Assembly (NCBI GenBank): GCA_021927905.1
Contig: BLLK01000051.1
Location: 1,550,001 to 1,614,000 of the forward strand
Reading direction: 5' to 3'
DNA length: 64,000 nt
Origin: Chaetoceros tenuissimus
Taxonomy: Eukaryota > Bacillariophyta > Thalassiosirophyceae > Chaetocerotales > Chaetocerotaceae
Positions within the stretch are counted from its first letter, which is position 1; each line of letters starts with the position of its first letter. A program made the translations under genes and the position numbers. Shown in pieces: positions 1 through 64,000 of the stretch. The notes under the pieces are model-generated. The model was not told the DNA's origin, made no database searches, and saw nothing but the letters and a program-made list of their open reading frames with translations.

Positions 1-264
1 ATATATTGCTGACTGCACCTATTTATATAGAATAATTGAAATAATTTATTCTTTTTCCCAAGCATTGAAAACTCCTAGAACTTGAAAAATTGTGAATGGA
101 AATTCAAACATGATGTCATCAATCCCACTTCAGTCTGTCCGTGAGTGCGTGAATACAGACCAGTCAAAAGATTTCATTTTTTCACATCTTCTTTCTTTTT
201 TGGCTGTTCTTTTTCATTATTCCAAATTCTAGTTATAAGCTCAAACAAAAAAGCGTAAATCATC

Positions 265-1953
265 ATGCCAAGTAACAAAAAGAAAAAGTCAGGAGATAAA
301 AAGAAGAAGAAACAGGAGAGGCTTGAACGACAAGAAGCAGCCCAGGCTCTCTCTCACGCACTCTCGACTCATTCGGATCAATTTCGACAGCTTCTTTTAC
401 AAGGAAGAAAAGAATATGCCAAAGGAAGAGCCTATGAAGCACAAGACCTTCAACAACAAGCCATTACATATGGTACTGAAAATCTTCCGCGTTTCAATGA
501 AAACTCAATGGTGAAAGCTCATGCACTGATTGAGGTTGGTCTGACAAGAAGTGCCATATTGACGGACTTTTGCACTGATCAAGAAGAAAGGAAGAAAGTC
601 GAGCAGGACATGGATGAAGCCTTCAAGGATGCCTTGAGCATTTATCATTATCGTATTGAGAAGAAGACCTTGACGAAATTTCGTAGAGATGAATGCTGGA
701 TGAATGCAAATAGCACCACATATGTTTCTCCCATTCCGCTTTTTGAAAGATTGGGACCGCTTGATTATTTTACCACTGTGAATTGGTGTTCTGGAAATGA
801 TCCTTCCCCTGATACTGTCTCTATTTTAAAGCAAGTCATCAAATTCATAAACGAGTGGGTTAAAAATGATATGGTTCTACAATTGGAGTGTGGAACGAGG
901 CTTCAAGGTCAAATTCCTGATAACTACAGTGTCGAGGCTTGGACTGAAAAGCTACAAGATCACGAAGCTGTATTGGCAGGGATTTTATCAAAAGATGAGT
1001 TGAGTGATAAATATACGTTTGACGTGCCAAGGGAAGTAAGACATACAGGCACAATTGATGGAAAGATGAAGTCTACTTTCAAAAAGTTGGAAAAGGATAT
1101 CAGCAAGGATGGGATCAAACGATGTGAAAATGTTGCCTGCAATAAGGTGGAAAACTACGCGAGACAATTTGCAACTTGTTCCAGATGTGGCTTTGCTGCA
1201 TATTGCTGCAAAGATTGTCAAAAAGCAGATTGGAAACGACACAAGAAGGAATGTAAAGACAAAGCCATAAAGGCAGAAGAGGAAAAGTTTCAGAACAAAA
1301 GTAAAGATTGCCTCATGGTAGGAGAGTCACAACAGGTGCTATCCATCATCAACTATTGGCTTCATTTTGCAGCTAAATCTGATGAAATGAAGGCTACTCA
1401 AACTGAAGATGCAACCATCATTATTCACGCAATTGCGCCTAAAATTGCACATGTTGAAATGTGGGAATATCAATTCGGAATGCAAGAAGTAACCTTTTTA
1501 TTCAAAGCTATTTGGTCAATGACTCCTGGCATGCGATATGAAATGACTCGTAAATTTGTAAAGGCTACAAGCAAACTTGGGTTTCCAAAGGGAGGTCCTG
1601 ATTTTTCCATGACGCTGAATTGGAGTAAGTATGGAGTTGGTGGCGATTTTGCTGTTGTCAAGTATACTCCAAAGGGGGCTATCTTGTTGCACGAAGATGA
1701 AGACGGGACCGTCAAGGGTTATGTTGCAGTAGGAATCACGCAATCTTTACAATCTATTGTATCGCAAATGGAAATGCCGTTACCAATCTTTCTCACAACT
1801 GGTGTCTTTCCATTCAAAAAGATGATTCTTTGTCAAGGAACGTTCATGCCTTTAATGAAGGAACCAAGTCAAAAGTTGACTCTAACAGCTCAAGCTTTTG
1901 TCAGTGGTGATGAGTCTGCTGTCGAGGTATTTGAAAGAATTGAAAAGGAGTAG
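265..1953 (+). CDS. MYND zinc-finger protein
   Basis: A 562-residue single-exon protein. The first 25 residues are Lys-rich and look like a nuclear or nucleic-acid-binding basic patch. A MYND zinc finger lies at about residues 286-330, with spaced cysteines and a final His-Cys pair in the pattern C-N-x-A-C, C-S-R-C, Y-C-C-x-x-C-Q, W-x-x-H-x-x-x-C. MYND fingers usually mediate protein-protein contacts. No SET domain is visible, so it is not obviously a SMYD methyltransferase. The regions on both sides resemble other MYND proteins that are expanded in diatoms, with no catalytic motif I recognise. The ATG is the first in frame and is followed at once by the basic stretch. Target and pathway are unknown. 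Confidence 0.85.
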   Translation: MPSNKKKKSGDKKKKKQERLERQEAAQALSHALSTHSDQFRQLLLQGRKEYAKGRAYEAQDLQQQAITYGTENLPRFNENSMVKAHALIEVGLTRSAILTDFCTDQEERKKVEQDMDEAFKDALSIYHYRIEKKTLTKFRRDECWMNANSTTYVSPIPLFERLGPLDYFTTVNWCSGNDPSPDTVSILKQVIKFINEWVKNDMVLQLECGTRLQGQIPDNYSVEAWTEKLQDHEAVLAGILSKDELSDKYTFDVPREVRHTGTIDGKMKSTFKKLEKDISKDGIKRCENVACNKVENYARQFATCSRCGFAAYCCKDCQKADWKRHKKECKDKAIKAEEEKFQNKSKDCLMVGESQQVLSIINYWLHFAAKSDEMKATQTEDATIIIHAIAPKIAHVEMWEYQFGMQEVTFLFKAIWSMTPGMRYEMTRKFVKATSKLGFPKGGPDFSMTLNWSKYGVGGDFAVVKYTPKGAILLHEDEDGTVKGYVAVGITQSLQSIVSQMEMPLPIFLTTGVFPFKKMILCQGTFMPLMKEPSQKLTLTAQAFVSGDESAVEVFERIEKE

Positions 1954-2022
1954 GAAAATGAAGCATCATAATCATGAATTAGGTTTAAAATTTCAATGAT
2001 TCATGATTCTGTCCTCAAGGCT

Positions 2023-3288
2023 TTATAAGAAAATAGTAATATCTTGATCCTCTTTCCGTATAGCTTCGGGTAAAATAAGCCGAATTTGGTCTACTATGTC
2101 CTTTGCTGGTACAGTAAAGTTGTTCTCGATGCATAATTGGTAATTGGGTATCATAGATCTTTTTACTCGTATCTTTTTCTTGTGCTCCAGTATAGGATCA
2201 ATGCTCTTATTATACCACTGCAATGGTATTCCTCCGACTTGCTCTATCAAAGGCTCCAACGTAGGTAAAAAGTAGCCATCAGGATACATTTGGAGTACCA
2301 CAGTATCTGGTGTGATCCATAATGAATTTGTCATTGCTGCGCCATGTGGACCAATTATGACATCCTTTGTCGCAAACCATGTCGCTTGATCTTGAACAGA
2401 GGTGTATTCAAATTCTGAATATGTAATATTCGCACTACGAAATGCCTTTTGTAAAGAATCCATAATGTCTGTCTCAAGATTATGCACTCGTCGACCATGT
2501 TTTCGATTAATGAGACCAATCTGTAGCGTCTTGTTACCTCCTTTTATTCTATTTATCAAATCATCACGAACAAATTGCCGCCTCAAGTAATGTGCATGAT
2601 CAAGCCGATCTATATATTTGATATTCAGCATTCTACTTTGCAATCTGTAATAATTGAATCTGAAGGATACATCACCTTCCGGAATACGAGGCTTTTGACG
2701 CTTTCTAATGCTTGTGTATCCATAGATTTCGACATCGCAACCAATTTTATCCAGTACTTGTTGAATATACGGAGCAATACCTATTTCTTTTTCTTGTTTC
2801 GTAACTAACATTCGGTCAATCATGAATCCACAGTTTCGTTCATGTAAAGTTTCGCCTACTGCTTTGTCTTGTATTATAGTTGTAATTGCTTTGTTTTCTA
2901 TAAATTTGGAATAGCATGGGAGTATAGCTTCCAATGCATGCGGGAAGTGATCAAAGTGTCTTCGCATATTCTTATTCATATAATTCCAGTCCAGAACACA
3001 CCAATGCCTCGTCTGACTCAAACCAAAGGTGGAGTTCTTGTTAATATGATTCTCTTTTGTAGACGATGATGCAACCAGTGAGGATGACCCAAGCTCGTCA
3101 TTTATATCACTTCCATTAGACTTTGAAAATGGTTCATGGCAATTTTCGTATTCACTCTCCTTCACATGGATGGACTTCTTGTATCCTTCTAAAGTTGTTG
3201 TTTCAGATACTATATTCAGCATACCATTCAAGCAAAAACCAAGGAAAAACCAAAATATTGGTCCTCTGAATGAAGTTTCCATTTTCAT
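2023..3288 (-). CDS. GT61-like (DUF563) type II membrane glycosyltransferase
   Basis: 421 residues. A hydrophobic segment at residues 10-28 after a short basic N-terminus predicts a type II Golgi or ER anchor. The C-terminal half carries the landmark of the GT61/DUF563 family: a G-P-H-G-A-A-M-T-N stretch followed by a hydrophobic strand with L-Q-M-Y-P and a downstream W-Y-N. The family includes plant beta-1,2-xylosyltransferases and EOGT, so transfer of a pentose or GlcNAc to a glycan or protein is the likely class of reaction. Donor and acceptor cannot be read from the sequence. It is convergent with the upstream MYND gene (about 70 bp apart) and divergent from the aldo/keto reductase. Confidence 0.75.
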   Translation of the reverse strand: MKMETSFRGPIFWFFLGFCLNGMLNIVSETTTLEGYKKSIHVKESEYENCHEPFSKSNGSDINDELGSSSLVASSSTKENHINKNSTFGLSQTRHWCVLDWNYMNKNMRRHFDHFPHALEAILPCYSKFIENKAITTIIQDKAVGETLHERNCGFMIDRMLVTKQEKEIGIAPYIQQVLDKIGCDVEIYGYTSIRKRQKPRIPEGDVSFRFNYYRLQSRMLNIKYIDRLDHAHYLRRQFVRDDLINRIKGGNKTLQIGLINRKHGRRVHNLETDIMDSLQKAFRSANITYSEFEYTSVQDQATWFATKDVIIGPHGAAMTNSLWITPDTVVLQMYPDGYFLPTLEPLIEQVGGIPLQWYNKSIDPILEHKKKIRVKRSMIPNYQLCIENNFTVPAKDIVDQIRLILPEAIRKEDQDITIFL

Positions 3289-3653
3289 TCTCTTTAGCCA
3301 TTACTGAGATAATGTCCTATAGGATTTGCTTCTCTCAATTTGCCCTTAGAACCCTTCTGGCTCTTGGTAAAATAATTTGTTATTTATTATGTGTATTAAA
3401 GACGTCTTTGAAATGATTTAGGTTGTTACGTCGATAGTTGCTTTAGTTGCTACTGTATTTCATATTTTAGTTGAAAGTTGAAAAGTGAAAAAGAGTGTCC
3501 TACTTTGTGTCAGTCCCATCTAAGTCCTAACCAAAAGAGGTTTGAGTCTGAAGTCATCGGAGCCAATGATGTATGATGCTGATTCATTCATCATCAAAGA
3601 AAGAAACACTCTTCTTTTCTCGTTGCTCGCCATTCATCTCATTCATAAGAAAG
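3289..3653. promoter_or_regulatory. Divergent intergenic region
   Basis: About 365 bp between the start codons of the glycosyltransferase (minus) and the reductase (plus), so it must hold both promoters and 5' leaders. I see no strong palindrome or TATA box. It also holds in-frame upstream codons ahead of the reductase that I do not accept as its start. Confidence 0.4.
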
Positions 3654-4880
3654 ATGAAATTCCTAACCTCGGCTACTCTTATTCTACTAAGCTTCCAACA
3701 AGCTTCAAGTCTCTCATCTCCTGCTGTTGATGCATCTGTAGCATCAAAAGTAAATGGTGCTCGTGGACTAGGTGGAAGTGACTTGATTGTCAGTGAAGCA
3801 TGTCTCGGTACAATGACATTTGGAGTTCAGAATAATCAAGAAGAAGCCTTCGAGCAATTGGACTATGCACGTTCTCAAGGAGTTAATTTCATTGATACTG
3901 CTGAATTATATCCTGTACCTCTCACGGCTCCCGATTGGAGAGCGGGAGCTACAGAAGAAATTATCGGAAATTATTTACATAAAATTGGAAAAGCACAACG
4001 TGACGAACTTGTGATTGCTTCAAAGATTTGTGGATACTTTCCAAATTCTCCAGTTGCTTCTGTCAGAACTGTGCCTCCTACCGAACCATTTCCAGAAGGG
4101 AGATTAGATGAAAAATCGGTTAAATTGGCATGTGATGCTTCTTTGAGAAGATTGCAAACGGATCATGTCGATCTTATGCAGTTGCATTGGCCAGATAGAT
4201 ATATTCCAGTATTTGGACAATCGGAATTCAAACATGACAATATTAGACCTAACTCTATTGCGATTGAAGAGACAGCATCGGCTTTGAAAGATTTAATTGA
4301 GGAAGGCAAGATTCGTTACATTGGTCTTTCAAATGAGTCTACTTTTGGCGTTTGTGAATGGGTGAAGGCAACCGAGAAACTTGGTATTAGAGATCGTCTT
4401 GTATCCATTCAAAACTCTTATTCGCTTCTAGATCGTAGATTTGATGGTGAACTTGCAGAAGCTTGTAGTCATTACAACATTGGTTTGCTTCCTTGGAGTA
4501 TACTAGCTGGTGGACTCCTTAGTGGAAAGTATAGAAAAGGAGAAACACCAAGTTCAAAGTCAAGATTTGTAAAGTATCCAGAGTACATGTCGAGATGGTC
4601 TCCATCTACTGCATCTCCATATACTCTTAATGCTGTAGATGAATACGCTGAGATTGCGGAAAAAGCAGGAATGTCTTCTACAGAACTAGCAATTGCATTT
4701 ACAAGAACAAGACGATTCATCTCTGATAATGGATCTACAATTTTAGGAGCAACCACTATGGAACAATTAAAAGAGCTTTTTGCACCCTTTGACGGCTCCG
4801 ATGCAAAGCTTGATGATGATTTGCTTCAAGCAATCAATAATGTACATATGAAATGTAGAGACCCATCATGTTCGCTTTGA
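3654..4880 (+). CDS. Aldo/keto reductase with signal peptide
   Basis: 408 residues from the chosen ATG. An in-frame ORF extends upstream, but the ATG at 3654 gives a clean hydrophobic signal peptide (M-K-F-L-T-S-A-T-L-I-L-L) and is preferred. The body is an AKR TIM barrel closest in feel to E. coli Tas and YajO: G-T-M-T-F-G near the start, the catalytic D-T-A-E-L-Y, K-I-C-G for the active-site Lys, the L-M-Q-L-H-W-P-D strand with its His, and the NADPH-binding C-terminus with I-L-G-A-T-T-M-E-Q-L. It should reduce an aldehyde or ketone with NADPH. The signal peptide sends it to the secretory route or, by analogy with other diatom proteins, to the plastid or an organelle of secretory origin; the typical A-F-A-P motif is not clear. 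Confidence 0.85.
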   Translation: MKFLTSATLILLSFQQASSLSSPAVDASVASKVNGARGLGGSDLIVSEACLGTMTFGVQNNQEEAFEQLDYARSQGVNFIDTAELYPVPLTAPDWRAGATEEIIGNYLHKIGKAQRDELVIASKICGYFPNSPVASVRTVPPTEPFPEGRLDEKSVKLACDASLRRLQTDHVDLMQLHWPDRYIPVFGQSEFKHDNIRPNSIAIEETASALKDLIEEGKIRYIGLSNESTFGVCEWVKATEKLGIRDRLVSIQNSYSLLDRRFDGELAEACSHYNIGLLPWSILAGGLLSGKYRKGETPSSKSRFVKYPEYMSRWSPSTASPYTLNAVDEYAEIAEKAGMSSTELAIAFTRTRRFISDNGSTILGATTMEQLKELFAPFDGSDAKLDDDLLQAINNVHMKCRDPSCSL

Positions 4881-5038
4881 AGGTACTTATAAATAAGTAA
4901 TAATACATGCTTAGCAAACATTTATATATTTATTTAGAACTATTTAGGAACAATTTTCAAAATTTTCCCCATATACTTTCACAAATTCGACCTTTTTCGA
5001 AAAACTTTCATCACATCATAGGTAAACACTTAACATGA

Positions 5039-5605
5039 TTACATATTTGTTTTGACAGATGAGCTTTCCATTGTAGCAATTGTACTCATATCTGAGCTCT
5101 CATTATCTGATTTTTTGGCATTAAATTCACTACTTCTTTGACGGCTTCGACGGAATCTTCTTTTACTCCTTCTGCTCCTTTGTTTCTGAGCTTCATTATT
5201 TTCAGTATAATAAGTTTGAGATGGATTAGGATAATACTGTTGAGATGAATGAGGATATTGGTGTTGCATATTGGATTGAGGCTCATTTACTTGATCGCAG
5301 AAGAAATCTTGTGAGAGATTTTGGGGAATCATGGCACCATGATGGACTGCTACAAAGTGATGAATTACCGTATATTGCGGTTGAAAATATGAAATTACAA
5401 CTCCGTTTTCATCATAGCACTGTGTTGCATAAGGTAAAGAGTACCCATGCTGAGGTACTGGAGAAGAATAAATACATTCAGCTTCTTGTTGATCATCTGG
5501 GATGAGAACACCATCGCCATTTGTTCTTGCTATAGATCGCGGAGATCCATAAGGGAGCTGTTGTTGACGATTGTAGTTGTTTTGTTCTTTGGTATCTTTA
5601 TTCAT
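5039..5605 (-). CDS. Small low-complexity protein, unknown
   Basis: 188 residues with a clear ATG. The N-terminal part is Asn/Gln/Tyr/Pro-rich. Around residues 140-165 is a very basic R-S-R-R-S-K-R-R-F-R-R-S-R-Q-R cluster that could be a nuclear localisation or RNA-binding patch. The C-terminus is Ser/Thr-rich. I do not recognise a domain. Composition (Q/Y/P prion-like half plus Arg/Ser patch) resembles RNA-granule or splicing-associated proteins, which is inference only. It is convergent with the reductase gene, 160 bp away. Confidence 0.5.
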   Translation of the reverse strand: MNKDTKEQNNYNRQQQLPYGSPRSIARTNGDGVLIPDDQQEAECIYSSPVPQHGYSLPYATQCYDENGVVISYFQPQYTVIHHFVAVHHGAMIPQNLSQDFFCDQVNEPQSNMQHQYPHSSQQYYPNPSQTYYTENNEAQKQRSRRSKRRFRRSRQRSSEFNAKKSDNESSDMSTIATMESSSVKTNM

Positions 5606-6308
5606 AACGTTTCACTTAATGTATTGATTAGTTTTCTATACCATGTAATCGCAATAAATCGCTTCGTGCATACGTAATCGAGAACCCACAAAACTTCGAA
5701 GAATACAAAAGTACTTTGATGCGTTGAGAGGAAGAAAATGCGACAAGGTTGAGTGCAGATAAGACTAATTTTTTATTTTCTACGATTGAAAGTTTTTCCG
5801 TGACCATTCTTGAAGATGATTCTGCTTCTCTGAGATGAGTTTATTTCCATGTGTTCCATTCAATTTTTCATCTATTGCTTTATATGAAGTCAGAAAGAAA
5901 TCTATACAGGAGCAATACGTGAATATTACTGAAAACAATAGAATTAAGGTTTATTTATGATTCAATAATTCTCCGAAAAGTCCTGTCAAATCGAGGGAAT
6001 GAATCTTATAATTTAGCTCACATTTTTCTATTTCAAATATCCTTGAAACGATTGCATAGTCTAAGTCAAGACGCATCAAACTGAAACGATTGAAAAAGAA
6101 GCGCTTGAAAAAACTAATAATATTTATAAGGTTCACACGATAGAAAAAGAACTCTCGTCTATATAAGTAATAGTCAAAATAGACTAGCTAGATTTGATTC
6201 TTTCAGTCATCATCTATTAGGTTTAGATTCTTGACGACTACCTTACTTTACGCACATAAAAGAAGAGCCAATTCATTTGGAAGCAACATAACATCCATCA
6301 GTTCTCTC
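5606..6308. other. Gene-free interval
   Basis: Roughly 700 bp of AT-rich sequence between the small protein's start and the scramblase stop. Short open frames here have no recognisable content. Nothing beyond possible promoter and 3' UTR sequence is seen. Confidence 0.4.
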
Positions 6309-7620
6309 TTAAAAGGCTCCTGCCAAGTCAAGGCCTCCACCATTGTCAGTTTCTTGTTCAAAGAAATTTGCATTGATGTAAATCGAAGATCCAGCAAGTA
6401 ATGCCTTTTGCTCTACAGTCGCATCTTCTGGAAAGGTTACATCATAAGCTTCTGCATCTGTGAACAATTCAGTTCTCAAACTTTTTGGGACTTTGAGAAT
6501 CTTTCCAGCATTAGGAGCACCATTGTCAGTATCCTGTTGAGATGCAGGGAAGACGTGGAAAGGAACCTTGCAGCAAACTGCACCACAGTTTTTCCCTACG
6601 TAGAAGTAAAAGAAATGTTGAGAAAAAAGAACCTGATATCATCTTTCTACAAAGTAGTTTTACATACCTTCTGCACAACAATTTACACAAATTCCGCTTT
6701 TGAAAGTTGAGAAAAATGATCATCAGCAAGAAAATAGAGAACCAAATAGTTCATGAGAAGAGAAAAAACTTACCCACAGCAGGTAGGAGAATGAACTTTG
6801 TAAATATCTTCACCATTCGCTCCCTTGATGACCATACGAGGAACGCATACATAACACTGCTCCTCGATAGATCCAAGTGCTCTGCCATTTGCACTCATTG
6901 ACATGGTGCTGTAGCAACAGCACTTGCAAGCACCAGCTGGACAACCGAATGGACGATGCATAGACATGATGACATCACCACTATCAAGTTCCTTCACATC
7001 CATGGAGAATTCATGACATCCGCCAAGACAGATACGGCAGAGACAATCCGACTCTTCAAGAGAACTAGCGAACTGTACATTGTTATCATCAGTTTTGTCA
7101 AACCACTTGAATTCATCTAGAGCTTCGCAACCAATGAGTTCCTGCAACCATCCACGTCTCTATGACAAAGTGAAATAGGAGAAAATTGTAAGCATGAAAG
7201 ATCACAAAGGTTGGTCGCATAAGAAAAGGTTTGAATTTCTAGACAAAAAGCTATGAATAGAGTCTACTTACTGTTTGGCGAATAGTAAGTTCTTTCTTGT
7301 CGGCAAAAGCTGCCTCACTGTCAAAAAGAAAAAAGGAGTGAAATGTAGTTTCTCAAGGTATTTCACAATACAATTTATGCAAGATTTTCTTGTATAAAAC
7401 TAGCTGAAAGAGGACTAGTAAAGTGTAGAAACAGTAACCCGCAAATCGTACTTCATGATAACACGAGTACTGCCTCTACCACAAGCAATCCTCAAGAATC
7501 AGCAGCTAGTTGTTGGGCCTCCTGCCAACAAAGTGATACTACTAGTGAAAACTGGCTGCTGATTCCAAGCAATTTCTAAACGATGACTTACAGGCGGTCA
7601 CTCATAACATTAGCGTTCAT
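6309..7620 (-). CDS. Phospholipid scramblase family protein, five exons
   Basis: Reconstructed by eye from five exons: 7592-7620, 7272-7317, 6774-7159, 6668-6696 and 6309-6595. All junctions are GT-AG and keep the frame. The protein starts M-N-A-N-V-M-S-D-R-L. Scramblase hallmarks follow: a Cys-rich core with M-H-R-P-F-G-C and C-K-C-C-C-Y, then V-K-G-A-N-G-E-D-I-Y-K-V-H-S-P, matching the conserved strands of the scramblase/LURP-like (Tubby-like) fold. The C-terminal half continues the strand pattern with paired cysteines. Family members bind Ca2+ or lipid and are linked to loss of membrane lipid asymmetry, though the true activity is debated. No C-terminal membrane helix is evident. The gene at 9025-9976 is its paralog. 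Confidence 0.75.
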
Positions 7621-7885
7621 GATTGTTTATATAATTCAAAGTAGTGAAAAGAATGAATCTCTCAATGAAAGATACTTTCTGCTACAGTGGAAAGAAGGTA
7701 TCTTTGTGTTGAAGCAGAAATTCTGAGAATTTTCTAGCTCGCTCGCTTCGGCACTTCCGTATTTGTCGTACTTGATCGTAGAGAAGCCGATTGACGAAAG
7801 AGATAGAAAGAGGAAGGAGAAAGGGAACCAACTACAATAATAAATGATGTTTTCCAAACTTACAATAGAGTATCTTTGTTCTTAA

Positions 7886-8915
7886 CCCTTTTCTGCCTAG
7901 TTGGGACTTGAAAAATCAGCGATTCACAAACAAAACAACACATATCCTTAATACAAACCCTACTCTAAATCCATAATGAAAACTTCAATCTCTTTTAAAT
8001 TTTAAACATATATACAAAATATTCTCAGTAAGTAGGGGGTGAAGTTGGGTTTTCTCTATGTATGGAATTACTAACAAAATTCGCCGTTACAGCATGATGA
8101 GTCGTTTTGAGGTCAGTTTCAGCGATGATGATACATATGGCTATGTATCTGATGACAGAGTCGCCTAATCCATATGCCCAGTACCTCCCAGAGAACTTGA
8201 TATATTAAGGAATGGTCTGGAAGCCAGACCTGGGGAACTTGTGGGTCATTCCATCGAATACTCAAATAGTGAAAATGAGGCTGAAATGGGACTGAAGAAG
8301 AACACTCTTTTGTGTAGAATGAAAGGGTCTGTATCACTGACAATATGTTTATTCTAAGTAGGAATTCGATTGCAGATCATCATTATGGTCTTCTTATGTC
8401 ATTTGGTCATATCAGATGGTACCACTGTTTATTCTGATGGCTATTATATTGAATTGTGGATCTACCTTGTGTAACCTAAAAATCTTGATTTTGGCGATAA
8501 ATTTTGTAGACTGTAGAAATCTCTCTCTAGCGTCTTCAAAACCCATCTTAGTTCCACATCTCTCAACTCATATCGTTTCAACAATGTTCAGAGAAGGATT
8601 TTGAGCTATCAAATGTATTCATATCACACTATATGGCATATATATTCTCATTCTCAAAAAATAGCAACTTTTTGTATTATGTTTTTTGTATGACATTTTG
8701 ACCCCAAAAGTGGACGTCATTGGAAAAATATGAATTGAAAGTATACGATATCTCATCAAATACATGCATGAAAATAAAACTATTTTGCACACACATCCAA
8801 GATATATATAGAAGAAAGATAACGTAATTGGAATTACTCAAATTGGTCAAATATTGCTTATTTTAGGCTATATTGCTGCAGGTGGAGTAGTTTGGAGTAG
8901 CTAGGCAGAAAAGGG
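7886..8915. mobile_element. piggyBac-like element (probably non-autonomous), TTAA-flanked
   Basis: A 1,030-bp segment bounded by TTAA at 7882-7885 and 8916-8919. Its ends are perfect 15-bp inverted repeats, CCCTTTTCTGCCTAG, starting directly at the TTAA. A TTAA target and ends beginning CCC are the signature of the piggyBac superfamily. There is no long transposase frame inside. A short Asp-rich stretch is readable on plus from 8098, which may be a relic of a piggyBac N-terminus. It lies between the two scramblase paralogs. Confidence 0.75.
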
Positions 8916-9024
8916 TTAAAAAAAGATGGAGGTAATGAGGAAAATTCACATCAAATTCCATCCTGATTTTACATACTAATTGAATTCATGTTTCGGAACT
9001 TAGGCCATTTCTGACTGGTGCATA

Positions 9025-9976
9025 TTATTCATTTTGAAGTGCTGATCCAGCAATCAATGCTTTTTGTTCAGATGTTGCATCAACAGGAAAAAAGACACGA
9101 TGGCCCTGATCTTTATTTCCAAAACGAGGAGGAACGTTAAAAATCTTTCCAACTCCTGGCATACAATTAGCGGGTTCTCGCTGCGAAGCAGGGTAAATGA
9201 AATATGGAGTCTCAAAGCAGCATGTGCCACAAAGTTCATTTCGATGTACATCTACTGCACAACAATTTACATACATTCCTCCAAAGCATATTGGAGAATG
9301 AACTTTGTAAATGTCTTCACCATTTGCTCCCTTTATAATCATACGAGGAACACATAACCAACACTGTTCTTCGAGAGATCCAAGTGCTCTGATAGTCATG
9401 GTGTTGTAACAACAACATTGTTTACAGCAACCTACGGAACAGCCGAACGGACGATGTATAGACATGATAAAATTGTCACTATTTTCTTTTACATCCATGG
9501 AGAACTCATGGCATGCACTTTTTGGCGCCATACAACGTTGTAAATAGAGAGTTTGGCATATATAATGGCACCATCTCAACTCTTGGATCCCTAGTCCTAA
9601 CCAAAACCAGCAAGTTGCATACCACCCATTGTTCTAGAAGAAACAAATAAGAGTCGAATTTTTGTTTTAATATGCATCGTCGTAAATCTCAGTTGAAATA
9701 ATAGATAGCTACGTACCTACTTACATGATGGATAGAAATAGTTTGCTTATCACCAAACCCCCCTCTCCCTTTGACCGTAATCAAGATTGTAGAAACTATG
9801 TTAGACAATTACGTAAATGACAAAAGCGAGATAAATAAATTCAAAATATCGTTCAGGTTCGCTATGATTCCTGTATGTGTAAAAGAAAGGAACAATTTTT
9901 ACATTACAAATCTTTTTGCATGTGGAATGCTAGTAATAGTAACTTACAGTCGGTCACTCATTACATTTTTATTCAT
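9025..9976 (-). CDS. Phospholipid scramblase family paralog, three exons
   Basis: Exons 9948-9976, 9725-9764 and 9025-9633 join in frame at GT-AG sites. The first exon encodes M-N-K-N-V-M-S-D-R-L, nearly identical to the neighbour at 6309-7620, and the second keeps F-x-D-K plus a T-I/I-S-I strand. The core keeps C-H-E-F-S-M-D-V-K-E, S-I-H-R-P-F-G-C and I-I-K-G-A-N-G-E-D-I-Y-K-V-H-S-P. The two introns that split the C-terminal half of the neighbour are absent here. The start of exon 3 is diverged: the segment between G-W and C-H-E-F-S does not match its paralog, and another frame there ends in a stop, so local decay or a different splice is possible. Confidence 0.65.
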
Positions 9977-10392
9977 GCTTTCTGAGTACAATATTGTTTT
10001 CCTATTATCTCTTATTATCTCTTCTTGTTTAATCAACAATTATAAAACGAACTCCTCATCGATCCGAACTCTCATCCAATTTACAAGTGTTGACAGATGA
10101 GAAGCCCCCCATCACAAAAGATCCTCCTCAGACTGAGCCGACTATACAATAAGGCCATTATTGACAATAGTCATTTCCAACAGAAAGAAATTTTCATCTG
10201 TTAAAAAGGCCATAAAATAGCCTCAAGGCGCGCTTTTCTCCACGCACAGAATGATGTCAGAAGGAAAGTGCCGCCCACACAACAGAAATATGTTATGTTG
10301 CCTATCAATTCAGTCCAGTGTAAACACATGAAACATTCCATCAACATACCTTTTTCACCTATCATCTCTCATCTAAACATACCACTCTTACA
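9977..10392. promoter_or_regulatory. Divergent promoter interval
   Basis: About 415 bp between the scramblase paralog start (minus) and the GNAT-LysM-HMG gene (plus). It is AT-rich with a C-run at 10107-10112. No motif is strong enough to call. Confidence 0.35.
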
Positions 10393-12910
10393 ATGCCCAA
10401 AGAAACAAAAAAGAAAAAGAAACCCAACAATGATCAAGATCTCACAGGCCTCGTCGCCCAAAGATTTGCAGGCAAACCACTCCGTCAACCCAACTACTCC
10501 ATGCGTGACGTCCCCAAAGCCAATCCAGACCTTTCACACTCTTCACTATATGAAATATCATCCAGAGATCACTTTAACGACTCCATGGCAGAGTTTGTAT
10601 TGTTGTGTAATGAAGTCATGAGAAGGAAACGCCTAGTCAGTAAAGAAAACACAGCCAAACCTCTCAGTTTGGAATACATGGCAGATCGTCTTGATGTCGA
10701 TGATCCTCTCCGAGGCTTCATGGTACGTACGAACAAGTTACCTCCTGGCATACACAGCGAACAAGAAACATATTTTCAAAAAAACATGTTGCAGGGATTC
10801 ATTACTGTCACCACTTTTACCAATTGGCAAGAGAGTTTTCGATGGGATTCACTTCATCCCTCCGCCTTTGCATATGACGAGGAAGACCTTCAACAAGAAA
10901 TGATTTCTAATACAAGAAAATGGGATCGTGATGGTTCTTTGAGTAAAGAATTGCAGAGTCAAGTACGATGTGGTGATCCGTGGAATGAAGGAATTGTCTA
11001 TCCGAAAATTGCAGAGATTTCACTATTGGGTGGACTGGGGTGTGGGAAAGCTTTGTTGAGTCTTGCGATTGAGAGATTGGAGAATATGACTCCTACTTCC
11101 GAGTATAATTATGATTATGTCGCTTTGCAAGCTACAGATAATTCCATTCCCTTTTATGAGAGTATGGGATTTGTTAGAGTTGGGGCTGTTACCGATGCCA
11201 TTCCTGAAAATAAAGAGGAGGAGAAACAAGAGAAGGAAAAGACGCAAATTGTTTCTTCGCCATTTTTCATTGTCCATGTGCCAAAACATGGAGAAACGCC
11301 ATTGCAATATGCCAAAAAGTATAATGTCAATGTCTGGGATATCATTTATCTATCGCATTTTCTATATCCTGACATGACTCCGAGATCGCCATTGATGAAG
11401 GGGACACAATTGTATATTCCAAAAGTGGAAAAAAAGGAAGGAACAGATGCAGAAATTAATGCGAGTGCCAATGCTACACAAACTCAATGGCATGATGCTT
11501 TGGACAATGAAACTCCAAGAGAAATTGCAAAGAAATTTAATGTGCTTTTGAATGATTTGTTGACTGCCAATAGGACTCGAATTGCAGATTTGAAGGCAAA
11601 CTCGAAATTGATTGAAGGGTAAGTATGTAGTGTGCATTGTACTTTCTACCTTTAGATTCGCTCTCTTTTATCGACTCACATGTTCTTGATCCCATAGAAC
11701 TCGAATTCAAGTATCCAATCTAGATGAAGTGGAAGAAGATGTACTGCCATATATTCACTGGACATTTCCAGATACAAAGTTTGAAGATAACCCTGACCCA
11801 AGTTACATGATGGTGAGAAAACTCAATCGGAAACGCAAACCATATGATGAGGCGCATAAAGTTGAAAATTCACTTGCAGTAAAGGTCAATACAGAATACA
11901 ATCCAGATGATATTCCAACATCGGTTGTGAAACCAAAAGAAGAAGTAACCACTACAAAGAAAACAAAGAAACGAAAGAGGCATCCGGAACAACCGCTTCA
12001 ACCGAAACGACCAAAAACTGCCTTTTTTGTCTTTATGGAAAATGAACGGGAACGATTGAAGAAGAAAAATGTAAAAATTGCACAAACAGACTTGGCAAGA
12101 GTTACTGCAGAACATTGGAAATCCATGCCGGAGGAAATCAAACAGCCATTTGTGGATACTTCCATTCAATTGAAACTAAACTATGAGAATGCAATGAAAG
12201 TATATAATCAGCAAATGGTGGAATTTAAACAAAAATATCCAGATTGGACAGAAGAAGAAGTGGTTGTCACCAAGACTAAAGGAAACTTTTTGAATCTCTT
12301 CAACAAGGTTGTCAAACTTACCAAAGAAGGAAAGAGACTCGCAGGAGATGAATATGAATACTACTATGTATTGACATACATTCCTGATTTGTTTTGGTGC
12401 CACTTGGCTCCCATGAGAAAGGCGGGTGTGTTTACAAATAAAAAGTATAGCGGTCGAACCAAATGGATGTTGGTGGATGAAAGTGAAGGAAAAGAAATTG
12501 ACATTACTGCTTCAGCTTGTACGGTTGTCAAATCTACTTGCACTAAAAAGTGCGATGATGCAGATAAAGAAGAATGGAATATTGTCGATGATACCAAAGT
12601 TCCAGTTACAACAGAGATGAAACAAGCAATCGTAATGGATGCTCAAAAGACTGTTCCAAAATCTCCTTCTCCTCAAACAGTTGTCGATGCAAGCTTGGCA
12701 ACCACTAATGAGAACGCAGCAGTCACTGAGACAGTACCAGTTTCAGCAAATAGCAGTGATGATGAGATTATGATTGTGGAACGGTCCGAGAAAATCATTA
12801 CACCTCAAACGTTGGAGGAAAAATCACCACAAGATAGGGAAATGGAGAAGAAGAATTCAAAATCTATGCAAAGGACTTTGAAATCTTTCTTTGGAATGTC
12901 AAAGAATTAA
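10393..12910 (+). CDS. GNAT acetyltransferase - LysM - HMG-box fusion protein
   Basis: Two exons, 10393-11618 and 11698-12910, joined by a 79-bp GT-AG intron that keeps the frame and gives 812 residues. Order of parts: a basic start; a GNAT fold up to about residue 280, with the acetyl-CoA loop motif L-G-C-G-K-A and a final S-I-P-F-Y-E-S-M-G-F; two LysM-like modules at about 287-343 and 362-420 (H-x-x-x-x-E-T-P, N-V-x-x-x-D-I/D-L, L-Y-I-P); a basic linker; an HMG box at about 510-578 (P-K-R-P-K-T-A-F-F-V-F, W-K-S-M-P-E-E); and an acidic, Ser-rich tail. The HMG box argues for a nuclear protein, so the LysM modules may contact nuclear glycans or have been reused. The C-terminal L-K-S-F-F near the end resembles a PCNA-interacting PIP box. 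Confidence 0.75.
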
Positions 12911-13321
12911 GAATGAACATACTATCCAAAAGAATACTACAATTAGGATTTTCGTTTCAATAAAAGTAGAACATATTATGATTTATTCATTTGTCTTTGG
13001 TTTCAAATTGTCCAACTTGAAACTAATTATAGATTTAAAAAGATATAATTTGTAGTCTAAATCAAAATTTGGTTGAACTTTTCCTTTCTTCAAAATGCCA
13101 GACTTATTGAGTCTTGGGATAAAAGGCCTCTTTTTGGCTAAGCGGGTTCAAGACGACATGTCATGACAACACAAGATCCTCCGTGGCAGAAACTGGGAAG
13201 GTCGAGAAGAAGGGTACAATTTAAAAGGTCGCGACTGCTCTAGATAGCTCTCGCTCAACAAGTAAGAATTTCAAAATAGAGAATCACTGTTTAAGCTTTA
13301 TATCGTCATCACTCCCAAACC
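12911..13321. other. Intergenic region upstream of the 7TM gene
   Basis: About 410 bp holding the 3' end of the HMG-box gene and the promoter of the 7TM gene. An AATAAAA-like signal lies near 12959. Nothing else supported. Confidence 0.35.
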
Positions 13322-14626
13322 ATGGTTCCAAAGCATATTATAGCGGCTCAGATAGTTAGAAGCTTCATGGCTTCAGGTAAGAACAGCTAGGTCAAAAGTT
13401 CCTTCCAGCTTGTCTTTCAGAAGATAAGGATTCACCTGCGTTACTAGCTAGTTAGTCACTAACTCACTCACTCTCATTTTATTCTAGTGTCCTGCTTTGC
13501 TTCTTCGTTTCTCTGCTTTACAATTTGGTGTGCTAGAAATAGACTCAGTTCTCCTTATAGTCGCATCATATTTGGATTATCTATTGCAGATATATTCATG
13601 TCGGTCGGTCTTTTATTAGGTCAAGTTCTGTCTCCCGCAGATACACCTGATGCCATCTTTAGCAAAGGAACTATTGCTTCCTGTGAAGCCATTGGATACA
13701 TTATGCTTATTGGATTTTTTGCATATTTGCTCAACACGCTCTGTCTTACCTATTACTTCTTGATGAGAGTCAAGTACAAAATGACTCCACAAGATTTTGC
13801 AAAGCGGCAAGAGAAGGTAATATGTACGTTTGCATGGTTTTATGCCATTTGCATTACTTCTTTCGCATTGAAACGAGATGAGATTAATGGTACTCAGTAC
13901 GGAAGCGTGTGTTCTATAGCTACTAGCCCATGGGAATGCAGAACAAATGAAGATATAGAATGTATTAGAGGAGGTGGTAGTAGACTTACGATATCTATTA
14001 GCGGCATCACAATGTTGCTGTCATTCCTATGCCAATTTACCGTCTTGACCAGTTTCACTTGTCATATTTATAAGGCCGAGAGTGAATTGGAGTACACTAG
14101 AGAATCGCAGACATCAAGTCTCACCAAGCAGGCGGCGCAGCAATCTATTCTGTACATTGTATCATTCATGATTGTATACAGCGGACCAGTCATTGCGGTA
14201 TTCCTAAGGTTTTCTGGGAACGAAAACCCTCCTGGAAATTTTTGGATCATTGCCATCTTTCAGTCGATAGGAGGCTTTTTGAACATGTTGATCTATACTC
14301 GGCCAAAAGTCATTGCACTCAAAAAGACAGAACCACAAATACCGACTTTTATTTGTTTTCTTTGTGTTGTTCTTGCTGGTGGGGAAGTTCCTTGTCTTGC
14401 TGAAATAATGCGTCCGGCAAGTAGTGTTCGAGAATCAAATATTGATCATTGGGCAAGGGTTTTAGGTTGGGACATTACCTCGAATAATCTTGATGAGGAG
14501 CTGGAAAGTCGCATGAGGGGAGTAGTAGTTCGAAATCAAGAAGAAGAAGAAGATAAAGTGGATAATATATCGTTTGAGGAAGACAATATCAATTTATCAA
14601 TAGATGATACTACTCGGCCATTGTGA
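13322..14626 (+). CDS. 7TM receptor-like protein
   Basis: Exon 1 (13322-13376, M-V-P-K-H-I-I-A-A-Q) joins exon 2 (13488-14626) through a GT-AG intron, for 397 residues. The exon 1 part supplies the beginning of the first membrane helix. Seven hydrophobic segments follow, with a Cys just before helix 3, a long Cys-containing second extracellular loop (about residues 145-175), a basic loop before helix 6 and a charged, Glu/Asp-rich cytoplasmic tail. The layout resembles cAMP-receptor/secretin-like GPCRs reported in protists. No ligand or G-protein can be inferred. Without the short first exon the protein would lack helix 1 and a proper start. Confidence 0.65.
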
Positions 14627-15580
14627 AAGTAATTCTGAAAGGTTCGAAGAATCTTGATGGAAGGCTCCTTGCTTGTAAGATTAGAATATGCAATTGGCGT
14701 GGACTGATTCAAGGGGGAAGGACATTGCTTTGGGTAGAAAAAGGAAATATAGATATCCATCACTACGATAAGTCCGATTGAAAAGGCAACAATCCCCGTG
14801 TTTATATTCCTTATGTCGTGAAACATTGAATTCATCCCAAGCGTAGGTGCAAGCCGTTGGAATCGTGTCGATTTTGTTCTGAAACAAAGGAAAGATTCGA
14901 AAGAAAGAGGGTCCTCATTTCCTGGAGATAGCAAGAAGCAGCGCAAGCTTTAAAAAGAATAAACTATAAAGATACGAAAGTGAATTCTATCTACTACATT
15001 GAAGTATATTTTCCAAGAACAAAGATTAAGAAGACATAGTTTATGGAAACTGACAATATCTACATCGTGAGCCTTCTCTCTTTGAAATGATGCTGACAAT
15101 TTGTTCATGCAGGATTTGTTGCATCGTTCTGACATTTTTCTTCCTATCACTCTGCACATCTGTTTGTGCACTTTTTGCATCCCAAGAGGGTTCCTCGTGA
15201 ACATGCACAACAGAGCAAGGGAAATGTTGTATGAGAACAATGTGTAAACGAAAAGATTCGTCTTTGTGAATTGGTCATTCGTCTCGATGACTGTTTTGCC
15301 ATGAAAAGGAACCTTTTTAATGACCAATTTCTTTTTTTGAAGTCAGGGTTTTTCCGCACAAAAGCACAATATTCAAGGTATTCTGCTTGAAATACTAGTA
15401 ATTTAAAACAATCGAATAATGGCAACCTTTCATAGAGTTTTTCTTGTAGCTCTGTCTATGCTACTCGATACTCCACAAAGTTGCACTATACAAACCTCTT
15501 GAACAATTAGTTCCATAAATTCTAAGACAAGCAGTTTCATAAACTACGCTCATCTCATACTAAATTACTCCCTACCTACC
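14627..15580. other. Interval with possible decayed gene on the minus strand
   Basis: No intact gene. On the minus strand, stretches at about 15470-15310, 15320-14950 and 14885-14680 read like protein (mixed Cys, Trp and charged residues) but sit in different frames separated by stops. Either a multi-exon gene or a frameshifted relic is possible. I do not recognise the family. Confidence 0.25.
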
Positions 15581-16938
15581 ATGAAATTCAACTCTCTATC
15601 AGCTTTTTCTCTTCTTTTCACTGCTTGTACAGTGCCAAAACTGCTCAGACGATTGACAGTAGCTTCAAAGTTTACAATACTCAAGAGGCCCAGACAACAT
15701 GTATGTTGAACAATCAAGTGAAAGCTGCACTCGATAACAATGGTTTTTCTAAGATCATGTGTCCATTTGGCATTCTGGTATTTGCTGATGCGGATTATTC
15801 CGACGATGTAAGTCATACATTGTTACCAGCTACAATGTTTTGCGTCTTGAGTTAATGTTGTACCCTTGCTTTACTAACGACACATCGTTTGGTCTTTTTA
15901 TTAACATAGTGGCTGAGATATCTATCAAATGTTATTGCGAGCCTTGTTGACACAGATGGTGACGGTATTGCGGATAATGATGAAGTAGTCAAAGCTCTTG
16001 CGCACGAAGGAAATATGGGAGCAGGTATGAGGTGTGGAAGCACTCGTGAGCAAGAAGATCAAGAACAAAAATTTTATGGTATAATGGACTTCACCTATTC
16101 TTGCCAATTTTACAATGATGGGGATTGGAATGCAAATGGAAAGAATACACTTTTCGAGGAAGCCTTTCACATGTATCATCAGTATGGGCTAGCTTCAGTG
16201 TGGCCGACAGTTTTTGGATACAATCCTGACGACCCCTTGAATGATTACGAGTACTCATTGGTTTGCAGAGAGACAGCAAGTCATCAGTGTGTATCTCCTG
16301 GATGGTTGCATTCAGAAAATAATTGTCCAAATGGTGCACCTTTTTCACCAGGTAATCCGGCAGATTCGCCTTTATCAGGGACTTGCAACTATCCATCTTG
16401 TGACTGCAACGAATTCTTCCTACAAGCATATACTAAATACATTGGGTTGCCCTATCTATTGTATTCCGAATACTTCCCAGAAAATAGAGATACTTTCATG
16501 AATATGATTAGTCCAGATTTCAAGAATATGCTATCAGATCCGCAGTACTCGTTGCGTCAATCCCCGCCACCAGATGCCTACCTAGTCCCAAATGTCATTG
16601 GAACCTGTACTGATTCATATGTTTGCTGCGATGACTTTCCTGATAAAATCAAATGGAAAATCAAAGGAGTCATGTCAACTCTTTACTGCAGTGATATGAC
16701 AGAGTATCGCTGCAAAAAGAAAAAAGGCAAGTCTCTCTGTCCAAACGAGTGTGGAACTACTGCTACATGGTGCAACAAAGATGCGAAAGGCCAGGTTGAG
16801 TTTGGTACAAATGAAAATGGAGACACTATCTTCAAGGGTTGTCCTTTCGTAAAAAGAGTTCCTGAGAAGATTGTCCAACGTTGCAGCAAAGGAAACATTG
16901 CAATGGCATGTAGAGAAACGTGTAAGGATTACTCTTAA
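15581..16938 (+). CDS. Secreted Cys-rich EF-hand protein (frame break near start)
   Basis: ATG at 15581 opens a good signal peptide (M-K-F-N-S-L-S-A-F-S-L-L-F-T-A), but the rest of the gene is in another frame from about 15625. Either a very short 44-bp intron (15627-15670) or a one-base indel explains this. A normal GT-AG intron follows at 15808-15909. After it comes an EF-hand loop, D-T-D-G-D-G-I-A-D-N-D-E, then a long extracellular region with many paired Cys, ending in a basic Cys-rich block (R-C-K-K-K-K-G ... C-R-E-T-C). The EF-hand should bind Ca2+. Similar secreted multi-Cys proteins are common in diatom walls. If the indel is real, the gene is a recent pseudogene. Confidence 0.55.
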
Positions 16939-17345
16939 ACCGACATTCTCTGTCTTCATACCTTCGTACAGTTTCCAATTGAAAGACTGTGCGTCTACGT
17001 ACTACATGTGAACAGAAGAAACTACCTCTCAAAAGGTACTGACTATGACCAACATTGAAAGCATTCCGAACTAAAGTCGACACTATAGTCTGTTGAAGTA
17101 CCACATAATATAATTAATCTTTATAATAATCTTTATTGAAAATAGTCTCACATGAATTAAAAGCAATGAAGATTGAATACCAATCATTCATTGAAATACA
17201 AATTTGATGCAACTTTGAATTGTCGTTGCTTGTCAAATTATCTCACTCTCTCTAAAATAGGAACATTGGACATTGGAAAGGCAATACTCATTTCGCTAGT
17301 GATTGCATTGGAGTGTAAGCCTCGAAAAGAAGTACGAGTACGTTT
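16939..17345. other. Convergent intergenic region
   Basis: About 400 bp between two convergent stops. AT-rich; nothing recognised. Confidence 0.35.
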
Positions 17346-18608
17346 CTAATCATCTCTTCTCTCACATGAAATAGTCTCTTTGATGTTTGCAACAGTCATG
17401 TTTTCATCTCCAAGGACAGATTCCAGAACCAACAGTGATTCTTCTAGCATGGAAATAGCATCTGCACATTTTCCATCGGAACATTGAGTTCTATCTCTAA
17501 TCATCAAATAGCCTAGGTTGGATTGCGAAAGAGCATAGGTAACAAGCGACGACTCAGCCTTTTCACTAATGCCTAGAACCATTCGCTGTGCTTTCAAAGC
17601 TTCTTGAAGGTATTGAATGGCAGATGCCAAATCTCCCATTTTGCAATAGACACATGCAATATTATTCGAAGTTCTTCCTACTCCTTCCAAGTTGGATGAT
17701 TCCCTATAGAGTTCATGTGCCTCTTTGAAGATTTTAAGGGAACCATCATAATCTCCTCTCATGTATAAAATGATTCCAATTTCCACTAGTGACTCTGAAG
17801 CCGTTGTATCGGAATGTCCAAGACATGCTCGTTTGAGTAGGACCGCTTCTTGGAAGTAATAGAGTGCGGTATCGAATTCATTGGCTAAAAGAGATGTGAC
17901 TCCAAGATTATGCATGTCAATGGCACATACTAAATCATTATCGCCATATCTCTCCTTATCGGCCTGTAGAATATCTTCATAGACTTCAATGGCTTGATTG
18001 TATTCTTGATGTTTCAAAGCATCCGCCACCATTTTATGACTCGGAGGAAGATATCTATCTGGATCAAGCAGAGTGCCATCTTCTGTCGTGTCAGAATCAA
18101 GCACAAGAGGTATTTTCTCCAAATGCTGCGAGATAACTTCAGCTCTGGTAGAGAGTGCATCAAAGTCAGAAGAAGAGTTACTCATACTCTGTTCGACTTC
18201 ATCTGCTTCTCTGTACTCATATGACACTTTTCCTACACAAATATTCGTCTCAAGTCTCTTACCCCATCTCTCAATGGCTTCCTTTTGATCCTTGGAAGAA
18301 TCAGCGAGTGAGATGGTCTTGAGTCCATCTAAAATCAAAAAGGAAGAAGATAGAGTTTCTTCATTGCAGTAAGCCATCGATGCTCCTCCTGGGAATAAAA
18401 GAGTTTGAAGCATTTTGATGGGATTCTGTCCCTTTTCATTGGAATACTTTCTTCGTCTCGATTTGATGCTTTTAGGAGATGATGCTGGACTCGCGTTGCT
18501 TTCTTTAATAAGGGACGTAGTAGTCAAGGGTCCGAATACATCGTATTGACTCTTTTGTGGAAACTCTTGAGTGAGCAACACATCCATGTTGACGACTTGT
18601 GGTGGCAT
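17346..18608 (-). CDS. TPR protein, kinesin-light-chain-like repeats
   Basis: 420 residues. After a low-complexity N-terminus with a basic Ser/Lys/Arg patch (about residues 44-58), the region from about 195 to 405 holds five or so tetratricopeptide repeats of the long 42-residue kinesin-light-chain/NB-ARC type, with recurring A-L-x-x-Y-F-x-E-A-V and A-I-Q-Y-L-Q-E-A-L-K-A-Q-R patterns. Such repeats bind peptides as scaffolds. Diatom genomes carry many proteins of this kind with unknown partners. No catalytic domain is visible. Confidence 0.75.
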   Translation of the reverse strand: MPPQVVNMDVLLTQEFPQKSQYDVFGPLTTTSLIKESNASPASSPKSIKSRRRKYSNEKGQNPIKMLQTLLFPGGASMAYCNEETLSSSFLILDGLKTISLADSSKDQKEAIERWGKRLETNICVGKVSYEYREADEVEQSMSNSSSDFDALSTRAEVISQHLEKIPLVLDSDTTEDGTLLDPDRYLPPSHKMVADALKHQEYNQAIEVYEDILQADKERYGDNDLVCAIDMHNLGVTSLLANEFDTALYYFQEAVLLKRACLGHSDTTASESLVEIGIILYMRGDYDGSLKIFKEAHELYRESSNLEGVGRTSNNIACVYCKMGDLASAIQYLQEALKAQRMVLGISEKAESSLVTYALSQSNLGYLMIRDRTQCSDGKCADAISMLEESLLVLESVLGDENMTVANIKETISCERRDD

Positions 18609-19797
18609 TTTGTAAAGTTTATAAAATATAGATGTGTAGTATGGACAATAAGAAATCTTTTTTTTATATATAAGGGTCCTCGTTTGATAGCTGGCTTGTA
18701 TATGGATTGCAAAAACAGATTTGATTCACACTAGATGCGCTCTGTTTTGCAGAATGAGTGAGTTGAATTCATGCCATAACAAAAAGAAAAAGGAAATCAC
18801 TTGACTTGTGGACCGTTGAGTTGCAGCGACAGCTAAAAGAATGGTAACTAACGTGGGACTGATGAGGATGTACGGGTCATTATTACTCATTTGTTCAAAT
18901 TTCAGTACAAATTAGCCAAAATAAGATATTGGCGATGAAAAGTGGGACAATTTATTATTCAACGGTCTGCTTGTGAGTCCCATCTTCCCATCTCACTTTT
19001 TCAGCAATGAATTGCAAGCCAAAAAGGCAGAGTTTTAGCTGCGCTCTTCCAACGAAAGGAAGGTTAAAGGGAGTTTCCACTTCAGTTAAGGCACAATAAT
19101 TCATTTTGCATCACTGCCAATTATTGACTCTTGCGTAGATGATTGGAAATTATATAATGGTACACGTCCTATAAGACACGAGAATATTTTGGATTTTTCT
19201 TGAAAATTTGGGCTGTTGCTGTTGAGAACGGACTCTTGCGATGAATTCTTTTGCAGTGAGTTATATGGAATATATATTGATAAAGAAGCAATGAATGCAT
19301 TCAATCGAATTATTCATGATACATTGTGAACATACAGTGTACGGCATACGTCATATAGTAGTAATGCGTTGATTAGAAATAAAAGAGTTGAATGCAATAG
19401 AGCATGCATATGTGTGCCAAGTTGTATATGAATACAGAGAAGGAAAAGAGTAGGCACTTTTCAAAATACATTTAAACAGGAATACGAGGGCCCAATTTAA
19501 TTGTTTTTGGAAGTCCGCGAGATACATTGGCTAAACTGAGCAGCGTTAGCTTTAGTCTCATTGCTTAAAAGATCTATTCCGGCTATGTATCTATATATGT
19601 TCTGTCCGACGAATTTACAGAATCCCAGTTGCAAACAAACAAAGCAGGATGTGTAATGATGGCTTAAACTTTTAGAAATTTTCGTGCAGTGTATGCTGAT
19701 GTTATTAAAAGGCATGAACTTTCATAGCTGAATCATTATTTTCATATTCTCCTTCGAAGTCATCTTTGCTGTCTTGCTAGTGCTTCTCATCCAACTC
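18609..19797. other. Gene-poor interval of about 1.2 kb
   Basis: Between the TPR gene's start and the 3' end of the next gene. Two short minus-strand open stretches (19101-19304, 19497-19715) look somewhat protein-like but have no recognisable domain or splice context. Otherwise AT-rich sequence. Confidence 0.3.
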
Positions 19798-22700
19798 TCA
19801 ATAATCTGAAGAGATTTCATTATATGAGAAATCATCATAGCTGACATCATCACCGTCTAAACCTTCTTCGGTCTGATGAAAATGAAAAAGAGATGGACTT
19901 GAATTGGAAATAGTCCAATCATATATCTTCAAGTTGGCTCTCCATGGTCGCCAAAAAACGGTTGAAATAGCTACATTGTAATTTGCAGTTGATGCTACTT
20001 CTTCGTCATTGATGTAAAATTTGATGGTTCCCAGCTTGCGCTCAACTTTGAAGCAAAAGAGCTCATCATTATGAGTTCCTTTGTTCGATTGCACAAGACC
20101 TTTATAAAATGCAGAATTAGAATGCGTGAAAATATGATTGTCGATACTATCGAAACCGATAAAGTCACTGTCATTGATGAAAAAGGCAGCAGATGAGCGG
20201 TTTCCATCTACTTTCAATTTAGCCATAAGGAAAAAGTAATCTCCGGCACCAATCAAAAGGTTGTATTTATAATTGTCTTCATATGTTGCATCTATTCTAC
20301 CAGGTACACTGAGGTAGGTGCCAGCTAAATCGGATTGTGTAACTAGATTCAGATGTGGGTTAAAGTAAAGCGAATCTGAATTTTGTATACCATTTTTTAC
20401 AATCTCGATAGTATCCTGACACTCTATAAAAACAATATTACGTAAAGACATTTGTAAGCCAAATGAAAAAGGCATGTAACACACAACGATACCAATAACT
20501 TCTTACCAGATTGGATAACTTCATTTTCATTTCCAGAAACCCAACAAAATGACGATTTCATTTCGAACTCTGCAATATGCATTTCATGACCCGAAGCTCC
20601 AACGTATTTCTCAACAACATAATGTCGCCCTTTTTGACATCGAGAAACAAGACCATGTCCAATAACAATAACATAATTAATAGCATCTAGCGTTTCCACT
20701 GTCTTCTTTATTTCTTCGCTAGTTGCAGGCATAGGGCGAGGATTAGGGCATTTATACTCCTCAGAGGCAACGATATCATTGTTTTCATCTATTAAACAAA
20801 TTCGGAGTTTACCATGATTGTTTCCCCAACACTGATCGCACCATTTGAGTTTTATATCAAGTTTCGCGTTATCATTCATCTTCACAGCCGCAATTTCCCC
20901 ACTGGTCGCAATTGCTTCCCACTTATCACTTGGGTTATAAGATTTGTTTTGAAGACGAATCAGAAGCTTTTCTGTATTTTCAGGGAGTTCTGGTTCAACT
21001 GTGGTATACTCTGCTTTTATATCATTCAACTTGAAAGCCTTTGAGTCCAATTCCACAAAGTTGTAAGCTTCGTTCCAGTTCCTATAAAGGAAAAATCTAT
21101 CATCTAAAATAGAAGGTGAGAGGATTTAAAAATAAAGCACAACAAAAAGAAAAAAGGCACTACCTTACCAATGTTTTCAATTTTCTTTAGGAAATAGTCC
21201 ATAAGCATTCTTCGATTGAGATCGGTGATTGCATCATCATCTAGAAATACCGCACTGTCATCTAATTCAAGAATGAAAATTGTTGCAATACTATTTATGA
21301 CAAAATCGAATCTCGTAGTTTGATGCGTTAGCAGAATAACTTGGATAGTAAGAATAGCAATGCCTACTATACCATTGGCAATGACGTCAAAAACTCCCAT
21401 AAGTGATTTCCTCATTCCAGGATATGCGTTATTCACTGACTTGATATTAACGATTTGTTTTCCAACAAGCATTGATGAAAAGATTGCAATAATTGGAGTC
21501 ACAATCATGGAATCCAATTTTATGTCGTTGTCATTAGGGTCTTCCCTTGTCTGGTTGATAAGACTTACTAGAAGTAAGATGGTCAAGCTGAGCTGGGTTG
21601 TGAGAACAATCGTAGCTACGATTTTATCAGTTAATGCGCCTGAAAGAAATGCAACAGAGTAACAATTCATGGATGGCTGGTTGACAATCATGCGATGACA
21701 TTTCTCCATCTATTCGGAAAAAGTAAGATAACAAAGTGGCTGTTAGAAAGAGATTGTATGCACAAAGAAGAAGAAATTAACAACTTACAGTAAGCGCTAA
21801 GCAATGAATAACCTTGAAAAGTTTCAAGCGAATGAAAATATCTTCGTCAAAACAACAACTTTTTGACTGAACTTCATTTTGGATTCTATACCTCAGATGA
21901 CGCTCCAATCTATACACAGAGAAGATAATTCCATGATTATTTTCAGAAATGCTTGTGTCTATCAACGAGAAAAAATTTGGGAAGGCACGAGTAACTGCAA
22001 TTCTACTCATTGCCCATCTTTTCATGCGTACAAATAACTCTTCTGCAATATCTAAGATATTGGGATCAGACTCTTCCACAGCGATGAATCTATTGTCTTC
22101 AATTTCTTTTACGCGTGAAATTTCCTTAACTTCTCCTCTCTTATTACCAAGTTCACGAAATTTAGTTACTATCTTGGTCGATTCCCTTTTCAAATTCACT
22201 AAACCGATAGCAGCTTTACCGTATGCAAACAAATGCTCGGCGATCATAGAAGGATTTGCTATAACATTTGAACTTATGATCTGCAGTGCAGGGCCATAAG
22301 GTCTAAATTATGAATTCCAACACCAGATATCATACAGGGTCCGTCAACAACTTCCACTGGTAGACTTACTCCTGTACTTTTACGTTCTTCGTCCGAAGGA
22401 TGAATCTCACCAACCTGGATCGTCTTTCCGTCATAACCTTCAAGCTTGAGATAAGAAATTCTTCTCCAACTCAAAGAAGGAATGTCTGGAGATCTGTAGA
22501 GTGATTGCTGCATGGAGATTCTCTTCATGAACGGGTGCTCTTTAAAGTGAAGGATACGAGTATTATCTTTTTTTCCTCCACCGATTTCAGGATCTGTTTT
22601 AGATGGCATATTTCCTGCTTCTCTCACTGTAAAATCAACAACATTTCTATCAAAAATAATACCAGAAACAATTTCCTCTTCTTGTATGATTGCAGTTTCT

Positions 22701-22865
22701 ACCTTGAGTCTGCCTTTTTGTTCGTTCGGTGATGAGAACAATTTCCCACAGCCACGAATTATCTGTAAGTTCGCGCACTGGTCTCCCTTCCTCTTTTGGC
22801 ATTGGTTGTAGGCCAATGATGTGCTCTTGTAGCTCACATTCCTTCAAGACTTTTGAGAACATCAT
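19798..22865 (-). CDS. Multi-exon membrane protein with lectin-like C-terminus
   Basis: A run of minus-strand exons reads as one gene. Approximate exons: 22865-22255, 22290-21789, 21709-21163, 21067 or 21081-20507, and 20423-19798. The third exon holds about four membrane helices ending in a conserved-looking I-A-T-I-F-I-L-E-L-D-D. The fourth holds an extracellular-type beta-rich region with W-C-D-Q-C-W-G. The last is a concanavalin A/LamG-like jelly roll (F-F-I-N-D-S-D-F ... G-T-I-K-F-Y-I-N-D-E-E-V) with an acidic tail. The 5' part is problematic: the coding-like stretch at 22800-22290 is in a different frame from both flanks and no normal-sized intron fixes it. The model is therefore reliable only from about 22250 downward. 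Function unknown; ion channel or cell-surface sensor are guesses. Confidence 0.55.
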
Positions 22866-23340
22866 CGCAGTCCTGCTACTACGAAGTATGTAAAATTGTT
22901 TTTTATGAGTTTATGTTAGTCTAGGTTTTTTGCACAAAGAAAAGTTGGGGGAAGACACGCACCATTACATAAGTACGTCAGACATATCGAAGTACGTCAT
23001 TAGTCAGTAAAAGGCCTTTTGTCAGATGCAATCCCATCTCCAGTCCATCTCTGACAGATTTTCACGAAAAATTATGCTGACAAAGAATCGATCAACGTTT
23101 TTTCATAGCTATTACTAATTTAAATTGGTATATTTCAGAATGTATTATAAAAATGCTTCACTATTATTATTTTATAGGCTGAACTCTTTTCGAAAACGTG
23201 TCACTTTGCTGTCCTTTCAAGTATCATCTCTGTCATGATTGTTTCAACTCGTCAAGAATCGTCTTCTTCGGTTTGATTTTTCTTTTTATCAAAAAAATAA
23301 CAATACTCACCGTATGAAATTGTTTTTCAAAGATTTACCA
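22866..23340. other. Intergenic region
   Basis: About 475 bp of AT-rich sequence between two minus-strand genes. It should hold the promoter of the membrane gene and the 3' end of the glycosyltransferase. Nothing further recognised. Confidence 0.35.
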
Positions 23341-24897
23341 TTAATACTTAATCCTTTTGGTACCATTCAATATTGACATACCAACTTTTGTAAGAAGACA
23401 AGCTACAGCAATGACTTGTAAAGAACCAATGACAAGCTCAGGTAATATATATGCATTCGCTTTCCTTGATAAAAGGTCTGTAGATTCAAGTGACATGGCT
23501 TCTATCGTACTTTCCTCGTTGCATTCGTTCAGTATTTTTTCAATCACATTTGCTGCATTCTTGTTTCCATTTTCTTGCCTTACAATTCTTGATACCTCTT
23601 TGCTACGATTGACAATTTCTTCCCTTTGAACCTCTTTGATTGCAATCCCCAAATCAATATATGTTAGCTTTTTCTTACCATATTTGAACCCTTTTCCGAC
23701 TCCAAGTTCATTTACAACATGGGAATGACAAAATTGATCTAGGAATACAGGAGTTACTATCGTTGGAACGCCACTTCGAAGTGCAGCTTGCGTTGTACCA
23801 GATCCACCATGGTGTACAGTACATTTCACAAGTGGGAAAAGCCATTCATGTGAAGCATTCTCCACAAAGAGGACATTCTTCTTTGCGTATGTAATAACAT
23901 TTTCATCTTCCGTTGCTTTACAAAGAAGTTCAAAAGATAAGCAAGCCGTTCCTCCGAGTATAATGCCTCTTTCATCTGCATACATGAGAGCCTTCACTGC
24001 TGTTACAATCATGCATTCTGGTGTATTTCCCAACATGCTTCCAAAACCAATGTAAACAGGTTTCCTTTTCATATCCTGATCTAGAAATGCTTGGATTCGC
24101 TTTTGACCATTGTCACCACCAAACTTATCGCTATACTTTGTTTGATACTCTGCATCGACGATACATGCTCCAGTGTAAATGTTTTTATCGGTATCTAAAT
24201 TTGGTCTCAAAATGTTTCGAAACAAATGCGACTGACATGTAATTTTAACATGCGATCCGCATCCTTTCAAGCTATTGGAAACTTCACGAGTAAATTCCTT
24301 CTTGGTCATGGAAAGTGTCGTTTCTCCCATTTCAATAGCCAATTCATCAAACCTTTCAAAGCCTTTGAAAATATCTTTCATTGCCGTGAGTAATAGATAA
24401 TAATGCATTCCAAAAGGAAGTGTAGGCAAACCCAATGGAGCAAAGGAAGGATTGTAGCCTACAGTCTGAAGATCAAGCTTCAATACTTTTATTTTGAGAA
24501 TACGATGAGCATAGTAATACATGTAATCTGCTAGTGATGCAACAACCAAAATATCTGGTTTATTGGTCCTCATTTCATGTAAAAAGTTTTTGAGAATTGT
24601 GAGAGCTGCTTCCTTTCCTATTTCGTCAACGCATTGAAAGAATTTGAACACATCCCCCTCTGCCATTGCCGTTCTAATTGTTTCATTTGTATGAAGGATT
24701 TCGTCCGAATCACCTGGGAATATTTCCACATATTCCAGCCCGGGAAAACTTTCTACAAACTTTCTTGGACTTCCAGTATTTGTGAGAATTCATACTCTAT
24801 ATTTTTTTGATAGTTCTAGAGCTAGTCCAATAAGAGGCTGCACATCTCCCCTTGAACCAGAGCTTATTATGGAAACAAGTTGTCTATTATCTCCCAT
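23341..24897 (-). pseudogene. UDP-glycosyltransferase (sterol glucosyltransferase-like) with one in-frame TGA
   Basis: Reading from ATG 24897 gives the N-terminal GT28 signature S-S-G-S-R-G-D-V-Q-P-L-I-G-L-A-L-E-L, then one TGA at 24790-24792 (codon 36), then an uninterrupted 480-odd codon frame. That frame contains the nucleotide-sugar motif H-H-G-G-S-G-T-T-Q-A-A-L-R-S-G-V-P and a following P-V-F-L-D-Q-F, as in sterol 3-beta-glucosyltransferases and related bacterial enzymes. A C-terminal hydrophobic segment (about the last 30 residues) suggests membrane attachment. Apart from the TGA nothing is damaged, so the break is recent, an assembly error, or recoded. In the family this position usually follows a short strand and is often basic, which fits a CGA-to-TGA change. 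Confidence 0.7.
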
Positions 24898-25628
24898 AGT
24901 TTGATAGATTCATAACATGGTTGTGAGTTATGATCAAATGTGTGTTCTCTTGGTTCAGTGGTAAGTATAAACGATGGTTCACTTTGTACAAAAATGAAGA
25001 AGAAATGTCTGATGACGTGTTCAGTGACTATATTTTCAATGCAAGGCAGGTCATTGGTCAAATTCTATTACTACGTGAAAATCGACTTCAAGTGGCGCCA
25101 ACTTCTTCTATATTTTTACAAATTTCTTTACAAATTAAATGCTTGACTTGACCATACAAAATTTGTATTTAAAACTTTGATTACGTTGAAGAATCAATCG
25201 TTTGTAAACCACTTTAACTTACTTTTCTGTACTTTTACCTATACGATAGGGATGCAGTCCCATCTCAAGTCCCATCTTTATCAAATCACATGACTTCGAA
25301 AAGATATGATACATTCTATGGTACCGTTGATGAAAATATGTATAGTCTAGCCTGCCTTTATCGGAGAAAACAGTTCAACACATGTTGAAGAGTATCAAAT
25401 ATTTACAAGTTGGGTATAACTTGTTGTGAATATGTATGAAGTTAAAAGAGAAAAATCTATGTGTCCATTGAGCCGTCGAATTCATAGCTGCGTGAAAATA
25501 CGTGAGATCTGGGAAGGTGAGCGAATCATGATGCTTCAACTTGTGTGAGCTGAGTCAAAACAGATGTCACCAGAGTGAAAGTTGATTGATTGTTTATAAC
25601 ACAAATCTTCCTACAAGCTATTGTAAAC
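24898..25628. promoter_or_regulatory. Divergent intergenic region
   Basis: About 730 bp between the glycosyltransferase start (minus) and the multi-pass membrane gene (plus). A short open stretch on plus at 24930-25151 has no recognisable content. No repeat or palindrome stands out. Confidence 0.35.
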
Positions 25629-26555
25629 ATGTTTGCAGCTCTACTTCTCAAACCAAATCATACTAGTATCTCGTCTTACAAGAAGAACGACAATCATAAA
25701 CTAGGAAGCAAGCAGATTTCTCAATCTTCAAACGATGATGGCTCTACGAAAACATTCCTCTGGTGGTGTTCGCTCTCTTTGATTGCAGTTGTCAACATTT
25801 TCCTTTGGCTATGGACCTATTTCAAAGTCACCTCTTCCAACAATGATACTTTCGACTCTAACACAGCAGACCCAGATTATCAAAGGATGCAACTCATTCT
25901 TTCTGGAATCTATGTTCTAGTATGTGCCTATCGATCCGTATTTCCTCGAATAGATCTCGAAAGATATTGCCTTTTCGACACACCACTATCAAGTATCTTT
26001 CTTGGACGTTTAAGTGCAACCATTGCCGAAATTAGCTATTCTGCACAATTCGCACTCTTTCTCTATAAACTAGGAGAAGCCCATCATCATCCCATGTGTC
26101 AAAAATTTGCCATGACATTGGTACCGCTCATCACAGTCGCTCAAATGTTTTGTTGGTGTGGAGTTTTGAGTTTGAACCATGTCTATCATGCGATTGAAGA
26201 AAGTATTTGGGCATTGGTGGGTGGATGTATCAGTGTTCATTTCTTACTTTTTTCCATTCATCATTCTGAACAAGAAGATTTGAAATTATTTGGTTTGACT
26301 GGATGTATTTTGAGTACTCTGTTTTTCCTATTCATGGTGATTGTCGATGTACCAATGTATATTTTTAGATGGAAAGAAGGAAAGCATACCGGACGAGAGC
26401 ACATGTTGATGAAACATGGAAGCGTCGATGCCTTTACGAGAAGAGTTGTTACTTGGGAATGGAATGTATGGAAGGAAGAGGTGATGTGGTTGACTGGATA
26501 CTTTTCTTCTGCAGTCTGGATTAGTTTTGCATTGGTTCACATGCCTATTCCTTAG
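25629..26555 (+). CDS. Multi-pass membrane protein, about seven helices
   Basis: 308 residues from ATG 25629; an in-frame extension further upstream lacks an ATG and is not used. A polar N-terminus of about 40 residues is followed by roughly seven hydrophobic segments. Conserved-looking landmarks are Y-R-S-V-F-P-R-I-D-L-E-R-Y and G-R-L-S-A-T-I-A-E-I-S-Y-S-A-Q-F, followed by a His/Cys-containing loop. I do not recognise a named family. The charged residues inside helix 3 (Arg, Glu) suggest a functional core, such as a transporter or membrane enzyme. Confidence 0.6.
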   Translation: MFAALLLKPNHTSISSYKKNDNHKLGSKQISQSSNDDGSTKTFLWWCSLSLIAVVNIFLWLWTYFKVTSSNNDTFDSNTADPDYQRMQLILSGIYVLVCAYRSVFPRIDLERYCLFDTPLSSIFLGRLSATIAEISYSAQFALFLYKLGEAHHHPMCQKFAMTLVPLITVAQMFCWCGVLSLNHVYHAIEESIWALVGGCISVHFLLFSIHHSEQEDLKLFGLTGCILSTLFFLFMVIVDVPMYIFRWKEGKHTGREHMLMKHGSVDAFTRRVVTWEWNVWKEEVMWLTGYFSSAVWISFALVHMPIP

Positions 26556-27035
26556 CTACTAGATACCTTAGCTATTCTAATATCCTAATAGTGGTAGACA
26601 GTAAAGTTCGAAATAATATGCATGGAATGAATTGGAGTACTGACTGTAGTCCACTGACTGTAGTCCTTTCTATTCATCATTTTTCTGTGCAAACATAGAA
26701 AGAAAGAAGATAATAAATAATTCTATAATAATTGATGAACTACAAATTTCTCTGTACTGTATCCATTGCATAGCAATGAAATCATACAACTTTCGTTGAA
26801 ATTTAATTTGATACTATTTGACTAGGGACCATGCTAAAAAATGTGAGGGGTTCGCATCCACGCATCCGCACAAACAAACTGCATGAAGCCCAAACAAGAA
26901 ATAAAAAGAGCAATGCGTTGAAGAACAAAAGAAGCAACATGTACACCTATAACTACTAACAAATACGCATTAGCCACAAATACGAGAGCAGGAACCTTTT
27001 ATGAAACATTCCAACTATCTAGATCTACAGCATCG
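26556..27035. other. Intergenic region
   Basis: About 480 bp with a short direct repeat at about 26638-26665 (GACTGTAGTCC twice). Promoter of the GT31 gene presumably lies here. Nothing else seen. Confidence 0.35.
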
Positions 27036-28304
27036 ATGACACTGAAAGTGATAATAATCCTTTTCCTAATAATAATCCTTTTTCTGCACATCGCTTTTCT
27101 TTATGATTTCCACAAATCTCAAGATGCACATATTCCTTCTCTCAGAAATATAAGGAAAGCTTTTTCTGAATCATCTTTAAACTCTACTCCTTTCAAACAA
27201 TGGTGGAGAGGAAGGGATGAAAAGAACATGTCAATTGTCGACCCTTCCATTCAGAGACTTGGACCTCCTCCACATTTTCCAAATATGAATCTCAAGATAT
27301 GTCATTCTGCAGAGCATCCAAATTCAAACTTTATAGAGTCCGAGGGAGGTCATCAAGTATTACAAAAGATTAAAAGGGGGATACAGAAATCTCAACAAAT
27401 TTTGAATTCGAATACAAAGAGACCAAAAGTACTCTGTATGATATATACAGTCGATACTCCTTCCAATACTCGTAATTTGAAAGCCATTGCTCAAACTTGG
27501 GGACGTAAATGTGATGGCTTTATTGCTTCTTCCAATGTGATGAATCATAGTTTGGGATCTGTACATTTGACACATGAGGGAGATGAGACTTATGGTAACA
27601 TTTGGGCCAAAATCATCTCGACTTGGATGTATGCTTATCGAAATTATATACAAGAATTTGACTACTTTTACATCTGTGGTGATGATACCTATGTCGCTAT
27701 GGAAAATTTATATGCATTCCTCATGAGTGACGACGTTACGAGATTACAAGAGGGATATCGAGATGCAATTTACGATGCTACGATAGGGGAAAGTAGCATT
27801 TATACTCATGAAATGAGACCGAGGCCATTACTACTCGCTGCGCCAATGATGTACAAACGAAAACCAGTGATAAGTGGAGGGACGGGGTATATTCTGAATA
27901 GAGCTGCTCTCAATCTCTTTGGTCGAAATATCATGAATCCTCGTGAAGCACAATATACAAATGTAACAAGTTCTATGGAAGATGTATTCATGGGACAATT
28001 CTTTTTACGACATGGAGTCTCTGTATCGGTTACAAATGATTTTGCCAATGGTGGAGGGAGGAGATTTGCTGGAACTGCTGATAATTCTTTTAGTTACACT
28101 CCTACTTCTGATTCTAGTAAGCCTGTAATGTTACAAAGACGATATGGATTGCCTTTAGTGTATGGACCTGATACTGCCTCAGAACAGCAAATTGCTTTTC
28201 ATCTAAAGGATGATTGGAAGAGAATGCAAAAATTTGGATTTCATGTTTCGGATCTCATGTACCGATACCATGCAGTTTTGTATGATCTATGTCAGAGTAA
28301 ATAA
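27036..28304 (+). CDS. GT31-like beta-1,3-galactosyltransferase/fringe-type glycosyltransferase
   Basis: 422 residues, type II: a hydrophobic anchor at residues 4-24, then a stem. The catalytic region has V-L-C-M-I-Y-T-V, a T-W-G-R-K-C motif, the metal-binding acidic motif Y-F-Y-I-C-G-D-D-T-Y at about residues 208-217, a G-G-T-G-Y-I-L-N-R-A acceptor loop near 285, and the general-base type E-D-V-F-M-G-Q at about 314. This order matches C1GALT1 (core 1 synthase) and fringe-like enzymes, so Golgi transfer of galactose or GlcNAc onto a glycan is expected. The gene is single-exon and complete. Confidence 0.85.
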   Translation: MTLKVIIILFLIIILFLHIAFLYDFHKSQDAHIPSLRNIRKAFSESSLNSTPFKQWWRGRDEKNMSIVDPSIQRLGPPPHFPNMNLKICHSAEHPNSNFIESEGGHQVLQKIKRGIQKSQQILNSNTKRPKVLCMIYTVDTPSNTRNLKAIAQTWGRKCDGFIASSNVMNHSLGSVHLTHEGDETYGNIWAKIISTWMYAYRNYIQEFDYFYICGDDTYVAMENLYAFLMSDDVTRLQEGYRDAIYDATIGESSIYTHEMRPRPLLLAAPMMYKRKPVISGGTGYILNRAALNLFGRNIMNPREAQYTNVTSSMEDVFMGQFFLRHGVSVSVTNDFANGGGRRFAGTADNSFSYTPTSDSSKPVMLQRRYGLPLVYGPDTASEQQIAFHLKDDWKRMQKFGFHVSDLMYRYHAVLYDLCQSK

Positions 28305-28553
28305 GGGGACAATGAGATGAAATGGGGAAGAGTGAGCGAGTCAGCATCGCGTTTTCGACAACTGTAATAAAAATAGAATTAATATGAATACTTAGGGAAA
28401 CAGTAAACAAAAAGCATAATTTGAAAACGAAACTACTACAAAATTAAACTTTGAATGTGTGCCTGTCTGTATATTAAAATCTAATATCCCTAAGCTCCAC
28501 ATTCATTTTCTAAACTCCACCACTCCTCCACTTTCTTCACTAAACCCCAATCT

Positions 28554-30848
28554 TTATTTCCTAGAAGAAGATCTCTTTCTGGAAGCAGATCTACTACTTG
28601 GATCACCAGACTTTCTTCCAGAACGACTCTTGGATCTTCCACCAGAAGACTTGGATCTTCTCGATCCAGAAGATCTCGCCTTCTTTCTATCTTCACGAGA
28701 CAAGAGAGAACGACTCTTGCCGGAATCACTTCTGGAACCTCTCGCTACACTGAATGCCAAGAATGTCGCAATGAACAAGACACCGTTAAAAGTCAAGTAT
28801 GCATTCGCTTTGAATCTTTCAAAATTGGATCCTCCACCACCAGTGTATCCCTTGGAGTAATGATCATACACTTTGGAGTTACCTTCTCCAGAAGATCCAT
28901 CCCAAGCAGTACCAAAGGAACGTCCAGCATAGTTAATCTGCAAGATACTACCTTGAGCATCGCCCATCGCAAGACAAGAAGTTTCACAAGTATAAGAATC
29001 ATGAGAATGGAATTTCCAACATTGATTAATGATATCATCTTCGTCAGTTCCAGTATCTCCAATAAAGTATCCATCCTGATAAGTAGGATAATCCATACAA
29101 AGAGTACAATACTTGAATTCGGAATACACTTCATTCAAAAGCTCCAAAGTGTATTCTTGTGTGGCAGTCCAGTATCCATAAAGAGTCGCAAGTTCATCAT
29201 CCGAAAGTGAACCATCATCTTTGGAACCAAGATTCATATCATTGGTTTGTCCAAAGTCATCATAGGTCATGCCGGATGATGTATCAGGATAAATACACTG
29301 TGCATCTGTATAAAGTCCAATGGAATACATGCCACCAGTATATGGCATGATACCCGCATAGAGATAATTGCCTTGATTGTCATACCCCACTTTCTTACAA
29401 TCATCATCAGTCATGTAGGCAAGACCAGCAAGAGCAACGACATATTCATAATCGTCAATGGCCCATAAATGTTTGGAGATTTGTTCAATGTATTGATAAA
29501 ATTCTTGTCTGTAGACTCCAATCAATTCCCAGGAAGTGCTTGGTGAATGACAGTCTAGACCATTGTTGGTAGAAGTTCCATCTCCATCTTCATCGTATTG
29601 GTTGTAGTTGTAATTAAAGTATTCGTCTCTTCCTCCTCCATTGTAGTTTGGGTTGACGTACTGAGTAAATGAGGGGAAAGGAATGGAAAAGGTGTGAGAA
29701 GTTGATCATGTTGAGGAAAAAGAAAATAGAAAATAGAGCAAGAAGAAGTAAGAGGAAGCAACGAGTAGAGAGAAGAGAAGTTGAAGTACAGTCTGTCCGT
29801 TTCAAGAAGAAACACACTCGTGAGCTGAAGCTCACTCGATAAGACAGAGTTGACGTAGTACTGTACATCTCATGTAAACGCACTCGTAAGCTCACTCGGA
29901 AAGACACTGTAGTATAAAACTGTGTGCATCTCATGTAAACGCACTCGTGAGCTGAAGCTCACTCGATAAGACACTGTAGTATAAAACTGTGTACATCTCA
30001 TCTAAACACACTCGTGAGCTGAAGCTCACTCGGGCTCGCTAAAGCTCGCATCGTCGCTCCGCTCCTCATTGCTCGCTGACGCTCGCTACTCCTCACTTCG
30101 TTCGTCGCTGCTCGCTGACGCTCGCTACTCCTCGCTTCGCTCGTCGTACTGTACTCACCGCAGCCCACATCATCCATCTACTACAAGCACCACCACCATT
30201 ACCACCACCATTCAACTCCCTATGATCCCCCGACCCCGAATGAGAATGACTTCCACCCTGACCATTATCACAATCAATAAACCCTCCAAGCATTCGATAT
30301 CCCTGTGCCCATGGATCATAATATTCATTGGTGGGAGATAAAAAGTAAGGCACATCCGATGCCGAATAATCTCCTCCTAAATCTCTCAACCAGGAATGAT
30401 TTTCTTTATTGAGAAAAGGATCGTCTTTGATGGCATTTCCATAAATTTTTTGAATTTCTTGATTACTAAGGCGTTCGACCATTCCTGGTTCTGGTTGATG
30501 TTGAGCAATCAATTCTTTGGCACGAGTTCTACGATCTTGCATTCGTTTTGCCTTGTTGATTCGTTCTCTGGCTCTTTCTTCCGGTGTGATTGGGATCGAG
30601 GCACGGGGACCAACTCCAAATCCCAAATCTTCAAGTAGAGACTCTGCATTCTCTTCGTTGGTGCGTCTCTTGCCAGCTCTTAGATTCGGGAGGTCGTCGA
30701 TGATGGCTTTGAGTTCTTGTGGTGATTTGGAAGGAATGTCAAAGATGGAAGATGTGTTGGAGTCGGCTTCGACACATGATGTGTTTTTAAGTAAAGCAGA
30801 GGAGAGGACTGCTGCCGTTACTGTCACTAGTTTACGTGAGAGAATCAT
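28554..30848 (-). CDS. Type I membrane protein with RS-rich cytoplasmic tail, two exons
   Basis: Two blocks that look like separate genes join cleanly. Exon 1 is 30159-30848 (signal peptide M-I-L-S-R-K-L-V, then a coiled, Arg/Glu-rich region and Y-D-P-W-A-Q-G-Y), with donor GTGAGT. Exon 2 is 28554-29660, with acceptor TTTACTCAG. Both are phase 0 and the intron is 498 bp. The joined protein has about 598 residues, a Tyr/Asp/Cys-rich luminal domain (C-T-L-C-M-D-Y-P, C-E-T-S-C-L-A-M-G), a helix near the C-terminus (Y-L-T-F-N-G-V-L-F-I-A-T-F-L-A-F) and a tail of some 60 residues dense in Ser, Arg and Lys. A membrane protein of the silica-forming or secretory compartment is one possibility; that is inference. 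Confidence 0.7.
29812..30040. repeat. Minisatellite, about 3.5 copies of a 61-67 bp unit, inside an intron
   Basis: Units start near 29812, 29879, 29940 and 30007. Each contains the small palindrome GTGAGCTGAAGCTCAC (or a shortened form) followed by a conserved ACTGTAGTATAAAACTGTG-like stretch. It lies wholly in the intron at 29661-30158. A single related copy is found 26 kb away at about 55998-56050. Confidence 0.75.
30050..30150. repeat. GC-rich direct repeat next to the splice donor
   Basis: Two near-identical copies of about 38 bp (near 30071 and 30110) built from GCTCGCT and CGCTTCGCTCG blocks. This is the most GC-rich patch seen in the region and abuts the intron donor at 30158. Confidence 0.6.
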
Positions 30849-31785
30849 CTTGAAGAAGTGTTAGATGATGGAGATGGTCTAGTGTTACTACTGCTGTTGT
30901 TGATAAAACACAAGCACGGCTAGTTGTACTGCTGTTAGTGTTGGCTAATAGAACTCTTGTGAATTGAATTGAATCGAACAACACAAAACTGAGTCTTGTA
31001 GAGATTTGATTCGTGGATCAAAAAGAGAGACGAGACTCGATATGTGTATGATGTGTTTCTTCTAGAGAGATGAATCTACTGAATAGTATTCAATAGAATG
31101 ATATCTTATCTAAAGAGATTCAAGAAGGTAATGTAATAATAAAGCAATTGCATCTTCCTCTTCCACTCACTCTATCGCTCTTTGAACAGCTCAATTCGTT
31201 GAATTTGTGTTTCGGCGATGGTTTTTAGGTGTCAATTAGCAATTTGGAGAGGCTATTGATACTTTGACACAAGATTCAAATATATGGCCTAGAGGGGCTT
31301 ATGTAGTGACGTACACGGACGCTAAGATTTGGGGGGAAGCTACATCCCCGTAGACACGTACAAGACATACCAGAATAAATGGCCTATTGCGTCATAGCCA
31401 CCAATTTTTACACAATGGTAAAAATACAAGATGGGACTTAACTCGTTCAACTCAACGATAAAAAGTTAATTAACTCATAAAATTTGATAGATGCGAGCGC
31501 ATAACTCGTCTGAAATGTATTATCTAGCGACGGCAAGCTGTACATGTATTCATTACTATCATATCTGAATAATTGTGGCTCGCCGTCGCTAGATATGAAC
31601 TCTAGAAAATTTTATGGCTCACTATGATAGCTGCTGCACGAAGAAAGAAGGGTATAAGAATTCGGTCTTTCAAGCTGTGTGTATTGAAACTTCAATAGAT
31701 TTGCCAAATACATGTTCCAATTGATCATTTCAAAACCCAGTCGCTTATATGATCAGAGTTTTAGTTTTGGGCAGTAGAAAAGCAA
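30849..31785. other. Gene-free interval with one hairpin
   Basis: About 940 bp upstream of the type I membrane protein. At 31527-31600 lies an inverted repeat with arms TCTAGCGACGGCAAGC and GCTCGCCGTCGCTAGA (15 of 16 pair) around a loop of about 45 bp. No gene is seen. Confidence 0.45.
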
Positions 31786-32180
31786 ATATGACTACTATAT
31801 ATTCGATGATTTAGGAAGGACCACGAGCATCCTCCTCTTGCGGCCTTCTCCCAATGAGTCTATTCAGAAACAAAACGCTATTTTGAAAGCTTTTACAAAT
31901 GAGACAGAATTGTTGATGAATATGTAAAAGCCGAAAGAATATGATTGAATTCGAAATAGTTACCAGCAAGATCAAGTTTGTTGACATCACAAGCAAAGGC
32001 ATCAATATTCCTTTCTCTTCTGGCACTCTTGGAGAAAACGACAAAGACAACTGCAGCATATGCAAACAATATTGTTGAAGCAAATAAAATTCTATGTAAA
32101 ATGAGAATACATAATATTCATTCAACTTTTTCTTATATCTCTGTAAGTAAACTAAATCAAAACTATGGCTGTATTGCACT
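31786..32180 (-). CDS. Possible small membrane-protein gene or fragment
   Basis: Tentative. On minus, a stretch reading I-L-F-A-S-T-I-L-F-A-Y-A-A-V-V-F-V-V-F-S-K-S-A-R-R follows an acceptor-like TTTACATAG and ends at a GTAACT donor. A second piece after an acceptor near 31862 gives D-S-L-G-E-G-R-K-R-R-M-L-V and a stop. Together they look like the helix and basic tail of a membrane protein. I cannot find a convincing start, so this may be a relic. Confidence 0.25.
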
Positions 32181-32636
32181 CTGCTGTTGAATGAACTTGT
32201 TCGGTGTGTTTGGTTTAGGTGGCTATGTGATTGGTGTGTGGGTTGTGTGGCTATGGGAAGTGAAGAGCGAAATGATCAAATTTTGATATTTTTTTAAATT
32301 CATCATTATTTTGCCTGACGTAGTCTACACTTTCATATGGATGGTAAATAAAGAAAGTCATTATATTTTTAAGGTATTTTTTCATAAATATTTATTAATA
32401 TGTCAGGAATATCTCATGAAATCGTGGTTGTAGATCCTCAAGATATAAACTTCAGATATTCTTAATATTCTCTTTCCCTTACACAGTTGCAATTTATTTG
32501 CTTCAAAATAACTGATGGAAACATGCAATATTCAGATTCAGTTTGGGAACACTCGATTCCTCATGAGAAATTTCAAATGATATGTACTCTACGTGTAGCT
32601 ACTTTTGCTCATTTCTATTCTTCTTTGTAAATCGGA

Positions 32637-32671
32637 AAAAGAGTGTCGTTTAAAATTACAGACACTCTTTT
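32637..32671. repeat. Hairpin repeat copy 1
   Basis: Perfect 11-bp arms AAAAGAGTGTC and GACACTCTTTT around a 13-bp loop. One of four copies between 32.6 and 42.9 kb. Confidence 0.75.
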
Positions 32672-32714
32672 AGGCTTCCGATTGGGCTAGGCTTCCCATT
32701 CAAAGTTTTGGCAG

Positions 32715-33249
32715 CAGAGTCCTCTGTGGAAGGATTTTTCATATTTCCACCATGTGGAGAAACACTTCCACAGTCACTCTATTCTTCCACATTGTGGATA
32801 GATCTTCCACGTTATTAACCAAAACATCCACACACTTCCACTTCAATAGTAATGTGGAAATCAAATCATTATATAAGAAATTTATTTTTAATTTGAAAAT
32901 AGTTAAATGAGTTATTTCTTTGTAGATTGCACTGCTTCTTCAGTTTCTGAGATGAATTTTGCCATTTTCACCTTGTCACAACATTATATATTGAATTCTC
33001 TATTCATTTGGAGTACAATTACTCCTAGATAGCTTGGCAATGCATCATTTTCTAGTTCTTTTTTCACATTGTCATTGGTTATAATATATACATAAAGAGG
33101 TATAGTCAATTCATAGGTATTCTTCCACTATGTCCATTATAGGAGTGGAAGGTCACTCTAATCTTCCACATGGTGGAAGTGTGTGGACAGCCTAAATTCT
33201 TCCACAATGTGGATGTGTGGATCCACAAATCCGTCCACAGAGGACTCTG
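32715..33249. mobile_element. hAT-like MITE, 535 bp
   Basis: Ends are perfect 16-bp inverted repeats CAGAGTCCTCTGTGGA, extending to 22 or 23 bp with one mismatch. The element is flanked by an exact 8-bp target duplication TTTGGCAG (32707-32714 and 33250-33257). Eight-base duplications and CA-starting ends are typical of the hAT superfamily. Inside are many copies of TTCCAC/TCCACA in both orientations near the two ends, like the subterminal transposase-binding repeats of hAT elements. It has no coding capacity. Confidence 0.85.
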
Positions 33250-33257
33250 TTTGGCAG

Positions 33258-34365
33258 AACACAAGGTGTCGTCAAAGATTTCTACGGCTTTTTCACTACT
33301 TAAGCCCCTGACTTGAATCGTATCTTGTAAATGGTCAATCGTTTCTTGTTAATGGCTATATTGGTTGTTTATCAGCTTGCTAATACTAAAAACAAATACA
33401 TACATGATACTAAATTTATGTTTGGAACAGTGGCTTGTGAATACTTCGAGATATTTAGCTTTACTAGTGATCTGGTATATTGCCTCTGATTCAATCAGAG
33501 GCAACACGGCAACACACAGAACAAGAGAGAACATGTTCTTATTATTGGATACATTTTTTTGCTCAGACTGTTGATCACTATTAATCTCATTCCGATAGAA
33601 CAAAAGAATACGAATACTTTGTACAACAATGTTCAAACATAGCGAGGTATCGGAAGAAAAAATGAGAAGAATGAAGCTAACCTTGATGTTGTATCTCGAG
33701 TTCTCCTCTTTCTTTTTCTAGTTTCTCTCACTGGAAGCGAGGCAGAGATTAGTGATGGATGGGAATACGAAAGTAATGCAATTGCCTCGTCTTTTCCTAC
33801 TTTTTGCAGCACACGCCTCAAGAACTCCTAGATTTTCCAATCAATTTATACAAAGAGATTGCAATTTTATTATACACTTGCAAAGAATACAGACAAAACA
33901 GTCTACATTTAATTGTAGACAAAATCAAATCATCTCTTTGTGTAGACGAGGAAAAGAAAGGAAACTGAAGGAGTGAGATTTGCTGAGATAAAGATTCATA
34001 CGTTTTATCTTTTGTCATGACTTATATGAAGTTATGTGACTTTTTCTTTATGCTCTTTTAAAAAAACTTTTGCCTATACTATTTCCAAAGCAAATCTGAG
34101 TAAGGAAACTTTCCACTGGAACCATCGACCTCTTTGATGCAGTCTATACAATTGAATCATGACAGTCAAGACATGTAGATCTCTAATTCCCTCTATAGAA
34201 GATCATGGACTGTTGATGGAAGCAGCTTCGTGCTTTGTTCTTCTTTCTTTGAATCTCTCATAATCTTTTATGAGTCAAGCAACTGCAAAGAAATGCAAGA
34301 TTGTAGCTCAACGCCTAATCTCTATTCCCAGAAAGTCAACCCATGCTTTGGATGATACTACTACT
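33258..34365. other. Gene-free interval with a 25-bp palindrome
   Basis: About 1.1 kb. At 33480-33504 a near-perfect palindrome has 12-bp arms TTGCCTCTGATT and AATCAGAGGCAA around one base. A stretch at about 33660-33830 reads in one plus frame as a hydrophobic segment followed by an acidic S-E-A-E-I-S-D-G-W-E-Y, without an ATG, and could be a signal-peptide relic. Confidence 0.35.
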
Positions 34366-35324
34366 ACTATAGTACTACTATACTTGAATCTGCGAGTAAG
34401 GTCATCTGATAGTTTTCCACTAAACTCAAAAAGTTATTTGATTTCTTGATTCATCGTGTAATAAGCGCCATCTGCCCTTCCAATATTGCTGGAAAGTATC
34501 ATTTATCAGCAATAAAATTTCCAACTCATTTTTCCTTTCTGCTGACAAGATTGCAATAGACGCCGTATTCTCAATAACAGCAGCATCTCTCTTGGAAAAT
34601 GAACAAGAACTACAAAACTCAATGCGCCTTTCTGCGGCTCATTGTTTTTCATTCGTTTCCTGGATCGCCATTCCTGAATGATGTTGGATACATCTCTCTA
34701 TGGCTACTGTGCAGCACTCATCAGGGCTGTATGCAATAATCCAAAAGACTGTAATCAGTTTGACATCCAATGAGATCAAAAGTCTTGGTCAAAAGAAAAC
34801 TTCATGTTCTTCCCCTGTAGACAGTTGCAATTCAATCTTTCAATATACAAAAGGAACATACAATAGCGATTTGCAAACTAGGATACTCGATTCATTAGAA
34901 CTTTCAAAGACCTAGAGGCAAAAAAGGAGAAAGGCAGAATTTACTTTCAGACCCCCCATTTCAATCAAGTCAGAAATAGTTGAATCTTGAATGCAGCTAT
35001 GGTGTCTTTTGTTGTATCTTCCTTGAATCAAAAGTTTCTCAATTCAATTCGCTTCAAAAGCTTCTCAATTGAGTTCGCATGTCGTCTTTTTCTTAACTCT
35101 AACCGTCTTTCTAGAGCTTTCATTTCGATTTGACAATCTCTGTAGATTCATTACTGACTGATGCTCTACACACGGTCTCTATAATTGGTTCTATGAAACA
35201 TTGATTGCAGCAGTATTTGACGACTCCTAAGAGTGAAACCAGGTACCAGGTAGACATTATCCAATGCGTTGCATCGAAATGAGTTTGAATGGTCCTGAGT
35301 GATTCCTTCTTCGATTCACTTACA

Positions 35325-35355
35325 AAAAGAGTGTTGGTAGTACAGACACTCTTTT
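35325..35355. repeat. Hairpin repeat copy 2
   Basis: Arms AAAAGAGTGT and ACACTCTTTT (10 bp, perfect) with an 11-bp loop, about 375 bp upstream of the frameshifted secreted-protein gene. Followed by GGCGTGGTGTCAAAG, as in copy 3. Confidence 0.75.
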
Positions 35356-35728
35356 CAAGTTATTTCGCGCATGTGGGCGTGGTGTCAAAGTGTACGTAGA
35401 TGTTCTTTTTGTTGTGCTCATGTTCTGCTCATGTTCTGCTCATAATTTCCATCTTTCTGAAAACAAGCAATTGGGCAAACACAAAGTAAGATCATTTATA
35501 CAAATTCTTTCTGTACATATTCTGAACATACATTGAAGAGTGCAAGGACTAGGATGGTAGCATGGCACTTATATCTGGTCCTCATCTCGCACTGGAGCCA
35601 GCCATGTGGTACTATGGGTACTATTGATAGTAGCTAGTAGGTACTAGTATTGCTACTACCAAGAAGGCTGCAATTCAAATTAAATTCAATTGAATGCTAA
35701 CATTCTTTCTTTTTCAAATAGTTTTATC

Positions 35729-36717
35729 ATGAAGTTCCTTTCAGTATTACTTGCAGTAGCTGGTGTATTCTCTCCAGCAGTTCACTCTCAAAAGGTTGAT
35801 GACAAACTTCTTGTTTCTTCCGCTGTTGCTGGACAAAACAGACAATTGAATGTAGAACCTTGTTGTAAAAAGTTCAATTTCGACCCTGTATCTGAATATT
35901 TTATTGCTCGTGGTTCTGGGAACTACTTTGCTGATGATGGAAATGGGGGCACAATTAGTTTGAGGGAATGGTGTGACTCTCTCGTCGACAATCCATGTTG
36001 TGACCCAGCAGGTAGTGACGCGTATAATGATCCTTGTGGAGGTTGGTCAGAGAACCCTTTAGTTGATTATCATGTGTGCAAGGGGAGTTGCAACGGCCAT
36101 GATGCCTGTGACGGTATTGCTCAAAATGCTGCAGATTACTCTTCCATAACTCTATCCAAGAATTCCTGCTCCGATACTAGCAGTTTTAGTGTTGGACTGT
36201 CTTGTGAAGGAATGGCAAGAAGTACCACAAAAAAATAAACTTTGTAGTACACAAGGCAGAGTGCACTAATGAATATAGCTGTTATAGAATTGCATACAGC
36301 AATAGAGACTTGGAAGAGCTTGTTGTTGGAAAATTTTCATGTACTGAACATAATGCTTGTTATAGAGCTAGCCCTTGGGATTTTTCATCTTCTTCATTGA
36401 CTACACTTGTCATTGAAAGTAACCAATGTAATGCAGCTTGGGCTTGTGAAGAATGTACACGTAGTAGTGAACCTCCTTTTCTTACAGGCGGTTTTCAACT
36501 AACCACGAAATGTTGTCAAGCAGTGGATGAGACATGTGAAGGCCTTTCCGAGTCACCATCAGTTTCTCCTATGCCTTCAGTATCATCAATGCCATCTGTG
36601 TCACCATCTCGTTCCATGTCACCATCTCACTCAACGTCCTCCGCTGCAAATTTTTCAACTCTCATTGCTTTGTTTCTCCCATTGACCTTGATTATGATGG
36701 TGGATCATATCTAGTCG
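35729..36717 (+). pseudogene. Secreted Cys-repeat protein, copy 1, one-base frameshift
   Basis: Near-identical to the gene at 39704-40735 through the signal peptide (M-K-F-L-S-V-L-L-A-V-A-G) and the first 60 or so residues. The frame ends at a TAA (36236-36238) immediately after a run of seven A (36229-36235). Relative to the paralog one base is missing around this run; after it the second frame continues without stops to 36714 with the same Cys pattern, P-S-x-S-P spacer and hydrophobic C-terminus. All else is preserved, so this is a very recent loss, a homopolymer sequencing error or slippage-tolerant expression. Confidence 0.7.
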
Positions 36718-37249
36718 TGACAGGTCTAATTCTTATTAGATCTGCAATCAAAGTAAGCTTCAGTGATTAAGACACCATAAATTATTAATTTGTAAACAGA
36801 ACCATTTGATTTCTTTCGTTTTTATAGTCTCTTGTCCTATGACATTATTTCTGTGATACTTTGTATTGAATCTAGTTCATTACTCATTCAGAGGTGGATT
36901 CGAAATGAATGATTTGAAATCATCTGATGTGTACTTATTCTAACGAAATCGAATAATCATGAAAGGAACAATGATGATGCCCAGCTTTTAGAACGTTCGC
37001 TTAGTTACCAGGAAACAGACACCATCAACATGTCTGATACTTTGATCAACTTTTAATGCATCATGCCTTAGCCGCAACACATTCTTCTTTGCATGAACTC
37101 TGTCAAAGAAAACTTTGCATGAAATCTTTTAAAGAATACTTTCAATTTTTAATTGATTGCACTAGAGCTACTATTTCATAATCTATTTCTTCATTTCTCC
37201 CAATCTATTGCATCAATAATTTCTGCAAATCATATCAAACCAACCAAGT
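36718..37249. other. Duplicated 3' flank
   Basis: Sequence from 36730 to about 36830 matches 40745-40845 downstream of the paralog, and 36855-36940 resembles 41875-41940. No gene is seen. Confidence 0.45.
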
Positions 37250-37816
37250 CTAAAAGGAAGCACATGTAAGACTTCCAGTACCAGTCAAGACAGAGACATG
37301 ATCATCAGGAAACGCATTGCACATATTCTGATGCACCGTCAAGTCACCTCTATTTCTCGCAATGTAGAAATAAAAACTAAGGTTTGGACAAGTCGAAGTC
37401 AAATCCGGCACAACATCCAATTCATTATCAGTCAAATAAAGTGACTGCAATCGAGGCAAAGTAATTTGTGGCAAAGTTCCCGTGAGCTGATTATTAAACA
37501 ATGAAACATATTCGACCTTTGACAACACAACCCGTCCATGATTGGAATTGTTCCCGACAGGGCATTGTTGTATACAATAAAATGAATCAATTCGTCCATT
37601 TTCAAAAGAGGCAATTCACCCGATAAAGATTTACCACTGAGTCCAATATAAGTTGTACAATTGTTTGCATCACAGTCAATACCCGTCCATCCACTATTGC
37701 AATGATCTTCCGCTGGAATGGTAAAGTCAACTAAGATTATTCTTGATACATGCTGCTTCTTTGCAGTTTCTGCTTCTTTGCAGTTTCTGCTTCTTTGCAG
37801 TTTTGATTGTAGAATA
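37250..37816 (-). pseudogene. Truncated LRR-protein copy (second exon only)
   Basis: Close copy of the second exon of the LRR gene at 43059-44795: the same F-N-N-Q-L-T-G-T-L-P repeats and the same C-terminus ending S-L-T-C-A-S-F. It lacks the first exon altogether. A 5-bp insertion near 37545 shifts the frame inside the LRRs, and more small indels lie near 37730. A 17-bp unit (TTTCTGCTTCTTTGCAG) is repeated at its 5' border (about 37752-37800). Non-functional as a gene. Confidence 0.8.
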
Positions 37817-38560
37817 GCGACAACATTAGTCTTCCTTTGAGTTATCAGTTGTCAAGCCGGTACTACCGCTACATTTCATTTCTCCAAAGTGTCAAATATT
37901 CTGAGTGAAGAGCACCTTTACTTCACTATCGATCTTTCAAAATGCTCCATTGGAGGCAATCGTAAATGATTTGTTTCAATTTTCCAATTGAGAAAACAAA
38001 GCGATATGCAACCTAATATTTTCAAGAAAGAAACTCGATTCATTCATTGGAGCTCTTGATGGTAAAAGTATCAATGTTCAACTCAGAATAGTTTCATCCA
38101 TGCTCATAGTTTTGAATGACAGTACTATACTTGAATATGCAAGTAAGGTCATTCGATAGATTTCCACCAGACCCAAAAACAAGTAATAAGCAATAAGCGC
38201 CAAAAATTAAAAGCGTTGACTCTTGAGGTACAAAAGGAAATGCAACTTCGAAAAAAAGAGTCATCTACGGATTCAACTTTGATTTATTTCCTTGTCATCT
38301 CTCAATTGAGTTCCCATGTCGTCTTCTTTTCTAACTGTCTTTCTAGAGCTTTCATTTCGATTTGACAATCTCTGCAGAGTCCCTACTGACTGATGCTCTA
38401 CACACGGTCTCTATTGGTGCTGTAAAACTCTCATTGTAGCTGTGTTTGCTGACTCTAAAAGAATGAATCCGCACTTAGACATTGTCCAAATGAATAGATC
38501 AAAAAGTGTTGTTGTTTGTTGCATCGAAACGACGATTTTGAATGGTCCTGAGTGATTCTA

Positions 38561-39280
38561 CCTGCCGCTACATTGCCAGTCGTGTTTGGGGGGCTATTGT
38601 ACGAAGTTAATGCGACAAAGTGAAAAATTTCTACCATTTCCTTTAGGGATAACAAAACCTATGTTTAATACATACGGATGTAGTACGGAAAAACCAATGA
38701 CTGCTTGTATAATACAAAATCAAGAATTACAGATGGTAAACAAAATATTTTTTTCCTTTCTGCTTGGCAATCTATTCTTTACCATCTCTTTTAAATACTA
38801 CAAGGCAGAAAGGAAAAATTCCCTTGAATATTGCATTAGATCTACACCAGTACATTTGAACTATAGGTTTTTGCTTATGAAAATCATAGATCAACAAAAT
38901 TCTATATTTAACACTTCAATAATGCTCTTTAATATATATCTTATCGATTTATGTATAGAAATATGGTTTTCACACAAAAAATCAAAAAATAATGATCACT
39001 TGAGTTTTACATTTTTTTGCGTCAAGTTGAGACCCGCGAAGTTGATACTCAGTTGAGCTGAAAAATCTAATAAAAAAATACCTTTGAAAATTCCGTCCTT
39101 CTTTTTCAATACACAAAGATAAATGAAAAACATATCATTGAATGTATAGCAGGTTCTATTATCAAAGTTCATTCAGAATACAATGTATTTCAATGGTAAC
39201 CAACTTCGTTTTGAAGAAAATGTCACAGAAATAGCTCTTTACTTAAGCCCATTTCAGTCCCATAAAAATCTAGCGGTAGG
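38561..39280. mobile_element. TA-flanked MITE, 720 bp
   Basis: Ends are inverted repeats CCTGCCGCTACATT and CCTACCGCTAGATT (12 of 14 match), bounded by TA at 38559-38560 and 39281-39282. Removing the element and one TA restores a sequence of exactly the same length as the matching site in unit 1 (35291-35322), so that site is an empty site. A TA target duplication fits Tc1/mariner-type MITEs. The interior is AT-rich; an open stretch at 38586-39056 has no recognisable domain and is taken as chance. Confidence 0.75.
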
Positions 39281-39298
39281 TATATTCGATTCACTTAC

Positions 39299-39330
39299 AA
39301 AAAAAGTGTTGGTAGTAAAGACACTCTTTT
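39299..39330. repeat. Hairpin repeat copy 3
   Basis: Arms AAAAAAAGTGT and ACACTCTTTT, with one mismatch in the stem. It lies about 375 bp upstream of the intact secreted-protein gene and is followed by GGCGTGGTGTC and GTGTCAAAGG. Confidence 0.7.
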
Positions 39331-39703
39331 CAAGTTCGTGCACGTGGGCGTGGTGTCGTGGTGTCAAAGGTGCTCGTAGATGCTCTTTTTGTTGTGCTGT
39401 TCTGCTTATGTTCTGCTCATAATTTCCATCTTAGCAAGCAATTGGGCAAACACAAAGTAAGATCATTTATACATATTCTTTCTGTACATTTTTTGAAAAT
39501 ACATTGAAGAGTGCAAGGACTAGGATGGTAGAATGGCGCTTATATCTTGTCCTCATCTCGCGCTGGAGCCGCCCAGCCATGTGGTACTATGGGTACTATC
39601 GATAGTAGCTAGGTCGTACTACTAGTATTGCTACCAAGAAAGCTGCAATTCAAATTAAATTCAATTGTATGCTAACATTCTTTCTTTTTCAAATAGTTTT
39701 ATC

Positions 39704-40735
39704 ATGAAGTTCCTTTCAGTATTACTTGCAGTAGCTGGTGTATTCTCTCCAGCAGTTCACTCTCAAAAGGTTGATGACAAACTTCTTGTTTCTTCCGCTG
39801 TTGCTGGACAAAACAGACAATTGAATGTAGAACCTTGTTGTAAAAAATTCAATTTCGATCCTGCATCTGGACATCAATTCTTCCCTGGTTCACGTGATCA
39901 ATTCACTGGTCCTAAGAATTACTTTGCTGATGATGGGAATGGAGGTACAATTAGTTTGAGAGCATGGTGTGACTCTCTCGTCGACAATCCATGTTGTACT
40001 GGAGGCACTATATTTGATGGTAAAGAATGCAGTGGTTGGTCAGAGAACCCTTTAGTTGACTATCATGTGTGCAAGGGGAGTTGCAACGGCTCAATTGCCT
40101 GTTCTGGTATTGCTGAGGAGGCTGATGATTACTCTTCCATAACTCTGTCCAAGAATTCCTGCTCCGATAGCATCGGTAATGGACAGTCTTGTGATGCAAT
40201 GGCAGCTGAAACCACAAAGAAACTGAATTTAATAGTACACGAGTCAGCGTGTACTAATGAAAGGAGCTGTGCTTTTATGGCATTAGGTTCGAAAAACTTG
40301 GAAGAGCTTACTGTTGGAAAGTTTTCATGTACTGAGCAGACAGCTTGCTTTAGTACTGCCTTAAATTCCTATTACATCACTGCACTTGTCATTGAAAGTA
40401 ACCAATGTAATGTAGCTAATGCTTGTGCTGCGGAATGTGTAAATTTTTCAAAACATACAGGAGGGCTTCAACTAACCACGGAATGCTGTCAATCAGTGGA
40501 TGAGACATGTGAAGGTCTTTCCGAGTCACCATCAGTATCATCCGTTCCATCTTATTCACCATCAGTATCACACATGCCATCAGTATCATCGATTCCTTCT
40601 GATTCACCAACATTCATTCCAACTAGTCTACCATCTGAATCACCATCCCGCCTAACGTCCTCCACTGCGATTTTTCCAACTCTCATCGCTGTGTTTCTCC
40701 CATTGACCTTGATTATGATGTTGGATGGTATTTAG
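39704..40735 (+). CDS. Secreted Cys-repeat surface protein, probably GPI-anchored
   Basis: 343 residues from ATG 39704; an upstream in-frame extension lacks an ATG. Signal peptide M-K-F-L-S-V-L-L-A-V-A-G-V-F-S. The middle (about 140-260) is built from four repeats of roughly 25-30 residues, each a beta-strand-like stretch ending in a Cys and followed by a second Cys (N-S-C ... S-C; S-A-C ... S-C; F-S-C ... A-C; N-Q-C ... A-C), suggesting a small disulfide-tied beta-helix. Then comes a P-S-x-S-x-x-P-S spacer and a hydrophobic C-terminus with no polar tail, typical of a GPI signal. It is probably a cell-surface or wall protein. Function unknown. The gene has a frameshifted twin 4 kb upstream. 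Confidence 0.75.
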   Translation: MKFLSVLLAVAGVFSPAVHSQKVDDKLLVSSAVAGQNRQLNVEPCCKKFNFDPASGHQFFPGSRDQFTGPKNYFADDGNGGTISLRAWCDSLVDNPCCTGGTIFDGKECSGWSENPLVDYHVCKGSCNGSIACSGIAEEADDYSSITLSKNSCSDSIGNGQSCDAMAAETTKKLNLIVHESACTNERSCAFMALGSKNLEELTVGKFSCTEQTACFSTALNSYYITALVIESNQCNVANACAAECVNFSKHTGGLQLTTECCQSVDETCEGLSESPSVSSVPSYSPSVSHMPSVSSIPSDSPTFIPTSLPSESPSRLTSSTAIFPTLIAVFLPLTLIMMLDGI

Positions 40736-42063
40736 TCGAACAGATCTAATTCTTACTAGATCTGCTATCAAAGTAAGCTTTAGTGAACAAGATAATCATA
40801 AATTATTATTTTGCATACAGAACAATTTGATTTCTTTCGTTTTTGCATGTACAAGATTTCTCCAAGGATGCAGCTTCTCACTTTTTCCAGCATACACCTC
40901 AAGAGTTGATCAATATATTCTTCTAGTTGAGCATTCTTGAGAGTTGAATAATATACCAACAACTTTTTATGTTGAGATATCAGTCCTTATCCACTTTAAA
41001 GTCCAAATCATCTATGAAGAAAGAGGATGAAAAGAAAGAGGATGAAAAGAAAACGATATTTTTACAAAGAGTCTTTTCCTTTGCCAAAGATTAGCTTCAT
41101 CATATATTCAATTCAGTAATTCTACATTTGCATTCACAAAAGTTATAAAATTTATAATAGCTACCAAAGTTATGAATCTCGTTTTCTAAATGAATCTTCG
41201 CTTTAGAATCAATTTCTGTTAATACATTGTGTCGTGCAGATATTCGCGTTACAAATGATAGCCATATTTGAGTCAAAAACACCATTCTTTGGAATAACTC
41301 CTAAATATCATGTAGCAACCAAACATTTTGAATTAGAGCACCATCGCTTCACTATCCGTCTCTTGAAACTTTTCATGGAGAATACTCCATAAGGCAGTCG
41401 CAAATGACTGTTTCAATATCCGCCCAATAGAATAACAAACAAATCGATTTGATAGCTAATATTTTCAAGAAAGCAACTTGATTCATTCATTGGAGCTTTC
41501 AAATCCTTTCCTTTTTTTCGTGGTCAAACTATCGAGAGAATGTGACTCCATTTCCCTTTGAATCTATTCAGAAACAGTTTCATGATTTACGAATTGCATC
41601 CTCTTGCAACTAAAGATTCCTTCATTTTAGATTGCTTGATACCTTCCTTTTCTCTTGAGATTCCAATAAGTAGAGAATCTTTTCTTTCAATTTGAAAATA
41701 TTGAAAAAAATCAGCTCTTCAAAAGTAAAACAAAAGAGACTCGACTACTCGTATCCGACTGATACTCGAGGGACGAGGATACTACGATACTCTCTATCTC
41801 TCTCTCGCCTCTGGCTGTAATGTAAAAGCCTCATCGAATCTTATTCATCTCTTTCCCTTTGACAGTATTAATTTGTTAGTTTGTATTGAATGTAGTTCAA
41901 TACTCAACAGAGATGATGACTTGAAACATCTGTTTGAATGGTTCTGAAGGAAATCGACCAATAGTTTGGATAATAGTACTATACTTGACTACTATGCAAG
42001 TAAGAAGGTCATTCGATACTAACAAACAACAAACTAACACCTAATTCAATTGAAATACCTAGC

Positions 42064-42542
42064 CTGTAGCACCGTTTCTTCAGTAACCTGGACAGAGTTT
42101 TATTGGAATCAATTCTATAGACACTCCTTGAACATAAGGCGAAGGAGTCTGTCCACATTACAAAGAATTCCGGCCACAATAGAGAGGTAGGTTTCAATCA
42201 AACGATTCAACGACACATCTCTCTACCAACAATACCTCCATTCTACACATTTTCAAACTACATAATGGTATAATATAGACTAGAACCTATTCTTTAGTAA
42301 TAATAGTAATAGATAGTGTGATTGAATTCCCTCGATAGATTGAATCGATTCACCAGTCGACGTGTAAAGATGTGGTCATGATCAAATTTGTAGTCAAGAG
42401 ACGAATGAACAACTCAATTTCTCTATATCTTCTCCATAACTTACGGAGACTCCTTCGCTATCTGTTCCAGGAGTGTCTATATAGTCGATTTGAATCAAAC
42501 TCTCCGTAAGTTACTGAAGAAATGGAGTGTAGCAGTGTATTT
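42064..42542. repeat. Foldback element: inverted repeats of about 100 bp
   Basis: The arm at 42064-42166 pairs imperfectly with the arm at 42430-42542 (core TTTCTTCAGTAAC against GTTACTGAAGAAA). Each arm is itself an imperfect palindrome: ACTTACGGAGA/TCTCCGTAAGT in the right arm and GGACAGA/TCTGTCC in the left, both with inner GACTCCT/AGGAGT pairs. The layout resembles a foldback MITE. No clear target duplication was found. Confidence 0.6.
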
Positions 42543-42816
42543 TGATTGAATTTGTTGTGTTTGTTAGTGTGTTCATCGCGGGGAGCTCGTTGAAAAGCAG
42601 CAGCAATGGTGCAGAAGAGGCTTCTGAGGCCTCCTAGCGAGCTAAATGGTTACTTAATTAAGCCCCCGGTGTCAAAAATGTTGAGTCCCACTAGGTGAAA
42701 ATTATCCCCCCCAGTTGTGCACACGGTAGAATTGCATTGATCAAAAGTGCTGTTTGTATTCTGTTGTTGCATTGAAACGAGTTTGAATGGTCCTGAGCGT
42801 TTCAGTCCTTCCAATG

Positions 42817-42850
42817 AAAAGAGTGTCGTTATCAGCACAGACACTCTTTT
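42817..42850. repeat. Hairpin repeat copy 4
   Basis: Perfect 11-bp arms AAAAGAGTGTC and GACACTCTTTT around a 12-bp loop. It lies about 210 bp past the LRR gene's stop and is preceded by the TTTGAATGGTCCTGAG sequence that also precedes copy 2 and the MITE insertion site. Confidence 0.75.
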
Positions 42851-43058
42851 AGGGTTCGCATTATCGCAACTTTTGCGAACTCCTCTTGGCGCAAAAACAT
42901 GGTTGTCAAAACTAAAGTAACTTTTAAATAAAAACTACTATTATTTCCAAATGATAAGCCATGGAATAGGCAGGGCCTGCTGTTTCTTTGTGCATTTCTA
43001 TTAGCATTTTTATACCTATCTTTTAAATCAATCGTCTATTAACTCCAATCAAATCAAC

Positions 43059-44795
43059 TCAAAAGGAAGCACATGTAAGACTTCCAGTACCAGTCAAGAC
43101 AGAGACATGATCATCAGGAAACGCATTGCACATATTCTGATGTACCGTCAAGTCACCTCTATTTCTCGCAATGTAGAAATAAAAACTAAGGTTTGGACAT
43201 GTCGAAGTCAAATCCGGCACAACATCCAATTCATTATCCGTCAAATAAAGTGACTGCAATCGGGGCAAAGTAATTTGTGGCAAAGCCCCTGTCAACTGAT
43301 TATTAAACAATGAAACATATTCGACCTTTGATAATCCATCCATGATTGGAATCGTTCCCGACAAGGCATTGTTGTGTACAATAAAATGAATCAATTCATC
43401 CATTTTCAAAAGAGGCAATTCACCCGATAAAGATTTACCACTGAGTCCGATATAAGTTGTACGATTGTTTGCATCGCAGTCAATACCCGTCCATCCACTA
43501 TTGCAATGATCTTCAGCTGGAATGGTAAAGTTCCAACTAAGATTATTGATACATGCTGCTTCTTTGCAGTTTTGATTGTAGAATAATGAAAGAATGAAAC
43601 GATCCTATTTACAACTTCAAGTGAGAACATGTTCATGTCGACTTTGCGCATTTATATCAAAACAATCTGTACTCACCATGAGATAACCAGTATGATTTCC
43701 ATCCAATTTCTCTACAGGATGATTATCCTCTTGAATAAACCATGCCTTGGCAGTATTGAACGCATCCAAATAATTGGAATTCTCGACATCTTCATTTCCA
43801 TATCCCAACTCTTGCCAAATGATTCCTTGTAAATATGGCCATAAAGTTGGATTGAACGAAGGTACCATCGATGGAATATCGGATGGAATCAAACTAGGCT
43901 GATCTGAAGGAATATCGGACGGAAGATCTGAGGGAGTGGTCGATGGTAAATCTGTAGGTGAGATGGAAGGTATTTGAGTCGGTGAGTCTGAAGGAGTAGA
44001 CGTTGGTCTCAAAGTCGGAAATGGCGAAGGTGCTGGTGAAGGTGGTCTACTTGGTGAAATTGTCGGAGTTGTCCCAGTAGGAGATGTAGTTTTTGCAATT
44101 GTAGGTGATGTAGTTTTGGTAATTGTCGGTGAAGGGGTAGTATCACACAAACCGCATGTTCCCGCACATGTATACAGCTGTTGTTCGGGCGTACAATACA
44201 ATCCTTTTCTCTTTTGTGTAATTTCAGGTTTTGGACTTTGAGTGATCCATTCACAATTGTATGGACCTTTTCCATCTCCAATCGCATCAAATTGATACGA
44301 GTCGGAAATGTCCGTACATCTCGTCGATGAAGGAGAAGGTGCTGCTGTTTCATCCTCGACAGTATTTGTACTTTTACATCCACAAGTCGCTGGGCAATTC
44401 AGCATTTGCTGTTGAAAGTTGCAGTACTTGTTGACTCTCTTTGCAGTAATGGAATCTTTCAAAGAAGAAGTGATCCAACTGCATGATTTCATCTTTTCTT
44501 GATTGGAAAGTAGAGGAAACAAATGGTTCGCTGTATCAGTATATGAAACAGACTCCAGAGAAGAACAAGTCAAGGGACAGTTTTTGTATACTTCATGATT
44601 GTATTTCTCATGAGAAGAGTTACAATATCTTTCAATTCGTTCTGTAGATTTACTCAACCAAGTACAATCTTTTGATTTATTCGCGGCTGTCATAAATGTA
44701 AAGCTTGCATTATCCATACAAACTGCATTAGTGAGTGTAGAAGGAAGGACAATAGCAATGAATGCTATAACACCAGCGTTTAAAAACGATACCAT
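43059..44795 (-). CDS. Secreted Cys-rich and leucine-rich repeat protein, two exons
   Basis: Exon 1 43677-44795 and exon 2 43059-43604 join at a GTGAGT-TAG intron of 72 bp, phase 0, for 554 residues. ATG 44795 opens a signal peptide (M-V-S-F-L-N-A-G-V-I-A-F). Three Cys-rich modules of about 35 residues follow (C-x-W-L/I ... R-x-x-Y-C ... C-P-x-T-C), similar in spacing to ShKT-like modules common in diatom surface proteins. Then comes a long P-S-x-x-P-S spacer. Exon 2 holds an LRR region with an N-S-G-W-T-G-I-D-C cap and L-x-x-N-x-L-x-G-x-x-P repeats, as in plant LRR receptor ectodomains, but no membrane helix or kinase. A secreted adhesion or recognition protein is likely. Confidence 0.75.
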
Positions 44796-45169
44796 GTTGA
44801 AGCATATATTCAAATACAAATTCAATAGCTGTTTGTGTAATTGAAAATGTTCTTTATTCGAGTGATGGAAAGATGAAAAAAGTGAGAAAAAATACGGGGC
44901 TGATACGTTGAGACATCCGTTGTAAAGCTATTTTTCCGTTGACAAGTGTCACCGCGATCCACATGAGGCTATTTTTATGATAATTGAGAAATATAGCCAG
45001 ATAATGTTATGTGGCACCCGCGCCACTTTTTTTGAAGAATGAATTTTTCATGGCGCCACTTTGCCTCTCTTGAGATGGCGCTTCTTTTTCTTGCATATCT
45101 TTTCCATCAGTTCATAAAAAGATCAAGTAAACTATTGAAAGACTCACTCTATAGATATTTATTAGCATC
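44796..45169. promoter_or_regulatory. Divergent promoter interval
   Basis: About 375 bp between the LRR gene start (minus) and the coiled-coil gene (plus). TGGCGCCAC/GTGGCACCCGCGCCAC-like GC boxes occur at about 45011-45080 (GGCGCCACTTT, GATGGCGC). Confidence 0.35.
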
Positions 45170-46188
45170 ATGTTCTTCTTCAACTACGGTTTCGATGATT
45201 TCGGTCCTCCAAATAGACGCAACTGGGCTGACAAATCTCAAGGTAAGAAATTGACACAAGAAGAATAAGTAATATATGTTTACTGCTGCTAGAGTTCTTG
45301 AATTCTCATCTCTCTCCTCTATTTCTCGTGTTAGCTGCAATTGGACGTGAACAGGCAGCCATTCGTACTTTTCAAGAAACGTTTCTGCCACAAGCAAGAC
45401 AAGCAACCTCCTTTCCATTCACCATCGAAGGACTCATTGCTCCTGAAAATCATCTCACTGATGCTTGTTGGAGAACTTTCAAACAAACTGTTGTCGCACA
45501 TGGATGTACAGCTAAACGTCGTGAAATTACTCCCATGGAAAAACAGGCTCTGAGAAGTCAAGCACGCAAGGGGAAAATGTATGCTATAAATGTTTCCATT
45601 GCTTGTCATCCTGACCAAGCTGTTCACAAACTCAAAGAGAAGCAGGCCAAGGCTGATTTGAAAAAGAAGGAAAAGGAAGAAGCGAAAAAAGTGAAGGAGC
45701 AGCAGGAGAAGGATATGAAGGCTCTTGTCGAACAGGAGTATAATATGCTGGAAGAACATGTCTTTTCTGGTCAAAAGAGAAGTGTTCCTGCTGAGGAAAG
45801 TGAAGTGACTGGAAAGGAAACAAACGAGGCTCCTCCTGTAGCAGCAAAGAAACTCAAGTTGGAAGCACCTATTGCGAGATTGATTCAACGTTGTGATACT
45901 GTTTACTCTACTAAAAAGAGTGATCTCTATTCCAAGATTGCAAAAGAAAAGGCTACTGAAAAGGCAAAGCTATTGAAGGAACTCGAGGATAAATTTCAGG
46001 AAAAGACCAAGGAAGAAGTGGCAAAGTTGAATGAGGAGTGTGATTATATGAAGCAAGTTGTCAAGGATGTATCGGAAGGAAAAGATATTCCTGAAAAAGT
46101 TGATTCTAGTGCTATTCTAGATACCAAAATTGCTGCTTCTGCTGTCGCCTCCTCTACTGCTGCCTCTTCCACTGCAATCGCTCAGTAG
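45170..46188 (+). CDS. Charged coiled-coil protein, two exons
   Basis: Exon 1 45170-45242 (M-F-F-F-N-Y-G-F-D-D-F-G-P-P-N-R-R) and exon 2 45335-46188 join through a GTAAGA-TTAG intron, giving 308 residues. Around residues 125-165 and 205-275 are long Lys/Glu/Ala-rich heptad patterns that should form coiled coils. The N-terminal 100 residues (A-A-I-G-R-E-Q-A-A-I-R-T-F) look folded. There is a basic Lys-rich stretch that could be a nuclear signal. I do not recognise the family. Confidence 0.65.
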
Positions 46189-46520
46189 ATGTTGTATACC
46201 AAACTGGTCTAGCTCTAGCTGTCAAGCCATGGAGTGAAAATATATTTGTTGACGATTAATTGAGTCTGTATCTACCGCAAGGAGCTCAATCTGTACTACT
46301 TTGAACTACATCTCGGATTAGCATAGCTGTATCATTATACTGTATCGGATAAGCTATCTATGCTAATATGTAATGTAAAACAATATTGAAATACTACGCG
46401 CAATAGACTTCGATTAAGGTATTTCAACATAAACAATCTGGATATGTTTCTTTTCTTATGAATAATGTGCCTACTTTATAATTATTATAAATACTAGAAA
46501 GAAAAAGTAACTTCCTAAGT
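46189..46520. other. Convergent intergenic region
   Basis: About 330 bp. It contains an imperfect inverted repeat (TTAGCATAGCTGTATC near 46318 and GATAAGCTATCTATGCTAA near 46347) that may act as a 3' end signal for one or both genes. Confidence 0.4.
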
Positions 46521-48860
46521 CTACTTCTTCTTGGTTGGAAGCTTACGATCATTCGCAGTAGCAATTTGACCTCCTCCTCCACCTCCTCCAAACAGATCGT
46601 ACATGTGCTGAATGGTCATTTCTTCAAAAGAAGTGCGTCCTCTTGGAAATGCTACAAAGAATGGTGGATACACCATTTCATGCTCAGGATGCGGATGCTT
46701 CATTTCGGCATAGTGGTCAATACTTGCAAGTCCAATCTTTTGCAATGCTCTTCGGAACAAGGATGGTTTCTTGGGAGCAATGTATGGATGATTCATGAGA
46801 TCCTTGAGAGTTTCATCGCATAAATGATCAATTCTCATCACTTGTCTCTTTCCCAATAGAAATGTTTTGTACCTGACGGAATGGAAAAAGTCAATGAGGT
46901 CATTGACGTCCATATCACCTGAATTCTCTACTCCCACTACTGAGATTGTTTCATCTAGCAAAAGTGGTCGTGCACTATGAAGAATCGCAAATTGCTTCTC
47001 AGCGGAAACTCCATCGACATGAAAATAAGGAATGACATGATTGGTACGGTCTACAGCTGTATCAGTCATGAGTGCAAGGGATTCAGGACTATTGTTGTCA
47101 TCCCTTTCCAAGTAAGGATTTAAAAGTTTCTTGAGAGAAAAGTAGGAAATACGCGAGTCCTCGTTCACATCAAATTTCGGATCAAAGCCACCACTTCCAT
47201 CGACATCTTCTTGATCTTGCATGACACGTCGTTTCCGTTCATCTCGTCGTCTAGCTTCCAAGACAGCATCATCATCAATAGTCGTAACATCTGTGCCAAA
47301 GGTATCATCATCATTGGCATGAAACATTTCTTCCTCCATGGCAACAGCTACATCATCATCGTCCACATAAGCATTGACCAAACCAGCCTTTTCACCATTA
47401 CTATCAAAAATATGAACATTGGAAGATTTGACATGATTCTGAAATCGTTGTTCGATACTATCAACAGGACCATACTGTAATGCTCGATCGGTATGATCTC
47501 TAGGCTTGACTGTCGGTGCCTGTTCATCATCGGCAATGATGTATAGTTTGGTTCGGAATTTACCTCTCGGTGGCCAATATTTCAAAGCAGCTTCTGCCAA
47601 ATGTCCTCCATCTCTTGTACCCGCAAACACTAAATGTTGTTGAATACCTAAATTGGGCCGATAGGAATCTGCCACAGATGAAATAAATCTCAGTATAAGT
47701 TTGACTTGTCCTTTGGTTCGATATGTTCCTCCTTTTTCAAGTTTCGGCGGTGATGGTGCCAATTTCGGCGTCCCATCTTTATTCTTGGCACCAGGTTTGA
47801 CCTCTTCGTAATCTGGATTGAATTCATCTGGATCCTGTTTGTCAATAAACATATTCAACACACATTGTCTATTATTCAATCGACGATCAGGTGACCATTC
47901 AAATCCCTTTGGTTTGGTAATTTTATCCACATGTTTCTTGGCATGTTTGTGAATTTTGGCGGTATGGGTATTCTCCGAAAAGGAAATTAAAAGGATTGGC
48001 ACTAATACAATGAGTAACTTTTGTAGAGATCCAGAATTAGTAAAGAATTGATGTCGATTCATGGTAGTCTTGAGTTTTTTCGATTGCATACGAAGTGTAA
48101 ATTGAATCGCCTTGTTCATTCCCTTTTGTTGAACCAATTTTTGCAGTGAAAGATTGGCGGTATCTCTTGGTAATTCTACTGGCAATACATCTTTTTGTAA
48201 AGGATGATGATGATTCATGGGTCCAATTCCTATTCCTATCGAGGTAGCTTTGGACTGTTTCAGTGCTTCTTGCTGTTGTTCCGTTGCTAGATTGATGGCA
48301 TTGGCCCATGTGATGCTTCGTGAGACCGTGGATCGTTTCATGTTTTGTGCGACATTTGGTGACGTAGAATGACCCTCTTGTGTAGTACTAGTATGAAGTG
48401 GCTGCCTTGTAGTAGAAGTAATGTTGTCCGTGTTGCTTTCACTGGAACTTATGCTATTCGATAATGTAAATACACTTGATGAAGAAGATGAATGCTGAGA
48501 AGCATCTGACAAAGAAGCAACTTCATCGTTTCCATTCAAAGGTCGGAATCTGTCGGTGAAATTGGTCAAGTTTCGGAGTGAAAGATGACCGCCAGGATTC
48601 ACATTTGTTGTTGTAGTAGAAGATCTAGTAGAAGCTTCTACTTGACTGTCATTAGCTTGCCTTGATGTGTTATGAAGAGAGTTATGAGGTTGAAAAGCCG
48701 CAGTTCCATTTGCAATTGCAGCATAAGGATCGACTCGATGTAAATGACCGCGAGATCTACCTGGCCGAGTCACGAGAGGAGTCGTTCGAGTTACTGGAGC
48801 ATCAAAGTGCAGAGCTCTTCTTCTTCGTTGAGGTGATGATGAGGATGACGATATGTCCAT
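46521..48860 (-). CDS. Large type II membrane protein, unknown enzymatic-like domain
   Basis: 779 residues, single exon. Residues 1-260 are Ser/Thr/Asn-rich and disordered. A hydrophobic segment (L-Q-K-L-L-I-V-L-V-P-I-L-L-I-S-F) at about 278-293 is the single anchor. The luminal part has H-L-V-F-A-G-T-R-D-G-G-H-L-A-E-A-A-L-K-Y-W-P-P, an acidic insert, and a conserved-looking end (F-L-L-G-K-R-Q-V-M-R-I-D-H-L-C-D-E-T-L, Y-P-P-F-F-V-A-F-P-R-G-R). This looks like a secretory-pathway enzyme such as a methyltransferase or glycosyltransferase, but I cannot assign it. The unusually long cytoplasmic N-terminus is notable. Confidence 0.65.
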   Translation of the reverse strand: MDISSSSSSPQRRRRALHFDAPVTRTTPLVTRPGRSRGHLHRVDPYAAIANGTAAFQPHNSLHNTSRQANDSQVEASTRSSTTTTNVNPGGHLSLRNLTNFTDRFRPLNGNDEVASLSDASQHSSSSSSVFTLSNSISSSESNTDNITSTTRQPLHTSTTQEGHSTSPNVAQNMKRSTVSRSITWANAINLATEQQQEALKQSKATSIGIGIGPMNHHHPLQKDVLPVELPRDTANLSLQKLVQQKGMNKAIQFTLRMQSKKLKTTMNRHQFFTNSGSLQKLLIVLVPILLISFSENTHTAKIHKHAKKHVDKITKPKGFEWSPDRRLNNRQCVLNMFIDKQDPDEFNPDYEEVKPGAKNKDGTPKLAPSPPKLEKGGTYRTKGQVKLILRFISSVADSYRPNLGIQQHLVFAGTRDGGHLAEAALKYWPPRGKFRTKLYIIADDEQAPTVKPRDHTDRALQYGPVDSIEQRFQNHVKSSNVHIFDSNGEKAGLVNAYVDDDDVAVAMEEEMFHANDDDTFGTDVTTIDDDAVLEARRRDERKRRVMQDQEDVDGSGGFDPKFDVNEDSRISYFSLKKLLNPYLERDDNNSPESLALMTDTAVDRTNHVIPYFHVDGVSAEKQFAILHSARPLLLDETISVVGVENSGDMDVNDLIDFFHSVRYKTFLLGKRQVMRIDHLCDETLKDLMNHPYIAPKKPSLFRRALQKIGLASIDHYAEMKHPHPEHEMVYPPFFVAFPRGRTSFEEMTIQHMYDLFGGGGGGGQIATANDRKLPTKKK

Positions 48861-49594
48861 TGTTATGAATTATATATATAAGGTATAGATAGAGTGCTTC
48901 TAGTTAGTTATCTAACAACAGTCGCAATAGGAATCACCGTTTGTTGAATGAAAAGCGTGGTGGTCTGCAACACAAATGAGTTGTGTTTTCCTCTTCTTTG
49001 GATCGGCATCGTCTTCTCTAGTCAGTCACTGACGGAGAAAATATTTTAGAAGAGTCATTAACTTTTTAGTCTGAAATATTCTTGCTTTTAGCTATTTGAT
49101 TCTGATTCAAGATGAGAACACGACTGCTGATGCAAAAGCACTTCACATTTTCTATTTTCTTGAAAAAGATGATGCACGAGGTGAAAAATAGATGGTTGAT
49201 TCACGATGAGAAGGAAAAGCAAGGGAACAGCATACATTACACGTAATTTTAAACAGTATCTCATAAATGGCCTGAACCATGATATTTGAATCTTCTATTT
49301 ACATTTGAGAGGATGTAGATGCATGAAGCAAATTCTCGCTCGACCAGAATCCCATATCTCACCAGGCAACATAGAGGGAAATGAAAAGTGCAAGTAATTT
49401 TAGCTAGCTGGCATAACAAATGACCTCTCTTCTGAGTTAAAAAATACGCACGTTAAATTTTCATAGCTATTGAGAAGAGTTGCTTTCACTGCCTATTGCA
49501 GCTTTTTATTTTTTATTCAAAGAAGTAAAATTAGTACTAAAGCTTGACCAACTTTACAAGCAAATCAGCCGTTTGTCCTCTGAATACTCTCTTA
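48861..49594. other. Gene-free interval
   Basis: About 730 bp between two minus-strand genes; promoter of the large membrane protein lies at its left edge. No repeat or gene recognised. Confidence 0.35.
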
Positions 49595-50164
49595 CTACAA
49601 TTCGAAAGGGTAGGTATTTCCGGACCACATTGTTTGCTTTGCTTCAATGCCATTCTCAGTGAGAAGATAGACAGTCCTACATCCCCCAACAAGATAAGGC
49701 CATCCGACATGATGAGACAATTTTCCTTTTTGACCTGGTTTAATTTCGGTCCCATTTTTCTTGAAGGCATTGATTTCTTCTTGAGAAATTTCGTGTGATG
49801 TTAAGGTATGAGCAGCAGCTAAAACAGAACCTCCAACTGCTCCAACTACAGTCCATCCCGAAGCAGTCAATCCAGCAATAGTATAGCTTGCTGCAGCAGC
49901 TTCAGCTGCAAGGGTTGCTGTTGCAACAGCAGCTGCGCCATACCCAGCACCAGCAACAAATGCTCCTTCAGCTGCTGCTGCAGCGGCTGCACCAGCAGCT
50001 GGCATGAGACTGGCGGCGCCAGCTGTTGCTGCATAGTATCCGATAGCAGCCCCACCAGTTAAAGCAGCACCCGCAACACTCAATGTTGGTAATACAGACC
50101 CATGAATACCATCCTTGACCCAAATTGTATTATCGGTTTTGTTCTCAATAGTGATAGTTGGCAT
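49595..50164 (-). CDS. Small protein with long Ala/Gly-rich hydrophobic core
   Basis: 189 residues. The N-terminus is a beta-strand-like I-T-I-E-N-K-T-D-N-T-I-W-V-K-D. Residues 30-118 are almost entirely Ala, Gly, Val and Ser, which could insert in a membrane as two or three weak helices. The C-terminus returns to a beta-type domain with I-N-A-F-K-K-N-G-T-E-I-K-P-G-Q-K-G-K-L-S-H-H. It looks like a beta-sandwich with a hydrophobic insertion. Family and function are not recognised. Codon repeats of GCA/GCT suggest the Ala region grew by slippage. Confidence 0.55.
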   Translation of the reverse strand: MPTITIENKTDNTIWVKDGIHGSVLPTLSVAGAALTGGAAIGYYAATAGAASLMPAAGAAAAAAAEGAFVAGAGYGAAAVATATLAAEAAAASYTIAGLTASGWTVVGAVGGSVLAAAHTLTSHEISQEEINAFKKNGTEIKPGQKGKLSHHVGWPYLVGGCRTVYLLTENGIEAKQTMWSGNTYPFEL

Positions 50165-50340
50165 TTTGTCTGGCTTGTGGAATGATATACGTATTGATGT
50201 TTCTCACCTCATTCATGTGTGTCATATGGCGTATGGGTGGTTCACAGCATTCCCTGTCATCATCTCCTGCTAATCCGCATGGGGTCCCTAGAATAGTCAT
50301 CCCCACCCCTCTTTAATGTCTACGACATTTCAATGGAAAA
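50165..50340. other. Intergenic region
   Basis: Short gap between the Ala-rich gene's start and the PnuC fragment; nothing recognised. Confidence 0.3.
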
Positions 50341-50545
50341 TGTCATGACGAGGAGGTGCCATGTTTCCAATTCTCTTAAGGTACATCTCTAAATCATTAT
50401 TCCATTTGATTGGTGATAGAAGTGTGTCGTTGAGAAAATAGGAAAAGTCCATGATGGAAAATATCGCCATGACGATACCGAATATGGTCACAAATATACG
50501 CTGATATTCTTGAAGGAAGCTTAGTGCCTCAAATAATCATGCTGA
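50341..50545 (-). pseudogene. Truncated copy of the PnuC-like transporter
   Basis: Nucleotide-level match to 54009-54180 of the gene at 53348-54319, covering its first membrane helix (Y-Q-R-I-F-V-T ... I-M-D-F-S-Y-F-L-N-D). No flanking exon, start or remaining helices exist here. It marks the left edge of the 50-56 kb duplicated block. Confidence 0.75.
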
Positions 50546-50642
50546 TATTCCAGCCGAGTCTCTCTTCATTTATAATAAGGATAGGTTGTGATTGTTTTTG
50601 ATTTCGATGATTCATTCCTAACTCTTTTTCTATTTGTTTTAG

Positions 50643-51448
50643 AAATGAAGTTCGATGTTGTCATTGTAGTTACTACTGCCATGAGTTTGATGAAGCCTGG
50701 GATCAATCCAGCCCAGCAGTAAGTTGTTTGATCATCCTCCCTTATCAAGATCGGACTCATTTTTTGACAAGATGTGTTTGCCAGATGGGGAATATGTGTT
50801 CACTATGGAGGATTGGGGAGGAGATGGACTGACATCTGCCAAGGCTATTTTGGATGCATGGTACTTATTGAGTTATTGTTGATGGTACTCAAGCTGCACA
50901 AGGTGGAGGCAATTTTGGAAGTAGTGAGTTGACAATATTTTCAGTACCTGTACCAAAGGTGGATTATGGTCCATGCCACGAAGTAACTTAGGAAAATGCG
51001 AAGTAACACCCCATACTATTGCTGAATACAAATGTGAAAATACATTCATTAATTTTGCATTTATCCCCCTAGAACTTTGTTCAATGCCAATGCAAACAGA
51101 TGTTTCGAAGTCAATTCTTCTCCAACAACTACATCACCTACAAAGCCTCCAACTTTTCCACCGACATTGACTCCAAGTAGCTCTTTTCCGACCACCCTAT
51201 GTCTCATGATGCTGCGTGTATTGCAACTTGTGATAATGTACTCCTTGATAGTGTCTGCGAAGATGATACTTCATACACTTTCGACTTTGATATATATTCA
51301 AGATCCAGAGAAGAAAACCAAAACCTGTGGATGGCTGACTGCAAATCGAAACAAAACCGAGAAACGTATTGCCAGAGGATATTGTACCAAAGACTTTGAT
51401 GACGGAGCATTAATCAATTCATGTGTCAAGAGCTACAGTCTTTGTTAA
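50643..51448 (+). pseudogene. Broken Cys-rich surface-protein gene
   Basis: A relic spread over several frames: an ATG with a signal-peptide-like start at 50644, C-L-P-D-G-E-Y-V-F-T-M-E-D, a stop, then S-V-P-V-P-K-V-D-Y-G-P-C, a Pro/Thr/Ser spacer, and a Cys module C-G-W-L-T ... R-x-x-Y-C like those in the LRR gene at 43059-44795. At least four frame changes or stops separate these pieces, including one between C-E-D-D-T-S-Y-T-F and the C-G-W module. Such a gene cannot make a full protein. Confidence 0.65.
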
Positions 51449-51948
51449 GTTGCTTTTATATTTTTACATTGCATTAGATCAATGAGGTAGTGGCCTAGTT
51501 TTAATAGTCATGTCAAGATTTTAAAATTATCAGTCATCATAAAATACTAAATATTTTTTAATAGGTAGTATCGAGGAAAGTATTTTCATCATTTTCATAA
51601 ATACTATTATTTGTATTTCTTTGTTGTGTACTATCTTGAAAGAAATTGAAATAAGAAGCAGAATAAAGATATTGAAGAATACTGTTATTGAGATTATTAC
51701 ACTTCTACAAGTACATGTAATCGTACGAACATTTCTAAAATCATGAAAAAGTGATTACTAAATTTATACGACATTTATCCTAACGGCTACGTTATAGGTG
51801 TCTTTCAATTTGAATTTTCCCGTGAACAACAACGGCTTTTGTTCCGTGTTTCATGTTTTTGTTCTTTGAATACTACTGTAAACATACTACTCGTACACAT
51901 GCTAGGTAATCATATTCGACTGAGTGATTATTAAGAATAGAAAGAAGA
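51449..51948. promoter_or_regulatory. Duplicated promoter region, copy 1
   Basis: 500 bp. The part at 51752-51850 (GTGATTACTAAATTTATACG and onward to CTTTCAATTTGAATTTTC) matches 54721-54795 upstream of the paralog, so the promoter was duplicated with the gene. Confidence 0.55.
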
Positions 51949-53199
51949 ATGATGATGCTCTCTAGAAACACAGTTGCACTGCTGCTATCAGCGTCATTAC
52001 CAGTTGTACACATCCAAGCATTTTCTTCGACAGCAGGGAGACGAACATCTCATTTTATGAATCCTTTATTCTACAAAGATGTCAACAAAGATGATGAAAT
52101 TTATACATTTCCAAATAATCTTGACTTACCTGAAATGTCACATGATTGGAAGCCGGAGATGCCATCGTATCCTCAAGGCATCTCTCCTTTTGATGGTTTT
52201 GAAGAGTCGCTTGGACAAGAAAGCAGTCAGCTAGAGCATGATATTTCATCGCCTTTGTCTGAAGGTGAACAAGATGGTCTTGATCAACATTTGATAGCTA
52301 CTCCAGCATTAGAAACCTCTACAAAGACAATTAGAAGCAAGACGAAAATGTACAAACGCGGAGGTAGTTCATTGAATGTTCAAAAACATAAGAGACCACA
52401 ATTGAAAACAGATGAAGCCAGTCGTCATCTGTCATCCAATGTATCATGGCTCCCTGCAACCTTAGCAACTTCACAGGGAAACTCTGTGATGGAGCATGTG
52501 CAAACAAAACCAGTTGTTTTAGCTTCTTCACCTAAAATCTCGAGTAAAAGTACTACTCCTGATCAGTCTGATGAAGATTCTTTACGCCAGTCACCTATCA
52601 AACGTTTCTGTATCAAACATTTCTCATCCATTAGTGATAGCTATGAGGAATTCAATAAGAAGGTATTTAATTATGGAGAAGTATCGCAGTTCGGTGCAAA
52701 ATTAGATTACATGGTTTCTCAACAAAAAATCGCTTTGCTCCAAATGGCCATCAGTGATAGCTATGAGGAATTCAATAAGAAGGTACTTAATTATGGAGAA
52801 GTATCACAGTTCGCTTCAAAATTAGAGTACATGGTTTCTCAACGAAAAATCGCTTTGCTCCAAATTGCTTCCATCTTAAATAAAACTGTCAGAAGATGGA
52901 AAAGAATAGCTAACAAAGAACTTAGACATACAATTGCTAGGATCTATGCTCTCATCTCAAATATGGATTTGGCAAGTTACAGATTACCACGTCTCAAGAC
53001 GTCTCTTTTCCGAAAATCAATCAAGAAACAGGACAATGCTTTCATTGCTGCTATACCTACGGCTTCTGCTTCTAGCAAATATCTTTCAAGTTTGAGAGTG
53101 AGCATCGCTACCTCAACACTCGAGAAACCAACCCTTGCAACCATAAGGTATCTCGATGTGTTATCTAACAACATTCATTTTGATGAGGTTGCTTTCTAG
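51949..53199 (+). CDS. Plastid-targeted-like protein, family with shared N-terminus, member 1
   Basis: 416 residues. M-L-S-R-N-T-V-A-L-L-L-S-A-S-L plus I-Q-A-F-S-S-T-A is a signal peptide followed by the A-F cleavage motif used for diatom plastid import. A strongly conserved block follows (L-F-Y-K-D-V-N-K-D-D-E-I-Y-T-F-P-N-N, E-M-P-S-Y-P-Q-G-I-S-P-F) that is nearly identical in the gene at 54901-55854. After about residue 80 the two diverge completely. Here the C-terminal region has a disordered Ser-rich stretch, two tandem 40-residue repeats and a basic end. Function unknown. Confidence 0.65.
   Translation: MMMLSRNTVALLLSASLPVVHIQAFSSTAGRRTSHFMNPLFYKDVNKDDEIYTFPNNLDLPEMSHDWKPEMPSYPQGISPFDGFEESLGQESSQLEHDISSPLSEGEQDGLDQHLIATPALETSTKTIRSKTKMYKRGGSSLNVQKHKRPQLKTDEASRHLSSNVSWLPATLATSQGNSVMEHVQTKPVVLASSPKISSKSTTPDQSDEDSLRQSPIKRFCIKHFSSISDSYEEFNKKVFNYGEVSQFGAKLDYMVSQQKIALLQMAISDSYEEFNKKVLNYGEVSQFASKLEYMVSQRKIALLQIASILNKTVRRWKRIANKELRHTIARIYALISNMDLASYRLPRLKTSLFRKSIKKQDNAFIAAIPTASASSKYLSSLRVSIATSTLEKPTLATIRYLDVLSNNIHFDEVAF
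52631..52870. repeat. In-frame 120-bp tandem duplication
   Basis: Two adjacent 120-bp copies with few differences encode I-S-D-S-Y-E-E-F-N-K-K-V ... K-I-A-L-L-Q twice. Most differences between copies change the protein conservatively (Phe/Leu, Asp/Glu, Gln/Arg). Confidence 0.85.
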
Positions 53200-53347
53200 A
53201 TTTATGCTTCTTGGAAAGGGAGATAGATTCTTAATGCGTAGTGCTAATACCTAACTTTTTCAAGTTTGAAAAGCTTCAGTATCAAGCTCAACGAGAATGT
53301 TAAATTTTATAAACTAATTGGCTCTATAAGCTAGTCCTTGTTGAATT

Positions 53348-54319
53348 TTAGACATTGTCACCATTGCCTGGAGGACTAATTGAATGGATGTCATGTTTTA
53401 CTGGACGATGATACCAAGACCAGAGACCATACAGACCGACCACTATGAAGAAACTGTGCATGCAAACAATGTTGAAATCAAAAACGAAGCCTGCTATGCC
53501 TGAAAACATTAAAAGTTTGTCTATGTCCAAAGCTAACCAAAAAATATATTGTTCCCACTGTCTCTGAATCATGAGAATCTGACCACCTGCAATAAAAGCA
53601 TTAGATAGAGCATCAAGAATCCATGGAGCAGTCACTCTACCATTAACTCCTTCATAGATGTAGTATCCGACTAAAGCCTTGGAAAAAGCTGGAACCTCGT
53701 ACAAAAAGATGACAAAAACTACTCCACTCACAACTGATGTAGAGAGCCAAGTTTTTAAACTCATATTCGGAGAACGAGAAACAGTCCCTTCTGCATCTAG
53801 TCTTCTTTCCCAAACAACCATCCCAACGATTTGTAGAGGTAACATGTAAAAGTATAACATCTGCGCCACACCTGCATATCCATACGCAAATGCAAACATT
53901 CCATAAAACATAGAATTAATAAGTCCCCAACTCCATGCAGAGTGTCTACCCAATGCAAGAAGGAAAAAGTATAATGCTCCACTGAAGGAGCTGATACCTG
54001 AAAATGTCATGAGAACAAGGCGCCATGTTTCCATTTTTCTTACATCTCGATCATTTATCCATTTGATAGGTGATGGAAGCGAGTCGTTGAGAAAATAGGA
54101 AAAGTCTATGATTGAGAACACTACCATTAGAATACCGAACATGGTCACAAAGATGCGCTGGTATGGATTCAATACGGCTAGATCATAAGGGATAGCTCGA
54201 AAGGAAGCTATGAATGCGGATGGTATCGAGCGAAAGAAATTTGAGAGGGACGGTAATCCTTTGGACTTGCGATCCATGATGGTATCGTTTCTAGAAGCTT
54301 CTTCGAGAGTTCTTGCCAT
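53348..54319 (-). CDS. PnuC-like nicotinamide riboside/NMN-type transporter
   Basis: 323 residues from ATG 54319 (M-A-R-T-L-E-E-A-S-R); a longer in-frame extension reaches 54463 but the shorter start is favoured. Seven to eight membrane helices. The PnuC hallmarks are Y-F-Y-M-L-P-L-Q-I-V-G-M-V-V-W-E-R-R in the middle and W-L-A-L-D-I-D-K followed by a final helix ending V-G-L-Y-G-L-W-S-W-Y. Bacterial PnuC takes up nicotinamide riboside by facilitated diffusion; related PnuT and PnuX carry other vitamins, so the substrate here may be a vitamin precursor. A 205-bp fragment of the same gene lies at 50341. Confidence 0.7.
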   Translation of the reverse strand: MARTLEEASRNDTIMDRKSKGLPSLSNFFRSIPSAFIASFRAIPYDLAVLNPYQRIFVTMFGILMVVFSIIDFSYFLNDSLPSPIKWINDRDVRKMETWRLVLMTFSGISSFSGALYFFLLALGRHSAWSWGLINSMFYGMFAFAYGYAGVAQMLYFYMLPLQIVGMVVWERRLDAEGTVSRSPNMSLKTWLSTSVVSGVVFVIFLYEVPAFSKALVGYYIYEGVNGRVTAPWILDALSNAFIAGGQILMIQRQWEQYIFWLALDIDKLLMFSGIAGFVFDFNIVCMHSFFIVVGLYGLWSWYHRPVKHDIHSISPPGNGDNV

Positions 54320-54463
54320 GACTATCTTCTTATTGATGAATTGAATGAAAGTATTCTGTTTTCTGCCGAAAAGTGAACATATAGCTTTTAAATAGTATAG
54401 AGAAGAAAAGTTTTGCGGATAGTTAGGTGTATTATGAATTATGATTATGAGTGGAAAGGACAT

Positions 54464-54900
54464 CTTCTCTCATGTCTTCTCATTTGTGTTTGATGGCAAC
54501 TCTTCGAAGTTCCACAAGATTCCAATGACGATAACATTGACGTCAATCTAATTCGTATTTCGAAGACATGTCGATGTTAGAGCGCGCCTACAGCTACTAT
54601 CATCATGAAGCCAGTCTTTTTACTAATTCATTCAAATGAAAGACACGCTACTTGACCTGCAGCTTTGCTTTCTTTTCCTTACGAGGGGGTATGGGTTGCA
54701 TGTTTTTAAAAATTTTAATAAAGTGATTACTAAATTTATACGACATTTTTCTTAACGGCTCCGTTGTTGGTGTCTTTCAATTTGAATTTTCTCACACAAC
54801 ATGATCAACGGCTTGATGATATGTTTTTGTTCTTTTCATTGGCATGTTTCAACTCATTGCTTTTTGACTAGAAGAAACATATTGAATATAGGTACAAAGA
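54464..54900. promoter_or_regulatory. Duplicated promoter region, copy 2
   Basis: About 435 bp shared between the PnuC-like gene (minus) and the second plastid-type gene (plus). The part at 54721-54795 matches copy 1. Confidence 0.5.
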
Positions 54901-55854
54901 ATGACAATGCTGTCTAGAAATAAAGTAGCTCTGCTGCTATCAGCGTCATCTTTAGGTGTACAAGCTTTTACATCAACAGCTAGAGGACGATCATCTTCTC
55001 CTTTATTTTACAAAGATGTCAACAAGGATGATGAAATTTATACGTTTCCAAATAATCTCGACTTGCCTGAGATGACACATGATTGGAAGCCAGAGATGCC
55101 ATCGTATCCTCAAGGTATCTCTCCGTTTGCGATTCTACCAGATGACTTTAAAGAGACCTTGGTACAAAATGCTACAAGTAAAAGTACGATAGAAGAATTG
55201 GTCGACGATATCAAGAGTCAAGCTGCAATGATTGAAGATGTAGTTGAAAATGAAGAAGTAGTAGACATGTCTATAACTGAATCACTACAAGAACAAGAGA
55301 GGCATGAACTTGCGTTTCTACAAAAAGAAGACATAAATGAATCAACTTCTACAAATCAGAAAACTCCATTTCAATATTTACAAAAGCTACGAAGTGATTT
55401 GGGATTCATTCAACGAGATCAAACCATGCATGATATCTCCTTGTCTATTTCTAATCCCAACAAAGTAGATCAAGAACCAGATCCACTTGAGTTCGTTACT
55501 ACAACTCGCGATCGAGCTCTCCATTTAGTCAATCAAGTCTACAAACATGATACAGAAAAAGACAATGCTCCACTGTCCTTTGAAGCATATTCTAAAGTCA
55601 AGCATACAAGTGCATCCATCATGAAGGAACGGAAGACATATCACAAGGTTCATCCTGTTTTACGAAAAAAGTTGGAACAGAAGCAGAGAATCAAGAAAAT
55701 GTATCGGGGTATTCATACCTTTCACATGTTGATGGTATTGACTGTTAGTAAAAAGTTGACAGAACGAATCATCATAAACTATGTTTCAAGTGTATTGCGT
55801 GATTGTGCAGCGTTTGATACTTGGCATAATGGACGAAACGAGAAATCGGAATGA
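54901..55854 (+). CDS. Plastid-targeted-like protein, family with shared N-terminus, member 2
   Basis: 317 residues. Same presequence (M-L-S-R-N-K-V-A-L-L-L-S-A-S, V-Q-A-F-T-S-T-A) and the same D-V-N-K-D-D-E-I-Y-T-F-P-N-N ... P-S-Y-P-Q-G-I-S-P-F block as the gene at 51949. From about residue 75 on it is unrelated: an acidic helix-rich stretch (I-E-E-L-V-D-D-I-K-S-Q-A-A) and a basic C-terminal part with R-K-K-L-E-Q-K-Q-R-I-K-K-M-Y. No domain recognised. The conserved block after the presequence may be a sorting or docking module. Confidence 0.65.
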   Translation: MTMLSRNKVALLLSASSLGVQAFTSTARGRSSSPLFYKDVNKDDEIYTFPNNLDLPEMTHDWKPEMPSYPQGISPFAILPDDFKETLVQNATSKSTIEELVDDIKSQAAMIEDVVENEEVVDMSITESLQEQERHELAFLQKEDINESTSTNQKTPFQYLQKLRSDLGFIQRDQTMHDISLSISNPNKVDQEPDPLEFVTTTRDRALHLVNQVYKHDTEKDNAPLSFEAYSKVKHTSASIMKERKTYHKVHPVLRKKLEQKQRIKKMYRGIHTFHMLMVLTVSKKLTERIIINYVSSVLRDCAAFDTWHNGRNEKSE

Positions 55855-55997
55855 ATCAAATCAAAGAGAGCAAGATGAAAGTAGAGCAAGATAAAATAAA
55901 AGAATGTATCAGTACCACGAACTGTCGAATACATGACATATTGTCATTTTTATATGTGTTGTTATAATGATTATGTTTTCGTCGACCTATCCCCAAA

Positions 55998-56050
55998 CAC
56001 ACAATCGTGAGCTATAGCTCATTCGGAAAGAAACTGTAGTGTAGTACCGT
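55998..56050. repeat. Dispersed copy of the 29.8-kb minisatellite unit
   Basis: CGTGAGCTATAGCTCATTCGG followed by an ACTGTAGTGTAG stretch closely matches one unit of the intronic minisatellite. It lies between two convergent genes. Confidence 0.6.
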
Positions 56051-56114
56051 CTATCCCAAGAAACAGAGAAAGAGCGCTCATCTGCGGATCATCACTCCAC
56101 ACTCCATCTTCTCT

Positions 56115-57947
56115 TTAATGAATAACATCCACCAAAAAGTCAAAGATATCAGTTCTCTGAATCGCTTCTCTAATATCCTCCTTTTGCAAAGTCCGTCTCT
56201 TATTATTCTCACTATAACTCCAACTCCTCAATGTCAATTCCAAAATAAACATTTCACAAGCCTTGGCAAACAACACAGGAGCTTCTGCCGAAATCATTCT
56301 CACATCTTCATCACTCTTCATGATACGTTTAATTCTCGCCAATGGTAAATCATTGTGATTTTTAAAACATTGTTCCGTTTGTGGAATGACTGTTCCAAGT
56401 TCACGCATTTGATGAAGTTGTTCCGTCCAAAATCCATTCAATGTCGAATTGAGTTTCTCCAAGAATTGTGGAGAAGTGGAAGAAGCGACAGGTCCATCTT
56501 CCATGACTGTCGATGGTACATTGACCATTTGTGTCACTTTGGGAATGGAAATTGACCTTGCAGTCGTAGCAGGTGGTACAGTCGCTGAGACACTCGAATA
56601 ACTACTTGCATTCTGAGAACGAAATTCCTTGTGTAAATCAGTCAATTCCTTTTCAAAATTCTTTGATAAAGCTTGTAATTCCTGTGATTGTTTCAATTCA
56701 ATCGATTTGATTTCATTCTTTTGTTGTGCTTGTATTTCCGGTGTTGACGAGGAAGCAGCATTGATTTGTTGAAATTGTGATTTTTTAGTGGCTAATTCAG
56801 AAGCATGTGTTTTCAAAAGGTTATCCTTGTTCATGTTTTGTCTGGCTACAAGTTTTGCTTGTTGTGCCGATTGTGCTGGTGTCAAGGATGATAGGAGTGG
56901 TGAAGCAGTAGAAGTAATTGTAGATGTAGTAGCTACAGCTGTAGTAGTGGCAGTGGTAGTATGTGGAGTCGAAGTTGCCACTGCTGACATTGTCGAAACA
57001 GGAGTAGGAACAGTCGTAGAAGTAGTAACAGGCTTGGTAGTGACTGCAGTCATTGTTGGTTTCACTGCAGAAGTAGTACTTGCAGTGGTAGTGGTACTAC
57101 TAGCTGCAGGTTTCGCAGTCGCACTACCACTCGCACCTGCATCCCCTTTAAAGATTCCAGCAGCAATTTGTGCCTGTGTATGAGCATGTACAAGAGCCTG
57201 AGCTTGAAGAGTAATCTGATGTTGAATCTGTGCCGGAGTCGGTTGAACAGGTTTACCATCTTTATCCACAGTAGGAGTTCCACTAGCAAGTAAAGCAGTC
57301 TGTGGTCTGGCATTGACAATAGCCTGTGCTTGAATTTGCGACAAGGCAGCAATTTGCTGAGCAGTCATGGGTACGAGTCCATCTCCTCTCGATTTCGCAG
57401 CAGATACGACCGCTTGTGCCTGTGCTGCAGCTTGTACCATTGCTTGTGCCTGTGCTTGGATTTGTTCTGGTGTAATGTTTGCCTGTTGTCCTCTTGCAGC
57501 TGCTGCTTGAAGTTGTGCCTGGAGTTGCTGTTGCAATTGTGCTTGAATCTGTTGTTGAAGAGCTCCTGGCTGTGATGGCTTCTTGGCTGCAGTTGTAGTA
57601 GCTGTAGTAGTAGTAGTACTTGGAGCAGGCTTGGTTGCCACTGGAGCAGCAGCACTAGTAGTACTAGTAGTGGTACTCACAGCAGCAGCAGCAGGAGTCG
57701 AAGCAGCATTTGCAACGGGAGCAGCAACAGCAGGAGCTACTTTCGTAGTAACAGGAGCAGTAGTAACAGCAGTAGGGGCAGTAACAGGAGCTGCTGCAGG
57801 AGTTGCCGTATTCACAACTGGATTGACAACAGGAGTAGCAGCACTAGTACTAGTTGCAGCAGCAGTACTAGTAGTAGTAGCAGGTACACTAGCAGCAGTA
57901 GCCGATTCTTCGAGTTTAATTCTCTTTGTGTCTGGCTGATCACTCAT
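56115..57947 (-). CDS. NF-YC (CCAAT-binding factor subunit C) with long low-complexity N-terminus
   Basis: 610 residues. The C-terminal 100 or so hold an NF-YC-type histone fold: F-W-T-E-Q, then L-P-L-A-R-I-K-R-I-M-K-S-D-E-D-V-R-M-I-S-A-E-A-P-V-L-F-A-K-A-C-E-M-F-I-L-E-L-T, and R-R-T-L-Q-K-E-D-I-R-E-A-I-Q-R-T-D-I-F-D-F-L-V-D, almost at the last residue. This subunit pairs with NF-YB and the trimer with NF-YA binds CCAAT boxes. The rest is unusual: about 500 residues of Ala/Thr/Val/Ser runs, then Gln/Ala repeats (A-Q-A-Q-A), likely activation and slippage-prone sequence. In NF-YC of animals the Gln-rich part is C-terminal; here it is N-terminal. Confidence 0.85.
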   Translation of the reverse strand: MSDQPDTKRIKLEESATAASVPATTTSTAAATSTSAATPVVNPVVNTATPAAAPVTAPTAVTTAPVTTKVAPAVAAPVANAASTPAAAAVSTTTSTTSAAAPVATKPAPSTTTTTATTTAAKKPSQPGALQQQIQAQLQQQLQAQLQAAAARGQQANITPEQIQAQAQAMVQAAAQAQAVVSAAKSRGDGLVPMTAQQIAALSQIQAQAIVNARPQTALLASGTPTVDKDGKPVQPTPAQIQHQITLQAQALVHAHTQAQIAAGIFKGDAGASGSATAKPAASSTTTTASTTSAVKPTMTAVTTKPVTTSTTVPTPVSTMSAVATSTPHTTTATTTAVATTSTITSTASPLLSSLTPAQSAQQAKLVARQNMNKDNLLKTHASELATKKSQFQQINAASSSTPEIQAQQKNEIKSIELKQSQELQALSKNFEKELTDLHKEFRSQNASSYSSVSATVPPATTARSISIPKVTQMVNVPSTVMEDGPVASSTSPQFLEKLNSTLNGFWTEQLHQMRELGTVIPQTEQCFKNHNDLPLARIKRIMKSDEDVRMISAEAPVLFAKACEMFILELTLRSWSYSENNKRRTLQKEDIREAIQRTDIFDFLVDVIH

Positions 57948-58352
57948 TTTCCAATTAAATAAAATTTAGAATTGTGAGTTGCTTCTATTAAAAAGTTATC
58001 TCTGTTTGATACAAAAGGATACAGTGGTAAGTGCTCTCAGTTGCTTCCAAATGGAAACCTCTGAGGGCAACACAAAAGCGATGTTCGGGCAAAATGATTT
58101 GTGTTTTTGGATTTGTGTGGATGGGAAGGGATATGTGGAGATAGTCTGTTCGTATGTACGGTATGACGTAGAAATGGCCTAATTAGTGTTGTCGCGCAAT
58201 TTTATGGATTCACTTTTCTAAAACACAGACAGAGATGTGAGAAGATGTGAAATGAAATTGCAGACACGATGACACCTTCTTCATTCTAGTTGCTTGTTGT
58301 TCTTACACTGCTCACCGTCACGTCTTATTCATAATCACCAACATATCAAACA
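57948..58352. promoter_or_regulatory. Divergent promoter interval
   Basis: About 400 bp between the NF-YC start (minus) and the next gene (plus). No clear CCAAT or TATA element recognised on inspection. Confidence 0.3.
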
Positions 58353-59117
58353 ATGATACCTGAATGGCTGATAGGAACTTGGGAACGAACTTATATCCAA
58401 AGAAGACGCAAAGACATTCCACCACATAAACAACAAGAAGATACTATTCATCCAACTCAAAACTCACCTATCGAAACATCACATTTAAACAAACCAGATT
58501 CTACAATCAAAGTGAGATATATTCAAACACCATGGGCATTCATTGATATACGATCGAAACTTGTAAATGAGAGTGAGAGTGGAGAACAACCCATGGCATT
58601 TGCTGGTGTCACCACTGTACTTCAAAGAAAGGATTTCGTACCGCTTGTACATTGGCATTCTTGTTTGGATTTAGATGAGAAGAATATTGATTGTTACGAG
58701 AGATGGAGAGAGGCAGAAGATGGTACTCCACGTTTGACACAAGATACTGGTTATTTTCAGAAATGTAGTGAAACCGATCGACATGTTTATATGGAATATG
58801 ATCCAGATCGTACTTTATTGGAACAATGGGTTAGAGTTGATAATGCAAAAGAATTTCTAGCGGTGAGAAGTAAGGATGGGAATACAGTTTTGATACTTGC
58901 TGGAATATATTTTGGTTATGCCGATCAAGTAAACAAGATGTTTGTTTCGGGGATTGTTCAAGGTGGTGATTATTTACAAAAAGAGAATTGGATTGTAGAA
59001 ACGAATGCTGTGGATTTTAGAAAAGTAGGATATGCTTTGGAAATACCAAGTGGAGAATGGACTGTTTTGAAGGGGTCTACTTTGCCATTGAGTACTATTG
59101 ACTGTATACAGGTTTGA
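58353..59117 (+). CDS. Calycin-like beta-barrel protein, unknown
   Basis: 254 residues. It starts M-I-P-E-W-L-I-G-T-W-E-R-T-Y-I, the G-x-W motif usual at the start of lipocalin-like barrels, and alternates polar and hydrophobic strands (V-R-Y-I-Q-T-P-W-A-F-I-D-I-R, F-A-G-V-T-T-V, V-H-W-H-S-C-L-D, L-E-Q-W-V-R-V). The pattern resembles the Hri1-type calycin-like family, but I am not certain. No signal peptide or catalytic motif, so a cytosolic ligand-binding protein is plausible. Confidence 0.5.
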   Translation: MIPEWLIGTWERTYIQRRRKDIPPHKQQEDTIHPTQNSPIETSHLNKPDSTIKVRYIQTPWAFIDIRSKLVNESESGEQPMAFAGVTTVLQRKDFVPLVHWHSCLDLDEKNIDCYERWREAEDGTPRLTQDTGYFQKCSETDRHVYMEYDPDRTLLEQWVRVDNAKEFLAVRSKDGNTVLILAGIYFGYADQVNKMFVSGIVQGGDYLQKENWIVETNAVDFRKVGYALEIPSGEWTVLKGSTLPLSTIDCIQV

Positions 59118-59767
59118 TTATTTGGTCAGTCTGACTGGACCTCGATGTAATTTCAAACTTCTGCTTGTCGTTGGAAACATAGTTTCATTATTATCATAAT
59201 ACTAAATATGGTAATTAAAGTCCATGTTTGTGGTGTTGCAATTCCAATTAGCTTTATAGAAAAAACACATTGTTTCATTTTTGCAAAAAGGAAAAGTCTT
59301 GATGTTATTTCACTCTGGCTCAAAGGAACAAGTCTTTCTTTAAAAATATGTATATTTGCATTCATAGTTTATATTTTTACCAATAGTCATTTGATATCCA
59401 GTAAATGTTTATCGCTTACTTTTGAACCGTAAAATGAAAATCTGTTTCATTGTAGCGTGCTTATGCATTGAACATCCAAATAAAATAAAATAAAGAAACG
59501 TTGAGAGACTATCTTGAGTAATGAAACTCTAACTTGTAGCACAGATTTAAGATGTTCAGACTCAGAAATACAATGACATTGACGTCATTGACATCAGATA
59601 GGCAGAGCAGTTCTTATGCTCTCGCGCAATTTCTCAAACTCCGTCGTGCTTCAATGATCATGCAGACCAATAAATGAAAACAGAACAGAATATCCATAGA
59701 GGAATGAAGAAAAGATTCTTTGTATTCATTTCCATCATATCTTTTCAAATAATAGTCTTTGTTAATC
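59118..59767. other. Intergenic region
   Basis: About 650 bp with the 3' end of the calycin-like gene and the promoter of the oxidase gene. TGACATTGACGTCATTGACATC at about 59575-59596 contains the CRE/bZIP core TGACGTCA, a candidate binding site upstream of the oxidase (similar ATTGACGTCAATC at about 54537). Confidence 0.4.
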
Positions 59768-61428
59768 ATGAAGCTTTCCGGAAATCTTTTTTTCCTCATC
59801 AGCTGTTGCTTCTCAGGTGCTGTTGCCTTTTCAACAAATAAGGCTCGCATACTTAGTACTACTAGTCTCTCTTCAAGCACAAAAATCTTTAGTGCTGTTC
59901 CTGCTTCTCGTAACGATGAAGATATTTCCAAACAGACTCTTGCAAGAGATGCACTCCTCAAACTCATGGAAAAGCAAACACGAGACCTCGAAACGACAAA
60001 GGCTCTCCTCGACAACCTAGAAGAACTCAAACAGTCCGATAAAGAATCTATTCAAAATATAAACACGCCTGCATCTACCCTTGTCAAATCTATCTATTCG
60101 GGAACAGATTACGGATACATTAGTAGAAGTGAAGGATGTCGTTTTGAAACATTGGACGATTTGACAGATGAACTTTTTGAAAATTATGGACCACCGCAAA
60201 ATATATTGAAACTAGGTATTCAACAATTTAAACGAAATGTGGATGCAATCAAAGGAGAGTATAAAGAAGAAAAAAATTTGAATTTGACAAGGAAACAAAA
60301 GAAATTACAAGATCAGCTTGAAGGCTTGACTCTATCTTCTTCTGCCATTTGGGAACGAGAAAGGTCAAGAGGAGAAATTGTCGCTCCGCTCATCATCAAA
60401 GTGCCATATTATGTTTTATGTTACTTTTTAGATGTCGTGTTTGAAGGAAGAAATGTATTTTCTAGATTCTTTTTATTGGAAACTGTAGCGAGAATGCCTT
60501 ACTTCTCATACATTACAATGTTGCATCTATACGAGACGCTAGGATTTTGGAGAAGATCTGCAGAACAAAAGCGAGTACATTTTGCAGAAGAATGGAATGA
60601 ATTTCATCATTTACTAATTATGGAATCACTTGGTGGTGATCAACCTTGGTGGGTGAGGTTTCTAGCACAGCATAGTGCCATTGTATACTTTTTAGTGTTG
60701 ACGCATCTTTTTGCAATCTCGCCTTCGTTGAGTTACAAGTTTAGTGAAATGTTAGAGACTCATGCAGTAGATACCTATGGACAGTTTATTGATGAAAATG
60801 AGGAGCAACTGAAGAAGTTACCACCGCCATTGGTAGCTCTAGAGTATTATTCATTAGGAATTGCAGACCCATTGTTTGGTGAATATCAAACAAGTGCACA
60901 GGCAAAGAATGAAGAAATTAGGAAACCAGGGAAAGATATGCAGAATTTGTACGATGTTTTCTGTGCGATTCGAGCAGATGAAGGTGATCACGTCGGTAAG
61001 AGGTTTACGTTACATTGGGATTTTCTTCAATGAGAGTTTTTCAAAGTACTCATTTTTCGTTCTTTATTATAGGTACAATGAAAGCATGTCTTGATCCTTC
61101 CGTTCCAGTCCTCACACCCGCATTGGAGGCTAGAGTGCTGATAGGTCTTGGCTTAGCAGCAAGTGCTGCATTTATTTTGTCATCGGGTGGTTCAGTCGAA
61201 GATGTAGTAGGAACCGAAACTGTTGAGGGTATAGATGGTACAATTCTAGAAGGTATAGTAGGCGCTGGTGCAGCACTTCTAGGTGGAATGAGAGAAGCAA
61301 TGTCCGATGGTGGGGCAGAAGAAGTTGTGGAAGAAGCCGGTGTTGCGGGTTTTGAAATATCAATTTTTTTCACTTTTCTTCGCCAAGCATTTACTGCATT
61401 TCTAGAGGCACTAGGTATTTTCCTGTAG
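59768..61428 (+). CDS. PTOX: Plastid terminal oxidase (PTOX/alternative oxidase family), two exons
   Basis: Exon 1 59768-60995 and exon 2 61073-61428 join by a 77-bp GTAAGA-TATAG intron, giving 527 residues. Without splicing the frame ends at 61033 and loses the conserved end. The presequence ([21 protein letters not shown]) is the diatom plastid type. The diiron ligands are visible: L-E-T-V-A-R at about 237, E-E-W-N-E-F-H-H at 274, L-E-T-H-A-V-D-T-Y near 329, and R-A-D-E-G-D-H at 402 continuing across the junction as V-G-T-M-K-A-C. It should oxidise plastoquinol with O2 in thylakoids, as IMMUTANS does. The C-terminal 100 residues or so beyond are an unusual Gly/Glu/hydrophobic extension. Confidence 0.85.
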
Positions 61429-61546
61429 AAAGTTTCATTGAGATAAAGTTAGTCATTCTACTAGCTTATGAATCTAAAAAATCTAACAAAATGTTTAACC
61501 GTGGATATTCTAATACGTACAATGCACAAGAAGTTTAGGTATCAGG

Positions 61547-61999
61547 TCATTCTTGTTTGGGCACAAGGCTAACTTTGGTGGTGGCAATATCAGATGCATT
61601 GCATAATGGACAAGTATTTCGCCAAAGGACCCAGCTCTTTAGGCATTCAACATGAAATTCATGTCCGCACTCCAAATCTCCTATCCTATCGCCATTGACG
61701 ATATCAATCATACAAATCGAGCATGTAGTCTGGTGAGTATCATAATCAGTACAAGATTCTTTGGAATTGATTTCTTCTCTTGCATCATCTTCAAATTCTT
61801 CTTGTTCCTCTTGTTCAACAAATGATTTCGTCTTGAGATGCAATGATAGCTTCTGCATTCTACCATCAGGACTTTCCCTTGATCTTGTCATCATTTCTCG
61901 AAGTTCGCGTCTCATAGCCCTTTCTCTCGCCAATTCCTTTTCCACCACCCTACGATTGATGCATGGAAGACATTTGCCCAAGACATAGGTCCTTGCCAT
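61547..61999 (-). CDS. RING-H2 E3 ubiquitin ligase
   Basis: 150 residues. A basic helix (residues 15-40) and acidic stretch (62-80) precede a RING-H2 finger at 93-133: Cys93, Cys96, Cys111, His113, His116, Cys119, Cys130 and Cys133, with W123 and the P131 after Cys130 as in E2-binding RINGs. No membrane helix is seen, unlike ATL-type ligases. Probable soluble E3 or adaptor of one. Convergent with the oxidase gene. Confidence 0.85.
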   Translation of the reverse strand: MARTYVLGKCLPCINRRVVEKELARERAMRRELREMMTRSRESPDGRMQKLSLHLKTKSFVEQEEQEEFEDDAREEINSKESCTDYDTHQTTCSICMIDIVNGDRIGDLECGHEFHVECLKSWVLWRNTCPLCNASDIATTKVSLVPKQE

Positions 62000-62239
62000 G
62001 AATCCGAACCTCGTTGTTAAGAAAGCAACGACTTCCTTAGATTGTAAATAGGGAGATTATATAATGAAAGAGAAGGGAAGGAGAGAGGGAGTAACCAATG
62101 AAATTGTCACGTTTCCACCATTTTTTCGATGGAAAAATTCCAAAAAATGCTTGACATGTTAATGACTCAAAAGAGGTATGAATGCTTCACATATGATGCA
62201 ATTCTTCAAAGAGTAATCATAATTAATTAAATACAAACT
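62000..62239. other. 5' flank of the Crypton gene
   Basis: AT-rich 240 bp. Any left end of the mobile element should lie here. Crypton-type elements usually have no terminal inverted repeat, and I see none. Confidence 0.3.
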
Positions 62240-64000
62240 ATGGCAGACCAAATTCTACGCTTAGAAGCTACAAGAGGTGCTACTAACAGAGCTCAACTTG
62301 CTAGATCTCATCAACAGCAGGCAAGAGAGCTTGCTATAGCAATTGCACCACTTGTGCAAACAAATGATTGCTATGCTGGACTTGAAAAGAAGTTTAAAAA
62401 ATATGTTGATCAGCACAGAAACAACTTGCCTTTCCAGTTAGCAGCAAATAAGTATGTCAACAAATTTAGCGTTGAGTCATACTATCTTTCGGAGGAAAAG
62501 AAACGCATCGTGAAATTTGAAACGATGAAAAATACTTGCAAGGCCGTTGACCACCTTTCGGACAGAGAAGGCGGCCCATTATCTCCACAATGTAATATAA
62601 GGGAACATGCTGACACCAAACTTGTTGTAAATCAAGTTTTGGACTATGTGAAGGTCCAGTATAAACAAAAATTGGAAAATAGAGAAGCACAAAATGATCC
62701 ACATGAAAAGAATCCCTTCAATATCATATCTCAAGAAAATATTTCTAAAGTGATGTTCAATAAATTGAGAACTGGTCAGTCTTGGGAGGATGTGGTTGTT
62801 TGCTGGTCCATCACCACAACAACTCTACTTAGATTTGACCAAGCTCAAGTGGTCACGCTGGACAAACTTTTTTTGAGCACAGACTTGCCGCCATGGGGCA
62901 TTGAAACACCTTTCGACGGGGAAGAGTGGAATGAAATTACAAATAATAGACAATCAACAGGAGATGAACGGATGCTGGCCATCCTTTGTCCTCCATTGGA
63001 TCAGCGGAAAAAAAATAAAGAAAATGATAGCTTAAAAACTGAAGGTGTTGGAGCCTTTCGTCACAAGCGCTTTGAACGTTGTCCTCATGGAATTCTAGCA
63101 TTTTCGCTTCTACAAAAATTTCACAATTTAAGGCAGAGAATATCATTTAAAAAAAAGGAGCACACACCACAACACAAAATTCACTGGAGAGATGTGAAGC
63201 TATTCAATATATCCTACAACACAGCTTGGGATCAGTATAACAAGATGATGGAAGATGCTGGTGTACAAAAGTGGTTAAAAACTACCCACATGAGAAAAGC
63301 TGGTAGTAACTTATGCACAGCTCAAGGAATGACGCCGAGCGAGGTAAGAACACTTACAAAACACTCCACGAAACAAGACAATTTTGACAAAAGCTACGGT
63401 TGCGAGGTTTCAATACCTGTGGCTTCCACTATTGCTGGCTTTCGTCCACGTCGTGATGAATATTTTGTTCCACGAACATCAATTTCTGGACCTAGTGAGC
63501 CTTTGTCTATGAATCAATGTACTGTCCTTCTATTTGATGATTATTTGGAATGGGTGGCAGAACAATCTGGTCCAGAAGGAGATAAGAGTTCTGCAGCAAG
63601 TCACTTTTTGACACAGCTCATTCCGTACTTTACACAAGTGGCAATCCAAGATGGGATATATTGGATACACAATTTTCCAAATAATCCGGTGGTTGAATTA
63701 TTTCTCTCTAAACTACAACGTACTTGGCCAGATGGAGGTTACTGTGCTTGGGCACAAACACAGAGAAAAACTTGTAAAGAAAAAATCAAAAATTTTCGTG
63801 AGCTCCATGACCTGAAAGGAAACGTCCATGACGTGAGAGGAAACGTTTCACAAATTCTACAAATATGCCAGCAGCAAGCTGGTTTGTTGCAGCAGCAAGC
63901 CGGCATGTTGCAGCAGTTGCAAAATCGTGTAGCTGCTCTACAACAACAACCACAGGAAGGGGGGGAGAGAGTAGTTGAAGGAAACGAACAGCAGCAACAA
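62240..64000 (+). CDS. Crypton-type tyrosine recombinase (runs off window end)
   Basis: From ATG 62240 the frame stays open for 587 codons to the last base of the window. The architecture matches the NDC10-II/Crypton recombinase domain: F-R-H-K-R-F-E-R-C-P-H-G-I-L-A-F at residues 273-288 (box containing the first catalytic Arg), then T-H-M-R-K-A-G at about 349-355 with His350 and Arg352, the nucleophile-position S-Y-G at Tyr386, and I-A-G-F-R-P-R-R-D-E-Y-F-V-P-R, the A-G-F signature downstream of it. The N-terminal part (about 1-250) would be the arm-binding domain. The C-terminus is helical then Gln-rich. Cryptons use this enzyme to move as circles without duplicating the target. An autonomous element is likely, though its right end is outside the window. 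Confidence 0.75.
   Translation, partial: MADQILRLEATRGATNRAQLARSHQQQARELAIAIAPLVQTNDCYAGLEKKFKKYVDQHRNNLPFQLAANKYVNKFSVESYYLSEEKKRIVKFETMKNTCKAVDHLSDREGGPLSPQCNIREHADTKLVVNQVLDYVKVQYKQKLENREAQNDPHEKNPFNIISQENISKVMFNKLRTGQSWEDVVVCWSITTTTLLRFDQAQVVTLDKLFLSTDLPPWGIETPFDGEEWNEITNNRQSTGDERMLAILCPPLDQRKKNKENDSLKTEGVGAFRHKRFERCPHGILAFSLLQKFHNLRQRISFKKKEHTPQHKIHWRDVKLFNISYNTAWDQYNKMMEDAGVQKWLKTTHMRKAGSNLCTAQGMTPSEVRTLTKHSTKQDNFDKSYGCEVSIPVASTIAGFRPRRDEYFVPRTSISGPSEPLSMNQCTVLLFDDYLEWVAEQSGPEGDKSSAASHFLTQLIPYFTQVAIQDGIYWIHNFPNNPVVELFLSKLQRTWPDGGYCAWAQTQRKTCKEKIKNFRELHDLKGNVHDVRGNVSQILQICQQQAGLLQQQAGMLQQLQNRVAALQQQPQEGGERVVEGNEQQQQ

Follow-up and report, generated by a model that had tools for sequence, protein, structure and literature searches.

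The closest described systems are the CryptonS transposons of oomycetes and Phaeodactylum tricornutum (Kojima and Jurka 2011, PMC3212892) and the RusA resolvases of phages and bacteria (PF05866, PHROG 140). In the sections of that paper that deal with them, CryptonS transposons carry a Crypton-type recombinase and 5-bp-class terminal direct repeats, which read TATGG in the majority, share a C-terminal part between families and, in some cases, have an extra gene for a C48 (Ulp1-like) peptidase. The same sections propose that Cryptons are excised as a circle that re-integrates, a mode put forward by analogy and not demonstrated. The second Arg of the catalytic tetrad is nearly invariant in tyrosine recombinases, a small number of which carry Lys, according to the part of PMC4381057 that treats this residue.

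Here, we describe a genuine, intact and recently active CryptonS-like element at the edge of a 64,000-nucleotide stretch (the window; C38:1550001-1614000) of the diatom Chaetoceros tenuissimus. Its recombinase type and its ends are ordinary, and what is unusual is a RusA-type partner gene, a Lys at the second catalytic Arg and the existence of RusA-bearing relatives; the RusA gene, on the other strand and beyond the window, is its most unusual feature. Set beside CryptonS by published description, the element has the same kind of host (a stramenopile), a recombinase of the Crypton type, terminal direct repeats of the 5-bp class, no GCR1_C domain that could be found, a C-terminal part common to families and an extra gene. 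It differs in the core of its ends (AANCA in the family described here, family A, and in the related family N, AACC in family B) and in its extra gene, which is of the RusA type instead of a peptidase, and may differ in its Lys. As TATGG ends are not a required feature, their absence lowers the likelihood of membership without excluding it, and we thus write ‘CryptonS-like’. With the RusA resolvases of phages and bacteria the partner gene shares a profile score over the cut-off and the D-x-D-N-L-x-K and D-D motifs, but here it lies inside a eukaryotic tyrosine-recombinase transposon, and families B and N retain an acid-less derivative. Our literature search, which covered titles and parts of texts, returned no description of a Crypton with a resolvase and, by title, nothing relevant on RusA in diatoms, although an earlier one may stand in supplements or in Repbase; the main text of PMC3212892 contains ‘RusA’ and ‘resolvase’ zero times.

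The original prediction started from a forward frame of 587 codons without stops (62240-64000), which is present as claimed. Twenty mononucleotide shuffles of the entire 64-kb window have longest open frames of 106-191 codons, which excludes a chance origin of this frame. It continues past the window edge for 198 codons including the stop, giving a protein of 784 aa that ends at 64594, and not a few codons past the edge as part of an unrelated gene. A profile search of the translation, suggested at the time, identifies it as a Crypton-type recombinase: the in-window part matches the Pfam family NDC10_II (E = 1.9e-9, 37.4 bits; curated cut-off 26.3), as do residues 1-571 (E = 1.7e-9; 37.4-37.6 bits across both queries). 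With the full-length query (783 aa), NDC10_II is absent at E ≤ 10, and the matches of all 15 Pfam families that are listed fall inside residues 531-726, in or close to a Gln-rich part; we take this absence to be a putative composition-filter effect of HMMER. Gln runs occupy residues 584-612, 619-623 and 636-642. The Gln-rich stretch noted earlier is a linker and not a C-terminal extension, followed as it is by a further C-terminal part, up to 64594, that resembles that of family B (E = 8e-5). In the same four-sequence set, B and C match at E = 7e-11 and A and C at E = 0.042, a similarity measured within this genome's own families only. The C-terminal parts of families A, B and C have no match to GCR1_C in Pfam at E ≤ 10.

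All genome searches covered 41 Mb in 68 contigs and scored the best candidates only, so that copy and match counts are lower bounds; coordinates above 64000 extend the window numbering along contig C38 (position n of locus L005 is window position 61000+n). The silicon-transporter family has at least 11 matches, every one of them over its cut-off (best E = 2.3e-211), which marks the genome as that of a diatom. The NDC10_II model has at least four matches over the cut-off in the whole genome, all of them copies of the family A element among the matches listed, and at least three weak matches that are family B copies. Among viral sequences in IMG/VR, 19 stretches matched the recombinase pattern and none was confirmed as a relative. 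A single-sequence search of the PDB gave no relatives, and a profile search gave one match, to an H-NS-type protein (E = 0.27). A single-sequence AlphaFold model of residues 36-515 is too weak for use (pLDDT 34.0, pTM 0.22).

The catalytic motifs named in the original prediction are all in place, namely RHKRFERCPHG from Arg274, T-T-H-M-R-K-A-G with His350, Tyr386 and AGFRPR from residue 399, and one of them changes its reading. The His block had been taken for an H-x-R motif one residue shorter than usual. It reads T-H-M-R-K-A-G in family A, T-H-F-K-K-A-G in family B and T-H-C-K-K-A-G in family C (with an intron removed by eye). Because the residue at His+3 is Lys in all three families, while the position of Arg352 holds R, K and K and is not conserved, the motif is better read as H-x-x-K. 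Of the tetrad R-H-x-x-R-Y, His350 and Tyr386 are present and the second Arg is replaced by Lys353. Candidates for the first Arg are Arg198 (R, R and H in A, B and C), which sits in what we presume to be a box-I-like block, and Arg274 (R in all three), the earlier choice, which lies only 76 residues before His350. With the H-x-x-K substitution and two candidates for the first Arg, the activity of the recombinase is putative.

A protein search of the genome yielded at least four full-length matches with 100% identity, two on contig C38 and the others on C48 and C54. All four copies found are identical base for base over 3,766 bp, and the flanks outside their ends are unrelated between the three sites. 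Zero differences among four copies point to very recent spread or homogenisation. The recent activity suggested by the original prediction and the further genomic copies that it meant to look for are both found. The right end, to be sought beyond 64000, lies at 65793, so that about 1.8 kb of the first copy is beyond the window edge, and a second full copy follows directly, joined head to tail to the first (62028-65793, then 65794-69559).

The element starts at 62028, after a direct repeat at 62023-62027 and upstream of the ATG at 62240 (Table 1). Left ends have the form X-AARCA-ACGACTTCC and right ends CGGGAG-AAACA-Y, with AARCA direct repeats at both ends in four out of four copies. No terminal inverted repeat stands out: when one 40-bp end is compared with the other in reverse complement, their longest common word has 6 bp, and 31% of 1,000 random pairs match this length. 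Direct repeats without terminal inverted repeats are expected for a tyrosine recombinase that integrates a circle. At joined ends, 6-bp inverted arms centred on the core (A, N and B) were also considered and discarded, as by our estimate chance alone produces arms of roughly this length in 120 bp. The stretch 62028-62239 is present at no fewer than seven places in the genome, four times at 100% and three times at 84% identity. Of the five sites of families A and N for which both ends were read (C38, C48 and C54 for A; C54 and C48 for N), two hold doublets; these, like the identity of the copies, rest on one assembly. On C38, a RING-type frame of the opposite strand has its first ATG (61997-61999) 28 bp away from the insertion; on C48 and C54, the insertion lies between the long open reading frames of the region.

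Table 1. Coordinates of the features of the family A element in window numbering.
Feature	Position	Strand	Basis
Left direct repeat (core) AAGCA	62023-62027	+	Junctions of four copies compared
Transposon copy 1, in-window part	62028-64000 (whole body 62028-65793, 3,766 bp with the right AAACA counted)	+	
Left end and 5' non-coding stretch	62028-62239	+	Present in recombinase-less relatives
Tyrosine recombinase gene, in-window part	62240-64000, continues to 64594	+	NDC10_II profile
His350-x-x-Lys353 codons	63287-63298	+	Residue numbering of translation
Tyr386 codon	63395-63397	+	Residue numbering of translation
Gln-rich linker, start	63989-64000	+	Gln runs, most of them beyond the window
RusA-type gene, 205 aa	64716-65333 (beyond the window)	-	Pfam PF05866, E = 1.3e-8
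Right direct repeat AAACA	65789-65793 (beyond the window)	+	Junctions of four copies compared

Two genes neighbour the element. The RING-type zinc-finger gene (61547-62056, reverse strand) has its likely start 28 bp from the element, and its promoter may be affected. The other is a gene of the alternative-oxidase type (59756-61033, forward strand; Pfam AOX, E = 1.1e-27).

Four related families accompany family A in the genome. Family B has at least three copies (L008, L009 and L010), 98.5-99.1% identical in their longest DNA matches, and its recombinase is 31% identical to that of family A over residues 328-505. Its ends read AACC in the two copies where they are readable, those of L010 being lost or different; L010, on the reverse strand, also contains an insertion of ~1.28 kb (~6487-7763). 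Family C, with at least one copy, has a GT-AG intron through the His motif. Family D is represented by at least three copies, of which L015 and L016 are of one kind and L017 of another, and has the recombinase motifs R236, K265, H339-C-x-R342, W366 and Y377; it has no integrase or NDC10 match in Pfam at E ≤ 1, and comparison of its profile with A, B and C is non-significant (probability 0.07%), a short aligned piece setting Lys353 opposite Arg342. Family N is ~1.78 kb long, lacks a recombinase and has ends 79-84% like those of family A. It was found as a doublet on C54, a single copy on C48 and a truncated copy on C13; the loci are L012 2497-6057, L013 2782-4556 and L014 2749-3812, with one head-to-tail doublet site among them.

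The RusA frame of family A is convergent with the recombinase, begins 121 bp past the recombinase stop and is present in all four copies. Its protein scores 35.9 bits against PF05866 (cut-off 22.8) and matches PHROG 140, a RusA-like Holliday junction resolvase, at E = 2.7e-10; there is no match in NCBIfam. A profile built from transposon and host-like RusA proteins retrieves E. coli RusA (1q8r) at E = 0.0026 with the D-x-D-N-L-x-K and D-D-x-Q motifs aligned, a match that is modest alone, with unrelated WalK sensor kinases next at E 0.016-0.028. In E. coli RusA, the catalytic acids are presumably D70, D72 and D91. The corresponding D-x-D ... D acids are invariant in families A, C and D and in a host-like gene, and lost in families B and N; D-x-D-N..K and D-D are invariant throughout the active-looking group.

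A RusA or RusA-derived frame occupies the same place in 11 of the 11 recombinase-bearing copies found (a minimum, with four in A, three in B, one in C and three in D), the recombinase of D, one of these four families, being identified by motif only. In families C and D, the gene is over the Pfam cut-off and in the same convergent place. The family B and N proteins have no RusA match in Pfam. The 203-aa frame at the RusA place in family B matches the RusA profile with a probability of 92.5% (E = 5e-7, single comparison) and lacks the catalytic acidic residues. The version in family N is 75-80% identical to that of family B, is intact in three of four copies and is accompanied by remnants of a family-A-like RusA.

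Searched against the genome, the family A RusA has at least 17 matches and the Pfam RusA model at least 11, all over the cut-off, whereas the family N protein has at least seven, all in family B or N elements among the matches listed. Outside the elements described here, RusA is represented by the host-like gene, by a piece beside a retrotransposon and by a 28.8-bit fragment with a stop (C38:408357). The host-like gene (L019 4116-5177, C48 ~176116-177177, reverse strand) is a 354-aa stop-to-stop frame (Pfam E = 5.8e-12), in single copy among the matches listed, with a long N-terminal extension whose first part is hydrophobic. It has the appearance of a host gene, with a product possibly targeted to an organelle, as judged by eye from the protein, and the transposon RusA could derive from it or have it as a counterpart. 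The retrotransposon-side piece (L018 3423-4081) is downstream of a polyprotein frame, and a short frame at L018 7918-8253 resembles by eye the end of another tyrosine recombinase.

Between L015 and L017, the RusA genes have a dS of 0.17 (dN/dS 0.22) and the recombinases a dS of 2.7 (dN/dS 0.21), from which we infer that the cassette was exchanged after the recombinases had diverged. The acid-less RusA of B and N has a dN/dS of 0.22 (dS 0.52), although this selection may date from a time when the gene sat in a recombinase-bearing element, and within family B, where changes are few, dN/dS is 0.47 and 0.29 for RusA and 0.14 and 0.65 for the recombinase. These values argue that RusA is kept as a protein, even without its acids. 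Evolution of the elements is modular, with RusA cassettes moving from one backbone to another and an acid-less form retained by selection.

We searched for RusA relatives in viral contigs (50 loci from 149 pattern-matching stretches) and in bacterial genome contigs (two from ten). A tree was built from 30 of these loci (29 of the 50 viral and one of the two bacterial), with two viral rows dropped for stop codons, so that the final 33 rows comprise 27 viral, one bacterial and five diatom sequences. The diatom rows do not form one group (two changes) and A and C are joined with support 95/85. Deep forks are weak and the branch of family A is long, so that the tree does not place the origin of the transposon RusA.

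That family A is a mobile Crypton-type element is, in our judgement, very likely, and the joint claim that it is such an element and moves by way of a circle is only slightly less so. The 784-aa recombinase would most likely excise the 3.77-kb element as a circle, whose AAACA junction would recombine with a genomic AANCA core. The outcome would be short direct repeats, or head-to-tail doublets where the target is the end of an existing element. At its third base, the core departs from the element's A in three of seven left ends (G, G and C) and in none of nine right ends, counts in which two of the seven and two of the nine are the same inner doublet junctions and which comprise three informative events only; it is as if strand exchange fell to the right of this base. 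RusA would then resolve or process the junction from the first strand exchange. For this last step, deduced from the enzyme family and the constant pairing, we see a fair amount to recommend it and slightly more reason for doubt.

In CTX phage integration and in integron cassettes, the junction from a first exchange is finished by host replication or host proteins. The diatom element would be alike if RusA finishes the reaction, with the difference that it would carry its own resolvase. We also consider a fuller and rather unlikely version, a two-enzyme system in which the Lys-type recombinase carries out a single strand exchange at an AANCA core of poor match, RusA from the same element then cuts the Holliday junction, and the acid-less RusA of family B and of the recombinase-less elements serves as a junction-binding partner or regulator. 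Family B speaks against a need for junction cutting in all families, as its RusA is without the acids and yet it has three near-identical copies. A junction resolvase on board a eukaryotic tyrosine-recombinase transposon would imply that half of the reaction can pass to a different enzyme. With their four identical copies, defined ends, doublets, shortened derivatives and partner resolvase, these elements offer a compact test system for Crypton integration.

RusA might instead have no part in strand exchange and be a passenger, or a replication or repair helper that cleaves branched DNA during circle or tandem amplification, and we rate the chances of this as nearly even. Such a role would fit with standard tyrosine recombinases resolving their junctions themselves, with the frequency of RusA-like genes in phages (the 50 relatives among 149 pattern matches, and PHROG 140), with the occurrence of head-to-tail doublets and with the loss of the catalytic acids in the family B derivative. 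The same convergent place in all 11 copies found, together with purifying selection, is more than a chance passenger would be expected to have, although a replication helper would look alike.

The remaining alternatives concern the element itself. With Lys for the second Arg, the family A recombinase could be inactive and the element moved in trans by another recombinase, as the H-x-x-K motif in place of H-x-x-R and the multiplication of family N, which has family-A-like ends and no recombinase gene, would allow. The same Lys is, however, common to A, B and C, of which A and B have open frames in several copies each; the dN/dS values of the family B recombinase (few changes) and the occurrence of Lys in a small number of other tyrosine recombinases (as that part of PMC4381057 has it) also speak against this reading. 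Moreover, the family A left end is found at at least seven places, all in A or N among the matches listed, so that no other recombinase with such ends was seen. We regard movement in trans as highly improbable. Domestication was already raised in the original prediction, and to a domesticated host gene whose copies are segmental or assembly duplicates we give almost no credence. In its favour, the frames are intact and identical, and domestication of a Crypton-type protein has a precedent in NDC10 (PMC3212892, in its account of NDC10). Against this, the four identical copies, spread over three sites, show the behaviour of a transposon: they have exactly the same ends within unrelated flanks, shorter recombinase-less relatives have these ends too, and the doublet junction is exactly end to end.

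On the same contig as the window, a family A right-end remnant is found at L021 2164-5338 (C38 ~250664-253838; right end at C38:250666), 99.4% identical over 156 bp. The remnant lacks its left part and is split by ~3 kb of inserted DNA.
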